Below are positions 1 to 64,000 of a stretch of 64,000 bases of DNA, one piece after another. The position numbers were made by a program, and so were the translations under genes. Where the stretch lies: positions 23,183 to 87,182 of the forward strand of contig JAMCYS010000015.1 of NCBI GenBank assembly GCA_023473795.1. Reading direction: 5' to 3'. Position 1 is the stretch's first letter. Each line of letters opens with the position of its first letter. The notes under the pieces were generated by a model that was not told the origin of the DNA, ran no database searches, and saw nothing but the letters and a program-made list of their open reading frames with translations. The stretch is from Chloroflexota bacterium. GTDB lineage: Bacteria > Chloroflexota > UBA6077 > FW602-bin22 > JAMCYS01.

Positions 1-533
1 AGCAGGTTTTCGCCGCTGAAGAGTCGCGTCTCCCGGGCCGATTCCCCGCGCGCCAGATAGAGGGAAACCGCGAGGAAGCCGTGGTTGGCGACGATGAAGA
101 ACGCCGCCGCCGCCAGGGCCGCCAGCAGCGCCTGAGGTTCTACCAGAGTATCGCTAGCACCCGACTGCAGGCGCACGTAAAGCGTGCGCGCCAGGAAAGC
201 GTCGAGCGTCAGGTTGCCGAAGTTGAAGAACTGTGCGTGCCAGGACGAGTGTCTAAGCAGAACAACCGGCACGAACGCCAGTATCAGCAGCAGGGAGAGG
301 GAACCCGGCGGCAGGAGCAGCAAACCGGCGATCAGGAAGATCGGCGTAACGTAGTAGGCGTGCTCGCGGGCGGCGGCCACGGGGAACAGCTGCGAGCAAG
401 CGGCCCCTAAGGCCAGCACTGCGAGCAGCACTCGCTGGTTTTCAGTCGCCGGCAGACTGGGCTGGCTCCAAACCAACAGGCCGACGCCCAGCGCCAGAGT
501 AGCATATACGAAGGCTCGCGCCAGCGGCGACAT
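1..533 (-). CDS. Multi-pass membrane protein, N-terminal part (runs off window edge)
   Basis: Reverse-strand frame from ATG at 533 is open to position 1 (MSPLARAFVYATLALGVGLLVWSQPSLPATENQ...ARGESARETRLFSGENL), strongly hydrophobic; absent from ORF track because truncated. Confidence 0.7.
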   Translation of the reverse strand, partial: MSPLARAFVYATLALGVGLLVWSQPSLPATENQRVLLAVLALGAACSQLFPVAAAREHAYYVTPIFLIAGLLLLPPGSLSLLLILAFVPVVLLRHSSWHAQFFNFGNLTLDAFLARTLYVRLQSGASDTLVEPQALLAALAAAAFFIVANHGFLAVSLYLARGESARETRLFSGENL

Positions 534-732
534 GCTTTTCACGCTCGCCCCTTCCCTCACTGCGCTTCTGGCTCCCGCGAGTGGCGCTACTCGTCCAGGT
601 TCCGCAACTATCATAGCCTTAGTGAAGGCCGCTTGCTAGTCCGCTGGCGTTGAGAACCGGTGAATTGGCCGTAATGAAGCGGTGAAGCGCCGGCCGACAA
701 TTGGGCTAGCCCGCCAGAGGCCCAGTACGCCT

Positions 733-762
733 AGAAGCCGCCCGGGCTGGCGGGCGGCTTCT
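733..762 (-). terminator. GC-rich hairpin downstream of the 787-1923 gene
   Basis: agaagccgcccg-ggctgg-cgggcggcttct perfect 12-bp inverted repeat. Confidence 0.6.
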
Positions 763-786
763 GGAAGCGGAGAGTGAGGATAAGGG

Positions 787-1923
787 TCAGGCAATCACGA
801 CCACGTCGGGCATCGTGTTCATCCGCACGTTCGTGCCAACATCTTCCTTGCCGAACACCTGGGCCCAGGTCATCACCGGGGTGTCTCCGTGGTGGCGCTC
901 CTCGTGGGGATTGAAGAAGAAGAGCTTGATGCCACGGAACTTGATGAACGGATAGACTTCGGCATTAGTCATCAAGTCGTACTTGTGCACTTTGCTGACC
1001 GGCCCGCCAAAGCCGTCGGCGTCGAAGACCAGGTCCACGTTGTCGTAGGTCTTGGTCGCCTTCTTGTCGGTGATCATGAACGGGTTGCCGTCGTTCACCT
1101 CCGGGTCTCCGAACTGGTGGACGATCAGGACCTTCTTGGCGGCCAGGTGCTTCTCTGCCACCAGGTCGTTCAGCATCTTCTGTGCGGCATTGATGTCGCT
1201 GCTATCGACCTGCCCGATCGGGATGCCGGGTAGATCCTCGCCAGGATAGACGTGGAACTCGGGGTCGAAGGCGACGTGCACGTTCGGATAGTCGAGGTAC
1301 CCTTTCTTGATCATCCGCTCGACTTCCAACTCCGGCGTCGACTTGCCGATCTGGGTATCCAGGATTACCTGCCAGCCCCGGGCGGCCGCTGGTTTGATGT
1401 AGGTCTCAACTACATCCACGCCCGCGCTATCGAGATAGAACAGGCAGTTGCCATCGGCCTCGCACGGTGTGGCCATGCCGTAAATCAGGTGGATGACCGG
1501 CACCACTTCCTTACCGCCGTTGTACTTCTTGATCTCCTGCATCCAGGGGCCAACTTCGGCCGCCATATCGTCAAGGTTCTTGTAGTTGGCCAGCCGGCCA
1601 AGAATCGGCCCAGCCTCGAACCCCCGGCCGTAAATCGTGAGCCAGGTTCTGCCGGCAAGGGCCGAACGGACGATGGCGGGCGTGGCCGTCGGCGCCACGG
1701 TGGCGGTAGGTTCAGGCGTGGGCGTGGGCGTAGGCGCCGGCGTTGACCTCGCGGCGGTCGTCGGCGTGGCGACGGGAAGCACGGTCTCAGCCGGCAGCGG
1801 CTGGACGGCGGCCTGGGGGCCGCGAGCCAGTTGGCGCGCGAAGATGTTCTGAAGGGGCGAGAAGGCGAGAGCCGCGACGACGACTAGCACGCCTAATAGC
1901 GCCAGCAAGGTCTTTGGTCGCAA
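787..1923 (-). CDS. Secreted/anchored protein with Pro/Thr linker and uncharacterised domain shared with 40104-41189
   Basis: N-terminal hydrophobic signal, TPTPTPEPTATVAPTATPA linker, C-terminal blocks VHVAFDPEF, LIVHQF, VDLVFDADGFG, GIKLFF shared with the LysM protein. Confidence 0.75.
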   Translation of the reverse strand: MRPKTLLALLGVLVVVAALAFSPLQNIFARQLARGPQAAVQPLPAETVLPVATPTTAARSTPAPTPTPTPEPTATVAPTATPAIVRSALAGRTWLTIYGRGFEAGPILGRLANYKNLDDMAAEVGPWMQEIKKYNGGKEVVPVIHLIYGMATPCEADGNCLFYLDSAGVDVVETYIKPAAARGWQVILDTQIGKSTPELEVERMIKKGYLDYPNVHVAFDPEFHVYPGEDLPGIPIGQVDSSDINAAQKMLNDLVAEKHLAAKKVLIVHQFGDPEVNDGNPFMITDKKATKTYDNVDLVFDADGFGGPVSKVHKYDLMTNAEVYPFIKFRGIKLFFFNPHEERHHGDTPVMTWAQVFGKEDVGTNVRMNTMPDVVVIA

Positions 1924-2065
1924 GGCCTAGGTCCTCCTGGTGACGGGGATTATCGTAACGGGCTGAGAAGCAGTTTCTATGCCACACACCAGGCGGGGAA
2001 GGGATGCCCCTGACAAGAGCGCCCAGGAGGGTCAGGGCAAGTCATCGTGAGGCGGAGCATGTGCA

Positions 2066-2093
2066 GGGCCGGCAATCCCTGGATTGCCGGCCC
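2066..2093 (-). terminator. Hairpin downstream of response regulator
   Basis: gggccggcaatcc / ggattgccggccc perfect inverted repeat. Confidence 0.5.
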
Positions 2094-2119
2094 AAGCATA
2101 GATAGCAGTGCTTATGCTG

Positions 2120-2899
2120 CTAGCTGGCGCGAGTGTTGCTGGCGGGATTCGGCGCCGCCTCGCGGATGATGCCCCGCCTCGACCAACCGGGACGCGGGCC
2201 GGGGGCTGATGCCGAGGGCGTGCGCCGTTCCAGCATATAGCCAAAGCCCGGCACGGTCACCACGTACTCCCCTCCCATCGGGTCTTCCGGCTCGATCTTG
2301 CGGCGCAGATGATAGACGTGGACTTTGATGATGTCACGTGCCTCTTGCTCGTCGGCTTCGTAGCCCTGGGCCTCCTTGAGCAGTTCGGCGCAGCTAAGGA
2401 CGCGACCGGCGCGGCGCGCCAGCGCCACGAGGATACGATACTCGATGGGGGTGAGGTTAGCCTGCCGCCCGGCCACCATGACCTGGCAGCGGTCGAGGTC
2501 GACGGATAGGTCGCGGACGCGCACCAGCCGGCTGTTCTCGTTGGTGTAACCGCAGCGACGCAGGAGAGCGAGCACCCGTGCCGCGAGCACGGGCACGTCG
2601 AGGGGCATAGGTACGAAGTCGTCGGCACCAGAGCTGAGGGCCGGCACTAGCCAGCGATCATCGCTCCCCACCAGAATCAAAGGTACGCGCGCCTGAGTGC
2701 TGATCGTGTCGCACAGGCGCAGTCTTGTGCTCTCCGCGTTGCCCAGATCGAGGATCAGAACATCGGGCCTGTGCTCGCTCGCATTGCCCAGGACATGATC
2801 GGGATGAATGGTGTTGACCGTGCAGCCTATGCCGGTTAGCGCCTCGACAACAGAACTGAACTGGCCAGGTTCATCACAGGCCACGGTTACGCGTGTCAG
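2120..2899 (-). CDS. OmpR-like orphan response regulator with degenerate receiver and winged-helix DNA-binding domain
   Basis: PDVLILDLGN receiver Asp region, C-terminal LTPIEYRILVALARRAGRVLS...YHLRRKIEPEDPMGGEYVVTVPGFGYML; ORF track start at 3253 is overlong; perfect SD ggaggtgat precedes a possible CTG start at 2899. Confidence 0.8.
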   Translation of the reverse strand: MTRVTVACDEPGQFSSVVEALTGIGCTVNTIHPDHVLGNASEHRPDVLILDLGNAESTRLRLCDTISTQARVPLILVGSDDRWLVPALSSGADDFVPMPLDVPVLAARVLALLRRCGYTNENSRLVRVRDLSVDLDRCQVMVAGRQANLTPIEYRILVALARRAGRVLSCAELLKEAQGYEADEQEARDIIKVHVYHLRRKIEPEDPMGGEYVVTVPGFGYMLERRTPSASAPGPRPGWSRRGIIREAAPNPASNTRAS

Positions 2900-3205
2900 A
2901 ATATCACCTCCCCAGCTAACTTGGGCCGCGCTGACCTGCGAGACGGCGATGACAGCGGCGGTAGTGGTGGAGACTCGCCAAACCGCCCCGGTATTGCCCT
3001 GGGGGACCCGCGCCCCTTCTTCCCTGGCTATCCCGTCGCCGGTGGGAGACGGCGACCGGACGGTCGGAGAATGAAGTTCGCGACCGCACATGGCTTCTGC
3101 TGGCTGACGCTCGTCGTCTGCGCCTGCTTGCGCCAGATTATAGAGCGACTGCACGGTATTGTAAAGTACTAAAGGGCAGTATAGCGCCAACTTACGTGAA
3201 AGACA

Positions 3206-3237
3206 CGGCGGCAGGTCGCCTCTCCGACCTGCCGCCG
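3206..3237 (-). terminator. Hairpin downstream of peroxiredoxin
   Basis: cggcggcaggtcg-cctctc-cgacctgccgccg. Confidence 0.6.
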
Positions 3238-3267
3238 TTTGGCGCGGGCCCAACCGTGGATTTGTGG

Positions 3268-3774
3268 CTAGGAGAGCTTGGCCAGAGCCTCGAAAATTGC
3301 CTCGGGATCGGGCTGTTCGCTTTGGGCATGCACGTCTATGTAGCGCACGTTGCCCGCCTGGTCGACGATGAACACGGAGCGCTGCGCCCTGCCATCCGGA
3401 CGGAGCACGCCGTAGCGCAGCGCCACTTCCCCGTGCGGCCAGTAATCACTCAGCAGCGGGTAGTAAAGCCCACCCAGCGCCTCGGCAAAGGCGTTGAGTG
3501 AATAGCGATGATCGATCGAGATGCCCAGAACCTGGGCATTGGCGCTCTCGAACCTGGCCTTGTCGAGGCCGGTCGCCAGCGCCTGCGCCCTTCAAACGCT
3601 GCTGAAAGCCGAAGACAAGAACATCACCACGACGTTCTTCTGACCGCGGAACTGGCTGAGCAAACAGGTTTCGCCCGCGTGGGCGACCAGACTGAAGTCC
3701 GGCGCCTCATCGCCGACCGCGAGCGTCAGCGTGCGGCTGGCGAGCGAGGTGCGGCCCTTCTTGACATCAGCCAA
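3268..3774 (-). CDS. Peroxiredoxin (AhpC/TSA family), candidate selenoprotein with in-frame TGA at 3592-3594
   Basis: Single frame before and after TGA: LAVGDEAPDFSL...VVVMFLSSAFSSV-U-RAQALATGLDKARFESANAQVLGISIDHRYSLNAFAEALGGLYYPLLSDYWPHGEVALRYGVLRPDGRAQRSVFIVDQAGNVRYIDVHAQSEQPDPEAIFEALAKLS; the TGA sits where the peroxidatic Cys of PxxxTxxC is expected. Confidence 0.75.
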
Positions 3775-3813
3775 CTAGCTTCCTCCTTGCTTGCCCGGCG
3801 TCGGCGGCGCGGG

Positions 3814-4416
3814 CTACTTCAGCAGACGCCCCTCGACGACGCCCCAGTCCACATTGTCCAGGAAGGCCTGAATATACTTGGGGCGCTCGGCCGGCTTGTA
3901 GTCCAGCAAGAACGCATGCTCCCAAACGTCGAGGATGAGGATGGGCTTGTAGCCCGCTGGAACGCCGTCCTGGTGCAAGGTGATCCAGTGGTTGCTTAGC
4001 CAGCCCGTGCTGGGGTCTTGGAAGAGGATGGCCCAGCCCACGCCCCGCATGCCGCCCACACCCTTGAAATCGGACTGCCAGGCATCGACGCTGCCGAAGG
4101 ACTTGTTGAGGTGGTCCACCAAGGCGCCGCTAGTGGGCATTGGCGTGCCGCCTGGCTTGAGCTGGCTGAAGTAGTACTCGTGCAGGATCATGCCGTCGTA
4201 CTCGAAGCCCAATCGCCGGGTCAGCTCCGCCCAATCAGGGCTACCTATCTTGCCCTGCTGCGTCAGATCGCGGATGCGTTCGTTCAGGGTGTTGGTATTG
4301 GCCACATAGCCCGCATACAGGCCGAGGTGCACTTGAATCGTGGTGTCGGAAATCCCCTTCAATCCACTGATGTTGAAGTCCTTTCTCGTGTAGGGGCCCT
4401 GAGCCAGCATCGCCAT
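3814..4416 (-). CDS. Superoxide dismutase (Fe/Mn family)
   Basis: ILHEYYFSQL, GWAILFQDPSTGWLSNHWITLHQ, LDVWEHAFLLDY motifs with D/H metal ligands. Confidence 0.9.
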   Translation of the reverse strand: MAMLAQGPYTRKDFNISGLKGISDTTIQVHLGLYAGYVANTNTLNERIRDLTQQGKIGSPDWAELTRRLGFEYDGMILHEYYFSQLKPGGTPMPTSGALVDHLNKSFGSVDAWQSDFKGVGGMRGVGWAILFQDPSTGWLSNHWITLHQDGVPAGYKPILILDVWEHAFLLDYKPAERPKYIQAFLDNVDWGVVEGRLLK

Positions 4417-4627
4417 ACCGTGTCTCCTTCCCGTTCTTCTTCCGTGCGACCTGGCGGCCTGCGGGCCGGACCGGCGGTCGCACATTGGCCTCTCAAGCCA
4501 TTATACATTATGATAGCGAGCTACGCCCCCTAACGCTAGTGGCGGCACAAGGCGTGTCCGGGGGGGCACCAGGCGCGTGCCGTTGGCTCGGCGTAAGGGC
4601 CGACCCACGACTTAGGAGTATGCTGCC

Positions 4628-4656
4628 TTGACAGCAGGCTGCCTGTATGCTAACCT
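4628..4656 (+). promoter_or_regulatory. Putative sigma70-type promoter of the transporter operon
   Basis: TTGACA-N17-TAACCT. Confidence 0.45.
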
Positions 4657-4668
4657 AATCTACGTTCA

Positions 4669-4890
4669 GGGTCCGGCCCGCCGGACCCCTAATCGGGGGG
4701 TCCAGCGCGCTCGACCGAGGCCTCCGTTGCCACTGGCATCCCCGGCCCGCAAGGATGTTCTCCGCATAGTCGGATGACCCTGGCCCCACTCTTGAGCCGG
4801 TCAGAGTCACAGCCAACCGACTTGAACTGGGGCGCCACGGGTACCCGTCGCGGGTCAGTGCGGTCGAGCCTCTGGGCGGGGCGATCAGGC
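4669..4890 (+). ncRNA. Candidate structured 5' leader RNA
   Basis: Hairpin gggtccgg-cccg-ccggaccc (4669-4688); long-range helix gctcgaccg (4709-4717)/cggtcgagc (4861-4869); hairpin cggggcg...cgccccg near 4875-4893. Confidence 0.3.
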
Positions 4891-5041
4891 GCCCCGCGGT
4901 AGACTGGGGCAGGGAGGTAGGAGGAGAGAGACAAGCATAATAGAGGTATCCAGGCGCCAGCTAACGTTCCTGTGTGTTCGTCGGTGCGTTCTCCGTTCGT
5001 CCATCTGCTTAGAGACAGAATAGGTTGGGAGGGCTAGACAC

Positions 5042-6328
5042 TTGCACGAAGAGAAGCAGATCACAAGGCGTCACTTCCTCGCAGCGTTCTCCACCGTCGC
5101 GGCCGGCATCGCCCTGGCCGCCTGCGCGCAGCAGCCGGCCACGCCGGCCGCCACCCAGGCCCCGGCAGCGGCCAAGCCGGCAATCAAGATTGGCCACCTC
5201 ACCCCGCGCACGGGCTTCCTCGCCCCGGCCGGCTTCTACTCCTCCATCGGCGTCATCGTCGGCTTTGACATGATCAACAATGCCGGCGGCGTCCTGGGCG
5301 GCCGCAAATTCGACATCATCGCCGAGGACTCGGTCGACGCCGGGACCGCCGTCCAGAAGACCATCAAGCTCTGCGAGAAGGACAAGGTGGACTTCTTGAT
5401 GGGCGAGATCAACTCCGCCTCGGCGTTGGCCGAGACCGAGAACGCAGCCAAGTACCAGAAGATCTTCATCAACACCGGCGCCAACTCCGACCAGCTGCGC
5501 CAGGACAAGTGCAACCACTACTCCTTCCATATCGAGTCGTCCAACACCCAGTCGGTCAAGGCCTGTATGTACTATCTGTCCAAGAACAAGGCCGACCTGA
5601 AGAACTACTACTTCCCGTACTCAGACTACGCCTTCGGCCAGAACCTGTACCAGGTGGCCAAGGCTGAGGCGGCGAAGTACGGCTTCAAGGAGATAGGCAA
5701 CGATCCTATCCCGACTGGCACGACGGAGTTCAGCTCCTACATCCAGAAGATCAAGAGCGCCAAGCCGGACATCATTTTCAACTGCCTCGCCGGCACCGAC
5801 TGGCAGGTCTTCGTCAAGCAGTACGCCGATGCCGGCGCCCCGTTCTACCACGCCGCCGCTCAGTTCGAGACCAACAACGTCTGGGGCGTGCCGAGGGACG
5901 TGATGGGGGCCATCGGCGGCATCGGCGCGGCCGTCTGGTACTTCAAAGTTGACGACCCAGGCAGCGTGAAGTTCGTCGAGGAGGCGACCAAGAAGCTGGG
6001 CAAGCCACCGGACGACCAGTGCTACAAGGACGCCATCGGCGCGACGCTGCTGGCCAAAGCCGTCGACGCCACCGGCGGTACCGACACCGAGAAGGTCATC
6101 AAGTACTTCGAGAGCGGCGCCGAGTTCGACCTCTGGAAGGGGCGCAAGGGCAAGTTCAGCACCCAGGACCATCAGCTACTCCAGACGATGTACACGCTGC
6201 AGATGAAGCCCAAGGACAAGTTGACCGACCAGTGGGATTGGTGCGACGTCGCGTATGTCAACCCCGGCCCCAACGACCCGCTGGAGTCCATCCATATCGC
6301 CAAGGCAGATAGCGTCTGCAAGCTGTAG
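5042..6328 (+). CDS. ABC transporter substrate-binding lipoprotein, branched-chain amino acid type
   Basis: TTG start; Tat-like RRHFLAAFSTVAAGIALAAC lipobox; periplasmic ligand-binding fold motifs (IKIGHLTPRTGFLA, GFDMINNAGGVLGG). Confidence 0.9.
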   Translation: MHEEKQITRRHFLAAFSTVAAGIALAACAQQPATPAATQAPAAAKPAIKIGHLTPRTGFLAPAGFYSSIGVIVGFDMINNAGGVLGGRKFDIIAEDSVDAGTAVQKTIKLCEKDKVDFLMGEINSASALAETENAAKYQKIFINTGANSDQLRQDKCNHYSFHIESSNTQSVKACMYYLSKNKADLKNYYFPYSDYAFGQNLYQVAKAEAAKYGFKEIGNDPIPTGTTEFSSYIQKIKSAKPDIIFNCLAGTDWQVFVKQYADAGAPFYHAAAQFETNNVWGVPRDVMGAIGGIGAAVWYFKVDDPGSVKFVEEATKKLGKPPDDQCYKDAIGATLLAKAVDATGGTDTEKVIKYFESGAEFDLWKGRKGKFSTQDHQLLQTMYTLQMKPKDKLTDQWDWCDVAYVNPGPNDPLESIHIAKADSVCKL

Positions 6329-6396
6329 TTGGCTTGCGACCTCACTTGGGGCCGTACCCTCTGTGTTGCTAGGCTTGGCTCCGCCCCAAGAGACGA

Positions 6397-6428
6397 CCTA
6401 TGGGGGCTCGGGGTGAGCCCCCCATAGG
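6397..6428 (+). terminator. Intercistronic hairpin between binding protein and permease
   Basis: cctatgggggctc-ggggt-gagccccccatagg, possible attenuator or mRNA-stabilising stem. Confidence 0.45.
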
Positions 6429-6518
6429 TTGCATACTTGCGCTGGCGGCCGGCAGGCGCCAGCGCCCGCTCCAAGGGGCACTGCCTGCGTGCGGTTACTG
6501 ACGCTTAGGAGGGAACTC

Positions 6519-7391
6519 GTGGACTTGTCCATCTTGGGGCACCTGGCCAACGGCGTCGACCTAGGACTCCGTTACGTGGCCCTGGCCCTGGGCCTGTCGA
6601 TCATCTTCGGTATGATCGGCCTCGTGAACTTCGCCCACGGCGCGGTCTACGCCGTCGGCGCCTACGTAGCTATGATCGTTACCAACCAGCTCGGCTTCTG
6701 GCCCGGCCTGATCATTTCGCCCATCGTCGTCGGCCTGTTAGGCATGATCCTTGAGACCACGATCTTGCGCCGATTCTACAAGGGCATTCCGGAGCTGGGC
6801 CTGCTCTTCACGTTTGGCCTGGCGTTGTTCACCGAGCAGGCGCTCCGCTGGATCTTTGGGTCCTCGCCGATCCCGGTGCAAGCCCCGCCAGACTTGGCAG
6901 GTCCGCTGGCCTTCGGCACGTTCATTTACTCCAAGTACCGCTTCTTCACGGTCGTGGCAACCATCTTGGTCATCGCCGGCCTTTGGTGGTTCCTGGAGAA
7001 GACGCCCTACGGCCGGGTCATCCGGGCCGGCAGCCGCGATCCCGAGATGGTGCGGATGTTGGGCATTAACCTCTCGCCAGTAATGACCGTGGTCTTTGGC
7101 CTGGGCATTGCCCTGGCCGGCTTCGCCGGCTTGCTGGCAGCCCCCCTGTCTCAGGTGGAGCCGGCGATGGGCAACGCCGTGGGCACGGCCGCCTTCGTGG
7201 TCGTGGTCATCGGCGGACTTGGTTCCTTCTGGGGCGTGGTCATTTCGGGAATCATCGTCGGCCAGGTGATCAGCTTGACACGCATCTTCTGGCCGCAGAT
7301 GGCCGAAGCCTCGATCTACTTCCTCATGCTGCTGGTGCTGCTGATGCGCCCCCGCGGGCTCTTCGGCGAGCGCTGGGAACGGTTCGAGTAG
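6519..7391 (+). CDS. livH: Branched-chain amino acid ABC transporter permease (LivH type)
   Basis: GLSIIFGMIGLVNFAHGAVYAVGAY motif; GTG start after ggaggg SD. Confidence 0.9.
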   Translation: MDLSILGHLANGVDLGLRYVALALGLSIIFGMIGLVNFAHGAVYAVGAYVAMIVTNQLGFWPGLIISPIVVGLLGMILETTILRRFYKGIPELGLLFTFGLALFTEQALRWIFGSSPIPVQAPPDLAGPLAFGTFIYSKYRFFTVVATILVIAGLWWFLEKTPYGRVIRAGSRDPEMVRMLGINLSPVMTVVFGLGIALAGFAGLLAAPLSQVEPAMGNAVGTAAFVVVVIGGLGSFWGVVISGIIVGQVISLTRIFWPQMAEASIYFLMLLVLLMRPRGLFGERWERFE

Positions 7392-7395
7392 GGGG

Positions 7396-9927
7396 TTGGC
7401 GATGAAATACTTGAAGCATCCCCTGCCCTACGTCGCCATCGTGGTGCTGGTCCTGCCCTTCATCGCCACCAGCATCGGCACGACCTACTCCATAGCCACC
7501 GAGGTCCTGGTCTGGGCAATCGTCGGCCTAGGCTTCAACCTGCTGTGCGGCTACACCGGCTTGCTCTCCTTCGGTCACGGCGTCTTCTTTGGCACGGCCG
7601 CCTATACAGCGGCAATCCTCCAGATCCACTTCATGCACGACATGTTCGTGCCAATGCTGGGCGGCGTGATCGTCGGCACGTTGGTCGGCGTGGCGGAGGG
7701 CTACCTGGTTCTCAGGCGACGCGGGGTATATTTCTCCCTCCTGACGCTGGCCTTTGCCCAGATGTTCTTCTACATAGCTTATGCCTGGACGGGCGTGACG
7801 GGTGGGGAGAGCGGCCTGGGCGGCTTCACCCGCCTACCGGTGTTCGGCCTCATCGACGTCAGGGACAAGCTCGCCTTCTACTACTTCGTCGCCTTCTTCA
7901 CGCTGATCCTGATGGTGGTGATGTGGAGCATCGTGCGCTCGCCCTTCGGGCGCGTGCTGGCCGCGATCAAGCAAAACGAACCGCGCGCCAAGGCGGTGGG
8001 CTACAATACCCAGCGCTATAAGTGGTTGGCGTTCTCGATCTCGGCCTTCTTCACCGCGGTGGGCGGCGCGATGTACGCCTACGTGCTGGAGTTCATGTAC
8101 GCCGATACGCTGAGCGGGGTCCGCTCTGGCGAAATCGCTGCCATGACCATCGTCGGCGGCATGTTCAGCTTCATCGGCCCCATGCTCGGCGCCGCCTTCT
8201 ACGTCTTCCTGCGTGACTACCTGATGTCTTACACGGAAAACTGGCTGATCTTCTTCGGCTTCGTGTTCATGCTGTTCATCGTCTTCTCGCCGGCGGGCAT
8301 CGTGGGCATCGTGCAGCGGCTCTGGTCGCTGGTGCGGCCGGCCGCGGCCCCACCGGCCCCGGTGAAGCCCATCGGCGGCGCCTCGGAGGAGGCAGTCGTG
8401 GCGCCGGAGCCCGCGCGGCCCAGGGCGCCGCTCGGCGAAGAGATTTTCGCCTGCTCTGGGGTGACCAAGAAATTCGGCGCGCTGGTGGCGGTGGACAACG
8501 TGGACCTTTCGGTGCGCCAGGGGGAGCTGCACTCGATCATCGGTCCCAACGGCGCCGGCAAGACTACGCTCTTCAACTGCCTGAACAGCATGCTGACGCC
8601 GGACGGCGGCAAGATAACCTTCGAGGGCCAAGAGATTACCGGTAAGCCGCCCTACGAGATCATCGCCCACGGCATCGCCCGCTCGTTCCAGATCATCAGC
8701 ATATTCAAAGACCTGACGGTCTTTGAGAACGTGCGCATCGCGGCCCAGGCCAAGAGCAAGTACGCCTTCAGCCTCAACGCCGACCCCGACAACCTCGAGG
8801 GCGTTAACGAGAAGGTAAGGGAGGCTCTGGAGCTCGTCGGTCTGGTGGGAATGGAGAAGGCGGTCGCCGCCAACCTCTCCCACGGCGACCAGCGACTGCT
8901 GGAGATAGCCATCGCCCTGGCGACGACGCCCAAAATGCTGATGCTGGACGAGCCCCTGGCCGGCTTGTCGCCCGCCGAACGCACCCGCATCGCCAACTTG
9001 ATCCGGCAGTTGGCGGGCGAGCGCACGGTATTGCTGATCGAGCACGACGTCGACCGGGTGCTGGAACTGTCCGACCGCATTACCGTGATGCACCAGGGCA
9101 AGGTCATCGCCCGGGGCACGCCCGCTGAAATTCAAGGCAACTCCCTAGTCCAGGAGGCGTACCTCGGCGCCTCGCAAATGGAAGAGGTGAAGCTCACCGC
9201 CAAGGGCCCGCGGACGGTCACCAGCGGCGAGACCATCCTGCGGGTAGACCGGATCAACTCCTTCTACGGCAAGAGCCACGTTCTGCACAACGTCTCCCTC
9301 GAGGTGCGCGAGGGCGAGGCGGTCTGCCTACTGGGCCGCAACGGCGTGGGCAAGACGACCACCCTCTCCAGCATCGTGGGCACCGTACCACCGCGGGAGG
9401 GCCAGGTCTACTTCGGCGGCCAGCAGATCTCCGGGCAGGGGCCGGAAGTGATCGGCCGGATGGGCATAGCGCTCGTACCGCAGGGTCGTCGCATCTTCCC
9501 CAACCTGACCGTCGGCGACAACCTGGGCATCGCCCGGCGGGCGTGCGCGGGCAGCCACTGGGACCTGAGGACGGTCTACAAGCACTTCCCCAAGCTGGAG
9601 ACGCTGAGGGGCCGGCGGGGCGAGAATCTCTCCGGCGGCGAGCTGCAGATGCTGGCCATCGCCCGCGCCCTGATGGCCAACCCGCGGCTGCTGCTCCTAG
9701 ACGAAGCGATGGAGGGCCTGGCGCCGGCCATCGTGGCCGAGGTGGCGCACATGATCCAGGAGCTGCGCGGCCAGGTCACCATCCTCCTGGTCGAACAAAG
9801 CGCGCCGCTGGCGCTGGCGCTCTGCGACCGGGCCTACGTCATGAGCAGCGGGCAGATCATCTGGGAGGGCCCGGCCAAGACGCTGGCCGACGACATCGAA
9901 CTGCGCACCAGGCTGCTGGGCGTCTAA
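7396..9927 (+). CDS. LivM permease - LivG ATPase - LivF ATPase triple fusion
   Basis: LivM motif GLLSFGHGVFFGTAAY; two ATPase domains with Walker A GPNGAGKTTL and GRNGVGKTTT and signature motifs LSHGDQ and LSGGELQ; no internal stop. Confidence 0.92.
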   Translation: MAMKYLKHPLPYVAIVVLVLPFIATSIGTTYSIATEVLVWAIVGLGFNLLCGYTGLLSFGHGVFFGTAAYTAAILQIHFMHDMFVPMLGGVIVGTLVGVAEGYLVLRRRGVYFSLLTLAFAQMFFYIAYAWTGVTGGESGLGGFTRLPVFGLIDVRDKLAFYYFVAFFTLILMVVMWSIVRSPFGRVLAAIKQNEPRAKAVGYNTQRYKWLAFSISAFFTAVGGAMYAYVLEFMYADTLSGVRSGEIAAMTIVGGMFSFIGPMLGAAFYVFLRDYLMSYTENWLIFFGFVFMLFIVFSPAGIVGIVQRLWSLVRPAAAPPAPVKPIGGASEEAVVAPEPARPRAPLGEEIFACSGVTKKFGALVAVDNVDLSVRQGELHSIIGPNGAGKTTLFNCLNSMLTPDGGKITFEGQEITGKPPYEIIAHGIARSFQIISIFKDLTVFENVRIAAQAKSKYAFSLNADPDNLEGVNEKVREALELVGLVGMEKAVAANLSHGDQRLLEIAIALATTPKMLMLDEPLAGLSPAERTRIANLIRQLAGERTVLLIEHDVDRVLELSDRITVMHQGKVIARGTPAEIQGNSLVQEAYLGASQMEEVKLTAKGPRTVTSGETILRVDRINSFYGKSHVLHNVSLEVREGEAVCLLGRNGVGKTTTLSSIVGTVPPREGQVYFGGQQISGQGPEVIGRMGIALVPQGRRIFPNLTVGDNLGIARRACAGSHWDLRTVYKHFPKLETLRGRRGENLSGGELQMLAIARALMANPRLLLLDEAMEGLAPAIVAEVAHMIQELRGQVTILLVEQSAPLALALCDRAYVMSSGQIIWEGPAKTLADDIELRTRLLGV

Positions 9928-10007
9928 CGAGTGATGAGGGATGAGTGATAAGTGATGAGTAACCGGAGAGGATAGCCGGCAGCTCGCCACTCATCCTCGT
10001 TCTCGGC

Positions 10008-10037
10008 AAGGCCAGAGGGGGAAGCCCCTCTGGCCTT
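10008..10037 (+). terminator. Terminator of the transporter operon
   Basis: aaggccagagggg-gaag-cccctctggcctt perfect inverted repeat. Confidence 0.7.
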
Positions 10038-10239
10038 CGTTCGTGCCTCATCTCGATCAGGTAGAGGCTGGGTTGCTAACGCCAGAAACGAGTACGGGTG
10101 CGCTGCAGCACACGACTACAAGCGGTGGACGTTGGTAGCAGTGCGCTATGGCGCACCCGCCCGCTACGTCGGTCGCAATCTATGGCCCCAGTGGCACGGA
10201 TTGCCGCACGCAGCACGGAGGCGGCTGCGTCTGGGCTGC

Positions 10240-11505
10240 CTACTTCTTAACGTACGGTATGGTCTGCGGGCCTTCGGGGAGTACGCCCAGGGTGGCGCCG
10301 GGGCCGTATTCGGCTAGCAACCGGCGCACGGTGGCGCCGACGTCACGCGTCCAGATCATGTGGGCGGCCGTGGCCTGCTCCTCGGTCAGACCGTCGGTAT
10401 AGAGGAAGACGCGGTGCTTGACCAGGATCTTGCACAGGTCCTGGGCCTCCCACTGGTCATACATCGAGAAGCCCGGTTCGTAGATCATCTCCAGGATGCC
10501 CTGGGGGGTCGGGCGCATCTTCATTATGTCGCCAAACGGCCCGTGGCCCACGCCCTCCTCGCAGCCCGCGGCGATGACGATGGCCCCGCCCGGCTTGGTC
10601 ACCAGGGCCGCCGCTTTCATGCCCTTCACCGACTGGTAGAGGTCGAGGTCGGCCGGGTAGTAGTTGTTGGTCGTCAGTACCACGTCGAACGGCCGCTCCA
10701 CCGGCCGCATCGCCGTATTGCGCACGAACTCGATGGCCGCGTCCTGCGCTGCCACGAGGGCGCCGGCGAAGACGCCGGTGATGCGCCGTTGCTTGTTGAG
10801 CGTGACGTTGAGGATGAAGGTCGGCTCGGCCATGGCTCCCACCTCGCGCATCTCGGCGAAGATGGGGTTGCCGTCGATTATGCCGTAGTTCGAGTTCGGG
10901 CTGCCGATCATCTCGGCGTTGTGCACGTGCATCACGCTGTCGGCCCCGGCCACGCCGGGCAGGATGGCCTTGGCGCCGCCGCTGAAGCCGGCGAACAAAT
11001 GCGGCTCGACGAAACCGGTGAGGATGCGCACGGAGGCCCTCACGTACTCTCTGTCCACCCAGGCCTCGCCGCCCGAGCTGGTCTGACCCAGATAGACCAG
11101 CTGGGACTTGTCGAAGGCCTCGTGGTTGACGACCCGGTAGCTGGCGACGACCTCCTCGCCCAACATACGCACTAGTTCATCCTTGGTGTTGTGGCGGTGG
11201 AGACCCAGGGCGTTGAGTAGGGTAATGTTCTCCTTGGGCACGTGCGCCAGCTCCGCCAGCAGAACTGGCAGCATCCGGTCGTTGGGCGTGGGCCGGGTGA
11301 TGTCGCTGAAGACGATCACGACCGTGTCGTCGGGCCGCACCAGCTCGCGCAGGGGCGGCAAGCCGAGCGGCCGGCGCAGGGCCTCGCACAGGGCCGCGGC
11401 TTCGTCCGGCAAGCCCTCGACGTACAGAGGCTCGACGACGGTGGTGTTCTCGTCGGGCAGGTCGACCTCCAACCCCTCGCGGGCGTAGGCCAGGCGCACT
11501 CTCAT
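10240..11505 (-). CDS. larA: LarA-like nickel-dependent lactate racemase family protein
   Basis: DDTVVIVFSDITRPTPNDRMLPVLLAEL, LNALGLHRHNTKDELVRMLG, FAGFSGGAKAILPGVAG; internal ATG at 11505 is the likely start. Confidence 0.88.
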   Translation of the reverse strand: MRVRLAYAREGLEVDLPDENTTVVEPLYVEGLPDEAAALCEALRRPLGLPPLRELVRPDDTVVIVFSDITRPTPNDRMLPVLLAELAHVPKENITLLNALGLHRHNTKDELVRMLGEEVVASYRVVNHEAFDKSQLVYLGQTSSGGEAWVDREYVRASVRILTGFVEPHLFAGFSGGAKAILPGVAGADSVMHVHNAEMIGSPNSNYGIIDGNPIFAEMREVGAMAEPTFILNVTLNKQRRITGVFAGALVAAQDAAIEFVRNTAMRPVERPFDVVLTTNNYYPADLDLYQSVKGMKAAALVTKPGGAIVIAAGCEEGVGHGPFGDIMKMRPTPQGILEMIYEPGFSMYDQWEAQDLCKILVKHRVFLYTDGLTEEQATAAHMIWTRDVGATVRRLLAEYGPGATLGVLPEGPQTIPYVKK

Positions 11506-11558
11506 CGCACCCTCCTGGGTGGGGCTGTCAGAAAGACCTCTCCGCGGGCCGCTTCTTG

Positions 11559-11876
11559 TCAAGCCGGCTTCTCGGAGCCGGTCTCGGCTAGTACCAACTT
11601 CAGCTTGCCGGCGGGGGGCAGACGCTTCATACGGCGCTCTAGCCGTAGGGCGTCGCCGTGGGAAGGGCAAGGCAGTACGCCCACCAGGCTCACGGGTCGG
11701 CGGGTGCGCGTGTAACAGGCGCCCCGGCCGGCGTTGTGCTGCGCCAGGCGTCGGTCGGGGTCGGTTGTGATGCCGGTGTAGTGGGTGCCGTCGGCGCAGG
11801 CCAGAACGTAGACCCACCAGTCTCGTGCCGCGCGCTCCTCGATCAACGCTCCCTGCCCTTCCAGTGTGGCAGCCAT
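11559..11876 (-). CDS. GIY-YIG nuclease family protein
   Basis: [43 protein letters not shown]. Confidence 0.85.
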
Positions 11877-11905
11877 TATAGCACCGGCGCAAGGCCGGCC
11901 ATACC

Positions 11906-11934
11906 TTGACCGGCCCTGCCCCACCGCCTACAAT
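11906..11934 (+). promoter_or_regulatory. Putative sigma70-type promoter
   Basis: TTGACC-N17-TACAAT upstream of CDS at 11989. Confidence 0.6.
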
Positions 11935-11988
11935 GCCCGACGGCCCGCTCCGCGTTCGAGCGCGGGCAGAACACCAGGAGGTGACGCT

Positions 11989-12531
11989 TTGCCGGAGAAC
12001 GAGACCACGCTCTCTCCCGCCAGCCAGGAGAAGGCCCGCCGGGCCGCTGCTCTCGCCTACGAGTTCGAGCAGAAATACGGGTCGTGCCCGCAGTGCGTTC
12101 TGGAAGCGATCAATCAGGCAGTTATGCCGGTGAGCGACGACCTGTTCAAGGCCAGCCACGCGCTGGCCGGTGGGGGGGTGCTCTACGGAGTCGGCAGCTG
12201 TGGCGCCCTAGTCGGCGGCATTCTTGCGCTCGGCAATCGCTTTGGCCGCGACCGGGCCCACTTCGACAAAGGCCGCCGTTTGACCTCTTACCAGAAGGCC
12301 AAGCGACTCTACGACCGTTTTGTCGCCGAGTACGGCGGGCCCACCTGCGCCACGGTGCAGACCCGCACCTTCGGGCGCTCGTTCAACCTCTGGGAGAAGG
12401 AAGACCACGACGCCTTCGAGGCGGCCGGCGGCCACGTCGACAAGTGCACGAGGGTGGCGGCCAACGTGGCGCAGTGGGCGGCGGAGATACTGCTCGAGGA
12501 TGAGGAGAGAACGCAGGGCCGCAAGCCCTGA
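11989..12531 (+). CDS. C_GCAxxG_C_C family redox-type protein
   Basis: Conserved Cys pattern YGSCPQCVLEA, GVGSCGALVGGI, GGPTCATVQ, VDKCTRVAANVA; TTG start. Confidence 0.8.
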   Translation: MPENETTLSPASQEKARRAAALAYEFEQKYGSCPQCVLEAINQAVMPVSDDLFKASHALAGGGVLYGVGSCGALVGGILALGNRFGRDRAHFDKGRRLTSYQKAKRLYDRFVAEYGGPTCATVQTRTFGRSFNLWEKEDHDAFEAAGGHVDKCTRVAANVAQWAAEILLEDEERTQGRKP

Positions 12532-12542
12532 GGGAGAGCGCG

Positions 12543-13307
12543 ATGGCGGACCTCTTTGATTTGAGCGGGCGAGTGGCTTTCGTCACCGGCGCTGCCCAGG
12601 GCCTGGGGCAAGGGGCGGCGGTGGGCTTTGCCCGCTACGGGGCGGACGTAGTCTGCGTCGACCTGGCGGCCGACGCCTGTGCCGAGACGGTGGCGCGCGT
12701 CGAGGCGCTGGGACGCCAGGCAATGGCGGTCGGCTGCAGCGTGACCGACGAGCAAGCGGTGGGGGCGGCCGTCGCGGCCGCAGTGAGCCGCTTCGGGCAG
12801 CTAGACATCGCCTTCAACGCCGCCGGCATCACCAAGCGCGTGGCGTCGACCGACATCGCCCCGGCCGACTGGCGGCGAGTGATCGAGGTCAACCTGGTCG
12901 GCGTCTTTCTTTGTTGCCAGGCGGTGGGGCGTCATATGGTGGCGCGGGGCAGCGGCAGCATAATCAACATGGCCTCCGTGGCGGCACTGGGGGCAATGGG
13001 TAGGGGCAACACACCCTACACGGCGAGCAAGGCGGGCGTGGCCGGCCTGACGCGCGAACTGGCCATCGAGTGGGCGCCCTTCGGCGTGCGGGTCAACGCG
13101 CTGGCGCCCATCCAGTTCAGGACGCCGTTCATCACTACTTTGCTGGCCGACGAGGAGCTGACGCGTCGACTCGTGGCGAAGATACCGCTGGGGCGGATGG
13201 GCGAAGTGGAGGACATCGTGGGGCCGGCGGTCTTCCTGGCATCCGACGCCTCGGCCATGATCACCGGCCACGTGCTGCCGGTGGATGGCGGCTACCTGGC
13301 GCAATAA
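12543..13307 (+). CDS. SDR family oxidoreductase
   Basis: TGAAQGLGQG nucleotide-binding motif, YTASKAG active site, C-terminal ITGHVLPVDGGYLAQ. Confidence 0.92.
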   Translation: MADLFDLSGRVAFVTGAAQGLGQGAAVGFARYGADVVCVDLAADACAETVARVEALGRQAMAVGCSVTDEQAVGAAVAAAVSRFGQLDIAFNAAGITKRVASTDIAPADWRRVIEVNLVGVFLCCQAVGRHMVARGSGSIINMASVAALGAMGRGNTPYTASKAGVAGLTRELAIEWAPFGVRVNALAPIQFRTPFITTLLADEELTRRLVAKIPLGRMGEVEDIVGPAVFLASDASAMITGHVLPVDGGYLAQ

Positions 13308-13308
13308 C

Positions 13309-13340
13309 AGTCAGCCCAGCCAGGAATGGCTGGGCTGACT
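13309..13340 (+). terminator. Terminator of SDR gene
   Basis: agtcagcccagcca-ggaa-tggctgggctgact. Confidence 0.65.
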
Positions 13341-13376
13341 AGACAGAGTCGGCTCAAGCCGGCTGCGAGCGTTCTT

Positions 13377-13403
13377 AGCCCCCGTGCGCGGGGGCTTTGT
13401 TTG
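13377..13403 (+). terminator. Second hairpin with T-rich tail
   Basis: agcccccg-tgcg-cgggggct-ttgttt. Confidence 0.65.
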
Positions 13404-13437
13404 TCTAGCCGGGCGCCTCGGGGCTGGGCCCACGATC

Positions 13438-13995
13438 CTACTTCTTCCCCGCGCTGGCCAGGGCGCTCTCGCCCAGGGCAAAGCCCGCCTCCAGGGCCTT
13501 GGTGTTCATCTCCTCCGTGCCCTTAGGGGCTCGCGAGAGCACGGCCTGCCGAATGGCGTCGCGCGGGATGATGCCGGTGACCACGGCGATCACGCCCAGG
13601 GCGACGATGCTGGCCACGGGGCGCCCCGTGGCTTCCTTGGCGGTTTCCGTGATCGGCAAGCGCAGCACCCGCCGTTCGCTGTGCAGCCGCTCGACGTGCT
13701 GCGCGTCGGCGATGATCAAGCCGTCCTTGCGCACGCCGGGCACGTAGCGGTCGGCCGCGTCCTGGCTGAGCACCAGCAGCAGGTCGGGCTCGCTCACCTT
13801 AGGGTAGTCGATGTCGCCCTCGCCCAGGATGACCTCCGAGACGCTGGGGCCACCGCGCGCCTCAGCTCCGTAGGACTGGCTCTGAACCGCGTTCTTGTTG
13901 GCGAAGATAGCGGCTGCCTCGGCCAGGATGAGCCCGGCCAGCTGCAGCCCCTGGCCGCCGACCCCGGCCAGCCGCACTTCGTAGCGATCGTTCAT
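13438..13995 (-). CDS. korC: 2-oxoacid:acceptor oxidoreductase, gamma subunit
   Basis: EVRLAGVGGQGLQLAGLILAEAAA, QSQSYGAEARGGPSVSEVI motifs. Confidence 0.88.
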   Translation of the reverse strand: MNDRYEVRLAGVGGQGLQLAGLILAEAAAIFANKNAVQSQSYGAEARGGPSVSEVILGEGDIDYPKVSEPDLLLVLSQDAADRYVPGVRKDGLIIADAQHVERLHSERRVLRLPITETAKEATGRPVASIVALGVIAVVTGIIPRDAIRQAVLSRAPKGTEEMNTKALEAGFALGESALASAGKK

Positions 13996-14837
13996 CGCTC
14001 GGCCCTCCCTGTGAGCTCCTGCGCCCTGGCCACGACCTGGTTGAAATAAACGTCGGTGAACTCGGGGAGTTCGCGATCGACCAGCACGCCGCGCGTGATC
14101 TTGCCCTCGGCGCTCTTGCCCGCGGCGACGGCGGCGACCGAGATGGTGTTATCGCGCTGCCACTTCAGCATTTCCACCGCAGTGGGCATCATGTTGAGCC
14201 GGCCGTAGGCCGTGTGGCACTGGCTGATGACCTCGACGACAGAGAAGCCGCGCTTGACGATGGCCTGCTCGATCAGCTTTTCGAGCTCCAGGATGTGGTA
14301 GACGGTGCCCCGCGCGACGAAGGAAGCGCCTGCGGCATCGGCGATCTTGGCGATATCGAAGGGACGCTCGATCTGCCCGTAGGTGGCGGTGGTGGCGTAG
14401 GCACCCATCGGCGTCGTGGGCGATACCTGACCGCCGGTGAGGCCGTAAATGCCGTTGTTGACCACGATGGCCGTCAGGTCGACGTTGCGGCGGGCGGCGT
14501 GGATGAAGTGGTTGCCGCCGATGGCCAGAGCGTCGCCGTCTCCCATCACAACCAGCACCTGCATATTGGGCTTGGCCAGCTTGATGCCCGTGGCGAAAGC
14601 CAAGGCCCGGCCGTGCGTGGTGTGCAGGGTGTTGAAGTCGGCGTAGACCGGCATGCGGCCGGAGCAGCCGATACCCGAAACCATGGCGACTTCGTCGCGG
14701 TCCAACCCTAAATGGCCCACGGCCCGGATGATCGAGCCCAGCACGTTGCCCGCGCCGCAGCCGGCGCACCAGACGTGAGGGAATTTCTTGTGAGAGCGAA
14801 GATACTCGTGTATGGGAGGCAGCGTCTGCATAGTCAA
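13992..14837 (-). CDS. korB: 2-oxoacid:acceptor oxidoreductase, beta (TPP-binding) subunit
   Basis: HVWCAGCGAGNVLGSIIRA, GIGCSGRMPVYADFNTLHTTHGRALAFATGIKLA, GDGDALAIGGNHF. Confidence 0.9.
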   Translation of the reverse strand: MTMQTLPPIHEYLRSHKKFPHVWCAGCGAGNVLGSIIRAVGHLGLDRDEVAMVSGIGCSGRMPVYADFNTLHTTHGRALAFATGIKLAKPNMQVLVVMGDGDALAIGGNHFIHAARRNVDLTAIVVNNGIYGLTGGQVSPTTPMGAYATTATYGQIERPFDIAKIADAAGASFVARGTVYHILELEKLIEQAIVKRGFSVVEVISQCHTAYGRLNMMPTAVEMLKWQRDNTISVAAVAAGKSAEGKITRGVLVDRELPEFTDVYFNQVVARAQELTGRAER

Positions 14838-14839
14838 GG

Positions 14840-16009
14840 TTAGTGGGCCTCCAGCGCCTGCAGAATCTGGGTCGGCGTGATCACGGTACCGTCGTAGCGG
14901 TGAACGCCGACGACGTCGGCCCGGCCCTTTACCACCCGCTCGACCTCCAGGCGAACCTGGCCCCGGTTCATCTCCGGCACTAGGAAGCGCCGGGCGGTGC
15001 GGGTGGCGCGTTCGATCTGCTCCTCTGGGAACGGCCAGAGCGTGAGCAGCTTTAGCAAGCCAACTCGCCGCCCCTTGGCCCGCGCCTCCTTCATCGCCTG
15101 GCGGGCGGCGCGGGCGGTCGAGCCGTAGGCGACGATGACCGTGCGCGCGTCCTCCAGCATCTCGCCCTGCGTCTGCACGATCTCGTCGACGTTCAGCTCG
15201 ATCTTGCGAAACAACCGCTCGAACCAGGGATTAATCTCATCCTGGCGCAGGGTAGGGTAGCCGGCCCGATCGTGGAAGAGCCCGGTGACGTGGTAGCGAT
15301 AGCCCTCGCCGAAGCTGGCCAGGGGCGGCACGTCGGCGTCGGTCTCCTCGTAGGGGAAGTACCACTCCGGTGGCACTGCCGGTTGGGGCCTTTCCAGGAC
15401 GTAGATGTCCTCCGGCGCAGGAATTACCGTGCGCTCGCGCATGTGGGCCACCACCTCGTCCAGCAGCAAGATCACCGGCGTGCGGTAGCGTTCCGAGAGG
15501 TTGAAGGAGCGCACGGTCTGATCGAAGCACTCGCGCACCGTGCTGGCGGTGAGGACGACGATCGGGTGGTCGCCGTGCGTGCCCCAACGGGCCTGCATCA
15601 CGTCGCCCTGGGCGGGCGCCGTCGGCTGCCCCGTGCTAGGACCGGCCCGCTGGACGTTGACGAGCACGCACGGTATCTCCGCCGCCACGGCGAAGCCCAG
15701 GTTCTCCTGCATCAGCGAGAAGCCGGGGCCGCTGGTGGCAGTGGCCGCTTTCAGGCCGGCTATCGAGGCCCCGATCACGGCCGCCAGGCTGCCGATCTCG
15801 TCCTCCATCTGGATGAAGACGCCTCCCACCCTGGGGAGGCGTCGGGAGAGAATCTCCGCTATCTCAGTGGACGGTGTGATCGGATAGCCAGCATAGAAGC
15901 GCAGCCCGGCCGCCATCGCGCCCTCGGCCACGGCCTCGCTCCCTTGCATGAACCGCACCGTCGCCGCTTCTACCACCACATTACCCCCTTGACGACCGCA
16001 CCAGCGCAA
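14840..16009 (-). CDS. korA: 2-oxoacid:acceptor oxidoreductase, alpha subunit
   Basis: GAMAAGLRFYAGYPITPSTEIAE, ATATSGPGFSLMQEN, AQGDVMQARWGTHGDHP. Confidence 0.9.
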   Translation of the reverse strand: MRWCGRQGGNVVVEAATVRFMQGSEAVAEGAMAAGLRFYAGYPITPSTEIAEILSRRLPRVGGVFIQMEDEIGSLAAVIGASIAGLKAATATSGPGFSLMQENLGFAVAAEIPCVLVNVQRAGPSTGQPTAPAQGDVMQARWGTHGDHPIVVLTASTVRECFDQTVRSFNLSERYRTPVILLLDEVVAHMRERTVIPAPEDIYVLERPQPAVPPEWYFPYEETDADVPPLASFGEGYRYHVTGLFHDRAGYPTLRQDEINPWFERLFRKIELNVDEIVQTQGEMLEDARTVIVAYGSTARAARQAMKEARAKGRRVGLLKLLTLWPFPEEQIERATRTARRFLVPEMNRGQVRLEVERVVKGRADVVGVHRYDGTVITPTQILQALEAH

Positions 16010-16022
16010 GACCGACTCGCGC

Positions 16023-17042
16023 CTACCCCTTCTCCACCCGATGGACTATGGCCTCGGCCATCTCGCTGGTTCCTGCTTGGCCGCCGAGGTCGTAGGTGAC
16101 GTACCTGCCCTCGGCCAGCACCGATTCCAGCGCGCCCCGCACCCTCTGTGCCGCGGCCAGCTCGCCCAGATGCTCCAGCATCAAAGCCCCGGAGAGGATA
16201 ATCGCGGTCGGGTCGGCCCGATTCTGGCCCGCGTACTTGGGCGCGCTACCGTGCACCGGCTCGAACACCGCCGCCTCGTAGCCGATATTGGCCCCGGGCG
16301 CCACGCCCAGCCCGCCCACCAGACCGGCGCAGAGGTCGGACACGATGTCGCCGTACAGGTTCGGCAGGACCAGCACATCGTACAGCTCCGGTTTCTGCAC
16401 CAGCTGCATGCACATGTTATCGACTATGCGGTCCTCGAACTCGATCTGCGGGTAGTCGATCGCAACCTGCCGGCACGACTCCAGAAAGAGCCCGTCGCTG
16501 AGTTTCATTATATTCGCCTTGTGCACCGCCGTCACCTTCTGGCGGCCGTGCTTGACAGCGTAATCGAAGGCGAAGCGGCAGATCCGCTGGGAGGCGACGC
16601 GGGTGATTATCTTGATGCTCTCCGCGGCGTCCGGCGTGACCATGTGCTCGACGCCGGCGTAGAGGTCTTCCGTGTTCTCGCGGACCACCACCAGATCGAT
16701 GTCGCCGAAGCGGGTCTTCACTCCCTTGTAGGTTCTCGCAGGCCGCAGATTGGCGTACAGGTCGAGTTCCTTGCGCAGGGCTACGTTGACGCTGCGGAAG
16801 CCCGTCCCAATCGGAGTGGTAATGGGGCCTTTGAGGGCCACCCGGGTCCGGCGGATGGAGTCCAAAACGGCCGGCGGCAGGGGCGTGCCCATTTCGGAGA
16901 TCGTCTCCTCGCCCGCGCGTTGCACGTCCCAGTCGAACTGCACCCCGGTCGCCTCCAGCACCCGGCGCGCCGCCGCCGCGATCTCGGGGCCAATGCCGTC
17001 GCCGGGTATTAGCGTCACATCGTAGGGCATCTCTCTCCTCAT
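16023..17042 (-). CDS. Isocitrate/isopropylmalate dehydrogenase family protein, likely NAD(P) isocitrate dehydrogenase
   Basis: [51 protein letters not shown]; operon context. Confidence 0.88.
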
Positions 17043-17055
17043 TCTCTGTGGTGAT

Positions 17056-17310
17056 CTATCCCCGTTTCCTGTGGGTTACGTTGATCGCGAAGTCGGGGCA
17101 GCGTATCTCGCACATGCCGCAGCTGGAGCAGCGGTCGGCGTCCAACAGGTACGGGCGATCCTCTTTGCCCATGGCGAGCGCCTTGGTAGGGCAGAACTCG
17201 ACGCAGATGCCGCAGCCCTTGCACCACTTGGCGAAGACCACGACGGGATCAGCCGTGGGCAGGCGTAACGCCTCTCCAACCTCCGATACCTTACCCTTGC
17301 CTGCCGGCAT
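17056..17310 (-). CDS. korD: 4Fe-4S ferredoxin, likely delta subunit of the 2-oxoacid oxidoreductase
   Basis: [12 protein letters not shown] and [12 protein letters not shown]. Confidence 0.88.
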
Positions 17311-17313
17311 AAA

Positions 17314-18186
17314 CTACCTCCCTAGGGCTTTGCCCACCAGACCGGCCACTTCCGAGGGGTTCTCCGCCACGCGCACCCCCGCCTCGGCCAGAGCGCGCAT
17401 CTTCTCCGCCGCCGTGCCGGCGCCGCCGGAGATGATGGCCCCCGCGTGGCCCATGCGCTTGCCCGGCGGCGCCGTGCGCCCGGCGATGAAGCCCACCACC
17501 GGCTTGCTCATGCCAGTGGCCACGAACGTCGCCGCCTGCTCCTCGTCGCTGCCGCCAATCTCGCCGATCAAGACCACCGCCTCAGTAGCCGGGTCGGCCT
17601 CGAAGAGGGACAGGACGTCCACGAACGAGGTGCCGATGATCGGGTCACCGCCGATGCCCACGCAGGTCGTCTGCCCCAGTCCGCTCTGGCTCAGCTGGTT
17701 GACCACCTCGTAGGTCAAAGTGCCACTGCGCGAGACCAGGCCCACGGGCCCCGGGCGCGTGATGTGGCCTGGCATTATACCCACTTTTGCCTGCTCTGAG
17801 GTAATTAGACCCGGGCAATTCGGCCCGATCAGTCGCACGCCCCTGTCGACGGCATAGTGGTAGACGCGCAGCATGTCCAGAGTGGGAATGCCCTCGGTGA
17901 TACAGACGATCAGACCGATGCCGGCGTCCACTTCCTCGATGATGGCATCAGGGGCGAAAGGCGCGGGCACGAAGATGACTGAGGTATTAGCGCCGGTGGC
18001 GCGCACGGCATCCTTGGCGGTGTCGAAGACCGGCACGTCGGCCAGCTGCTGCCCGCCCCGCCCGGGGGTGACCCCAGCCACCACGTTGGTGCCGTAGGCC
18101 AGCATCTGTCTGGTGTGAAACTCGCCCTCTCGTCCGGTGATGCCCTGCACCAGGAGTCGGGTCGTCTTGTCTATGAGAATACTCAT
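17314..18186 (-). CDS. sucD: Succinate-CoA ligase, alpha subunit
   Basis: [52 protein letters not shown]. Confidence 0.94.
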
Positions 18187-19313
18187 TGCCGACTGACCTC
18201 CACCACGCGCGCCGCCGCTTCGTCCATACTCTGGGCGGCGATCAATTCAGCCTGCCGCAAGATCTCCCGGCCCTCCTCTTCGTTGGTGCCCACCAGGCGT
18301 ACGACCATCGGCACCCGTCTGCTCACCTGGCCGAGGGCGCTGACGATGCCCCTGGCCACCTCGTCGCAGCGAGTGATTCCGCCAAAAATGTTGAAGAGCA
18401 CGGCCTTGACGTTGACATCGCTGAGGATGATGGCCAGCGCCGCCGCGACCGTCTCGGCCTTGGCACCGCCGCCGATGTCGAGGAAGTTGGCCGGCGCGCC
18501 CCCCTTCAGCTTGATCACGTCCATGGTCGCCATCGCCAGGCCGGCCCCGTTGACCACGCAGCCGATGTTGCCGTCGAGCTTGACGTAGCTGATGCCCTTC
18601 TCCCGCGCCTCGCGCTCAAAGGGGTCCTCGGCCGAGAGATCGCGCAGCTGCTCGAAGGAATGGCGCCAAGCGGCGTTGTCGTCGAGCACCATCTTGGCGT
18701 CCAGCGCCCAAATGGCGCCCTTGTCGGTGGTGACCAGCGGGTTGATCTCGACCAGACTGGCGTCCCACTCCACCAGCGACTGGTACAGCGCCCTGGCGAC
18801 TCTCGTAAAGTCGCGCAGGTAGGACTTGGGGAGATCCATAGCCAGGGCCAACTCCCTGGCCTGGTAGTCAAAGAGCCCCAGGAAGGGGTCGGCCTCCACC
18901 CGCACGATCTTCTCGGGGTGCTGCCTGGCCACCTCCTCGATCTCCACGCCGCCCTCGTTGCTGGCCATCAAGATCACGCGCTTGCTGCCGCGGTCGACGA
19001 CGGCGCTCAGGTAGTACTCCCGGCGGATGTCCACGGCCTCGCTCACCAGCACGCGCCGCACGGTGTGGCCCTTGATGTCCATACCCAGAATCTGCCCGGC
19101 GGCCGCCTCGGCCTCCTGGGGTGACCGCGCCAACTTGACGCCCCCCGCCTTTCCCCTGCCCCCCACCAGCACCTGAGCTTTGACGACCACGGGCTGGCCG
19201 AACTCGGCGGCGATTTCGCGCGCTTCGGCCGGGCTGGCCGCCACGCGGAAGCGCGGAATCGGCAGCCCGTGGGGAGCCAGCAGCTCTTTAGCCTGATACT
19301 CGTGGATATTCAA
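18183..19313 (-). CDS. sucC: Succinate-CoA ligase, beta subunit
   Basis: [68 protein letters not shown]. Confidence 0.95.
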
Positions 19314-19568
19314 GGCGCCTCTCCTCAGTCAAAATCGCCCGCACCGGCTATGGCGCGGGCTGACAGCTGATAGACTTACAGGCCCTTCGCTCGGGCGCTT
19401 GACGAGCCGGCCCGGGCCATCTCTCCATTGATTATAGCACGAAACGGCCGGCCGACCCCGAGCGAGAGCGCTAAGCAGGGCTGGCGCCGAAGGCAGCGGC
19501 GCAGCCTGCTGCGGAGAAGACACGGGCGAGAGATGACCCGCTCCGACTCCTTACCCCCGCTCACGCGT

Positions 19569-19597
19569 TTGACCGGGCGCTGAGCAACCCCTACAAT
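19569..19597 (+). promoter_or_regulatory. Putative sigma70-type promoter
   Basis: TTGACC-N17-TACAAT, 30 nt upstream of thioesterase start. Confidence 0.6.
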
Positions 19598-19626
19598 GCC
19601 TCCTGAACCCCGTTCAGGAGGCAACC

Positions 19627-20055
19627 GTGACCGAAGCCAAGACGCCGCACGACCAGACCCTGGCCGCCCGCATCCACGACTCGGCCATCTACAAGTTGCT
19701 GGGGATGCGCCTGGAATCGCTCGGCGCCGGCCAGTCGCGCATCAGCCTGCCCGTGGACGCGCGCTTCCACCAGCTGCAGGGGGCGGTGCACGGCGGCATC
19801 ACGGCGACGTTGGTCGATTCCTGCGTGGGCACCGCCCTTCTGACGCTCGTGCCCCTTGGCTATCGCGCTCTCACCGTGGAAATGAAGTTGAACTACCTGG
19901 CGCCGGTGGTAGAGGGCGAGCTCGTGGGCGAGGGCCGGATAGTGCATAAAGGTGGCCGTCTCGCGTTGGGAGAGGCGGAGGTGCGCGACGGCACTGGACA
20001 ACTTATCGCCAAAGGCCTCGTTACCTACATGGCGCTGCCGCCGCCGAAGGACTGA
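19627..20055 (+). CDS. PaaI-like hotdog-fold thioesterase
   Basis: HQLQGAVHGGITATLVDSCVGTAL...VEMKLNYLAPVVEGELVGEGRIVHKGGRLALGEAEV. Confidence 0.88.
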   Translation: MTEAKTPHDQTLAARIHDSAIYKLLGMRLESLGAGQSRISLPVDARFHQLQGAVHGGITATLVDSCVGTALLTLVPLGYRALTVEMKLNYLAPVVEGELVGEGRIVHKGGRLALGEAEVRDGTGQLIAKGLVTYMALPPPKD

Positions 20056-20083
20056 GAAGCGGTCGCGTCATTTACTGACCTGC

Positions 20084-20470
20084 CTATGCCTCATTTCCTT
20101 GCCACTCGCCGTGGCTACCATCACAGGCAAGGACGCAGCGCCCGCACACCTTATAGCCCACCGCCTTCTCTCGGTACTGCATGTAGCGGTCGCAAAGATC
20201 GGCCTGGAAACGGACCTCGCGCGCGTCCCCGGGCCGGAACTCGACCCCAGTGAAAGCGCGTGGGGGGCAGGCCTCGAGGCAGGCGTTGCAGTCGCCGCGG
20301 CGGCCCGCGACCGGCAAGTCCACGGGCAGGTCGGCGTCGGTTAGCACCGTGGCAAAGCGCACCCGCGCGCCGTACTGAGGCGTGACCAGCAGGCAGCTCT
20401 TGCCGATGAAGCCGAGCCCGCCTAGATGAGCGGCCAGCTTCGTTGGACCGCGCGGGCAAGGCGTGCGGTA
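20084..20470 (-). pseudogene. Truncated QueG-like iron-sulfur protein (epoxyqueuosine reductase family), C-terminal remnant
   Basis: Frame reads ...TKLAAHLGGLGFIGKSCLLVTPQYGARVRFATVLTDADLPVD...CNACLEACPPRAFTG...CGRCVLACDG; frame closes upstream with TAG near 20471, so the N-terminal portion is missing. Confidence 0.65.
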
Positions 20471-20490
20471 TCGCTAATTCACTAGGCAGC

Positions 20491-20518
20491 TTGACACATT
20501 GGTTATCCGGTTTATTAT
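20491..20518 (+). promoter_or_regulatory. Putative sigma70-type promoter for the respiratory cluster
   Basis: TTGACA-N16-TATTAT. Confidence 0.6.
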
Positions 20519-20779
20519 GAAATCAGGGGGTTGTCGCTTACCTGTGCGTCATACCTGCGCCCAGACGCTGGCGCGGGGCCAAGCTCGTTCGCTTGGCACG
20601 TTTCCTGCCGCTAAGTCGCCTGGACAACTATCAACCGTTTGGGCCAGTCTCGGGTCACTAGATTCTCTGTGTGTTAGCCGGCGACGGCCCCGCCTGTTTC
20701 TCGGTGGACAATGACCAGAGGGCCGGGTTGCACGGCAGCGGGTTCAAACTCACGTGGGGGGTCGATAGGTGTTAGAGCT

Positions 20780-21307
20780 ATGCGCGGCAACTTGACGAAA
20801 GCCCTGCTAGCGGTCGCGGTTCTCGTCGTCGTGGGTGTTGCCGGGCTGTACCTGCTGACGGGACGCAGCAGCGCAGCCGCGACGCAACCAATTGCCTTCA
20901 GCCACAAGAACCACAACATCACCCGCCAGATCGCTTGCGAGTACTGCCACACGAACGCCCAGGTGGGCTACATTGCCCAGATTCCGCCGGTGGAGACCTG
21001 CTACGGCTGTCACCGGACCGTGGGCACCGCGAGCACTGACCCCTTCATCAAGAGCGAGACCCAGAAGATCCGCAATGCCTACGAGCAGAACCAGCCCATC
21101 CTCTGGAACCGCCTCTGGTTCGTGCCCGAGCACGTGGTCTTCGCCCATCAACCGCATATCACCTCTGGGGTCCAGTGTCTGGACTGCCACGCCCAGAACA
21201 ACCCGCCGGAGCTGTGGTTCCAGTCGTACCGGCCGGGGATGGCCTGGTGCATCACCTGTCACGCGGGCCATGGCGCCGGCACAGACTGCTGGACTTGTCA
21301 CAAGTGA
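20780..21307 (+). CDS. actA: Pentaheme c-type cytochrome, ActA-like
   Basis: Five CxxCH: CEYCH, CYGCH, CLDCH, CITCH, CWTCH; N-terminal membrane anchor; internal ATG at 20780. Confidence 0.8.
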   Translation: MRGNLTKALLAVAVLVVVGVAGLYLLTGRSSAAATQPIAFSHKNHNITRQIACEYCHTNAQVGYIAQIPPVETCYGCHRTVGTASTDPFIKSETQKIRNAYEQNQPILWNRLWFVPEHVVFAHQPHITSGVQCLDCHAQNNPPELWFQSYRPGMAWCITCHAGHGAGTDCWTCHK

Positions 21308-21320
21308 GGTACGAAGCGAG

Positions 21321-23549
21321 ATGAAGCGGCGCGATTTCCTCAAACTCTCGGCCTTCTCGGCTGCCAGCAGCCTGGCCCTGACCTCGTGCGTCAACGCGAG
21401 CATACCCATTGAGGCGCCAGTGCAAATGCCCGAGGACCACCCGGTTGATAGCGAGCTCTTATACGCCAGCGCCTGCGGCTTCTGCGGCGGCGGCTGCGGC
21501 ATCGTTGTCCGCAATGTGGCCGGGCGGGCGCGCAAGATCGAAGGCAACCCCGAGCACCCGGTCAACCGCGGTACCCTTTGCGCCCGGGGGCAAGCCGGGT
21601 TGCAGCTGCTTTACAACATCGACCGTATCCAGGGACCATTGCGCCGGCTCGGCGACAAGGGAACGGGCGTTTTCAACAAGGTGGACTGGAACCTGGCCCT
21701 GCAGGAGGCGGCCAACAATCTGGGCACGGCCGCCGGGCGCGGTGCCGGCTCGGTGCTCTTCCTTTCCGGCCGGGGCGACGGCCAAACGGCACTGCTGGCC
21801 GACAAGTTCGCCAAGGCGTTGGGCGGACCGGGACTGGTGTACTTACCCCCTTTCGGCGAAGCCAGCGCGGTGGTTCGGCAGGCAAATCGCGCCGTCTACG
21901 GCATAGATGGCCCCGTCTACTACGACCTGGCCGACGCCGACTATGTCCTCTCATTTGGCGCGGACCTGTTCGGCAGCGGTTCCGCCTCGGTGCTCTACGA
22001 CCGTGCCTACGGCGCCATGCGCCAGGGGCGGCCGGGACGCCGGGGGAGGTTGGTGCAAATTGAGCCACGGATGTCGCTTACCGGCGCCAATGCCGACCGC
22101 TGGCTATCACCGAACCCCGGCACAGAGGGTGCGCTGGCCCTGGGCATAGCCAACGCCATCCTAGCCGCCAACCCCCAGATCAATGTCGGTGGCTTGACGG
22201 CGGCCGATATCTCCGCCTGGAAGGGTGCGCTGCAGAATTATTCACCCGACAACGTAGCCCGCATTACGGGCCTCCCGGCCAGCCAAATCAGCCAGCTCGC
22301 CCAGGACTTCGCCAACGCGCGACCGGGCCTGGCAGTCGCGGGCGGGCCGGCGCTGGGGCACGGCAATGGCTTGAGCACGCAGGTGGCCGTCAACATCTTG
22401 AACCTGCTGGCCGGCAACGTCGGCCAGCCCGGCGGCGTGCGTCCTGCCCCTCAACTCGGCCTGAGTGACCAGCTGCAGGCGGTACCGCCGTCGTTCCGTG
22501 ATCTGCAAACGGTCTTTGACAACATGCGGTCCGGTAAGGTGGCGGCGCTACTGCTATACGAGGCTAACCCGGCGTACACTCTGCCCTTCTTGAATGCCAG
22601 CGAGGCGCTGGGCAAGGTGCCCTTCATCCTCAGCTTCAACAACTTCGTGGACGATTCCACTGCTTACGCCGACCTGGTTCTGCCTGATCATACCTACCTC
22701 GAAAGCTGGGATACGCGCGTGCCGACACTCAGCGCCGACCAGGCGGTGTTGACGGTGCAGCAGCCGGCGGTCAACCCGATGTACGATACCCGCGGCACGG
22801 CCGACGTCATTCTCGCCCTCGCCAAGACCATCGGCGGGGCAGCTGCCCAGGCGCTACCCTGGGGCACTATTAACGACGTGCTGAACAACGTGGCCGATCA
22901 GATCCAGAAAGCCAACCGCGGTTCCGTCAAGGGGGGCTCGGCGGCGGAGGTCTGGCAGATGGTGGTGCAACACGGCGGCTGGTGGGACAACCCGCCAGCG
23001 CCGACACCCCTCGCGCCCGACCGGCAGGCCACCGTGAGCGCCTTGCGTTTCGACGCGCCCCGCTTCGAGGGCGACGCCACGGCTTACCCAATGTTGCTGC
23101 AGGTGTACGAGTCTCCGGTCTTCGGCGAATGGCGCGGCGCCAGCGTGCCCTGGCTGCAGGAGTTGCCCGACCAGATGACGACTGCCATCTGGTGCTCCTG
23201 GGCCGAGCTCAATCCCCAGACGGCCGCCCAGATGGGGTTGCAGCAAGGCGACCCAGTGACTGTAGCCACGCCGCGCGGACAGGTGTCGGTGCCCGTCTTC
23301 TTGAACCCAGGCCTCAGGCCGGACGTGGTGGCGATGCCCACAGGGCAGGGCCACGCCAACTACACGCGCTACGCCGCCAAACGAGGAGTCAATCCCCTGA
23401 CCTTGCTCGCCCCCAGTGTGGAAGCGGGGGCCGGCGGGTTTGCCTACGCGGCCACTCGCGCCAAAGTCAGCAGGTCTAGCGCTGCCGAGAGACTGATCGA
23501 GTTTGAAGGCAATAGTTCCCGGTTGCCCGGCAGGGCCTTCTTCGAGTAG
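21321..23549 (+). CDS. ActB1-like molybdopterin-oxidoreductase-fold subunit
   Basis: MKRRDFLKLSAFSAASSLALTSC Tat/lipobox; CGFCGGGCGIVVRNVAGRARKIEGNPEHPVNRGTLCARGQAGLQ; ORF track start at 20892 lies inside actA in another frame. Confidence 0.88.
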   Translation: MKRRDFLKLSAFSAASSLALTSCVNASIPIEAPVQMPEDHPVDSELLYASACGFCGGGCGIVVRNVAGRARKIEGNPEHPVNRGTLCARGQAGLQLLYNIDRIQGPLRRLGDKGTGVFNKVDWNLALQEAANNLGTAAGRGAGSVLFLSGRGDGQTALLADKFAKALGGPGLVYLPPFGEASAVVRQANRAVYGIDGPVYYDLADADYVLSFGADLFGSGSASVLYDRAYGAMRQGRPGRRGRLVQIEPRMSLTGANADRWLSPNPGTEGALALGIANAILAANPQINVGGLTAADISAWKGALQNYSPDNVARITGLPASQISQLAQDFANARPGLAVAGGPALGHGNGLSTQVAVNILNLLAGNVGQPGGVRPAPQLGLSDQLQAVPPSFRDLQTVFDNMRSGKVAALLLYEANPAYTLPFLNASEALGKVPFILSFNNFVDDSTAYADLVLPDHTYLESWDTRVPTLSADQAVLTVQQPAVNPMYDTRGTADVILALAKTIGGAAAQALPWGTINDVLNNVADQIQKANRGSVKGGSAAEVWQMVVQHGGWWDNPPAPTPLAPDRQATVSALRFDAPRFEGDATAYPMLLQVYESPVFGEWRGASVPWLQELPDQMTTAIWCSWAELNPQTAAQMGLQQGDPVTVATPRGQVSVPVFLNPGLRPDVVAMPTGQGHANYTRYAAKRGVNPLTLLAPSVEAGAGGFAYAATRAKVSRSSAAERLIEFEGNSSRLPGRAFFE

Positions 23550-23577
23550 GCCGAGGTCAGGGGAAAGGAGCAGTCTA

Positions 23578-24378
23578 GTGCCTGATCCGAGTTCCGGTAC
23601 TCGCAAATGGGGAATGGTCATAGATCTCGACCGCTGCAACGGCTGTGAGGCCTGCGTGGTCGCCTGCCGGGTGGAGAACAACGTCGCCGTCGCGGGCGCC
23701 GACGAATGCGGCAAGGGCCGGCAAGCCTATTGGATCCGGGTGGAGCGGTATTGGCACGGGGAGTTCCCAAACGTGCGGGCCAGTTTCATGCCCATTCTCT
23801 GCCAGCAATGTCAGAACGCGCCCTGCGAGCCTGTTTGTCCGGTGTATGCTTCCTATCACGACCGCGCCGAGCAGGTCAACGCGCAGATCTACAACCGCTG
23901 CATCGGCACCCGCTACTGCGCTAACAACTGCCCGTACTACGTGCGCTTCTTCAACTGGTTCGATTACTGGTTCGACCCGGTGGTGCCTACGATCAACGTG
24001 GCCTATACCAACCCGATGCGCATGGGCCTCAACCTGGATCCGCGCCGCAACCAACTCAACCCGGACGTCACGGTGCGCAGCCGGGGCGTCATGGAGAAGT
24101 GTACTTTCTGCATCCAGCGGATCCGCAGGGCTAGGTTGGACGTGATCAAACAGGGCGGCTTCCAGAGCGCGGACGGCATCGAACACGTCAAGGTCCCGGA
24201 CGGAGCTGTGCAGCCTGCCTGCGTGCAAACTTGCCCGACGGGGGCCCTGGTCTTCGGCGACCTCAGCGATCCCGAGAGCGCCGTTTCGAAGCTGGCGACC
24301 AGCGAGAGACGGTTCCGGCTGCTTGAGGAGCTTGGCACCGAGCCGGTGGTGATCTATCTCAAGGAGCTACGGCCGTGA
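23578..24378 (+). CDS. ActB2-like 4x4Fe-4S ferredoxin subunit
   Basis: MVIDLDRCNGCEACVVACRVENN, CQQCQNAPCEPVCP, CIGTRYCANNCPYYVR, CVQTCPTGALVFGDL; GTG start. Confidence 0.88.
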   Translation: MPDPSSGTRKWGMVIDLDRCNGCEACVVACRVENNVAVAGADECGKGRQAYWIRVERYWHGEFPNVRASFMPILCQQCQNAPCEPVCPVYASYHDRAEQVNAQIYNRCIGTRYCANNCPYYVRFFNWFDYWFDPVVPTINVAYTNPMRMGLNLDPRRNQLNPDVTVRSRGVMEKCTFCIQRIRRARLDVIKQGGFQSADGIEHVKVPDGAVQPACVQTCPTGALVFGDLSDPESAVSKLATSERRFRLLEELGTEPVVIYLKELRP

Positions 24379-25742
24379 GAGAGGAACCGGTCCATATCAG
24401 CGACGCCCAGATCAACGAAGACCTCACGCGCTCGTTGCGCCGTCCCAGCCTCCTTTTCGTATTGGTCATCCTTGCCCTACTGGTTGTGCTGGGGGTGGGC
24501 GTGATCCTTTACGTGTACATGGTGCTTAGCGGCATGGGCGTGGCCGGTATCAACCGCCCGGTGCAGTGGGGCCTGTTCATCGCCAGCTTCGTCTTCTGGA
24601 TCGGCCTTTCCCACTCGGGCACGCTAATCTCGGCCATTCTGCGCCTGACGCAAGCCGAGTGGCGGCGGCCCATCACCAGGGGCGCCGAGGCGATGACCGT
24701 GTTTACAGTGGCCATGGGTGCCCTCTACCCTCTCATCCACCTGGGGCGCGTCTGGAAGTTCTACTACATCATCCCCATCCCCGACGGCCGCGGCCTGTGG
24801 CCAAACTTCCGCTCTCCGCTGGTGTGGGACTTCATGGCCATAACCACCTACCTCACCGGTAGCCTGCTCTATCTGTACTTGCCGATGGTGCCAGATATGG
24901 CCGTGCTGCGCGACCGGTCCACCGGTCTACGCCGGCAGCTGTACACCCTGCTGTCGCTGGGCTGGCGGGGCACCGAGCAGGAGTGGCGCCACCTGCACCG
25001 GACACTGGGCGTATTCATGGTAGTGATTCTGCCCGTCGCCGTGTCAGTACACTCCATCGTCTCCTGGGACTTCGCGATGGCCATAGCGCCGCCTACGTGG
25101 CACTCGACCATCTTCGCGCCCTACTTCGTCGCTGGCGCCATCTACTCAGGCCTGGCGCTGGTGGTGACGATCATGTGGTTGCTGCGCTGGGGCTTCCATC
25201 TGGAGAACTACCTGCGGGCCGACCAGTTCAACAACCTCGGCAAGATGCTCTTCATGATGTCCATCATCTGGTTCTACTTCTGGTTCTCGGATGCCCTCAC
25301 GACTTGGTACGGCCGCGTGCCGGCTGAGTTCGAGACGCTACGGCAGACGATACTGGGGCCGTTTCTGCCCTTCTTCGTCACTATGATCCTCTGCAACTTC
25401 GTCATCCCCTTCGCGACTCTGGGCTTCCGCCGCGTGCGGACGACGGCCGTCGGCTTCGTCGTGTCGCTGTTGATCAACGTGGGGATGTACTGCGAACGCT
25501 TCCTAATCGTGGTGCCGGGCCTGGCGCACGGCCGCCTGCCCTTCAACTGGCGCGACTACGCGCCGACCTACGTCGAGATCGGGATCATCGCCGCCACGTT
25601 TGCCGGCTTCATTCTCTTGTACCTGCTCTTCACCAGATTCTTTCCGGCCGTCGCCATCTGGGAGATCAAAGAGGGGCAGTTGTTGCGCTCGACGCGGGAC
25701 GTGGCCGGCGTGAAGCTGCCGACAATCACGAGGACCGAGTGA
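24375..25742 (+). CDS. actC: NrfD/PsrC-like polytopic membrane subunit (ActC-like)
   Basis: GINRPVQWGLFIASFVFWIGLSHSGTLISAILRL, multiple TM helices, position in cluster. Confidence 0.88.
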   Translation: MREEPVHISDAQINEDLTRSLRRPSLLFVLVILALLVVLGVGVILYVYMVLSGMGVAGINRPVQWGLFIASFVFWIGLSHSGTLISAILRLTQAEWRRPITRGAEAMTVFTVAMGALYPLIHLGRVWKFYYIIPIPDGRGLWPNFRSPLVWDFMAITTYLTGSLLYLYLPMVPDMAVLRDRSTGLRRQLYTLLSLGWRGTEQEWRHLHRTLGVFMVVILPVAVSVHSIVSWDFAMAIAPPTWHSTIFAPYFVAGAIYSGLALVVTIMWLLRWGFHLENYLRADQFNNLGKMLFMMSIIWFYFWFSDALTTWYGRVPAEFETLRQTILGPFLPFFVTMILCNFVIPFATLGFRRVRTTAVGFVVSLLINVGMYCERFLIVVPGLAHGRLPFNWRDYAPTYVEIGIIAATFAGFILLYLLFTRFFPAVAIWEIKEGQLLRSTRDVAGVKLPTITRTE

Positions 25743-25806
25743 TGGGCCAGCAGCAGCGAGCGGCAACCGGCAGGTACGCGCCCGCGGGCGCGAGCGGGAG
25801 GAGACG

Positions 25807-26361
25807 ATGAGCGCGTCGAGGAGCAGTGTAACCAACATAGTAGGCGTCTTCGGCAACGTTGAAGCGGCTAGCCAGGCAACCTACCAGCTTGCCCATAGCG
25901 GCTTCTCGCGCGACAACATGACCGTGATGACCGCAGAGCCCTATCCGCTTGGCGCCTTTGCCACCCGCACCAAGAAGTCTTTCATCCACTACCTATCCCT
26001 GTTGGGCGGGGCCGGTGGCTTGTTGACTGGTCTGGCCTTCGCCGCCGGCACGGCCCTGTTGTACCCTCTGCCCACGGGGGGCAAGCCCATCGTCGCCTGG
26101 CCAACGGTCGGCGTCATAACGTACGAGTTCACCATGCTGGGGATCATCATTTTCACGACGCTGGCCTTTCTCTTCTTCGCCAGGCTGCCCCGTCGCCAGC
26201 CGGGACTGTACGTGCCTAGCGTCACGGCGGGCAAGATCGCAGTGGTGGTGCCCTGCCGGGGCGAGGAACGGGCCGTCGTGGCGGAGAGAATGCTGCAGGT
26301 ATCAGGCGCCGAGGAGGTGTACCGGCGCGACACTCCCGCGCGGAGGTGGGACGAACTATGA
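25807..26361 (+). CDS. actD: ActD-like DUF3341 membrane protein
   Basis: NIVGVFGNVEAASQATYQLAHSGFSRDNMTVMTAEPYP and two hydrophobic helices; position in cluster. Confidence 0.82.
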   Translation: MSASRSSVTNIVGVFGNVEAASQATYQLAHSGFSRDNMTVMTAEPYPLGAFATRTKKSFIHYLSLLGGAGGLLTGLAFAAGTALLYPLPTGGKPIVAWPTVGVITYEFTMLGIIIFTTLAFLFFARLPRRQPGLYVPSVTAGKIAVVVPCRGEERAVVAERMLQVSGAEEVYRRDTPARRWDEL

Positions 26362-26858
26362 GAGCATGGAAGCCGGGGCGGTGGTTGGTATCTCCTCGAA
26401 CTCTGCTGCTCGCCGTGGCGCTGGCGGGAGGGCTCTTGCTTTCAGCCTGCGGCGACATGATGGCGCTGCAACCAGCCTACCAGCGGCAAGATTACCCCAT
26501 TCTGCCCTTCCCAACCAATTCGGTGCCGGTTAGCGGGGCACAGACAGCTTGGACGCAGCAGACGGCGACGGCAGCGACCAACCCACTGAACCAACAGCAG
26601 GCGGCGCCGGCCGGCAAGGAACTCTATCAGGTGAACTGCCGGATGTGCCACGGCAACGACGCCAAAGGCACGGGCGCCATCGCCTATGCCTTTCCGCCCC
26701 ACCCGGCCGACCTGACCAGCGCCCAGGTACAGCAGCAATCGGACGGACAGCTCTTCTGGGCGATCACCAACGGTTTCGGCCGCATGCCGGCCTTCGGCAA
26801 GCGGCTGACGGACACGCAGCGCTGGCAACTGGTGAGCTACGTGCGGACGCTGAAATAG
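26358..26858 (+). CDS. actE: Monoheme cytochrome c lipoprotein, ActE-like
   Basis: LLLSACGD lipobox, CRMCHGNDAKGTG heme site. Confidence 0.82.
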   Translation: MRAWKPGRWLVSPRTLLLAVALAGGLLLSACGDMMALQPAYQRQDYPILPFPTNSVPVSGAQTAWTQQTATAATNPLNQQQAAPAGKELYQVNCRMCHGNDAKGTGAIAYAFPPHPADLTSAQVQQQSDGQLFWAITNGFGRMPAFGKRLTDTQRWQLVSYVRTLK

Positions 26859-26903
26859 ACTTGCGTACGCCGTCTGCCCCATCCGTGCAGACGGGGGCTA
26901 CTC

Positions 26904-27608
26904 TTGTCGGACCGCCAAGCGCGTGGTACATTGGAGTCATCGGCGGATGCTAGCCGGTTGGCAGACAAGGCCCAAGAATGGATCGGTTGGAGGCAGAGAG
27001 CGATGCAACGAGGCGGCCCCTGGCTGTTTGTTCTGGCGCTTCTAGCAGCTCTGGTTCTCGGGGGCCTAGCTTCGACGGTAGCCTGGGAATACGAGAACCG
27101 AGCTACAGCTGCGGCGCAGCCGCCCTCGGCCCTACCGGCGGCGCCCGCAGCCCAGGCCACAGTGGCACCGACCCCTCTACCGCCCACTATCAGGGTACCG
27201 GTGGGAACAAGCGCCGCTCTACCACCCACCGTCGGCGTGCCGGCGGCGACGAGTGCCGCTGGCGCCCCGGCAGCATCGGTCACGGCCACACTGGCGGCGA
27301 CAGCACCGCCGACCAGGCAGGCGATTCCCACCGCGCCGGTCGCCACAGCCACACCGGCCGCGCCCCCGGGCGGCAACGTGGCCAATGGCCGACAGCTGTT
27401 TCAGCAAAACTGCAACGCCTGCCATCCCAACGGCGACCAGGGCGTCGGCCCCGCGCTACATGGAGCGGGCTTCCGTAGCCAGTTCCCCACCGACGCGAGC
27501 GTCACTCAGATCATCGCCAATGGCCGGGACGGGATGCCCGGCTTCGGCAGCAGGCTATCGGCACAGCAGATCGGGGACATCGTCGCTTACATACGTTCTC
27601 TGCCTTAG
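26904..27608 (+). CDS. Membrane-anchored monoheme cytochrome c with Pro/Ala/Thr linker
   Basis: CNACHPNGDQGVGPALHG; N-terminal TM; low-complexity linker. Confidence 0.82.
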   Translation: MSDRQARGTLESSADASRLADKAQEWIGWRQRAMQRGGPWLFVLALLAALVLGGLASTVAWEYENRATAAAQPPSALPAAPAAQATVAPTPLPPTIRVPVGTSAALPPTVGVPAATSAAGAPAASVTATLAATAPPTRQAIPTAPVATATPAAPPGGNVANGRQLFQQNCNACHPNGDQGVGPALHGAGFRSQFPTDASVTQIIANGRDGMPGFGSRLSAQQIGDIVAYIRSLP

Positions 27609-27700
27609 AGGTAACCAGGCCAGACCCCGGGTAGATCGGGAGCCTACCCACTTTCCCTTGGCCACGGACCCAAGGCCAGCGTTGCCTATTTTCCGGCGAG

Positions 27701-28216
27701 GTGTTAGGCGTGGCTACAGACAGTGAAGCAGACGATTCCGGAGAAGAGGGGCGCCGGAGGTTCCTCAGTCGAACGGCCGCGGTGCTTGTCACCTTCATAG
27801 GCGGGGCACTGGCGGTGCCTACCATCGGGCATATCGTCTCGCCAACCCTGAAACCGGCAGATAACCCGCTCGTGCCACTGGGCAGCGTCGATCAGTTTGA
27901 GATCGGCAAGCCGCTTAAAGTGGATTTCCTCTACTACAAGAATGACGGATGGGTGCAAGAGCGCAACTCAGCCTCGGCCTGGGTAGTGCGCAAGAGCCAG
28001 TCGGAATTTGTGGTCTTCGACCCAGCCTGCACCCATCTCGGCTGCCCTTATGGATGGAGTGCGGAGCAAAACCAGTTCGTTTGCCCCTGCCACGGCGGCG
28101 TATTCAGTATCGATGGCACGGTTCTCGCCGGGCCCCCGCCCCGACCGCTCGACCGGTTCCAGAATAGCGTCCAGGACGGCAAGCTCTTCATAAGGCAGGT
28201 GGTGCAGCGTGGCTGA
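27701..28216 (+). CDS. Rieske 2Fe-2S protein
   Basis: CTHLGCPY and CPCHGGVFSIDG. Confidence 0.92.
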   Translation: MLGVATDSEADDSGEEGRRRFLSRTAAVLVTFIGGALAVPTIGHIVSPTLKPADNPLVPLGSVDQFEIGKPLKVDFLYYKNDGWVQERNSASAWVVRKSQSEFVVFDPACTHLGCPYGWSAEQNQFVCPCHGGVFSIDGTVLAGPPPRPLDRFQNSVQDGKLFIRQVVQRG

Positions 28217-28868
28217 TCTGTACGATTGGGTGAACGATCGCCTGGGAATCATGCCGGGATTGGTTTACGTCGTCCGCCGCAAGATACCGGCCGACGTAAA
28301 CTGGTTGTACACGTTCGGCAGCGCCACGCTGTTCCTGTTCCTCGTGCAGGCGCTCACGGGTGGCTTGCTGGCCATTTACTACTCTCCCAGCCCCGACCAC
28401 GCCTACGCCAGCATCCAGTACATAATGAACGACGTGACCTACGGCAGTCTGGTGCGTGGCATCCACCACTGGTCGGCCAGCGGAATGGTGCTGTTAGTGG
28501 TGGCCCACATGCTGAGGGTCTTCTTCACCGGAGCGTACAAGTATCCACGCGAGATGAGCTGGATGGTGGGTGTCGTGCTGCTCGTACTCACCCTGGCTTT
28601 CGGCTTCACCGGCTACCTCCTGCCCTGGGACGAGAAGGCGTACTGGGCCACGGTCGTTGGCACCAACATAGCCGGCGCCATGCCGTTAGTCGGCGACTGG
28701 ACAGTGCGCTTGCTGCGAGGTGGCGCCGACCTCGGAGTCCTGACGCTGAACCGGTTCTACGCCATGCACGTTATGCTGCTGCCGATGGCGGCTACCGTAC
28801 TTATCTCCGTGCACGTTGCCATGGTTATCCGCCAAGGGATCAGTTATCCGCCGCGCAGGGATGAGTAG
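28209..28868 (+). CDS. Cytochrome b, N-terminal (cyt b6-like) subunit
   Basis: GIHHWSASGMVLLVVAHMLRVFFTGAYKYPREMSWMVGV, FTGYLLPWDEKAYWA, FYAMHVMLLPMAATVLISVHVAMV. Confidence 0.92.
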   Translation: MADLYDWVNDRLGIMPGLVYVVRRKIPADVNWLYTFGSATLFLFLVQALTGGLLAIYYSPSPDHAYASIQYIMNDVTYGSLVRGIHHWSASGMVLLVVAHMLRVFFTGAYKYPREMSWMVGVVLLVLTLAFGFTGYLLPWDEKAYWATVVGTNIAGAMPLVGDWTVRLLRGGADLGVLTLNRFYAMHVMLLPMAATVLISVHVAMVIRQGISYPPRRDE

Positions 28869-28874
28869 CCAGCT

Positions 28875-29840
28875 ATGGACGAACACGACAGACTAGACCA
28901 ACGCACAACTTACGCCGGCCGGAAGCAAGAGCAGCTGGCACACGGTCATTCATTCTTCCCCGACACGGTCGTAAAAGACATCGTGGTGGCTGCCGTCATT
29001 TTGGTCGTACTGATGGTACTCGCCGCCACGCAAGGCGCCCCGTTGGAGCTGGAGGCCAATCCTACCGGGTCCGCCAAGCCGCCACGCCCCGAATGGTACT
29101 TTCTCTTCCTCTTTGAGGCACTCAAGTTCCTGCCCGGTAACCTTGAATGGCTAGGGGCTATCCTGGTACCGGGCATCGCGCTGGTTGTGCTGTTCCTGCT
29201 GCCGCTCTTCGACAGGAGCCCCTACCGCCACCCGCTGAAGAGGCCGCTAGCCACAGGTGTGGCTTCGCTGGCCATAGTTGCGGTGGTCGGCTTGACGGCG
29301 CTGGCAGCCACGGCACCCGAACCCGCGGCGGTGGGCGCCCCTCAACCCGGCGCTGGCCTCACCCCACTCGAGCAAGCCGGTCAGCGTGTCTACCAGACAC
29401 ATAGCTGCCCGATATGTCACAAGATCAACGGCGTAGGTGGCAACATCGGCCCGGACCTGACGACCGTGGGGCTACGCCTGGATGCCTCGTGGCTGGTGGC
29501 CCACCTACAGCGGCCGGCCGAGATTGCGCCGGGAACAGTCATGCCCCAGATCACGCTGACGAGCGATGAGTTGATGTCGTTGACGGCCTACTTGTTGACG
29601 CTCAAGCAGGCGGAAACCCGCACACCAGAGCAAATCGGCGCCGCCTTGTTCGCTGTGTACTGCAACTCGTGCCATCCGAACGGCCAGGCCGGGATCGGTC
29701 CCAAGTTGTTGGGCGTTCCGGCGGACCAGGTAGCCCAGAAAGTCAGGAGCGGCGGGGGTGGTATGCCCGCTTTCCACACTGCCGAGCTGTCGGACGATCA
29801 ACTGGCGGATGTCGTTGCCTACACCCAGACACTTCGCTAG
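28875..29840 (+). CDS. Cytochrome b C-terminal (subunit IV-like) domain fused to diheme cytochrome c
   Basis: PRPEWYFLFLFEALKFLPG (PEWY) plus CPICH and CNSCH. Confidence 0.9.
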   Translation: MDEHDRLDQRTTYAGRKQEQLAHGHSFFPDTVVKDIVVAAVILVVLMVLAATQGAPLELEANPTGSAKPPRPEWYFLFLFEALKFLPGNLEWLGAILVPGIALVVLFLLPLFDRSPYRHPLKRPLATGVASLAIVAVVGLTALAATAPEPAAVGAPQPGAGLTPLEQAGQRVYQTHSCPICHKINGVGGNIGPDLTTVGLRLDASWLVAHLQRPAEIAPGTVMPQITLTSDELMSLTAYLLTLKQAETRTPEQIGAALFAVYCNSCHPNGQAGIGPKLLGVPADQVAQKVRSGGGGMPAFHTAELSDDQLADVVAYTQTLR

Positions 29841-29976
29841 ACCAACCATCCCTGGCGCAGATGCCCGCATGCCCACCGCGCTACCGCACGGTGGGCCTTG
29901 ACGCCTGCGCCTGGCGAGGCTTTTCTCCGGCATCCCCTATTGGCAGGTCGGCCGAAGGACTAGGGCGAGGGGACAG

Positions 29977-30627
29977 TTGGCAATACTCTCGTGGACTTGG
30001 CTCGGCGTGGCTGGCCTAGTCCTGGCGACCGAGCGGCAGGCCGTGGCGGTCGACCCTTACCTCAGCCGACTGTCGTCGCGACAGCTGTGGTTGAGAGCCG
30101 CACGCAGCCAGTCTGAACTCGTGGCGCGGGCCATCCCCCGCTGCGACCAGGTGTTGGTCACCCACGCCCACGTCGACCACGTACTAGACGTGCCGGGGCT
30201 GGCGCGGCGCACCGGCGCCCTCGTCTATGGCTCGGCCAACGTCGGTCGGGTATTGGCGGCCGGAGGGGTGCCGGTACGTCAATTCCAGCAGCTGGCGGTA
30301 GGGGAGCTTCTGGAGCTCGGGGACTTTGCCGTAGAGGTCCTGGCTGCCGTACACGGCACCGTCTTGAGCCGACCGGTTCTGCCAGGCACTACGCCCGAGC
30401 GCAAAGCGCCCCTCAGGGCAGACGATTACAGGCTAGACGAGTACTATGGCTTTCTCATCAACGTCGCAAACCTGCGGCTCTTGGACTGGCCCAGTGAGAG
30501 GGCAGGCCCCGCGCCGGAGGCGGATGTAGCTACGCCTGGATGCCTCGTGGCTGGTGGCCCACCTACAGCGGCCGGCCGAGATTGCGCCGGGAACAGTCAT
30601 GCCCCAGATCACGCTGACGAGCGATGA
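29977..30627 (+). pseudogene. Truncated MBL-fold hydrolase copy 1, C-terminus replaced at duplication junction
   Basis: Identical to copy 2 up to PAPEADV then frame runs into duplicated cytochrome sequence out of frame. Confidence 0.8.
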
Positions 30628-30898
30628 GTTGATGTCGTTGACGGCCTACTTGTTGACGCTCAAGCAGGCGGAAACCCGCACACCAGAGCAAATCGGCGCC
30701 GCCTTGTTCGCTGTGTACTGCAACTCGTGCCATCCGAACGGCCAGGCCGGGATCGGTCCCAAGTTGTTGGGCGTTCCGGCGGACCAGGTAGCCCAGAAAG
30801 TCAGGAGCGGCGGGGGTGGTATGCCCGCTTTCCACACTGCCGAGCTGTCGGACGATCAACTGGCGGATGTCGTTGCCTACACCCAGACACTTCGCTAG
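30554..30898 (+). pseudogene. 5'-truncated duplicate of the cytochrome c domain
   Basis: Matches the C-terminal 114 residues of the 28875-29840 product; lacks TM segments and the CPICH heme. Confidence 0.8.
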
Positions 30899-31034
30899 AC
30901 CAACCATCCCTGGCGCAGATGCCCGCATGCCCACCGCGCTACCGCACGGTGGGCCTTGACGCCTGCGCCTGGCGAGGCTTTTCTCCGGCATCCCCTATTG
31001 GCAGGTCGGCCGAAGGACTAGGGCGAGGGGACAG

Positions 31035-31880
31035 TTGGCAATACTCTCGTGGACTTGGCTCGGCGTGGCTGGCCTAGTCCTGGCGACCGAGCGGCAGGCC
31101 GTGGCGGTCGACCCTTACCTCAGCCGACTGTCGTCGCGACAGCTGTGGTTGAGAGCCGCACGCAGCCAGTCTGAACTCGTGGCGCGGGCCATCCCCCGCT
31201 GCGACCAGGTGTTGGTCACCCACGCCCACGTCGACCACGTACTAGACGTGCCGGGGCTGGCGCGGCGCACCGGCGCCCTCGTCTATGGCTCGGCCAACGT
31301 CGGTCGGGTATTGGCGGCCGGAGGGGTGCCGGTCCGCCAATTCCAGCAGCTGGCGGTAGGGGAGCTTCTGGAGCTCGGGGACTTTGCCGTAGAGGTCCTG
31401 GCCGCCGTACACGGCACCGTCTTGAGCCGACCGGTTCTGCCAGGCACTACGCCCGAGCGCAAAGCGCCCCTCAGGGCAGACGATTACAGGCTAGACGAGT
31501 ACTATGGCTTTCTCATCAACGTCGCGAACCCGCGGCTCTTGGACTGGCCCAGTGAGAGGGCAGGCCCCGCGCCGGAGGCGGATGTACTGTTTGTGAAACC
31601 GGGCAAAGGCGATGCCTTCTATGCCGCCCTGCTGGGCGATGTCCGGCCGCGGCTGGTGGTTCCTATTCACTGGGACGATTTCACCAGACCCCTGTCCCAG
31701 CCACCGCGGCCGATGCTCTTGCCGCCCGCGCTCGCCTGGCCGCCGCTGCGCCGCGTCGACCTGGCCGCGTTCAAGCGCCAGATCGGCGCTCTCAAGCCAA
31801 GCGCTCGCGTTTTCACGCCCCAGATGCTGTATGCCTACGACCTTCCGGGCCTGCTGACAGCAACCGAGCAGGCGGTTTGA
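31035..31880 (+). CDS. MBL-fold metal-dependent hydrolase
   Basis: VLVTHAHVDHVLDVPGLARRTGALVYGS; intact copy. Confidence 0.85.
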   Translation: MAILSWTWLGVAGLVLATERQAVAVDPYLSRLSSRQLWLRAARSQSELVARAIPRCDQVLVTHAHVDHVLDVPGLARRTGALVYGSANVGRVLAAGGVPVRQFQQLAVGELLELGDFAVEVLAAVHGTVLSRPVLPGTTPERKAPLRADDYRLDEYYGFLINVANPRLLDWPSERAGPAPEADVLFVKPGKGDAFYAALLGDVRPRLVVPIHWDDFTRPLSQPPRPMLLPPALAWPPLRRVDLAAFKRQIGALKPSARVFTPQMLYAYDLPGLLTATEQAV

Positions 31881-31906
31881 CAGCGCCGCCCAGTCCCGGT
31901 TATAGT
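31877..31906 (+). promoter_or_regulatory. Putative sigma70-type promoter
   Basis: TTGACA-N18-TATAGT upstream of 31970 CDS. Confidence 0.55.
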
Positions 31907-31969
31907 GGAGCCTGAGGCGAGCCCCTAGCCACTTACCGGTTCAATACGTCGCTCGCCGGGAATTGACCG

Positions 31970-33094
31970 ATGCGTGCCCGCTGGACCGCGCTTTTGGGCG
32001 CGGCCGTCGTTTTGCTGTTGACCGCCTGCCAACTGGATCTGCCTGCCGCCATTTCGCTGGGTACGCCCGGCCCAACGGCGGCGGCCCAGGCGCGATTGCT
32101 GGCGCCGAGCCAACCACCGACCGCCACTCTCGTGTCGACGCCGGCGGCTACGCCGACGCCTACCCCCGTCCCGGTGCCTAAGCCGAGTGGGCCTGGTTTG
32201 AGCGTTGGTCTCGTGGACACCACCGACCTCGACCTCAACCGCGGCCCGATGGCGCGCGAGGGCTTGCAGCGCGCGGCAGGCGAATTCAACCTCGAGACCT
32301 TCGCCGTCACTGTTCCCCAGAAGGACCTGGCCAACAGCGCAATGCGCCTGGCCGAGGCAGGCTACAGCGTAGTCGTTATCGCCAGCCCTTACCCGGACTT
32401 GGCGGCCTTCCTGGCCAACCGCTATCCGGCGACGAAGTTCGTCGTCTTCGGCCCCGGGATAGACAAGCAGCCCGCGAATCTGGTGACTCTCTTGTACGCC
32501 GAGGACCAGGCCGGCTACCTGGCGGGGGCGCTGGCAGCCTGGCTAACTCAGAAGAACATGATCGCCTTCGTGGGCGCCGAGTGGACTCTGGAAGTCGTGA
32601 AGTTCCGTAAGGGCTACGAGCACGGGGCTCAGGCCGTCGACCGGCGCTGCATAGTCCTGGGCAACTACATCCACAGCTTCTCCTCGCCGCCGAAGGGCTG
32701 GGGCGAGGCCAACGCCCAGTTCAACGAGGGGGCCGACGTCCTCTTTGCCGTCGGCGGCAGCACCGCCCGCGGGGCCATGGAGGCGGCGGCCGAACGGAAC
32801 TTGCCGGTCATCGCCGCCGAAAGCGACCCTTACGATATTCTGCCCAAGGTAGCCCCCGACTTGGCCTCAGCGGCGCTCGCCCACTACGACCTCGGCGTCT
32901 ACGACGCCCTCAAGGCCGTGGTCCAGGGCAGCTTCAAGGGCGGGACTCTGACTTACGACGTCACGAACGGCGGGATCGGGTTAGGACCCTTGCGCGCTTG
33001 GGACAGCAAGCTCCCGCCCGAGGCCAAGAAGAACCTGCAGGACATTCTGGACGGCCTACGCACGGGCAAGGTCAAGACGGACGTCCAGACCTAG
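31970..33094 (+). CDS. BMP/PnrA-like substrate-binding lipoprotein
   Basis: LLLTACQLD lipobox; GLSVGLVDTTDLDLNRGPMAREGLQRA; YAEDQAGYLAGALAAWLTQ; ADVLFAVGGSTARGAMEAAAE. Confidence 0.85.
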   Translation: MRARWTALLGAAVVLLLTACQLDLPAAISLGTPGPTAAAQARLLAPSQPPTATLVSTPAATPTPTPVPVPKPSGPGLSVGLVDTTDLDLNRGPMAREGLQRAAGEFNLETFAVTVPQKDLANSAMRLAEAGYSVVVIASPYPDLAAFLANRYPATKFVVFGPGIDKQPANLVTLLYAEDQAGYLAGALAAWLTQKNMIAFVGAEWTLEVVKFRKGYEHGAQAVDRRCIVLGNYIHSFSSPPKGWGEANAQFNEGADVLFAVGGSTARGAMEAAAERNLPVIAAESDPYDILPKVAPDLASAALAHYDLGVYDALKAVVQGSFKGGTLTYDVTNGGIGLGPLRAWDSKLPPEAKKNLQDILDGLRTGKVKTDVQT

Positions 33095-33097
33095 GGA

Positions 33098-33958
33098 TTG
33101 CGCCGCGCGGTGGAGGGGAGAGTGGATCTCCAAGAGCGTCTGGCGGAGCTGACCAGCACCCATGGCGAGCTGCGCCTGTTGTCGTTGGCCGACGAGCGCC
33201 GCCTGGCCAGAGAGTTTGGCATTCACCCCAGACAGGTCGAGCTGGCCGCGCTGGCGCAGCGCGTGTTGCCGGCACGCTATCAGCGCAGCCTGGGCACGGT
33301 GGGCTGGGAGGGCCAGGAAAAGCTGCTGCGAGCGTCCGTGGCGGTGGTGGGCGCCGGCGGTCTCGGGGGCTACGTCATCGAGGGGCTGGCGCGGATGGGC
33401 GTGGGCCGGCTGGTGGTGATCGACGGGGACGTCTTTGAAGAACACAACCTGAACCGACAACTGCTCTGCACCGAATCTGTTCTGGGGCAGGCCAAGGCCG
33501 CCGCAGCGGCCGGGCGGGCGGCCGAAGTAAACGCCGCCGTGGAAGTGAAGGTGGTGGACGGGCTGCTGAGCGAGGAAAATGCCCCGACCCTGCTGGCGGG
33601 GGCCGACGTGGCAATCGACGCCCTGGATAGCCTGCCGGCGCGCTTCGTTTTGGAGAGAGCGGTGAAGGGTCTGGGCGTGCCGCTGGTGCACGGGGCCATC
33701 GCCGGCTACATCGCCCAAGTCATGACGATTTTTCCTGAGGACGAGGGCTTGGCGCGGATCTACGGCCGCGGCAACCTACCAGAAAAAGGGGTTGAGACTA
33801 TCTACGGCAACCCGGCCGCGACGCCGATGCTTTGCGCCGCCTGCCAGGTGCAAGAGGCAATTAAGGTGCTGCTGGGTGCCGGCGAGCCGCTGCGCAACAG
33901 GCTGCTGATCATTGACGGCGAGTACGGCAGCGCCGAGGTGATCAAGTTCGGGCAGTAA
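33098..33958 (+). CDS. ThiF/MoeB/HesA-type E1-like adenylyltransferase
   Basis: VAVVGAGGLGGYVIEGLARMGVGRLVVIDGDVFEEHNLNRQLLC. Confidence 0.9.
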   Translation: MRRAVEGRVDLQERLAELTSTHGELRLLSLADERRLAREFGIHPRQVELAALAQRVLPARYQRSLGTVGWEGQEKLLRASVAVVGAGGLGGYVIEGLARMGVGRLVVIDGDVFEEHNLNRQLLCTESVLGQAKAAAAAGRAAEVNAAVEVKVVDGLLSEENAPTLLAGADVAIDALDSLPARFVLERAVKGLGVPLVHGAIAGYIAQVMTIFPEDEGLARIYGRGNLPEKGVETIYGNPAATPMLCAACQVQEAIKVLLGAGEPLRNRLLIIDGEYGSAEVIKFGQ

Positions 33959-33961
33959 GAA

Positions 33962-33992
33962 GGGCCCGCCGGGGATCACACCCGACGGGCCC
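33962..33992 (+). terminator. Hairpin downstream of ThiF-like gene
   Basis: gggcccg-ccggg...cccga-cgggccc. Confidence 0.5.
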
Positions 33993-34034
33993 CTCCAGCA
34001 AGGAGTCAGTTGACCCTAGAGGCCAAAGCAGAAG

Positions 34035-34238
34035 CTAGCGACGGTTCTCCAACTGCTTGCCCTTCTGGATCAGCTCGCGCACGCGCTGGCCGCCCTTCGG
34101 GCCGCCGATCTCACCACCTTTGTGGCCGATCTCCTCGTAGAAGCCATGGCCGTACTTCCTCTTGACCGTCTCGCCGCCCTTGCGGCCGGCCTCCTCCACG
34201 GTCATATCACCCTTTCTCAAACTAGCCATCCCAAACAC
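34035..34238 (-). CDS. KGG-repeat general stress protein
   Basis: MTVEEAGRKGGETVKRKYGHGFYEEIGHKGGEIGGPKGGQRVRELIQKG. Confidence 0.88.
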   Translation of the reverse strand: MFGMASLRKGDMTVEEAGRKGGETVKRKYGHGFYEEIGHKGGEIGGPKGGQRVRELIQKGKQLENRR

Positions 34239-34286
34239 CTCCTTCCCAACACCTTCCTAATAGCCCGAAGGGCCCAAGGGCGTCGC

Positions 34287-34487
34287 TTAGCGACGCCGCT
34301 CGGCGCTCTTGCCCCTTTCGATCAGCTCCCGCACGCGCGGGCCGCCGATCTCGCCGCCCTTGCGGCCGATCTCCTCATAGAAGCCGTGGCCGTACTTCTT
34401 CTTGACCGTCTCGCCGCCCTTGCGGCCGGCCTCCTCCACGGTCATATCGCCCTTCTTCGAACTTGCCATCCCAAACACCTCCTTCAT
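34287..34487 (-). CDS. KGG-repeat general stress protein (paralog)
   Basis: MTVEEAGRKGGETVKKKYGHGFYEEIGRKGGEIGGPRVRELIERG. Confidence 0.88.
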   Translation of the reverse strand: MKEVFGMASSKKGDMTVEEAGRKGGETVKKKYGHGFYEEIGRKGGEIGGPRVRELIERGKSAERRR

Positions 34488-34521
34488 AGCGGTACCAGGT
34501 TTATTGATAGCCCCGCGTCCG

Positions 34522-35442
34522 CTAGGCGGTGCGCCAGTAGGTCGCGAGCGCCGCCCGTCTGACCCGGCGCGCCGCCAGGCCCACGATCTCGCGGGCTATG
34601 TTCAGGTTCCAGGCCTCTTCCACGCCCATCCAAGAGGGCGTGCCGTTGACTTCAATGACCGCCGGGCCATCGGGTCCCTCTATTATGTCGACACCCGTGT
34701 AGTCCAGGTCTACCGCCCGGGCGGCCCCCACCGCCAACGCGGCCATGCTCGGCGACAGGTTCGCTCGCTCGGACCTGGCCCCCTGGAAGACGTTGGTTAT
34801 CCACTCGCCTTCACGGGCCACCCGGTAGATCGCCGCGACCACCCTGCCCCCGATCACGAAGGCGCGGATGTCGCGGCCACCGGGGCCGAGGAACCGCTGC
34901 ACGTAGATAACCCCGAAGTCACGCAACATGCGCGCGATTACGTCGCTGGCCTCGCGGCCGGGCGTTACCCGCACGATGTCCTCTCCCAAAGAGCCGTAGA
35001 GCGGCTTCAGCACGGCTACGCCGAACTCCTGCACCGCTCGTACCGCTACCTCTGGTCGCTGGGTTACCACCGTGTCGGGTGTTGGTAGACCAGCCTTGTG
35101 GAGCATGAAACTGCTGCGGCACTTGTCCAGCGCCGTCAGCACCGGCCCCACGCGGTTGATCGTCACCGGGACCGACTCTTCCATGAGGCGGTAAGCCTCC
35201 AGCTGGAAATCGGGCAGGCCTTCGTTGTCGAGGCCCCGGAGCAACAAAGCGTTGAAGCGGGAGGCCTGCTCATTCCCGAACCAAACCTCCGCCCCTTGGG
35301 CGTCGACGTGCACGGACACGTCGAGTGGGCTTAGTGCTTCGGCCCTACCGATCTCCCCGGCCGCGTCCAGCAGTCGGCTGGAATGCCAGCCAGTTGGGTC
35401 ACTGGTCACAACCCCGATACGCAATTCCTTTCTCACACCCAT
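34522..35442 (-). CDS. RimK-like ATP-grasp ligase
   Basis: VLKPLYGSLGEDIVRV, GGRDIRAFVIGGRVVAAIYRVAREGEWITNVFQGA, YTGVDIIEGPDGPAVIEVNGTPSWMGVEEA. Confidence 0.88.
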   Translation of the reverse strand: MGVRKELRIGVVTSDPTGWHSSRLLDAAGEIGRAEALSPLDVSVHVDAQGAEVWFGNEQASRFNALLLRGLDNEGLPDFQLEAYRLMEESVPVTINRVGPVLTALDKCRSSFMLHKAGLPTPDTVVTQRPEVAVRAVQEFGVAVLKPLYGSLGEDIVRVTPGREASDVIARMLRDFGVIYVQRFLGPGGRDIRAFVIGGRVVAAIYRVAREGEWITNVFQGARSERANLSPSMAALAVGAARAVDLDYTGVDIIEGPDGPAVIEVNGTPSWMGVEEAWNLNIAREIVGLAARRVRRAALATYWRTA

Positions 35443-35458
35443 TGGCCCATTAGAAAGT

Positions 35459-35486
35459 CGAGGAAAGGGCGGCCGCCCTTTCCTCG
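35459..35486 (-). terminator. 28-nt perfect palindrome downstream of third KGG gene
   Basis: cgaggaaagggcgg/ccgccctttcctcg. Confidence 0.55.
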
Positions 35487-35510
35487 CCGGAATCCGGTGC
35501 CGAACCGTAT

Positions 35511-35681
35511 CTAGCGGCGGTTTTCGTTCTCTTTGCCGCGCTCAATCAACTCGGCAACTTTCTGGCCGCCCTTGTGGCCGATCTTCTCATAGAACTCGTG
35601 GCCGTACTTCTTCTTGACGGTCTCGCCACCTTTGCGGCCCGCCTCTTCGACGGTCATGCCACCCTTACGCTGCTCTGCCAT
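35511..35681 (-). CDS. KGG-repeat general stress protein (third paralog, 56 aa)
   Basis: Manual translation MAEQRKGGMTVEEAGRKGGETVKKKYGHEFYEKIGHKGGQKVAELIERGKENENRR; missing from ORF track because short. Confidence 0.88.
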   Translation of the reverse strand: MAEQRKGGMTVEEAGRKGGETVKKKYGHEFYEKIGHKGGQKVAELIERGKENENRR

Positions 35682-36029
35682 CGATCACACCTCCTTCCCA
35701 ACAACCTCAACTGCACCGAATCACAAGCTAGAGTCAGAAGGGATGTACACCCTATCATCCAAATTGCTGGGCCCGACGGCCCGTCTTGGCGTGACACGAC
35801 GAGCGTGCCGATTGCTCAGGGCGGTCGGACCACTGCATCCGCCCGGAGGTCGCAGCTTCCGTGCCATAGGAATACTAGCGAGCGGTGCGGGGCAAGCGGG
35901 AACACAACGGTCCGCCAGAAAGGGTGATCTGCGCGCCATTGCCGCTTACGGGCGAAGACTGGGCTGAGACGGCGGAGGACATGGAGCAGATGATAGCGAG
36001 GGCGAGAAGTATCGGCCGAGACTCGCGGC

Positions 36030-36689
36030 TCAGGGAAGGGCGAGCACGCATTGGGGACACAGACGCCCCACGCGACCGTGACCTGGCGCGGGGAAGACGA
36101 CTCCCGCTTCCCACAGCAGGTAGGTTAGGAGGCAGAGGGGCAGACCAACCACGTTCAGATAGCAGCCACGAATCCCCGCCACGGGCCGGAAGACGGCGTC
36201 TTGGATCGCGTAGGCCCCGGCCTTGTCTAGCGGCTCGCCTGAAGCGATGTAGCGCGTGATTTCCTCTTCAGAGTAGGCGCGCATGCGGACCCATGTAACG
36301 AGTGAGCCGACCGCGCCGCGGCCCGAGGTACGATCCAACACGGCCACGCCGCTGACCACGTCGTGCTCGCGGTCGCGAAGCGCCCGCAGCATCGCGCCCG
36401 CCTGGGATGCGTCGGCCGGCTTGCCGAGAATCGCCCCGTCCAGGACGACGACGGTGTCGGCGCCCACTAGAAAGCGCTCGGGAGAGCGCTGAGCTACGAC
36501 CGCGGCCTTTGCCAGGGCCAGGCGTTCCACGGTTGCGCTCGGAACTTCACCCGGCAGGGGTGTCTCCTCGATAGCGGCGACGCGCACGACGTAGGGCAGG
36601 CCCAACGCGGACATAATGGCCCGCCGCCGCGGCGACGAGGAGGCCAGCACGAGGGGCTCTCGCCCTGGGTAGGCTAGTCTGGCTCCCAC
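36030..36689 (-). CDS. maf: Maf-like nucleotide pyrophosphatase
   Basis: LVLASSSPRRRAIMSALGLPY, VGADTVVVLDGAILGKPADASQA, DKAGAYAIQD. Confidence 0.92.
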   Translation of the reverse strand: MGARLAYPGREPLVLASSSPRRRAIMSALGLPYVVRVAAIEETPLPGEVPSATVERLALAKAAVVAQRSPERFLVGADTVVVLDGAILGKPADASQAGAMLRALRDREHDVVSGVAVLDRTSGRGAVGSLVTWVRMRAYSEEEITRYIASGEPLDKAGAYAIQDAVFRPVAGIRGCYLNVVGLPLCLLTYLLWEAGVVFPAPGHGRVGRLCPQCVLALP

Positions 36690-37882
36690 GCCAGCACCGC
36701 CACGTTCTCGATGTGGTAGGTCTGGGGAAAGAGGTCGACCGGCTGGACAGAAAGCAGGGAGAGGCCAGCGTCGACGAGGTAGCGAAGGTCGCGCGCCAGG
36801 GTAGCCGTGTCGCAGGAAACGTAGGCGAGGCGGCGCGGCCGCAGGCTCACCAGCGACGCGAGGACCTCCGGACGGCAGCCGGCCCGCGGAGGGTCGACTA
36901 TCACGGCATCCACCCTCTCGGACAACCCGGGCAAGACTTCCTCCGTGGCGCCGTGGATCAGTTCCACGTTCGACAGCCCGCTCGCATTGTGCCTGGCATC
37001 GGCGAGCGCCGCCGCCGAACCTTCGATGCCGACGACGCGGCCGACTCGGCCGGCCAACAAAACCCCGAACGTGCCAACCCCGCAGTAGGCGTCCAACATG
37101 GTATCCTCCGGCCGCAGGGACAGCCCCTCTTCAACCAACCGCGCCAGGACCTCTGCCTGTGGCGTATTGACCTGGAAGAACGAAGCGGCGGAGACGCGGA
37201 AACGCTGGCCGCCCAACTCCTCTTCGAAGAAGGGCTGGCCGGTGGCGACGACGCCATCGGCGGCGGGTATTTGGGGCGCCACGAGCATCTGCCCCGTGCG
37301 GGTGCCGTAGCGCACCGAGACGTTGAAGAAGTGGCGGCAACGACCGCGCAGCAGCCTGAGCGCCTCGTCGATCTTGGGATCCATTATGCGGCAGTACTCG
37401 ATGTCCACAAGGGCTCGGCTGGCATGGCGGGTGAAGCCGAGCCGGCCGTCCCGGAAAGCGGAGAAGCGAGCGTGGTTGCGGTAGCCCCAAGGCTCGTCCA
37501 TCCCCAGCACCGGCAGGACGGGCGCATCCGCTAAGCCGCCCAGGCGGCGCAGCTGCTCGCGCACGACCCCTTCTTTGAGCGTCAGCTGCCGCGGGTAGGC
37601 CAGGTGCTGGAACTGGCAGCCGCCGCAGTCTTCGAAGTAGCGGCAAGGCGCCGCCACCCGGTCGAGCGAGGGCGAGTGCACCTCCAGCACCCGGGCGCGG
37701 GCGAAGTCCGGCTTTTCGCGGAAGACGCGGGCGGTCACCTCTTCGCCGGGGATGCCGCCGATGACGAAGACCACCTTGCCGTCGATGCGACCCAACGCCT
37801 CGCCGCCGTAGGCGAAGCCATCCAGCTGGAGACGGATTACCTGGTCCAAGGGCGCTCTATCTCTCCCTCCGCCGGGCGGCAA
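36674..37882 (-). CDS. TrmA/RlmD-family RNA (uracil-5-)-methyltransferase
   Basis: TRAM-like N-terminus, CRYFEDCGGCQFQHLAYPRQL Fe-S motif, DAYCGVGTFGVLLA, VDPPRAGC, YVSCDTATLARDL. Confidence 0.92.
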   Translation of the reverse strand: MPPGGGRDRAPLDQVIRLQLDGFAYGGEALGRIDGKVVFVIGGIPGEEVTARVFREKPDFARARVLEVHSPSLDRVAAPCRYFEDCGGCQFQHLAYPRQLTLKEGVVREQLRRLGGLADAPVLPVLGMDEPWGYRNHARFSAFRDGRLGFTRHASRALVDIEYCRIMDPKIDEALRLLRGRCRHFFNVSVRYGTRTGQMLVAPQIPAADGVVATGQPFFEEELGGQRFRVSAASFFQVNTPQAEVLARLVEEGLSLRPEDTMLDAYCGVGTFGVLLAGRVGRVVGIEGSAAALADARHNASGLSNVELIHGATEEVLPGLSERVDAVIVDPPRAGCRPEVLASLVSLRPRRLAYVSCDTATLARDLRYLVDAGLSLLSVQPVDLFPQTYHIENVAVLAWEPD

Positions 37883-37908
37883 ATCGGCCGCCCACGAGGG
37901 CGGCCGAT
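37883..37908 (-). terminator. Hairpin between ftsH and rlmD-like gene
   Basis: atcggccgccc-acga-gggcggccgat. Confidence 0.55.
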
Positions 37909-37961
37909 GCCTCTGCGCACGCTATTATAGGGTGGCTAACCGGCGACCGGCAAACGGCCGG

Positions 37962-39752
37962 TCACCAGTCAACAGCAACGTGAGGACGCTGCAGCATCTC
38001 GTCTAGCTCGTCGCCCGACATGGTCTCAACCTCACGCAGATGCTCGGCGATCGCCACCAGCCTGTCCCGCTTGTCCAATAGGATCTCGCGCGCCGTCCGA
38101 TAGGACTCATCCACCAGGCTCAGAACCGCTTCGTCAACCTTGGTGGCAACAGACTCGCTGAGCGACTGCTCGCGTCCGTGCTCGTCTGACCTCCGGAAGG
38201 CGACCGTGCCCACGCCGCCCATGCCAAACTCGCAGACCATGCGGGTGGCGATCTCGGTGGCCTGGTGAATATCCTGCCGGGCGCCCGTGGTAACGTCGTC
38301 GAAGATGATCTCCTCCGCCGCGAAACCGCCCATCGCCGCCGCCATTTTCGCTTTGAGCTGCGTGCTGGTCAGCAGGTAGCGATCCTCCTTGGGCATTTGC
38401 ACGGTGATGCCCAGCGCCTGGCCTCGCGAAACGACGGAAACCTTGTGCACGGGGTCGCCGTTGGAGACGGTGCGCATGACGATGGCGTGGCCGACCTCGT
38501 GATAGGCGACGACCGACTTCTCCTGCTCGGTGATAACCCGGCTCTTGCGCTCCGGGCCCGCCACCACGCGCAGCAGCGCCTCCTCGATGTCCTTCATCGA
38601 GATGGCAGTGCGCCCATCGCGCGCCGTCAGGATCGCCGCTTCGTTCATGAGGTTGGCCAGGTCGGCTCCGGAAAAACCCGGGGTCTGCTGAGCGATCTTG
38701 TCCAAGGTCACTTCCGGCGCCAGTCGCTTGTCACGCGAGTGCACGGCCAGGATATGCTGGCGGCCGACGATGTCGGGCGGGTCCAGGGTCACTCGCCGAT
38801 CGAATCGTCCCGGCCGCAACAGGGCCCGGTCCAAGATGTCCGGGCGGTTGGTCGCGGCGATGACCACTACGTTGGTCTGGGAATCGAAGCCGTCCATCTC
38901 CACCAGCAGCTGGTTCAGCGTTTGCTCTCGTTCGTCGTTGCCACCGCCGACGCCCGCGCCGCGGTGCCGGCCGACGGCGTCGATTTCGTCGATGAACACG
39001 ATACAAGGCGCGTTGCGCTTGGCCATACGGAACAAGTCGCGCACCCGACTGGCGCCTACGCCGACGAACATCTCCACAAACTCAGAGCCGCTAATACTGA
39101 AGAACGGCACGCCGGCCTCGCCGGCCACAGCCTTGGAGATCAACGTCTTGCCGGTACCCGGCGGCCCCACCAGAAGGACGCCCCTGGGCACACGTGCGCC
39201 AACCTCGGTGAAACGCTGCGGGTCCTTGAGGAACTGGACCAGCTCGTTGAGCTCGATCTTCGCCTCTTCCACTCCCGCCACGTCGGCGAAAGTCACGCTG
39301 GGCCGGCCGACGTCGCTGACACGCGCCCGGCTGCGCCCAAAGGCGAACTGCTGGCTGTTGACACCGCCACCGCGAGAGACGAACAAGACCAAGCCGGCGA
39401 CGAGCAGGAATGGCACGGCGGCCAAGGCCAGGCCGGGCCAGTTGGCCTGGTCAGGGCTGCTGACCTCCACCGAGACGCCGTCACGGCGCAGGATCTCGCT
39501 GACCGGCTGCTGCGGCTCCTTCGCGGCCTGATATTGCTGGCCGTTCACGTCGGTGATCACTACCAGGTCGCCACTCACCCGGGCGTCTTTGATCTGGTGC
39601 TGTTCGGCCCGGTTTAGAATCTCGCTGATCGCCACTACCTGAGGCTGCACGGGCTGCGGGCGAGTGACGAGGAAGGCCGAAAGCAGCGCGAGCAGCGCCA
39701 CAAGAACTGCCACCCCCAAAACCAGCTTTCTCCGCCCCGACCATTTGCCCAT
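37962..39752 (-). CDS. ftsH: ATP-dependent zinc metalloprotease FtsH
   Basis: [47 protein letters not shown] and HEVGHAIV (HExxH). Confidence 0.97.
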
Positions 39753-40103
39753 GGCAAGTCCCCCTAGTAATCTCCCATCGGGCTATGCCGACGAGTATGC
39801 CCCGGTCGCCTTGGCCGGGGCAGCAGAATCGCTTGGTCCCCTGGGTCTCGACCGCAGCTAGTGGCAGCTGTACCGACACCGCTGAAGTTGTGCCGATTAT
39901 AGCACAAGCTAAGCAAGGCGAGCCAACTGCGGCGCCTGTTCGCCCGGCGGACGCTGTGTTATACTGGGCGCTACCAAATAAGCGCTCAACGGAGCAAGCG
40001 CGTGCGGCTTGGCGATAACCGGGGGAAGGGTCGCCTGCTGGTCGCCGTCGCCGGTCCCCGGCGCAGGCGTCGGGATTCGCGAGCGCCACCGAGGAGGTGT
40101 CCC

Positions 40104-41189
40104 GTGCGTCGATCTCTGCCCGTCTCTCTGCTCCTCGCCCTGCTGCTGCTCGTGAGCCTGCCGGCGTTGCCGGTCGCCGCCGACACAAACTATACGGTAC
40201 AGCCCGGCGACACCCTCTGGTCCATAGCCAGCGAGCACGACGTGACGGTGGAGACGGTCGTGGCCGCGAACGACATCACCAACCCAGACTACATCTTCTC
40301 CGGCCAAGTCCTGACTATTCCCACCACGGGCGGCAGCGCGCCCGCCTCAGCGCCGTCCGCTCCCCCGGCGGCCCAGCCGGCACCGGCCACCCCTGACCCC
40401 AGGAACGTTAGCGCGGGGCCAGGGTCGATTCTGGCCAAGCGTATGGTTGTCAGCTACTACGGCAATCCCTATTCCGGCTTAATGGGCGTGCTAGGGCAGC
40501 TGAGCAAGGACGAATTGGTGGCGGCACTCAAACGCCGGGCCGCTCAATACGAAGCGGCTTCGGGGCGCCCGGTTCAGCCGGCGATCCACTTCATCGCCAC
40601 AGTGGCGCAAGCCAGCGCCGGCAGCGATGGCATGTACCGAGCCCGCATGCCCCTGGAGGTGGCCCAGGAATACGCCCAGCTGGCAGCCAACAACGACATG
40701 CTCTTCATCCTGGATATCCAGTTTGGCCGTAGCACGGCGCAGGCGGAGATTCCGCCCTGGCTGCCGCTGCTCAAAGAGCCACACGTGCACCTGGCGATCG
40801 ACCCCGAGTTCGACATGTGGGGCAGCGAGCAGCCAGGGGCGGACCTGGGGCATATGATGGCCTACGAGGTCAACTACGCCTCCGACTACCTGTCCAACCT
40901 CGTGGCCCAGTACAACCTACCGAACAAGATGCTCATCGTCCACCAGTTCACGGCCAGCATGCTGCCCGACAAGCAGAACATCCAGACCAACCCGAACGTG
41001 GACTTGGTGATCGACATGGACGGCTTCGGTTACAGTTCGCTGAAGATCCAGCACTACGACTGGTACGTGCGGGACCAGGCGCCGCAGTTCGCCGGCATCA
41101 AGCTCTTCCTCGAGCACGATCCCGACCTGATGACCGCCGCCGACGTCATGGGGCTGACGCCGCCGCCGGATTTGGTCATCTACCAGTAA
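40104..41189 (+). CDS. LysM-domain secreted protein with C-terminal domain shared with 787-1923
   Basis: Signal peptide, YTVQPGDTLWSIASEHDVTVETVVAANDITNPDYIFSGQVLTIP, then VHLAIDPEFD, LIVHQF, VDLVIDMDGFG, GIKLFL. Confidence 0.85.
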   Translation: MRRSLPVSLLLALLLLVSLPALPVAADTNYTVQPGDTLWSIASEHDVTVETVVAANDITNPDYIFSGQVLTIPTTGGSAPASAPSAPPAAQPAPATPDPRNVSAGPGSILAKRMVVSYYGNPYSGLMGVLGQLSKDELVAALKRRAAQYEAASGRPVQPAIHFIATVAQASAGSDGMYRARMPLEVAQEYAQLAANNDMLFILDIQFGRSTAQAEIPPWLPLLKEPHVHLAIDPEFDMWGSEQPGADLGHMMAYEVNYASDYLSNLVAQYNLPNKMLIVHQFTASMLPDKQNIQTNPNVDLVIDMDGFGYSSLKIQHYDWYVRDQAPQFAGIKLFLEHDPDLMTAADVMGLTPPPDLVIYQ

Positions 41190-41288
41190 AGGACCACTCG
41201 CCAGGAGCAGGGCAGGCGGACCTACTTCTTGGCAACGGGACGTGACGCCGGGCATGGCTTCGGCTCAGGGCCTTTCCTTGGAGGCGGG

Positions 41289-41355
41289 GAGCGGACTGAA
41301 GTCCGCACTACCAACACGGTTTCTCGTCGTTCGTAGTGCGGACTTCAGTCCGCTC
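41289..41355. repeat. Nested palindromic (REP-like) element
   Basis: gagcggactgaagtccgcactac - 21 nt - gtagtgcggacttcagtccgctc, 23-nt perfect arms; each arm contains gcggact-ga-agtccgc. Confidence 0.85.
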
Positions 41356-41425
41356 CGGTCTCATTGTCACAGGGCAGAAGCCCCTGTCGGGCGAGAAGCC
41401 CCCGGGGCCTTGCAAGCCTGACAAC

Positions 41426-41740
41426 CTAGCCGCGCCGCAGCTGCCGCCAGGCAGCGACGGCGAGCGAGCGCAGCGCAGTCCAGGCGGCCGCGCCGCCGAT
41501 CAGGGCGGCAGTGGCGACCGGTTCGCGGGCGGCGGCAGCAACCGCTACCGGACCGGCACCGAGCACCTCAGCCGCCTGGCTGTCGTCCACGTCGAAATCG
41601 ACTCCGTTCTGGCGCAAAAGGTCAAGCTCCGCTTGTGAGAGGATGCCCACCTTGCCCAAGAAGGACACCCGAAACGGGTAGTTCTCTGGCTGATCGAACA
41701 AGGCCTGCCGCTGAGCGGGACTCATCTGCGAGTACAGCAT
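41426..41740 (-). CDS. Small hypothetical protein at the end of the CydA-like/Rieske operon
   Basis: MLYSQMSPAQRQALFDQPENYPFRVSFLGKVGILSQAELDLLRQNGVDF...; ATG at 41740. Confidence 0.6.
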   Translation of the reverse strand: MLYSQMSPAQRQALFDQPENYPFRVSFLGKVGILSQAELDLLRQNGVDFDVDDSQAAEVLGAGPVAVAAAAREPVATAALIGGAAAWTALRSLAVAAWRQLRRG

Positions 41741-41747
41741 CGCCCTC

Positions 41748-42353
41748 TCACCGCCCCTGATCTTCAGCCGCCTGGGGGCGGCCAAAGACAGTGCCCTCGC
41801 CAGGATAAACCACCGCGCCCGCGCTCTGTTGCCGCGCCAGACTGCGGGCGTAGGCGATGACCTGCCAGCGTGCCTGAACGTCGAACCGACCTTGCCAATC
41901 TGGCATGACCGTCTGCGGCACGCCCTCGCTGACCCACCAGAAGACGTAGTCTTCGTGGTTCTGGAAGGCATTGACCATCGGCGGAGCGCCAAAGTCGGCA
42001 GGCTTCGGTTCGAGGTAGGCAGCCATAGGGCCGAGTCCGTTGCCCCTAGCACCGTGGCAATCGAGACAGGACGGCTTGTAGGCGGAGTACAGCGCTCGCC
42101 CGACCGCCAGCGCCTGGGCGTCGTTCGGCGCATAGGGGTTGCGCAAGCCCCGGTAAGCCGGCGGGATGTCGCCGCCGATGTAGCCGGGCGGTGGTCCCTC
42201 TCCAATGAGCGGCCGGGGCTGCCAGGGGACGTAGCAGCCCGACAGGCCCAAGCAGCACAGCAGCAAGGCAAGTGGCCAGACGTGGCGACCTGCCCAGCGC
42301 CCCGACTCGGCCGGTGCGCCCTTTCTGGTTAGGTGCCCGCCCGGAGCAGTCAT
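41748..42353 (-). CDS. Monoheme cytochrome c lipoprotein
   Basis: CLGLSGC lipobox-like, CLDCHGARGNGLGPMAA. Confidence 0.85.
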   Translation of the reverse strand: MTAPGGHLTRKGAPAESGRWAGRHVWPLALLLCCLGLSGCYVPWQPRPLIGEGPPPGYIGGDIPPAYRGLRNPYAPNDAQALAVGRALYSAYKPSCLDCHGARGNGLGPMAAYLEPKPADFGAPPMVNAFQNHEDYVFWWVSEGVPQTVMPDWQGRFDVQARWQVIAYARSLARQQSAGAVVYPGEGTVFGRPQAAEDQGR

Positions 42354-43711
42354 ACGTCACCTACCTTGGGGGCAGGCAGGCCCCGTTCGGGTTCACCTAC
42401 CGGCGCTGATTGGAAGTGCGACGCGGGACCGGCCGGGGTCGGAGTGGGCAGCAAGGTCGGGAAGGCCTCCGGCTGATCCAGCTGCTGCTGGTAGTAGATG
42501 AGGAAAGGAACGCGCGAGTTCTCGCGGATGAAACCCATCAGGGCCATCATGAAACTGGCGAAGACCGCCAGGGTCAGGAGCAGGTACTGCGCCTGTCGCC
42601 CTCTGCCCCCCAAATAGCCCCAACGCAACCCCTTGCGCAGCCGCCCCACGTAGGTTGCCACGGCGAAGATCGCGCTGAGCGTCAGTCCCGCGAACGCGAT
42701 GTACTTCCAGGGCTGCATCGCCCCCAGTGGGTTGACCCAGTTGATCCACATGTATTCCTGGCTGGGACCGATTACCCTCGGCATCAGTAACACCACGGCA
42801 GAGAGCGCGGCGACGGCCAGTAGGGACTGCATCCGCCTGTAGCCCGAGCGGTCGCTCTTGCCCAACTGCCACAGCATGTAGAGCATGCTCAGGAGGAACA
42901 GCACGCTCAGGAAGGCCACCTGCAGCAGGAAGAGCCAGGAGTTGTGGGTGCGCATCATAGCGTTGAAGGCGCCCGGTGAGACGGCCCTGATTTCCTCTAC
43001 GTACTCGATGCCGATCGCCGGCTGCAGAAAAAGAAACCCCAGGCCGGCGAGGAGACCCAGGCTGCCCAGCCAATCGTAGTAGGCGTGGTCCGCCGGCTCA
43101 CGCGAGCGGAGGGCGCGGAAGGCGGCATAGCCGGCGACCAGGAAGCCGGCAAAGGAGATGTCGCCCACTATCCGATGCATGTCCAGGGGAATGGCCGTGG
43201 CGTTGAACAAGACGCGCAGAAACTCCTCCGGGGGGGCAGGCGTAAGCATGTAGCTGGCAACCACGTCGATCAGGCTCTGCTGGAAGTAGGCCGCCACGAT
43301 CAACGCCCCGCCAAGGGAGAGGTGCACCCAGCGAAAACGCTCCAGATGCTCCCAGGTGAAATACCAGGGGAGCAGGTAGAGGATGGTCAGGGCGAACGTA
43401 ATACCCTCAAGGAAGAGGGCCCAGAAGCTCGTACGCAGGATGGTGTACCAGAAAGTGGGAAAGAAGATCGTGGCGAAGAACATCACCATGAAGGCGAGCA
43501 CCGCGCCGGTGCTGTAGACCAAGGCGGCCGTCTTGCCCAGGCCCCGCGCCACCCGCATCAGATTGTCGCCCCCGAACACCAGGGCGAAGAACTCGCAGGC
43601 CACGGCGATCGTGAAGATGCCGATGAGAAAGGCGGCGAACTGGACGTGGGTGAGGAAGAGGAGAGCAATGACGAAACGGCGGGCCAGCTCCGGGACCGCG
43701 GTTGGTTCCAC
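42350..43711 (-). CDS. CydA-like (cytochrome bd oxidase subunit I family) membrane protein
   Basis: FLTHVQFAAFLIGIFTIAVACEFFALV, NATAIPLDMHRIVGDISFAGFLVAGYAAFRAL; no CydB seen nearby. Confidence 0.78.
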   Translation of the reverse strand: MEPTAVPELARRFVIALLFLTHVQFAAFLIGIFTIAVACEFFALVFGGDNLMRVARGLGKTAALVYSTGAVLAFMVMFFATIFFPTFWYTILRTSFWALFLEGITFALTILYLLPWYFTWEHLERFRWVHLSLGGALIVAAYFQQSLIDVVASYMLTPAPPEEFLRVLFNATAIPLDMHRIVGDISFAGFLVAGYAAFRALRSREPADHAYYDWLGSLGLLAGLGFLFLQPAIGIEYVEEIRAVSPGAFNAMMRTHNSWLFLLQVAFLSVLFLLSMLYMLWQLGKSDRSGYRRMQSLLAVAALSAVVLLMPRVIGPSQEYMWINWVNPLGAMQPWKYIAFAGLTLSAIFAVATYVGRLRKGLRWGYLGGRGRQAQYLLLTLAVFASFMMALMGFIRENSRVPFLIYYQQQLDQPEAFPTLLPTPTPAGPASHFQSAPVGEPERGLPAPKVGDV

Positions 43712-43750
43712 TGCTTACCTCCTTGCTACCGAGATGGCTGGCGCCGGGGC

Positions 43751-44944
43751 CTAGCCGGGAGAACCGACGAAGTCGTAATTGAAGACCCGCGAGGCGCCTA
43801 ACAGGGCCAGGACCAGGATCGAGAGAATGACAACCGCCATGAACATCACCGCTAGGGGCCGTGACTGGGGCTTCAGGGCCGGGTTGCGATCCAACCAGGG
43901 CAGCAAATAGAAGACGACCACCATCACAGTGGGCACCCCGATCACCGCGAAGGGGATCAGCCAGGCCCCGGGGAACAGCAGCAGTAGCTGGTCGAGGAAC
44001 AGCCAGAACCACATCGATGAGGGCGCGTACGTAGTGGTCGAAGGGTCGATAGGCTCCTCGATCGGCACCCGGAAGGTCAGGGCGATGAGAAACACGACGA
44101 GAAAGATGGCGCCGGTGACCACGGCCTCTTTGAACATGTGGTGGGGGAAGAACCAGGTGGTGCGCCAGGGCAGATTCACCTTGCGACTTTCCGGACTCAG
44201 CACCTCGCGGCGGACCTTTGCCTGCGAGGCCAGTTCGTCCTCGTCGGGCGGCTCAGCCTCTGCCGGCTCCGGTTCGTAGTTGACCCAGGAGCCAAACTGC
44301 CCTTGAATCACGACCAGGGCGACATGAACGGTGGCCAGCACCACCAGGCCCACCGGCAGCAGCCAGACGTGAAAGGTGAAGGTCCGAGTAAGCGTGAGCG
44401 AGCTGATGGTCTCGCCGCCCCGCCAGAGAGCCGCCAATCCCGGGCCGATGATGGGGGTCCAACCCGCGATGGTCGTCCCGACCACGGCGTCGAAGTAGCC
44501 GCCTTGGTCCCAGCGCAGAATGCCACCGGTGAAGGCAGTCGCTACCATCAGGATGAGCAGGGTGACACCCAAGACCCAGGCCAGCTCTCGCGGCGCCTTG
44601 TAGGCCGCCGAGAAGAAGGTACGGGCCATGTGAGCCCCGATCAGAAGAACCAGCGCCACCATGTTCCAGTAATGGAGTCCCCGCACCAGCCAGCCCAGGT
44701 AGACCTCGTTTTGAATGTAGGACACGGACTCCCGGGCGTGGTCCCAGGAGGGCACGTAGAAGAACATCAAGAAGATGCCGGTCGCGATCTGAATGAAGAC
44801 GAGGACGAAAAGTGCCGCTCCCAGGGTGTACCACCAGCCACCGCGCTCTGGCACGGGGTCGCTGAGAAGCCGGTTCAGGGTCCGCCGCCAGGGCAGACGA
44901 CGGTCCAGGCCATCGACCAGTGGCGCGAAGAGCCTGTACAACAC
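43751..44944 (-). CDS. Full-length cytochrome b with altered Qo motif
   Basis: GLHYWNMVALVLLIGAHMARTFFSAAYKAPRELAWVLGV, FTFHVWLLPVGLVVLATVHVALV; SMWF where PEWY is expected. Confidence 0.88.
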   Translation of the reverse strand: MLYRLFAPLVDGLDRRLPWRRTLNRLLSDPVPERGGWWYTLGAALFVLVFIQIATGIFLMFFYVPSWDHARESVSYIQNEVYLGWLVRGLHYWNMVALVLLIGAHMARTFFSAAYKAPRELAWVLGVTLLILMVATAFTGGILRWDQGGYFDAVVGTTIAGWTPIIGPGLAALWRGGETISSLTLTRTFTFHVWLLPVGLVVLATVHVALVVIQGQFGSWVNYEPEPAEAEPPDEDELASQAKVRREVLSPESRKVNLPWRTTWFFPHHMFKEAVVTGAIFLVVFLIALTFRVPIEEPIDPSTTTYAPSSMWFWLFLDQLLLLFPGAWLIPFAVIGVPTVMVVVFYLLPWLDRNPALKPQSRPLAVMFMAVVILSILVLALLGASRVFNYDFVGSPG

Positions 44945-44956
44945 GGTTCGTACCTC

Positions 44957-45472
44957 CTAGGTCGAAACGCCCCGGCGGACGATGCGGTTGGCGACGTACA
45001 GATCGCTGCCCTGCACCCGGGTGGGCAGGAGCGGCAGGTCCGCGGCGGGCGGGCCGCCCATTAGCTGACCCCAGCGGTCGTACATCCCCCCGTGACAGGG
45101 ACAAAGGATCTGCTGGCGCCAGGCCAGCCAGCGCACGGAGCAGCCCATGTGCGTGCAGGTGTTGGAGAAGGCCAGGATTTCCTCGCCGCGCCGAATGACG
45201 AACACTCCCGTGATGATCCGGTAACCGGCTGCTCTATCCTCCGGCTGGAAAGCCACGCGGAACTCCTTCGGTTCTGCATCCACGACCTCGTCCAGGGCGC
45301 AGAGCCTGACCCACTCCTCCGGCAGACGTTTGGTGACGGCCTCAAAGAAGTAACCAATGAGCGGCACGGCCACGGCCAGGGTCACCGCGCCCCCGATACC
45401 CGTGATGGCCATTTCGCGCAGGAAGCGCCGGCGTCCCGATGGCCGCACGTAAGCACCTTCCGAGCGCATCAT
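44957..45472 (-). CDS. Rieske 2Fe-2S protein
   Basis: CTHMGCSVRW, CPCHGGMYDRWG; N-terminal RRRFLREMAITGIGGAVTLAVA. Confidence 0.92.
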   Translation of the reverse strand: MMRSEGAYVRPSGRRRFLREMAITGIGGAVTLAVAVPLIGYFFEAVTKRLPEEWVRLCALDEVVDAEPKEFRVAFQPEDRAAGYRIITGVFVIRRGEEILAFSNTCTHMGCSVRWLAWRQQILCPCHGGMYDRWGQLMGGPPAADLPLLPTRVQGSDLYVANRIVRRGVST

Positions 45473-45693
45473 TGCTGACCCCAGAAGAAGGCTTGATAGA
45501 CGAAGGTGACGAAGAGCAGCAAGAAGAGCAGCCCCGTATTGATCACAACGCCGATCAATATCAGCGCCGAACGTCGATGCTCGTGCCAGACTTTCCCAAG
45601 CTGGGAGAGCACCACGCCCAACGGCAACAGGCCGAGGAAGAAGAGAAACCCACCTAGAACCACCACGAAGACAACCGCCGGCTCGTTCTTCAT
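45469..45693 (-). CDS. Small two-helix membrane protein in cytochrome operon
   Basis: VVFVVVLGGFLFFLGLLPLGVVL and LILIGVVINTGLLFLLLFVTFVYQAFFW; overlaps Rieske start. Confidence 0.65.
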   Translation of the reverse strand: MKNEPAVVFVVVLGGFLFFLGLLPLGVVLSQLGKVWHEHRRSALILIGVVINTGLLFLLLFVTFVYQAFFWGQQ

Positions 45694-45704
45694 AGCGCTG
45701 CTCC

Positions 45705-47075
45705 TCAGGGTCTCACCAACTCCTGCGCCTGTTCGGGTGGCATCTTCTGATAGATCAGCCAGTCCCCCCGGGCGCTTTCGCGGATGATACCCATCGTCAC
45801 GAATATAGCGACGGCCGCCAGGCCCAGGGCCACGAGGACCGCCGGGCGCTGCCAGCCACCAGGTACAGGTCCACCCTGCCTGCGCTCGCGCCAGTAGAGC
45901 ACCAGGTTGGCGATTGTGACTAGACCGAAGACGTAGAGGGCGATGTATTTCCAGGGTCGCATCTGGCCCAAGGGCAGTTCTTTAGGGATAACGGCCAGAA
46001 GCAGCGCCAGCGCCAGGACGAGCAGAGACCAACGCAGCCAGGTGCGCGTCCGGACCCGCCGGGCGCCGTCGGTAGGCGTGGGCAGGCTAACGACTAAGTA
46101 CAGGCTGATGAGGAAGAAGATCGCCCCCAGCAGGCCGATCTGGATGAGAAACAGCCAGCCCTTCGCGCCTGCCATCATGTTGAACCAGGCACCGGGAGAT
46201 GCTTCGAGGATGCGCCGGACGTAGTACCAGCCGAACAGGGGCTGGGTCAACGTCACCAGGCCCCCTAGCAGCAAAGTCGCCTCGAGAACCCAGTAGCGGT
46301 AGTCTCGCTGCCCCTCGCTGGGTCGGAAACGGCCCCGGAAGACGAGCAGGCCGGCGCCGACGAGGGCGCCCAGGACCAGTGGGCCGTAGGAAAGGTTGCC
46401 CACGTGGCGATGCAGCGTCTCCGCCAGCCAGCTGGGGTTGAAGGCGGCCGCCCAGAGTTGGTCGACGCCGCCGGCCGGGGTGAGCTGGTGGGAGCTGAAC
46501 ATCACGATCAAGGTAATAAACGCCATCGCGGAGAGGGCAAATGTCCAGCCAATGGCGTTGTGCAGGCCGCGCCGGCCGCGCAGCGAATTCCAGGTCCCGT
46601 AGTAGGCGTAGGCAGTGATGGTCATCAGTAGCCAGAGCACGCCGGCGATTATTACCACCGGATAGAAGAACAAAGAGGTGAGGTAGCCCCAGAGGCGGGG
46701 ATATAGTCCCCAGATGGCGACTAGACCGAAGGCAGCCCAGGTCGCCCCCCAGGCGTAGAGGCGCTCGAGAACGGTGGAGAGCTGGCGGGCAAGGTCGCCC
46801 CAGCGCTCATACCCGCGCCGCCAGCCGATCACCTCGGCCACGGGCGCGACCATGGCTATGCCGATGAGAAGGGCCACGGTCGTGATGTGGACCAGGAAGA
46901 TCACGCCGACGAGCCAGCGGCCGCCGAGCGCGGGAACCGAGACGGTGAATTCCGGTACCGTGCTCGCTACCTCCAGTGGCGGGATGCCGGTCGGGTCGCC
47001 CGCTCGACCCGCGACTCGCGTCCCACGCTCGCCTTGGCGGGTTAGGGCCGACCTGCCTAGGCCGACTATCTCCAA
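45705..47075 (-). CDS. CydA-like membrane protein (second paralog)
   Basis: FLVHITTVALLIGIAMVAPVAEV, LAETLHRHVGNLSYGPLVLGALVGAGLL; overlong N-terminus possible. Confidence 0.75.
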   Translation of the reverse strand: MEIVGLGRSALTRQGERGTRVAGRAGDPTGIPPLEVASTVPEFTVSVPALGGRWLVGVIFLVHITTVALLIGIAMVAPVAEVIGWRRGYERWGDLARQLSTVLERLYAWGATWAAFGLVAIWGLYPRLWGYLTSLFFYPVVIIAGVLWLLMTITAYAYYGTWNSLRGRRGLHNAIGWTFALSAMAFITLIVMFSSHQLTPAGGVDQLWAAAFNPSWLAETLHRHVGNLSYGPLVLGALVGAGLLVFRGRFRPSEGQRDYRYWVLEATLLLGGLVTLTQPLFGWYYVRRILEASPGAWFNMMAGAKGWLFLIQIGLLGAIFFLISLYLVVSLPTPTDGARRVRTRTWLRWSLLVLALALLLAVIPKELPLGQMRPWKYIALYVFGLVTIANLVLYWRERRQGGPVPGGWQRPAVLVALGLAAVAIFVTMGIIRESARGDWLIYQKMPPEQAQELVRP

Positions 47076-47250
47076 TGTAGCAGACCGACCTCAACAAATG
47101 CCTCAACGTTTCCGCCCTTTCATCACCACGGAAGAGGCACGCCAGCTCGACCGGTTAGTCAGCCTGGCCCAGTTCCTGCAGCGCTACATTGTGGCGCTCG
47201 CCTTGGGCAACGAAGACCGGCCAACCAGCGACCAGGCCAAGGAGAGAACG

Positions 47251-48069
47251 ATGACGACAGCAAGATTGGGGCGCCTAGTCGGACTGTGCCTACTAGCCTT
47301 GACGCTGGCCACTGCTTGCGCCCCCTCGACGCCGAACTTCCCCATCGCCCTGACGCCCGCGCCGCCTCTACGGGCGACGCCTCGTCCGCCGACCGCCGTC
47401 ACCCCGTTGCCCCCCGTTTCCCCACCAGCCGCGCCGCTGCCGACGCCGGTCACAGGCAATTTGCCGCCGGTAGACGAGAACTCAGCCGTGCGGAACGTTC
47501 TCGCCGGTATGAGTGAACTCCGTCGCCGGATGCAGCAAATGGCGTTGGGGGCCCCCCAGGCGGACGAGCTAGTGAGCGTTACTCAGCAAACGGTCTCCCT
47601 CATGGCCGCCGCTAGCCAGGTCATGCCTCAGATGAACCTACTGCAGAGAGAGCAGGCCTTCCAGCAGGAGGTCTCCCTGGTCGACGGTCTGATGCGGATG
47701 AGCAGCTCTCACGAGCAGCTTACGCTGGGGCACGGCCCGAGCGCTGAAACGAGCGGAATCGGCACGCTCCTGCCCCTCACGGTCGCGGGGATGCCGCGCA
47801 GTCTACCCCAGGGCGGGCTCAGCCCGCTCGACCAGCTGATTGGCCAGGAAATGGCGATCGTCGACGACCGCGCCAGCCAACTCGCTCGGGGCGAAGTAAC
47901 GGGCTCGGAACTGCTGCCTACCCTCTCCTCATTTCGCTCGACGCTGCTTACCACCCGCCAGCTGAGCAGCCGACTGTCGCCACAACAGGCGCAGCAGGTG
48001 GCAGCCCGAGCGGCGGTGACAATGCAATCGCTGGTGAACCTGGTGCGCAGCTTCGGAATGGAGTCGTAG
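47251..48069 (+). CDS. Lipoprotein of unknown function
   Basis: LCLLALTLATACAP lipobox, Pro-rich linker, helical C-terminal domain; internal ATG at 47251 preferred. Confidence 0.65.
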   Translation: MTTARLGRLVGLCLLALTLATACAPSTPNFPIALTPAPPLRATPRPPTAVTPLPPVSPPAAPLPTPVTGNLPPVDENSAVRNVLAGMSELRRRMQQMALGAPQADELVSVTQQTVSLMAAASQVMPQMNLLQREQAFQQEVSLVDGLMRMSSSHEQLTLGHGPSAETSGIGTLLPLTVAGMPRSLPQGGLSPLDQLIGQEMAIVDDRASQLARGEVTGSELLPTLSSFRSTLLTTRQLSSRLSPQQAQQVAARAAVTMQSLVNLVRSFGMES

Positions 48070-48070
48070 G

Positions 48071-48802
48071 ATGCACTGGCAGCCCGGCGGTCTGCTGCTG
48101 GCCGACGCCGATGTCGTCTATAGACAGCGTCTGGCACACCGCTTGGCCGAGTCGGGCTTTGCGTGCCGCGAGGTGGGCGACGGCCGGCGGTTGCTGGCCG
48201 AGCTGGAGCGCAGCACCACTCAACTGGTGGTTCTGGACGTGGAGCTGCCATTGCTGGGGGGGCTGGAACTCTGCGAGCAAGTGAGGCGACGTTGCAGCGC
48301 ACCTATGATGGTGTTGACGGAGCTGAACGAGCCGGCTACCAGGCTGCGGGTTCTCGAATTGTACGCCGACGACTACGTACTGAAGAAGACCGACCTCGCC
48401 GAGGTGGCGGCGCGCGTGCGCTGCCTCTTCCGCCGCAGTCAACCGCCGGCCCTGTTGGGCAGCCAGGTCTACGTCGACGGCTGCCTCAGCCTGAACCTCG
48501 ACTGCCGCTTGGCCCACACGCCGGCCGGCTCCCATCGCTTGACCCGCACCGAAGCCAGGCTGCTGCGCTTGCTTCTGGAGAACGCCGGCCGCACGCTGCC
48601 TTCCTCTCTGCTACTGGAGCGGCTGTGGGGAGACGGCGGCCACGCCAGCGGCAGCCTTTGGGAGTACGTGCGGCGAGTTCGACGCAAGATCGGCGACGAT
48701 GCCGAGAAGCCGCGCTACCTCGTCAACGAACCGGGCTTGGGCTACAGTTTCCGTAGGCCAGCCGCCCGCCAGGACGCCCACGCCGTGGAACGGCAGTCCT
48801 GA
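48071..48802 (+). CDS. OmpR-like response regulator
   Basis: LVVLDVELPLLGGLELCEQVR receiver, YADDYVLKKTD, LTRTEARLLRLLLENAGRTLPSSLLLERLWG...VRRVRRKIGDDAEKPRYLVNEPGLGYSF. Confidence 0.85.
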   Translation: MHWQPGGLLLADADVVYRQRLAHRLAESGFACREVGDGRRLLAELERSTTQLVVLDVELPLLGGLELCEQVRRRCSAPMMVLTELNEPATRLRVLELYADDYVLKKTDLAEVAARVRCLFRRSQPPALLGSQVYVDGCLSLNLDCRLAHTPAGSHRLTRTEARLLRLLLENAGRTLPSSLLLERLWGDGGHASGSLWEYVRRVRRKIGDDAEKPRYLVNEPGLGYSFRRPAARQDAHAVERQS

Positions 48803-48845
48803 GACTACTACGCCTAGACGCCGGTCCAGGGGCCAGGCAGTGCCA

Positions 48846-49340
48846 CTAGCGCTCCGCGATACCCGCCTGTAGCAGCCGTTCGTAGGTTGTCTGTGGGTCC
48901 TCCGGTATGAGGCGGGTCTCACTCACCACAGGCATAAAGTTGCTGTCGCCCACCCAGCGGGGCACCACGTGCATGTGGACGTGGTTGTCGACCCCGGCGC
49001 CCGCCGACTTGCCTATGTTGATGCCGATGTTGAAGCCGTCGGGGGACATCGCCTTCTCCAGGGCCTGCACGGCCCGTTTGGCCTCGCTCATCATCTCGGC
49101 CAGCGTGGCCTCGTCCAGCTCGTCCACGTTGCGCGTGTGCTCGTAGGGCACCACCATCAAATGCCCATTGTTGTAGGGGTATAGGTTGAGGATGATGAAC
49201 GTCCGCTGCCCCCGGTAGAGGATCAGGTTCTCGCGATCGTTGCCCTGCCGCGCCTTGCTGCAGAAGAGACAGCCCGTCTCGAAATCGGTCTTATCCGAGA
49301 GTATGTACTCCATCCGCCATGGTGTCCACAGTCGTTTCAT
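48846..49340 (-). CDS. HIT family hydrolase
   Basis: CLFCSKARQGNDRENLILYRG, HVHMHVVPRW (HxHxH); ATG at 49340. Confidence 0.92.
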   Translation of the reverse strand: MKRLWTPWRMEYILSDKTDFETGCLFCSKARQGNDRENLILYRGQRTFIILNLYPYNNGHLMVVPYEHTRNVDELDEATLAEMMSEAKRAVQALEKAMSPDGFNIGINIGKSAGAGVDNHVHMHVVPRWVGDSNFMPVVSETRLIPEDPQTTYERLLQAGIAER

Positions 49341-50607
49341 TCTTGCGTCCACGCCCAAGTGATTCATAGATGGCGAGCAATCGCAGCCCGGCTTCGTGCC
49401 ACGAAAAGCGCTCCACCGCCCTGTGGCGCAGTTGGCAACCCAGATCCTCGGCGGCTTCGGCACCGGCGTAGAGCAGAAGGTCCATCTTGCTCGCCAGGTC
49501 AAGGTGATCTCCCACCGCCGCGAACACGCCCAGCTCCCCCAGAATTTCCTGGCTCACCGGCGTGGCGAAGGTAACGGTGGGCAGACCCACGGCCATGTAG
49601 TTCAGCAACTTACCGTTGCCCTCCGTCTCCGACATCTTGGGCGAAACGGCAAGATCACCCAACGCCAGGTACTCTGGCGCCAGTTGGTATGGCAGTCGAC
49701 CGGTGAAGGTCACATGGTCGGCGATGCCGAGATCGCTGGCCATCTGTTGATAACGTTCCTGCCCCGGGAATCCCATCAGCAGGAAGTGAATGTCCTGATG
49801 CTGGGAGAGCATGGCCGCTGCCGCCCGCAGCAGGTGCCCGGAGCCCTGGTACTCCGCCAGCAGGCCTAGATAGACCACGAGCCGCCGCTCGGCAGGAATT
49901 CCTAGACTCGTTCTTAGTTGCCGCTTCTTGTCTTCGGCCACCCGCCAACGCGGCAAGAAGCGCTCCGTGTTCACACAGTCCGGCAGAGGGCGCACCTTCT
50001 CCACCGGATAGCCGAATTCCCGGGTGAGCACGTTCGCGGCATTGTGCGAGCTGGTCAGGACCACGTCGGGCAGGCCATCGATCATGGTTTCGAGACGCCG
50101 CAGAGGGCCGTACAACCGGCTCTGCCGCGTTAACCCCAGGAAGCCGTGGTCGATCATCTCGCTCGTGAGGCTGCCTTGGAAGTCGAAGACCAGCGGCACT
50201 CGCCAAAGCCGGCTGAGGAGGCCGCCGATGAGCGCGCCCTCGTGCAGGTGAGCGTGAATGACGTCCGGGCGCACCTGCGCGCTGGCCAGCAAAGCGCGGG
50301 CGGAGAGAAGCCCATCCAGAAGGAAGCGGTAAGGAGATGAGCCAACGTGCACCCGGTTGCGGCCCGGCCAACCCAGCGACCGCCGGATGTCCAGACCGGG
50401 CACGTTGCCGCCGCTGTGGTAAGTGCAGATCGTAACCCGACTGCCCAGAGCCTGCAGGGCGAGAGTCTCCTCGAGGATGCGCACGTGGCAGCCGTAGTCA
50501 GAGAAAAACGACGTGGGGGCGATCTTGAGGACCCGGAAGCTGCGCCGTCCCGCCGGCTTGGGGACGATGGTAGGCACGTCCACGTCCTTTGGCCTGGTGG
50601 CTATCAC
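49291..50607 (-). CDS. Glycosyltransferase family 4-type
   Basis: CHVRILEETLALQALGSRVTICTYHSGG, LVVYLGLLAEYQGSGHLLRAA, SPKMSETEGNGKLLNYMAVGLPTV. Confidence 0.88.
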   Translation of the reverse strand: MIATRPKDVDVPTIVPKPAGRRSFRVLKIAPTSFFSDYGCHVRILEETLALQALGSRVTICTYHSGGNVPGLDIRRSLGWPGRNRVHVGSSPYRFLLDGLLSARALLASAQVRPDVIHAHLHEGALIGGLLSRLWRVPLVFDFQGSLTSEMIDHGFLGLTRQSRLYGPLRRLETMIDGLPDVVLTSSHNAANVLTREFGYPVEKVRPLPDCVNTERFLPRWRVAEDKKRQLRTSLGIPAERRLVVYLGLLAEYQGSGHLLRAAAAMLSQHQDIHFLLMGFPGQERYQQMASDLGIADHVTFTGRLPYQLAPEYLALGDLAVSPKMSETEGNGKLLNYMAVGLPTVTFATPVSQEILGELGVFAAVGDHLDLASKMDLLLYAGAEAAEDLGCQLRHRAVERFSWHEAGLRLLAIYESLGRGRKNETTVDTMADGVHTLG

Positions 50608-51431
50608 TATGTGCCCTCTCTGTACTGCACCGGCCTTCTAGGCTCGCGGAAGAGCCGCCAGCGAAAGCGGATCAGTTCCTTGAAGGCGCGAATAACCACG
50701 TCGGGGCGACCGCCGGTAGGTTTGCCCGCCTGGCGAGGCAAGTGGGTGACCCCCGCCTCGCGGATGCGATGGCCGGTGCGCTTGGCTCGTACCAGGAACT
50801 CCGTGCTGAAGGTGGCGCCGCGCGACTCGACGACAAAATCGTTCAAGATGCCGCGGCGAAAGAGCTTGAAGGCGCAGTCCACGTCGCGCACGGTGTAGCC
50901 GAAGAGCAGATTTATCAGTAGATTCCAACCCCAGGCATACAGCAGGCGGTGGAAAGGGTCGCGGCGGGGGTTGCGGTAACCGACGGCCAGGTCGGCCCCC
51001 TCGAGCAGAGGCAACAGCAACCTGATCTCGCGCACGTCGAATTGAGCGTCGCCATCCGTCATGAACACCAGGTCCTTGCGGGCGCTGATAAACCCGGTGT
51101 AGAGCGCTGCTCCGTAGCCCTTGTTCACCTCGTGCCGCACCAGGCGCACCTGTGGGTACTGCTGGGCCAGGGCAAGCGTTACCTGCGCGGTGCGGTCGCG
51201 GCTGCCGTCGTTGACCACGACTATCTCGTAGTCTTCGCAGAGGTCTTGCAGAGCCTCGACGACGTTGGCCACCGTGCGAGGGATACTCTCTTCTTCGTTA
51301 TAGGCGGGGAGCACGACGGAAATACTGGGCAACAGGCCACTCCCTACTCGGACCGGTCTCTGCCGCCCGAGCCGGGTGGTATTGTACATCAGGGGCGGGG
51401 TGCCCGCAATGCCAGGTCGGGCGCTGGGCAA
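50607..51431 (-). CDS. Glycosyltransferase family 2
   Basis: ISVVLPAYNEEESIPRTVANVVEAL, EIVVVNDGSRDRT, FMTDGDAQFD. Confidence 0.9.
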   Translation of the reverse strand: MPSARPGIAGTPPLMYNTTRLGRQRPVRVGSGLLPSISVVLPAYNEEESIPRTVANVVEALQDLCEDYEIVVVNDGSRDRTAQVTLALAQQYPQVRLVRHEVNKGYGAALYTGFISARKDLVFMTDGDAQFDVREIRLLLPLLEGADLAVGYRNPRRDPFHRLLYAWGWNLLINLLFGYTVRDVDCAFKLFRRGILNDFVVESRGATFSTEFLVRAKRTGHRIREAGVTHLPRQAGKPTGGRPDVVIRAFKELIRFRWRLFREPRRPVQYREGT

Positions 51432-51500
51432 CGGCCCGGTGGCGCACAGGCAAGACCACTAGCGGTTCTGGGCCATTCTATCCGCCGGTCCAGCACAGAC

Positions 51501-51535
51501 AAAAAAGGCCCTCGCCGCTTGTCGACGGCGAAGGA
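51501..51535 (-). terminator. Rho-independent terminator with T6 tract (minus strand)
   Basis: On minus strand: tcgccg...cggcga hairpin followed by gggccTTTTTT. Confidence 0.6.
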
Positions 51536-51823
51536 ACCTCTCACGGCCAGCCACCGTAGCACAACCGCCACTTCCACCGCGAGGGCGCCACTTCGCACGT
51601 TTGCAGCGAGGGCTTTGCCCGCGACCAGCCACTTCCACCCAGCCACCCAACCACCGCGAGCAACAGAATAGTAGCGAGAACGGCCGGGCAAAGCAATAGC
51701 CCATTTTGGCTATTCAAGCGCTCTTTCGCCCGGGGAATGGGCAACCGTCAACCGATGAGCGCTTTGCCGTCGTCCGGAGCGAGCTCGTTCACCGGCGGCG
51801 TCGGTCCGAGCACGCGCCGGAGG

Positions 51824-52513
51824 TCAACCCTCGGCCCCCTCCGCCGGCCGGAGCGACAGCACGTAGCCTTGGTAAGAGTACAGTGAGTAGAGGAACTGCG
51901 CCGGCGGATAGGCGACCAAGCCGCCGGGGTAAGGCGCGGGGTCGTTTACCGTGACCGCATCGTCGTCCAAGCCGCTCACGACCACGTAGTGCCCCACCTG
52001 CCCCAGGCGGTGGGCCGGCGGCCAGCCGACGTCCAAGCCACGGCTACCGTACAGCGCTTTCAAGTCCAGGGAGCAAATCAACGGGTGGCCGGCCGCCAGA
52101 TCACGCTCTATAGGGTCGGCGAGCGTCGGCACGCCCACCCTCAGGCGCCCGCCTTGCTCCAGAAAGCCCAGCAGGCCCTCGAGGTAGGCGCGCTGCTTCT
52201 CACCTAGTTCCTCCTCGACGAGGCGCTGGCGCAGGTCGGCCATAACCTCCTCCTGGCTGAGGCGTTCGTAGGCCACCGGTAGCCGGGTGGTGTCGCGAGT
52301 CCATAACTCGACCGCGAAGCCATTGCCGAGAGCGTGGCGGGCAATTTCCTGAATGTAGACGCCCGTGGGTATGCGCTGCACCTCGGCCAGCAGGTCTGGC
52401 ACTTCCCGGTGCAGGCCGTAATACTCATAGACCATTTTGAGGCACCAGAGGCTGCAGAGGTTGGTGCCTCGCTCCTGATAGTAGTGCGGGACGTCTAGGG
52501 TGAGACGCGCCAA
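51824..52513 (-). CDS. C39-like papain-fold cysteine peptidase
   Basis: LDVPHYYQERGTNLCSLWCLKMVYEYYG, GHYVVVSGLDDDAVTVNDPA. Confidence 0.75.
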   Translation of the reverse strand: MARLTLDVPHYYQERGTNLCSLWCLKMVYEYYGLHREVPDLLAEVQRIPTGVYIQEIARHALGNGFAVELWTRDTTRLPVAYERLSQEEVMADLRQRLVEEELGEKQRAYLEGLLGFLEQGGRLRVGVPTLADPIERDLAAGHPLICSLDLKALYGSRGLDVGWPPAHRLGQVGHYVVVSGLDDDAVTVNDPAPYPGGLVAYPPAQFLYSLYSYQGYVLSLRPAEGAEG

Positions 52514-52539
52514 TGCGGACCTCTCAGGGGCCAGAGGAC

Positions 52540-53421
52540 TCAGCGGTAGCCCTCCAGGGCCCAGCCTATCATCTCCGTGTGGGCAGGGGTGCTGCCGCAG
52601 CAGGAGCCGACGACCCGCACGCCCAGAGCCGCGTAGCGCCGGGCATACTCGGCCATCGTCTCGGGGCTGGCGCTGTAGACCGACCTACCCTCCTCCAATG
52701 AGGGCACGCCCGCGTTAGGCTGGCAAATGATCGCCGCCCCCGGCTTGGCGATGAGAAACTCGCGCGCCACGCCTTCCATCTCATCCGGGCCAAGGCCGCA
52801 GTTGGCGCCAAAGGCTTCCACCGCCAGCTCCGCCAGCATCTCGGCAGCCTGCTTGGGACTCACGCCCATCATAGTTCGTCCGCCCGTGTCGAAGCTGAGG
52901 GTGCAGAAGACCGGCAGGTTACTCACTCGACGCACGCCCATGACGGCCGCCGTGGCCTCGGCCAGATCGGACATCGTCTCGATCAAGAACAGGTCCACGC
53001 CGCCCTTGACCAAAGCCGCGGCCTGCTCGGCGTAGGCATCCGCAGCCTCGGCCGGCGAGAGAGTGCCGAAAGGCTCCAGCAGCTCGCCGGTAGGCCCCAG
53101 GGAGCCGGCGACGAAGACGTTGCCGGCGGCTGCCTCGCGCGCCAGCTGCGCGCCCTGGCGGTTAGCCTCCCCAACCTCGTCGGCAACTCCGGCCCGCGCC
53201 ATTTTGATGCGAGTGCCGCCAAAGGTGTTGGTGGTAACGATGTCGACGCCCGCCGCAACGTAAGCCAAGTGGACCGCCAGCACCCGTTCCGGGCACCGCA
53301 GGTTCCACAGTTCGGGCACCTCCCCGGCCTCCAAGCCGGCTGCCTGCAGCATGGTGCCCATCGCCCCGTCGCAGAGCAGCACCTTGCCCTCGGTCAGTCG
53401 CTGGCGTAGCGTCTTCCTCAT
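52540..53421 (-). CDS. Homocysteine S-methyltransferase family protein
   Basis: LLCDGAMGTMLQAAGL, TNTFGGTRIKM, FGANCGLG, GSCCGSTPAH zinc-binding Cys motifs. Confidence 0.92.
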   Translation of the reverse strand: MRKTLRQRLTEGKVLLCDGAMGTMLQAAGLEAGEVPELWNLRCPERVLAVHLAYVAAGVDIVTTNTFGGTRIKMARAGVADEVGEANRQGAQLAREAAAGNVFVAGSLGPTGELLEPFGTLSPAEAADAYAEQAAALVKGGVDLFLIETMSDLAEATAAVMGVRRVSNLPVFCTLSFDTGGRTMMGVSPKQAAEMLAELAVEAFGANCGLGPDEMEGVAREFLIAKPGAAIICQPNAGVPSLEEGRSVYSASPETMAEYARRYAALGVRVVGSCCGSTPAHTEMIGWALEGYR

Positions 53422-53469
53422 CGTTCGCTCCCTCCCCCGGGCACACTCACACCGGGCCTACTTGGTCTG

Positions 53470-53664
53470 CTAGCGCTCTGCCGCATGCTGAGCCAGCTCC
53501 TGCTGGAGCCGGCTCTTGTGCTGCGCCATCATTTCCTTGATGCTGCTATAGATGGCGCGACAGCCGTCGTCGCTCGACTCGCCGATGAAAGCGTCGCACT
53601 TGTCCATCGTCTCCTGCGCCAGGCGCGCCGCCTCGCGTAGGTTCTCGTCTTGGCGCTCCATCAA
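53470..53664 (-). CDS. Small hypothetical protein
   Basis: 64-aa ORF with helical composition, between two confident genes. Confidence 0.45.
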   Translation of the reverse strand: MMERQDENLREAARLAQETMDKCDAFIGESSDDGCRAIYSSIKEMMAQHKSRLQQELAQHAAER

Positions 53665-53732
53665 TCAATCCTCCCACGGCGTGGGCGCGGGCCCTTCGGC
53701 AGATTCTGCCCGCCCAACGCTATTGTAGCAGT

Positions 53733-54749
53733 CTAGTCCGCACCGGCAAAGCGCGCCTGCCCGCTAGTCAGATCGGCGGCGGCGCGCAGGGCTTCGACCA
53801 TGCCGGTCGCGTCGGCCAGGCCCTTGCCAGCAATGTCGAACGCCGTGCCGTGGTCCACCGAGGTGCGCACGAAGGGCAGGCCCAGGGCAATGCTCACGCT
53901 CTCGGCGAAGCCGTGCACCTTGATGGCGATGTGCCCCTGGTCGTGGTACATAGCCAGCACGACGTCGAACTCCCCGCCGATGGCCCGGTTGAAGACGGAG
54001 TCGGCCGGCAGCGGGCCGCGCGCCTCGATGCCCTCCGCGGCAGCGGCGGCAACGGCGGGAGCGATCTGATCGATTTCCGTCCGGCCGAACATACCCCCCT
54101 CCCCGGCGTGCGGATTGAGGGCGGCCACGGCGATGCGCGGGCGTGGCAGGCCCCAGGTCGTGAACGAGGAATCCGTCAAGCGCAAGCGGGCCAGCACGCG
54201 TTCACTGGTGACCCTTCGGCAGGCCTCGGCTAGCTCGTAATGGGTTGTGAGGTGCACCACCCGCAGGCCCTTAGTGGCAAGCATGGTGGCGTACTCCCTG
54301 GCGCCCGTGAGACGGGCGAGGAGCTCCAGGTGGCCGATGTCCTCGTAGCCGGCCAGACGGGTGGCTTCCTTGTTGATGGGCGCGGTGACGATGGCGGCGG
54401 CCTGGCCGGAACGCACCAGGTCAACCGCGGCCAGAATCGACAGCATCGCCGCCGTGCCCGCCGCGGCCGAAACCACGCCCAGGGTTACCTCGGCTGCCTC
54501 GGCGTCGCAGGCGTCCAGCACGGCGACCTCGGCCGGGCCGTAGGTGCCCTCCGCGGGGCTCGCTACCGCCTGTACGCTCATAGGCAGAGCCAACCAGCTT
54601 AGAGCGCGCCGCAGGACGCCCGCCGAGCCCACGACCAGCGGCCGGCAGAAGTCGCGCACCTGCGGCTGCGCCAGCGCCTTCAGCACAACCTCCGGCCCGA
54701 TGCCAGCCGGATCGCCCATCGTCACCGCCAGTAAAGGCTTCTCTGTCAC
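53733..54749 (-). CDS. pdxA: 4-hydroxythreonine-4-phosphate dehydrogenase
   Basis: MGDPAGIGPEVVLKAL, TAPINKEA, NPHAGEGGMFG, YHDQGHIAIK, TSVDHGTAFDIAGKG. Confidence 0.95.
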   Translation of the reverse strand: MTEKPLLAVTMGDPAGIGPEVVLKALAQPQVRDFCRPLVVGSAGVLRRALSWLALPMSVQAVASPAEGTYGPAEVAVLDACDAEAAEVTLGVVSAAAGTAAMLSILAAVDLVRSGQAAAIVTAPINKEATRLAGYEDIGHLELLARLTGAREYATMLATKGLRVVHLTTHYELAEACRRVTSERVLARLRLTDSSFTTWGLPRPRIAVAALNPHAGEGGMFGRTEIDQIAPAVAAAAAEGIEARGPLPADSVFNRAIGGEFDVVLAMYHDQGHIAIKVHGFAESVSIALGLPFVRTSVDHGTAFDIAGKGLADATGMVEALRAAADLTSGQARFAGAD

Positions 54750-54759
54750 TCTCTACCCC

Positions 54760-55419
54760 CTATTTGCGCAATAGCCCTTCGCGCATGGCCACGGCGGTCG
54801 CCTCGGCGCGCGAATCGACCCCCAGCTTGTTGAAGACCCCGGTTACATAGGCCTTGATCGTGCGTTCGCTAAGCCCCAGGCGTACGGCGATCTCTTTGTT
54901 GCGCAACCCTTGCGCCACCAGGCGCAGGACTGCCGCTTCGCGCTCGGAGAGGGCGCCGTGCGCCGCTTCGTCCGCCGCGCGCGGAGAGGCCAGGTGCGCG
55001 AAGACCTTGGCCGCCACCGCCGCCGGTAGGGTAGATTCCCCCCGCGCGGCGGCGCGAATGGCGCCGAACAGCGCCTCGCGCCCCGTCTCTTTCAGCAGGT
55101 AACCGCAGGCACCGGCGCGCAGGCCGCGCACTATGTTCTCGTCGTCGTCATAGGTGGTGAGAATGACGACCGCCACCTCGGGCCAGCGCCGCTTGATCTC
55201 GGCAATCGCCTCCAGCCCCGGCAGCACGGGCATGCGCAAGTCCATTAGGACCACGTCCGGGCGCAACTCGGCACAGCGGTCGATCGCCTCCTGACCGTTG
55301 GCGGCCTCGCCCACGCACTCCAGGTCGTCTTCGGTCCCCAGGATGGTGCGCAGTCCCTCGCGCACGACGAAATGGTCGTCGGCGATCAGCACCCGGACCG
55401 TCCGCGCCGCGTCGCTCAT
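54760..55419 (-). CDS. NarL/LuxR-family response regulator
   Basis: VLIADDHFVVREGLRTIL, DVVLMDLRMPVLPGLEAI, LSEREAAVLRLVAQGLRNKEIAVRLGLSERTIKAYVTGVFNKLGV. Confidence 0.95.
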   Translation of the reverse strand: MSDAARTVRVLIADDHFVVREGLRTILGTEDDLECVGEAANGQEAIDRCAELRPDVVLMDLRMPVLPGLEAIAEIKRRWPEVAVVILTTYDDDENIVRGLRAGACGYLLKETGREALFGAIRAAARGESTLPAAVAAKVFAHLASPRAADEAAHGALSEREAAVLRLVAQGLRNKEIAVRLGLSERTIKAYVTGVFNKLGVDSRAEATAVAMREGLLRK

Positions 55420-56690
55420 TCTGACACCGCCAACAGAGATTCAGCAAGCGGCAGCCGAACCACCAGCGTGGCGCCCTGACCCAGAGAGCTCGTCAGGCTC
55501 ATGCTACCCCCCGCCAGACGAGCGCGCTCTTCCAGTCCCAGGAGGCCGAAGTGCCCCAGGCGCTCGGCGGAGACGCTGGCGTCGAAGCCGACGCCGTCAT
55601 CCCTCACCGCCAGCACCAATTCCCGGCCCTCACGGCCGACCGTGACGGAGGCGTGGCTGGCGTGGGCGTGCCTGGCGACGTTGGCCAGACCCTCGCGCAC
55701 CACTCGCAGCCCATCCTGGGCGACGCCGGCCGGCAGGGAGTCCCACGACTCCCCTCCCTCCACGCTCAAGGCGCAGGGCACGCCACTGGCGGCGCCGAAG
55801 CGTTCGACCTCTCGCTGCAGCGCGGCCAGGAAGTTGCCCTCCGGCGCGGGCGCCGCCCGCAAGGTCTGGATCGACTGCCGGGCCTCGCTCAGCGCCCCCC
55901 GCGCCCGCTCCAGCGCCTGGCCTGCCACCTGGCGCGCCTTATCGGCGTTGTCTTTGGCCAGCAGATTGTCTACCGCCTCCAGTTGCATGATGATGCCCGC
56001 CAAACCCTGGGCCAGAGTGTCGTGCAGCTCTCTGGCCAGGCGCTGGCGCTCCTGATTGACGGTGAGTGCTTCGACGCGCGTTGCGTAGACCTCGAGCTGG
56101 CGATGGGCCGTCGCCAGCTCGGCGTTCGCCCGCTCGACTGCGCGCAGCAGGCCTTCCACACGCCCGCGCTCGCGCTCCTGCATTACCAGATAACCCACGT
56201 AGAGAGCGACAAAAGCAATCACGGCCACACCAAGCGGCAGCGTGCTCCAAACAGTAGTAAGCCCCCCCACGAGATAAGTGCAGAGCATCCACTCAAGTAG
56301 GACAGCCCCCGCCAGAGCCAGGCGAGCATGCGGCTCAGGCAGCAGCCCTATGCCCTCGCCCACCAAGCCAAACAACAGTGTGGCGACGAACCATTGTTGA
56401 GCCACCAAGACACTGGCCAGCACTAGAGCAGCCTGCACCGCCAGGTAATACAGCGTCAGCCGCGGCCGACCGCCCCAGCGGTTGACGCTGTGATGGAGGA
56501 GGGCCTGGACGACGAAGAGAGCGGCAAGGAGGGCCTTACCGGGAAGATCCAGCGAGCCAGCGGTAATGGCTGTGTAGTAGATGAAGGCGAGAACCACGTA
56601 AACCACGAGAAAGAAGAGGCTCGCAGCCTCAACCGGCCGGCCGAGCAGCCGCACGTGCATCGGCGTCGGGGGACGTTCCACGTTTGCCAA
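55416..56690 (-). CDS. Membrane sensor histidine kinase (HisKA_3 type)
   Basis: ERQRLARELHDTLAQGLAGIIMQLEAV, LANVARHAHASHASVTV, VRDDGVGFD. Confidence 0.93.
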   Translation of the reverse strand: MANVERPPTPMHVRLLGRPVEAASLFFLVVYVVLAFIYYTAITAGSLDLPGKALLAALFVVQALLHHSVNRWGGRPRLTLYYLAVQAALVLASVLVAQQWFVATLLFGLVGEGIGLLPEPHARLALAGAVLLEWMLCTYLVGGLTTVWSTLPLGVAVIAFVALYVGYLVMQERERGRVEGLLRAVERANAELATAHRQLEVYATRVEALTVNQERQRLARELHDTLAQGLAGIIMQLEAVDNLLAKDNADKARQVAGQALERARGALSEARQSIQTLRAAPAPEGNFLAALQREVERFGAASGVPCALSVEGGESWDSLPAGVAQDGLRVVREGLANVARHAHASHASVTVGREGRELVLAVRDDGVGFDASVSAERLGHFGLLGLEERARLAGGSMSLTSSLGQGATLVVRLPLAESLLAVSE

Positions 56691-56867
56691 AGTGAGCCTC
56701 CCGCAGCGCGGCTATTGTAGCGCAGACGAACCGCCCCCGCCATCTGGCCAGGTGCCCGCGCCCGAGGGGACAGTGTTCGAAGGTACAGTCGAGAACAGCC
56801 CGTCCGTACGATTCCAGCAGAGTCGACCTCAGGCTACAGTGAGCTCAGCAAGAAGGAAAGGCAGGCG

Positions 56868-57790
56868 GTGACAATGGATAGACAACTGGCAATCGCCGTT
56901 TCTAACCTCAGTAAGTGCTACGGACAACTGCGCGCCGTGGACGGAATCTCCTTCCAGGTGTTGAGCGGCGAGGCGTTCGGTCTACTTGGGCCCAACGGGG
57001 CCGGCAAGACCACTACCGTCGAGTGCGTGGAGGGTCTGCGCCAGCCCGACGGGGGTGAGATCACGGTGCAGGGGCTGCGCCAGGGCCCAGACGCCGCGCG
57101 CATCAAGCCGCTCATCGGCGTGCAGCTGCAGAACACCGGCCTCTATCCGCGACTGACCGTGCGCGAACTGGTGCGCTCTTCGCCACCTTCTTCCCCAGGT
57201 CACTGGCAGTCGACGAGCTGATCGACACGGTGGGTCTGCGGGAGAAGGCCAACACGGCCAGCAAGAGCCTCTCGGGTGGGCAGCGGCAGCGCCTCTCTCT
57301 GGCGCTGGCCCTGGTCAACGACCCCGAAGTGGTATTCCTGGACGAGCCGACGACCGGCCTTGACCCGCAAGCCCGCCGGGCGCTCTGGGACGTGGTGCGG
57401 GAACTCAAACGCCGCGGCAAGGCAGTGCTGCTGACCACCCACTACATGGAAGAGGCCGAGGAATTGTGCGACAGGGTGGCGGTCGTCGATCACGGTCGCA
57501 TCATCGCCGAGGGCACGCCGGCAGCCTTGATCGCGGAGCACTTCGCGGAGACGGCCATCGAGCTGGCTGCCGAGGGGCAACGGTTGGACCGCCTGCAGGC
57601 GCTGCCGGGGGTGGCCAGGCTCCTCACCGAGGACGGGCACGTGACCCTCTACTCGAACGACGTGCCGCGGACAATCGCGGGTCTCATCGCCCTCACTCCG
57701 GACGGACGCGGGCTGCGAGAACTGAGAATCCGTCAGGCGACCCTGGAAGACGTCTTCTTGAAGCTCACCGGCAGAAGGATAAGAAGTTAG
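56868..57790 (+). pseudogene. ABC transporter ATPase split by a one-base frameshift near 57175-57185
   Basis: ORF 56868-57221 (Walker A GPNGAGKTTT) continues in another frame as FATFFPRSLAVDELIDTVGLREKANTASKSLSGGQRQRLSLALALVNDPEVVFLDEPTTGLD. Confidence 0.8.
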
Positions 57791-57801
57791 GAGGGATTGA
57801 G

Positions 57802-58557
57802 ATGAACGCTTTGCGGGCACTATATGTCGCCAACGGCAGGGAATTCCTGCGCGAGCGAATCAACTGGATAACCACGATCTTGATGCCGTTGTTTTTCGCC
57901 GGCTTCTTCGGCCTGATCTTCAGCGGCACCGAGTTACCCGGAGGCCCGGGAGGCACTCCCTTGAGAATGGTGGACATGGTCTTTCCGGGAATGCTCGGCC
58001 TGGCGATGCTGTGGCTGGGCCTCTTCGGCACGACGATGCCCTTGGTGGGCTTGCGCGAGCAGCAGGTGCTGCGCCGCCTGGGCGTGACCCCTCTTTCCCG
58101 GCTCACCATCCTGGCCGCGCAGGTGGCCTGGCGGGTGACGGTGGGCATCTGCCAGTCTGTACTGTTCGTCGCCTTCGGCCGCCTGGCGTTCGGCGTGCAG
58201 GTGGTGGGCAACCTGGGATTGCTGGCCGCGGCGGTCTTGCTGGGGACTCTGGTTTTCGTGACAATGGGCTACCTGTTGGCGGCGGTCTCGCGCTCGCAGG
58301 ACGCGGCCACGGCCATCACCCAGATCGTCAACCTGCCGATGATGATGCTGTCCAGCTCCTTCTTCAGCCTGGACGCCATTCCCTCGTTCCTGAAACCAGT
58401 CGTGGACTTCATCCCGCTAACCTACCTGGCCGATGCGTTCAGGCAATTGATGGTGGCTTATCCGCCCCTCCATCCCTTGTGGCTCGACTTCGCGGCGCTG
58501 GGCGGCTGGCTGGTCGTGCTAACGGGCCTCTCGCTGCGCTTCTTCCGCTGGGAGTAG
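57802..58557 (+). CDS. ABC-2 type transporter permease
   Basis: MNALRALYVANGREFLRERINWITTILMPLFFAGFFGLIFSG, six hydrophobic segments; follows ATPase. Confidence 0.85.
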   Translation: MNALRALYVANGREFLRERINWITTILMPLFFAGFFGLIFSGTELPGGPGGTPLRMVDMVFPGMLGLAMLWLGLFGTTMPLVGLREQQVLRRLGVTPLSRLTILAAQVAWRVTVGICQSVLFVAFGRLAFGVQVVGNLGLLAAAVLLGTLVFVTMGYLLAAVSRSQDAATAITQIVNLPMMMLSSSFFSLDAIPSFLKPVVDFIPLTYLADAFRQLMVAYPPLHPLWLDFAALGGWLVVLTGLSLRFFRWE

Positions 58558-58663
58558 GCGCACTTGACAGGCCCCTGGGGGACAGGCTAAGCTGGCGATG
58601 GGGTTGGGGGCGGCTATGCCGCCCCCAATGACTGCTGGCCAGCGCAGGCGGAGGTAGCGGGCA

Positions 58664-59449
58664 ATGACCGAAACGGCAGGCAGCGCCCTGAAGATCGCTC
58701 TGAAGGCAGGCAAGTCGATCGTCGGCAGCTTCGTCACCCTGCCGGCGGCAGGCGTGGCGGAAGTGATGGCCCTGGCCGGCTTCGACTTCCTGGTGATCGA
58801 TACCGAGCACGGCCCTTTCGGCGTCGAGACGGCGGAGAACCTGGTGCGCGGGGCCCAGATAGGTGGAGTACCCTCAATCGTGCGCGTACCGGATTCCCAG
58901 CCGGCGACCATTCTGAAGGCGCTGGATATCGGCGCCGCGGGGGTGCAGGTGCCGCTCGTCAACACCGCGGAGGATGCGCGACGGGTGGTTTGGTCCGCCA
59001 AGTACCACCCCGAGGGCGGCAGGGGCATGGCCCTGATGCGCTCCTCGCGCTACACCGCCAGCCAGCCCGCCACCTACTTCGCGCGGGCCAACGCCGAGAC
59101 CTTCGTCGTCGCGCACTGCGAGACCATGGAAGCCGTGAACAACCTGCCGGAAATCCTGGCCGTCCCCGGCATCGACGTCGTCTTTGTCGGCCCCTATGAC
59201 CTCTCCCAATCGCTGGGGGCGCCCGGGCAGGTCAATCTACCGGAGGTGCAGGCGGCCGTCAACCGGGCCCTCGCGACGATAATCTCCTCGCCGGTGGCGG
59301 CTGGCAGCCACGCGCTCAGCCCAGCCCACGCCCGCCTCCTGATCCAAAAGGGGGTCAAGTACGTCACGCTGGGCATGGACTTCGGCTACCTGCTGAGTGC
59401 CTGCCGCAACGACCTGATCGACGCCCGTCGGCCCGAGGGGGAGAAATAA
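58664..59449 (+). CDS. HpcH/HpaI aldolase family protein
   Basis: VGSFVTLPAAGVAEVMALAGFDFLVIDTEHGPFG, GAAGVQVPLVNTAEDARRVV, FVGPYDLSQSLG. Confidence 0.92.
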   Translation: MTETAGSALKIALKAGKSIVGSFVTLPAAGVAEVMALAGFDFLVIDTEHGPFGVETAENLVRGAQIGGVPSIVRVPDSQPATILKALDIGAAGVQVPLVNTAEDARRVVWSAKYHPEGGRGMALMRSSRYTASQPATYFARANAETFVVAHCETMEAVNNLPEILAVPGIDVVFVGPYDLSQSLGAPGQVNLPEVQAAVNRALATIISSPVAAGSHALSPAHARLLIQKGVKYVTLGMDFGYLLSACRNDLIDARRPEGEK

Positions 59450-59481
59450 ATCGCTCCGGGGACAATGGCTGGCACCGCGCG

Positions 59482-59676
59482 TCAGTTGTCGGTGTAGTTC
59501 TCCCCCAGGATGCGCGGCAGACAGGCCTTACAGACCGGGCAGACCGTGTCGTCGCGGGCGACGACGGCCACCACCGGCTGACGACTATCTCGTGGGTCGT
59601 GGCGCGGATCGCGGCACTCAGCAAAATCCAGCTCGGGATAGCGCCGCCTGGCCGAGCTCAAACGTAGGACTCCCAT
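59482..59676 (-). CDS. Small CxxC-containing hypothetical protein
   Basis: CPVCKACLPRILGENYTDN; overlaps start of minus-strand lipoate ligase end by one base. Confidence 0.45.
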   Translation of the reverse strand: MGVLRLSSARRRYPELDFAECRDPRHDPRDSRQPVVAVVARDDTVCPVCKACLPRILGENYTDN

Positions 59677-60443
59677 CAGCTACCTCTCCCAGCGGTCAGG
59701 CACCCGCGCCAAAATGCGTCGGCTGTCGCTTGCCGCCCCAGGGCCAGCGCCGCCGCCACCAGCGCCTCCAGCAGGCGCTCGGGCGTAGCCGTCGGGGCCT
59801 GGGCGCGCACCGTCGTCAAGAAATCGCGGTGCTGGCGTCCCGCCCGGTAGTCCGGCTCGCGCGGGGGGTGGCGCAGGCAGGCCTCCAATAGATCCATGTC
59901 GATGTCGTAGAGCACGGTTCCATGCAGCAGCAGACCTCCCCGCCGGCGAGCCTGGGCATTGCCTGAGACCTTGCGCTCGCCGATAGCCACGTCCGAGGTG
60001 CCGCGCATCTGGGCGGTCAGGCCGAGGCGAGCCAAAGCCTCGACCAGCAACAGCGCCCCCGCCACGAAGGCCGCCTTCACGTCCAGTCCAGACGCCAGGG
60101 GGGCCGTGAGGGAATAGTTGAGCACACCCGCGGTCTGCAGTACCGCACCGCCACCCGAGCGGCGCCGGACGATCGCGACGCCCAACCGCTCGCAGGCCGG
60201 CAGGTCGGCCACCACCTCGGGCTTCTCCGAGTTGCCGATGACGACCGTCGGACGGTCGCCCCACCAGAGACGCAAGACGCTGCGGTCCTGCGCCCCGGCC
60301 GCCTCCACCAGCATCTCGTCCACGGCCAGGTTGATGCCCACCGAGGCAGGCGGCGCGATGATCACTTCGGCGGCGGCGAAGAGGCGTAATGCAGCCAGGC
60401 CGGCCAGCTGGCTCGTCCGTGCTGGCTGCTCGATCTCGGCCAT
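59676..60443 (-). CDS. Lipoate-protein ligase A family protein
   Basis: LRLWWGDRPTVVIGNSEKPE, IVRRRSGGGAVLQTAGVLNYSL, SDVAIGERKVSGNAQARRRGGLLLHGTVLYD. Confidence 0.9.
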   Translation of the reverse strand: MAEIEQPARTSQLAGLAALRLFAAAEVIIAPPASVGINLAVDEMLVEAAGAQDRSVLRLWWGDRPTVVIGNSEKPEVVADLPACERLGVAIVRRRSGGGAVLQTAGVLNYSLTAPLASGLDVKAAFVAGALLLVEALARLGLTAQMRGTSDVAIGERKVSGNAQARRRGGLLLHGTVLYDIDMDLLEACLRHPPREPDYRAGRQHRDFLTTVRAQAPTATPERLLEALVAAALALGRQATADAFWRGCLTAGRGS

Positions 60444-60605
60444 CGCCTCCCCTTGGCGCACTGCCGCGCCACCTGCGCCCAAGATAGCGCGAGCTGCGCC
60501 TCTCTGTCAACGTCGCCGCGCCGAGCGGAGGACCCCAGCACCGTCGGCAGGAGACGATGGAGCAGCTTAGTCGTTTGGATGACCATAGTCAATATGAGCT
60601 AGGTA

Positions 60606-60634
60606 TTGACGACTAGTCGCCCCGGCATTACAAT
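60606..60634 (+). promoter_or_regulatory. Putative sigma70-type promoter
   Basis: TTGACG-N17-TACAAT upstream of multiheme cytochrome. Confidence 0.65.
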
Positions 60635-60705
60635 ACTGACCGCTTGCAGGCGTGGGTGCCGGCCGACGGGGCGCTCGCGTAGCTGATGGAAGACGGAGGT
60701 ACGAC

Positions 60706-62532
60706 ATGCCGGATAGCGACCACAGCGGCGACCCTCGGCGGCGCAGCCTGATCTACAATCCAACCACCTATGCTGGCGCCGTCCTCGCCGTGATCAGCGC
60801 CATCCTCATCGCATCGCTCTTTCTGATCGCCTGGAACAGCCCCACGGGCAGCCCCTACTTGGGCATTATCACCTACCTGGTGCTGCCGGCGTTTCTGGTG
60901 ATCGGCCTGTTGTTGATCCCGCTGGGCATGGGCATTGAGAATCGGCGCCGCCGCCGGTTGGCCGCCGCGACGCCTGAGGCACCGCCGCCGTTCCCGCGCA
61001 TCGACCTCAACCAGCCCAGGCAGCAGCTGTATTTCGGCGTCTTCGCCATCGGTTCCTTGGTCGCCATCGCCCTGCTGGGCACGGCCGCTTATCAGTCCTA
61101 CAACTTCATGGACTCGACCACGTTCTGCGGGCAAACCTGCCACACGGTGATGCAGCCCGAGTACACCGCCTACCTCGACTCGCCCCACGCGAGGGTTACT
61201 TGCACGGCCTGCCACATCGGGCCGGGCGCCTCTTGGTACGTGCGCTCCAAAGCCTCGGGCGTTTACCAGGTCTACGCGACCATCGCCAACGTCTACCCAC
61301 GACCCATAACGACGCCTATCGAGAATCTACGCCCCGCTCGCGAGACCTGCGAGAAGTGTCACTGGCCGGCCAAGTTCTACGGCGATACCCTCGTCAGCCA
61401 CACTAGCTACAGCATGGACCAGAGCAACACCCCCCAGACGATCTCCCTCATAGTGAAGACCGGCGGCACTAGCGAACAGACGGGCGTCAGCACCGGCGTG
61501 CACTGGCACATCGACACGAACAACGTGGTTCGCTACGTGGCGACCGACGATAAGAGGCAGGACATCGCCTGGGTGTCCTACCAGCAGCCGGGGGGGCCCG
61601 AGATCCAGTATTTCGACACCGCCAACAAGCTGAGCCCGCAAGATCTAACCAAGTACCAGACGCGCGTGATGGACTGCATCGACTGCCACAACCGGCCGAC
61701 CCATATCTTCTACTCGCCCGACGAGGCGGTGGACCGGGAAATGGCGGCGGGCCGCATGGACCCCGGCCTGCCCTTTGCCAAGAAAACGGGCGTCGAACTG
61801 ATTACCAAGCAGTACCCGAACCAGAAGGCCGCGACCGCCGCCATAACCGCGGCCTGGGACAAGTTCTATCAAGACAACTACCCGCAGGTGAACGCCAGCA
61901 AGGGGGCGGCGGTGCGAGGCAGCGGTCTATCCCTGGCCGATGCCTACACGCGCAACGTCTTCCCCCAGATGAACGTCACCTGGGGTACCTACCTAAACAA
62001 TCTCGGCCACCAGAGCTCGGCCGGCTGCTTCCGCTGCCACGACGGCAAACACGTGAGCCAAGACGGTAGGACGATCCCCAACAACTGTAACCTGTGCCAC
62101 TCCCAGCCCGTGGCCGGAGCGCCAACGGGCATCACGACGGCCGCGACACAAGTCACGCCGACGGCTCAACCGTCGCCCCAGCCCACGGCTCAGCCTACCA
62201 GCGCGCCCACGCAGCAACCGACCGCACAGCCAACTCAGCAGGCGACAGCGCAGGCCACGGCCGCGCCCCAGGCGACCGCGGCGACCACCAAGCCCACGGC
62301 AGCACCGACCGCCGCGCCGACGCAGGCGCCGGCGGCTACGCCCGCCCCGGTGGCTCGCGGCGGCGGGCTGCACAACGCGGCCACACACTCGGTGACGCCC
62401 TGTTCGACCTGCCACAAAGGCACGCCCGGACAGGACCCCAAGCCGGGGCGCGACCAGTGCACGACCTGCCACACGGACCGGGCCAACCACAACCCGGGCA
62501 TCCCCTGCTACACCTGCCACAGCTTTAAGTAA
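60706..62532 (+). CDS. Membrane-anchored multiheme cytochrome c (NapC/NirT-like), nine CxxCH
   Basis: CGQTCH, CTACH, CEKCH, CIDCH, CFRCH, CNLCH, CSTCH, CTTCH, CYTCH; two N-terminal TM helices; Thr/Pro/Gln/Ala linker between hemes 6 and 7. Confidence 0.9.
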   Translation: MPDSDHSGDPRRRSLIYNPTTYAGAVLAVISAILIASLFLIAWNSPTGSPYLGIITYLVLPAFLVIGLLLIPLGMGIENRRRRRLAAATPEAPPPFPRIDLNQPRQQLYFGVFAIGSLVAIALLGTAAYQSYNFMDSTTFCGQTCHTVMQPEYTAYLDSPHARVTCTACHIGPGASWYVRSKASGVYQVYATIANVYPRPITTPIENLRPARETCEKCHWPAKFYGDTLVSHTSYSMDQSNTPQTISLIVKTGGTSEQTGVSTGVHWHIDTNNVVRYVATDDKRQDIAWVSYQQPGGPEIQYFDTANKLSPQDLTKYQTRVMDCIDCHNRPTHIFYSPDEAVDREMAAGRMDPGLPFAKKTGVELITKQYPNQKAATAAITAAWDKFYQDNYPQVNASKGAAVRGSGLSLADAYTRNVFPQMNVTWGTYLNNLGHQSSAGCFRCHDGKHVSQDGRTIPNNCNLCHSQPVAGAPTGITTAATQVTPTAQPSPQPTAQPTSAPTQQPTAQPTQQATAQATAAPQATAATTKPTAAPTAAPTQAPAATPAPVARGGGLHNAATHSVTPCSTCHKGTPGQDPKPGRDQCTTCHTDRANHNPGIPCYTCHSFK

Positions 62533-62540
62533 GCGAAGTG

Positions 62541-62572
62541 CAAACCAGAGCCGCACGTGCGGCTCTGGTTTG
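62541..62572. terminator. 32-nt perfect palindrome after multiheme cytochrome
   Basis: caaaccagagccgcac/gtgcggctctggtttg. Confidence 0.7.
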
Positions 62573-62672
62573 TCGGTGGCCACTCACGGCAAGAGGGGCG
62601 AGAATGAAGTCCCGCCCCTCTGATTTTGGCGCCTGCCCTCTCTCCCAGCCGACAGAAGCGGCCCCCCCCCCG

Positions 62673-63416
62673 CTAGCTGAGTAGCCTCTCGAAGGTCAAC
62701 CAGCGCAGGGAGAAGGCGATGGCAGCCGCCGTCAACAGCAAGAGGAACGCCCCCAGTGCCAGCGGCGCCACGACCGGCGGCAGGACGAAGATGAAACCCA
62801 TCGCTATCAGGATGAACGGCCCCACCAGGGCGCCGAGCACATTGTTGGCGGTGCGGAAGTCTTTGGCCAGCAGCCCCACCAGCAGGGCGCCGGCCGTGGA
62901 GTAGGCGAGGGACGCCACCAGTAGCCAAAGCAGCAGCAGCGCGTCGCCGAAACTGCCGAGGCCGAAGTAGATCATCACCGCCGAGTCGATTATGAGTAGC
63001 GGCACGGTGATGGCGACGCCCACGGCCAGCACGGCGCCCAGCTTGGCGGTAATGATGTCCCTAACCGAAACCGGCAGGGCCACCAGCAGCTCCAGGGTGC
63101 GCCGCTCCCGTTCGGCGATGATCGTGTAAGTGGCCAGCAGCGAAGGCAGCATCAGGCCCGAAATCATGATCATGAACGGCAGCAGGAAGCCTGTGAGCAT
63201 CTGCTTGGTGTCCTTCATGCTGGACATGCCAGGCGGGAGATTGACCCCGACGGGCATATTGGTGGCGTTCGGGTTGTTGCCCATCGTCACGATGTTGAGC
63301 AAGGGTATGCCCAGACAGAAGGCCAATGGCAACAGCACCGCGCTCAGAACCGCGCCCCGCTTGCGCGGCAGCTGGCGGAATTCCTTGACCAGCAAAGCAG
63401 CCACGTTTTGGTTCAT
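62673..63416 (-). CDS. ABC-2 type permease
   Basis: MNQNVAALLVKEFRQLPRKRGAVLSAVLLPLAF...IIAERERRTLELLVALPVSVRDIITAKL. Confidence 0.88.
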   Translation of the reverse strand: MNQNVAALLVKEFRQLPRKRGAVLSAVLLPLAFCLGIPLLNIVTMGNNPNATNMPVGVNLPPGMSSMKDTKQMLTGFLLPFMIMISGLMLPSLLATYTIIAERERRTLELLVALPVSVRDIITAKLGAVLAVGVAITVPLLIIDSAVMIYFGLGSFGDALLLLWLLVASLAYSTAGALLVGLLAKDFRTANNVLGALVGPFILIAMGFIFVLPPVVAPLALGAFLLLLTAAAIAFSLRWLTFERLLS

Positions 63417-64000
63417 CGCGCTCCTCCCTCGACAATCTCCACGAACAGGTCCTCCAGGCTGGCTTCCGCCACGCGGCACTCATAGATGTCCAGGCCCGCG
63501 CCAAGCAGTCTGCGCAGCAGGCCAGGAATCTCGGCCTGCGGGTTGGGCACAGTCCCCGCGTCCGCCGATTGGTATTGGCGCGGGGACATCGTCAGCCAGC
63601 AGCCGCCGTTCTCGACCTCTGCTTTCAGCCCGAGGTCCTGCAAACCCGCCGCCAGTGCCTGGCCGCCCTGGCGCGCCTCCAGGTGCACGCGAACGGGGAA
63701 GCGGTGGCGCAGGCTCTCGATATTCTCGTGGAGAAGCACTTCGCCCTTGCGAATGATCACCACGTTCTGACACAAGTCCTCTGCTTCCGCCAGATTGTGG
63801 GTGCAGAGAAGTACCGTGCGACCGCCGAGCACGTCGCGCAGGTAGCCCCGCACCTCGCGCGCGGCCAGCGGGTCGAGGCCGACGGTCGGCTCGTCCAGCA
63901 ACAGCACCTCCGGCTCGGCGAGCAGCGCCGCCGCCAGGGAGACCCGGCGCTGGAAGCCACCGGAGAGCTGGGCCAGTGGGCGGTCGAGGTACGGGCCGAG
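63413..64000 (-). CDS. ABC transporter ATPase, C-terminal part (runs off window edge)
   Basis: LSGGFQRRVSLAAALLAEPEVLLLDEPTVGLDPLAAREVRGYLRDVL; frame open to 64000. Confidence 0.9.
   Translation of the reverse strand, partial: LGPYLDRPLAQLSGGFQRRVSLAAALLAEPEVLLLDEPTVGLDPLAAREVRGYLRDVLGGRTVLLCTHNLAEAEDLCQNVVIIRKGEVLLHENIESLRHRFPVRVHLEARQGGQALAAGLQDLGLKAEVENGGCWLTMSPRQYQSADAGTVPNPQAEIPGLLRRLLGAGLDIYECRVAEASLEDLFVEIVEGGAR

Follow-up and report, generated by a model that had tools for sequence, protein, structure and literature searches.

A conserved gene cassette joining Rieske and cytochrome b genes with a pair of CydA-like proteins in Chloroflexota

What kind of respiratory complex could be encoded by an operon that holds two CydA-like genes, a Rieske gene and a cytochrome b gene? 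The question is raised by positions 41426-47075 of the window, the whole 64,000-nucleotide stretch of Chloroflexota DNA analysed here, for which the original prediction had proposed seven minus-strand genes forming a hybrid of bd-like and bc-like parts. ORF coordinates and Pfam matches confirmed this operon of collinear minus-strand genes, given here in operon order:

45705..47075, minus strand: CydA-like protein A, CydA'-type, with an apparently degenerate active site (Pfam PF01654, 27 bits; residue table)
45469..45693, minus strand: small protein of 74 aa with two predicted TM helices, the fifth core gene (same-place ORF in related cassettes)
44957..45472, minus strand: Rieske [2Fe-2S] protein, CTHMGC...CPCHGG (Pfam PF00355; ligand alignment)
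43751..44944, minus strand: cytochrome b, b6-type N-terminal plus C-terminal domain (Pfam PF00033, PF00032; alignment)
42350..43711, minus strand: CydA-like protein B, putative catalytic subunit (Pfam PF01654, 34 bits; residue table; fold search)
41748..42353, minus strand: mono-haem cytochrome c with a lipobox-like N-terminus, LSGC (Pfam PF13442)
41426..41740, minus strand: 104-aa hypothetical protein (conserved with the cytochrome c in three genomes)

Neighbouring genes overlap or are separated by at most 39 nt: the two-TM gene follows A after 11 nt and overlaps the Rieske gene by 4 nt, cytochrome b comes 12 nt after the Rieske gene and B 39 nt after cytochrome b, B and the cytochrome c gene overlap by 4 nt, and the last gene is 7 nt further on, with GAGAGGG ahead of its ATG. 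The ORF of this last gene begins at 41740 and encodes 104 aa; the 281-aa ORF is not the gene. The sole standard in-frame start of A is the TTG at 47075; a GGAGG and homology suggest that the true start is perhaps near 46960. No promoter-like site was found by a simple sigma-70 scan, and no CydB is encoded within the operon. Pfam scores are 142 bits for Cytochrome_B, 47 bits for Rieske and 34 bits for Cytochrome_CBB3; Cyt_bd_oxida_I is matched twice, by A and by B, both barely over its cut-off of 26.2 bits.

In cytochrome bd, the two active-site haems depend on H19, E99 and E445, and haem b558 is bound by H186 together with M393. These positions were tallied, by alignment to E. coli CydA, in 49 distinct B and 43 distinct A proteins of cassettes of this kind. 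B keeps H19 (48/48 scorable proteins), E99 (49/49), H186 (49/49) and E445 (48/48). A proteins keep H19 (43/43) and H186 (42/43), have lost E99 and E107 in all 43, and retain E445 in only 29 of 42. The window's own A has H19 and H186 without E99 or E107, and its B has H19, E99, H186 and E445. M393, the haem b558 Met, is lost from both window proteins and survives in 2 of 49 B proteins and in no A protein. The quinol-site positions 252 and 257 (K252 and E257 in canonical CydA) fall in gaps in 49/49 B and 41/43 A proteins. The alignment places a Q-loop or GRQPW motif in neither of the window's CydA-like proteins, and both the A and B groups are without it. The absence of CydB and of GRQPW held true as originally described. 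Because B keeps the active-site ligands and A is without E99, B looks like a catalytic CydA and A like its degenerate CydA' partner. AlphaFold models of A and B (mean pLDDT 83.8 and 78.2) match CydA chains ahead of CydB chains in a fold search of the PDB, both with 7oy2_C as the best match (E 1.7e-7 and 1.7e-8; query TM-scores 0.64 and 0.57), and hhalign shows the two profiles to be homologous (100%). At the sequence level neither A nor B retrieved a CydA from the PDB: one search was empty and the other gave one weak unrelated match. From its ligands, one may reason that B reduces O2; the CydA fold itself is no proof of this, since bd-like proteins are also present in anaerobic anammox bacteria (PMC3578206).

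On the bc side, the Rieske ligands (CxH/CxxH) and the four cytochrome b haem histidines are kept in all cassettes aligned, the window included. The Qo motif is more variable. Nearly all soil Chloroflexi and Dormibacterota, locus L052 and Rubrobacter keep the Qo Glu as PEWF or PEWY, L105 has PQWF, and the Glu of PEWY is lost in the window and L051 (both PSSMWF) and in L075 (PASIWF). Quinol oxidation with bifurcation at the Qo site, the function first suggested for this operon, is plausible for most family members given the conserved PEWF, and weaker for the window's own operon because its cytochrome b has lost the Qo Glu.

Scanning named genomes with the B alignment yielded 52 loci, whereas a single-protein scan of named genomes had found nothing. 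The neighbourhood count was limited to the 38 loci, found with B alone, that have 3.6 kb or more of DNA in front of B. In 36 of the 38, A, Rieske and cytochrome b lie upstream on the same strand, which argues that the grouping is more than chance; the remaining two, from Nitrospira, have A without Rieske or cytochrome b. By record title, the carriers are Chloroflexi, Dormibacterota (Ca. Aeolococcus and Ca. Amunia among them), a Bacillota MAG, Rubrobacteraceae and a Myxococcales MAG. Between A and Rieske, nearly all Chloroflexota and Dormibacterota cassettes, and also L075, encode a two-TM protein (73-104 aa), frequently with an ATGA overlap; its reading frame is broken in one locus (L082). As this gene recurs in the A-Rieske-cytochrome b-B cassettes, we define the core as five genes. 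This core is found in dozens of Chloroflexota and Dormibacterota MAGs, with related cassettes in Rubrobacter MAGs and one Myxococcales-labelled MAG; Rubrobacter keeps the order A-Rieske-cytochrome b (split)-B with only ~50 nt from A to Rieske. Many uncultured soil and sediment bacteria have this respiratory gene set. Neighbours of 660-895 aa upstream of A in Dormibacterota and soil Chloroflexi were considered as molybdenum enzymes and rejected, being Usp+PCP_red proteins.

The seven-gene version, with the cytochrome c and the last small gene, occurs only in the window, in L051/L074 (Chloroflexi FK_Sedi_B_Bin.63, from the order to which the window's genome also belongs) and in L075 (Myxococcales UBA5297 by bin label). 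The novelty, which had been placed in the arrangement, therefore does not lie in its uniqueness: the five-gene core is shared by dozens of MAGs and the full set by these two further genomes. A search for CxxCH ORFs within 3 kb on the cassette strand was negative at 46 of the 52 loci. When a cytochrome c1/f-type subunit was sought with Pfam, the window's cytochrome c proved to be a mono-haem lipoprotein of the CBB3 type. Behind the L051 operon come genes for a formate dehydrogenase of the selenocysteine type that has Fe-S and NrfD subunits; the window's genome contains no close match to it.

A tree of 47 CydA-like proteins separates an A clade (95/95) from a B clade (92/93), and each includes the matching protein of a Nitrospira pair (L109, L111). 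The Nitrospira pair comes after multihaem c, molybdopterin-type, NrfD and ActD-cytochrome c genes, the published context of OR-N5 CydAA' after alternative complex III in Nitrospirales (PMC12342949). A and B thus group with a pair in the OR-N5 context, and it is via that gene context that we tentatively assign them to OR-N; two CydA paralogues stand together without a quinol site, with the active-site ligands in one subunit (B), as in the OR-N type. Judged by this tree, the CydAA' pair of the cassette is closest to the one following alternative complex III in Nitrospira. The two share their A and B clades, the missing quinol site and a quinol-oxidising complex directly upstream, but in Nitrospirales the partner is alternative complex III instead of Rieske/cytochrome b, the two-TM gene is lacking and the pair is adjacent. 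All three trees (A, B and cytochrome b) recover a group made up of the window, L051 and L075, and L052 branches next to it; this agreement indicates a unit inherited together.

That CydA-like genes occur with bc components in other phyla, as the original prediction noted, is borne out by the Nitrospira literature, which also describes paired CydA-like proteins beside alternative complex III (PMC12342949, PMC6606698). In N. moscoviensis, bd-like_1, complex III_1, bd-like_2 and cytochromes c are clustered, and a supercomplex has been proposed (PMC6606698). This cluster (L153) resembles ours in holding CydA-like, cytochrome c, Rieske, cytochrome b and CydA-like genes together, yet it has several cytochromes c and a fused, longer CydA-like protein, its CydA-like proteins fall in another clade, and its cytochrome b groups with classical PetB (100/99). 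The CydA and cytochrome b trees thus reject it as the same cassette. Because the bc-linked Nitrospira cluster has other CydA and cytochrome b lineages, CydA-like proteins probably became linked to bc genes on at least two occasions, as far as the few Nitrospira sequences behind this suggest.

The operon is an additional chain in the window's genome and not the only one, because the genome also has CydAB, COX1, a classical Rieske/PetB/PetD set (window 27701-29840) and an alternative-complex-III-like group with ActD (24375-26858). Its canonical CydA scores 564 bits and is encoded on contig 24 beside a cydB of its own, truncated where the contig ends. This cydA-cydB is a separate pair with its own partner, which speaks against the possibility that the operon encodes canonical CydA served by a distant cydB. 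Among 20 cassette genomes, with absences scored on MAGs with one Pfam model, CydB (PF02322) is absent from 15, so a CydB borrowed from elsewhere in the genome was rejected as an explanation; COX1 is present in 18. No COX1 was found in the Rubrobacter MAG G303, a single MAG of no stated completeness. Families f19 and f29 carry a separate classical bc-COX1 cluster (its motifs checked in two f29 genomes), and their single class I cytochrome c lies on the contig of the classical cytochrome b and COX1, a few kb from that cytochrome b. Given this separate cluster, the cassette in f19 and f29 seems to be a second chain, complete in itself. Six f49 genomes, 89-93% complete, have COX1 and, as their only strong bc-type cytochrome b, that of the cassette; neither a Cytochrome_CBB3 match nor ActD was found, absence again being scored on MAGs with one Pfam model; the CuA subunit was found in all three f49 genomes checked for the CuA motif. 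The f49 pattern favours Rieske/cytochrome b passing electrons straight to the CydA pair, and it also allows the feeding of a CuA oxidase.

Gene content and ligand alignment support the view that the operon combines bc and CydA-like parts and is neither a conventional bd oxidase nor a bc1 complex. It shares with canonical cytochrome bd (CydAB, qOR family) the CydA fold and, in B, H19, E99, H186 and E445, but it has a second CydA-like protein instead of CydB and lacks the Q-loop/GRQPW and the haem b558 Met. With bc1/b6f-type complexes, such as the one at 27701-29840, it shares the four haem histidines, the Rieske ligands and, in most cassettes, PEWF; unlike them, the cassette adds CydA-like subunits, most members show no cytochrome c1/f gene nearby, and the Qo motif is lost in the window's lineage.

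Conserved gene order and common inheritance make it likely that the operon proteins form one complex. Our preferred reading, for which we judge the chances to be even, is a single membrane complex of Rieske/cytochrome b and an OR-N-type CydAA' pair that would carry electrons from quinol to O2 without a normal bd oxidase. Across the family, the cytochrome b/Rieske part would oxidise (mena)quinol, the Rieske protein would pass electrons to the CydA-type subunit B, and the two active-site haems of B would reduce O2, while A, its active-site Glu lost, would fill CydB's place in canonical enzymes. Transfer from Rieske to CydA may be direct in most members, since most encode no cytochrome c; the window's lineage adds a lipoprotein cytochrome c, which probably acts as a bridge or as the electron supply for the CydA pair. 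The analysis shows directly the gene content, its conservation, the pattern of ligands, the shared inheritance and the scarcity of cytochrome c genes around the cassettes; from these we infer complex formation, the electron path and O2 as acceptor. In Nitrospira this A-B pair stands behind alternative complex III, so that it appears to be paired with two unrelated quinol-oxidising complexes. A bolder version, which we put forward tentatively and with some doubt, is that the five-gene core is a bc-CydAA' supercomplex with no need of a cytochrome c, its Rieske protein directly reducing an O2-reducing CydA-type subunit, and that the window's lineage was rewired through cytochrome c after losing the Qo Glu.

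The CydA-like pair might instead not be a terminal oxidase, the operon encoding a modified bc complex that feeds another acceptor (e.g. a CuA oxidase via a cytochrome c or copper protein), with A and B as extra membrane subunits carrying haem or quinone sites. The frequency of COX1 among the cassette genomes would fit, as would the f49 genomes, where something must feed the CuA oxidase because no other strong bc-type cytochrome b and no ActD are present; a related bd-like protein without quinol ligands is also conserved in anammox bacteria (PMC3578206). We nevertheless find this rather unlikely: no B protein lacks any of its active-site ligands, of which a simple scaffold would have no need, COX1 in f19 and f29 has its own bc and cytochrome c genes, and the Rubrobacter MAG yielded no COX1.

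For the window's lineage only, a normal Q cycle may be missing, with the added cytochrome c as the entry or exit for electrons, a periplasmic or membrane dehydrogenase perhaps being their donor, and with cytochrome b/Rieske as a conduit or vestige. Loss of the PEWY Glu coincides with the cytochrome c and the last small gene in the same three genomes only, and the formate dehydrogenase behind the L051 operon could be such a donor. However, as these genomes belong to one clade, the correlation amounts to a single observation; the haem and cluster ligands are all still there, and nothing closely matching that dehydrogenase is present in the window's genome. Moreover, replacing the PEWY Glu in bc1 slows turnover and does not always abolish it. 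On balance we regard this idea as unlikely. Very unlikely, in our judgement, is a classical bc complex and CydA-like proteins that work independently and only happen to lie in one operon. CydA-like genes standing alone, with no bc genes beside them, do exist in the phylum and in the window's genome (contig 50), but the five-gene order is conserved over several families, 4-nt overlaps are frequent, and the A, B and cytochrome b trees agree.

Part of this picture is already published. The OR-N family, its missing quinol site and the idea of a cytochrome c donor have been described (PMC10839748, PMC13189123, PMC12342949), as have the bd-like and bc gene neighbourhood in Nitrospira (PMC6606698) and the quinol-site loss of bd-like proteins in Nitrospina (PMC3578206). 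The literature searched on Dormibacter or Chloroflexi CydA with Rieske gave no description of the cassette. The five-gene cassette, its two-TM gene, the missing cytochrome c gene and the Qo-Glu loss thus appear to be new, an earlier account in the survey of Murali et al. 2021 being possible. For the widespread OR-N bd-like proteins, the literature covered here treats composition, donor and activity as unconfirmed. The cassette, compact and conserved, encodes a candidate donor complex alongside the CydA pair. In f49, where no class I cytochrome c was detected, a direct Rieske-to-CydA route becomes testable. In abundant soil Chloroflexota and Dormibacterota, the cassette may be a main route from quinol to oxygen.

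Proteins combining universal-stress and PCP_red domains, often together with a rubredoxin-like domain, are recurrent neighbours of CydA-like genes. One also lies alongside the single CydA-like gene on contig 50 of the window's own genome, together with a cytochrome c. Their positions, and those of other features, are as follows.

L064, L065, L066 and L053 (cassette loci): universal-stress/PCP_red proteins, upstream of the CydA-like gene A
L071:7303-8505 (window's own genome): universal-stress/PCP_red protein
Window 47245-48802: divergent lipoprotein-like gene (plus strand) and OmpR-type response regulator, adjoining the operon start
Window 29450-29749: repeat copy, PetD-dihaem c gene end
Window 30508-30807: repeat copy, metal-dependent-hydrolase-like gene start

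In the closest seven-gene relative (L051), the operon is followed downstream by a formate-dehydrogenase-like alpha subunit gene, whose reading frame is broken by a UGA where selenocysteine usually lies (ARI*HSSSVPGLGASFGRGA), and then by genes for Fe-S and NrfD subunits (L051:3-5037). Three f49 cassette genomes (L175, L176 and L177) encode a CuA-type oxidase subunit II with CYEFCGxGHDQM, and no Cytochrome_CBB3-type protein was detected in these three.

The two repeat copies are 97% identical and spaced 1058 bp apart, reflecting either a tandem duplication or an assembly artefact. Positions 24375-29840 of the window hold a group resembling alternative complex III (NrfD-type, ActD, cytochromes c) and, immediately after it, a classical Rieske/PetB/PetD-dihaem c set with PEWY intact; the window therefore carries three quinol-oxidising modules within 25 kb.
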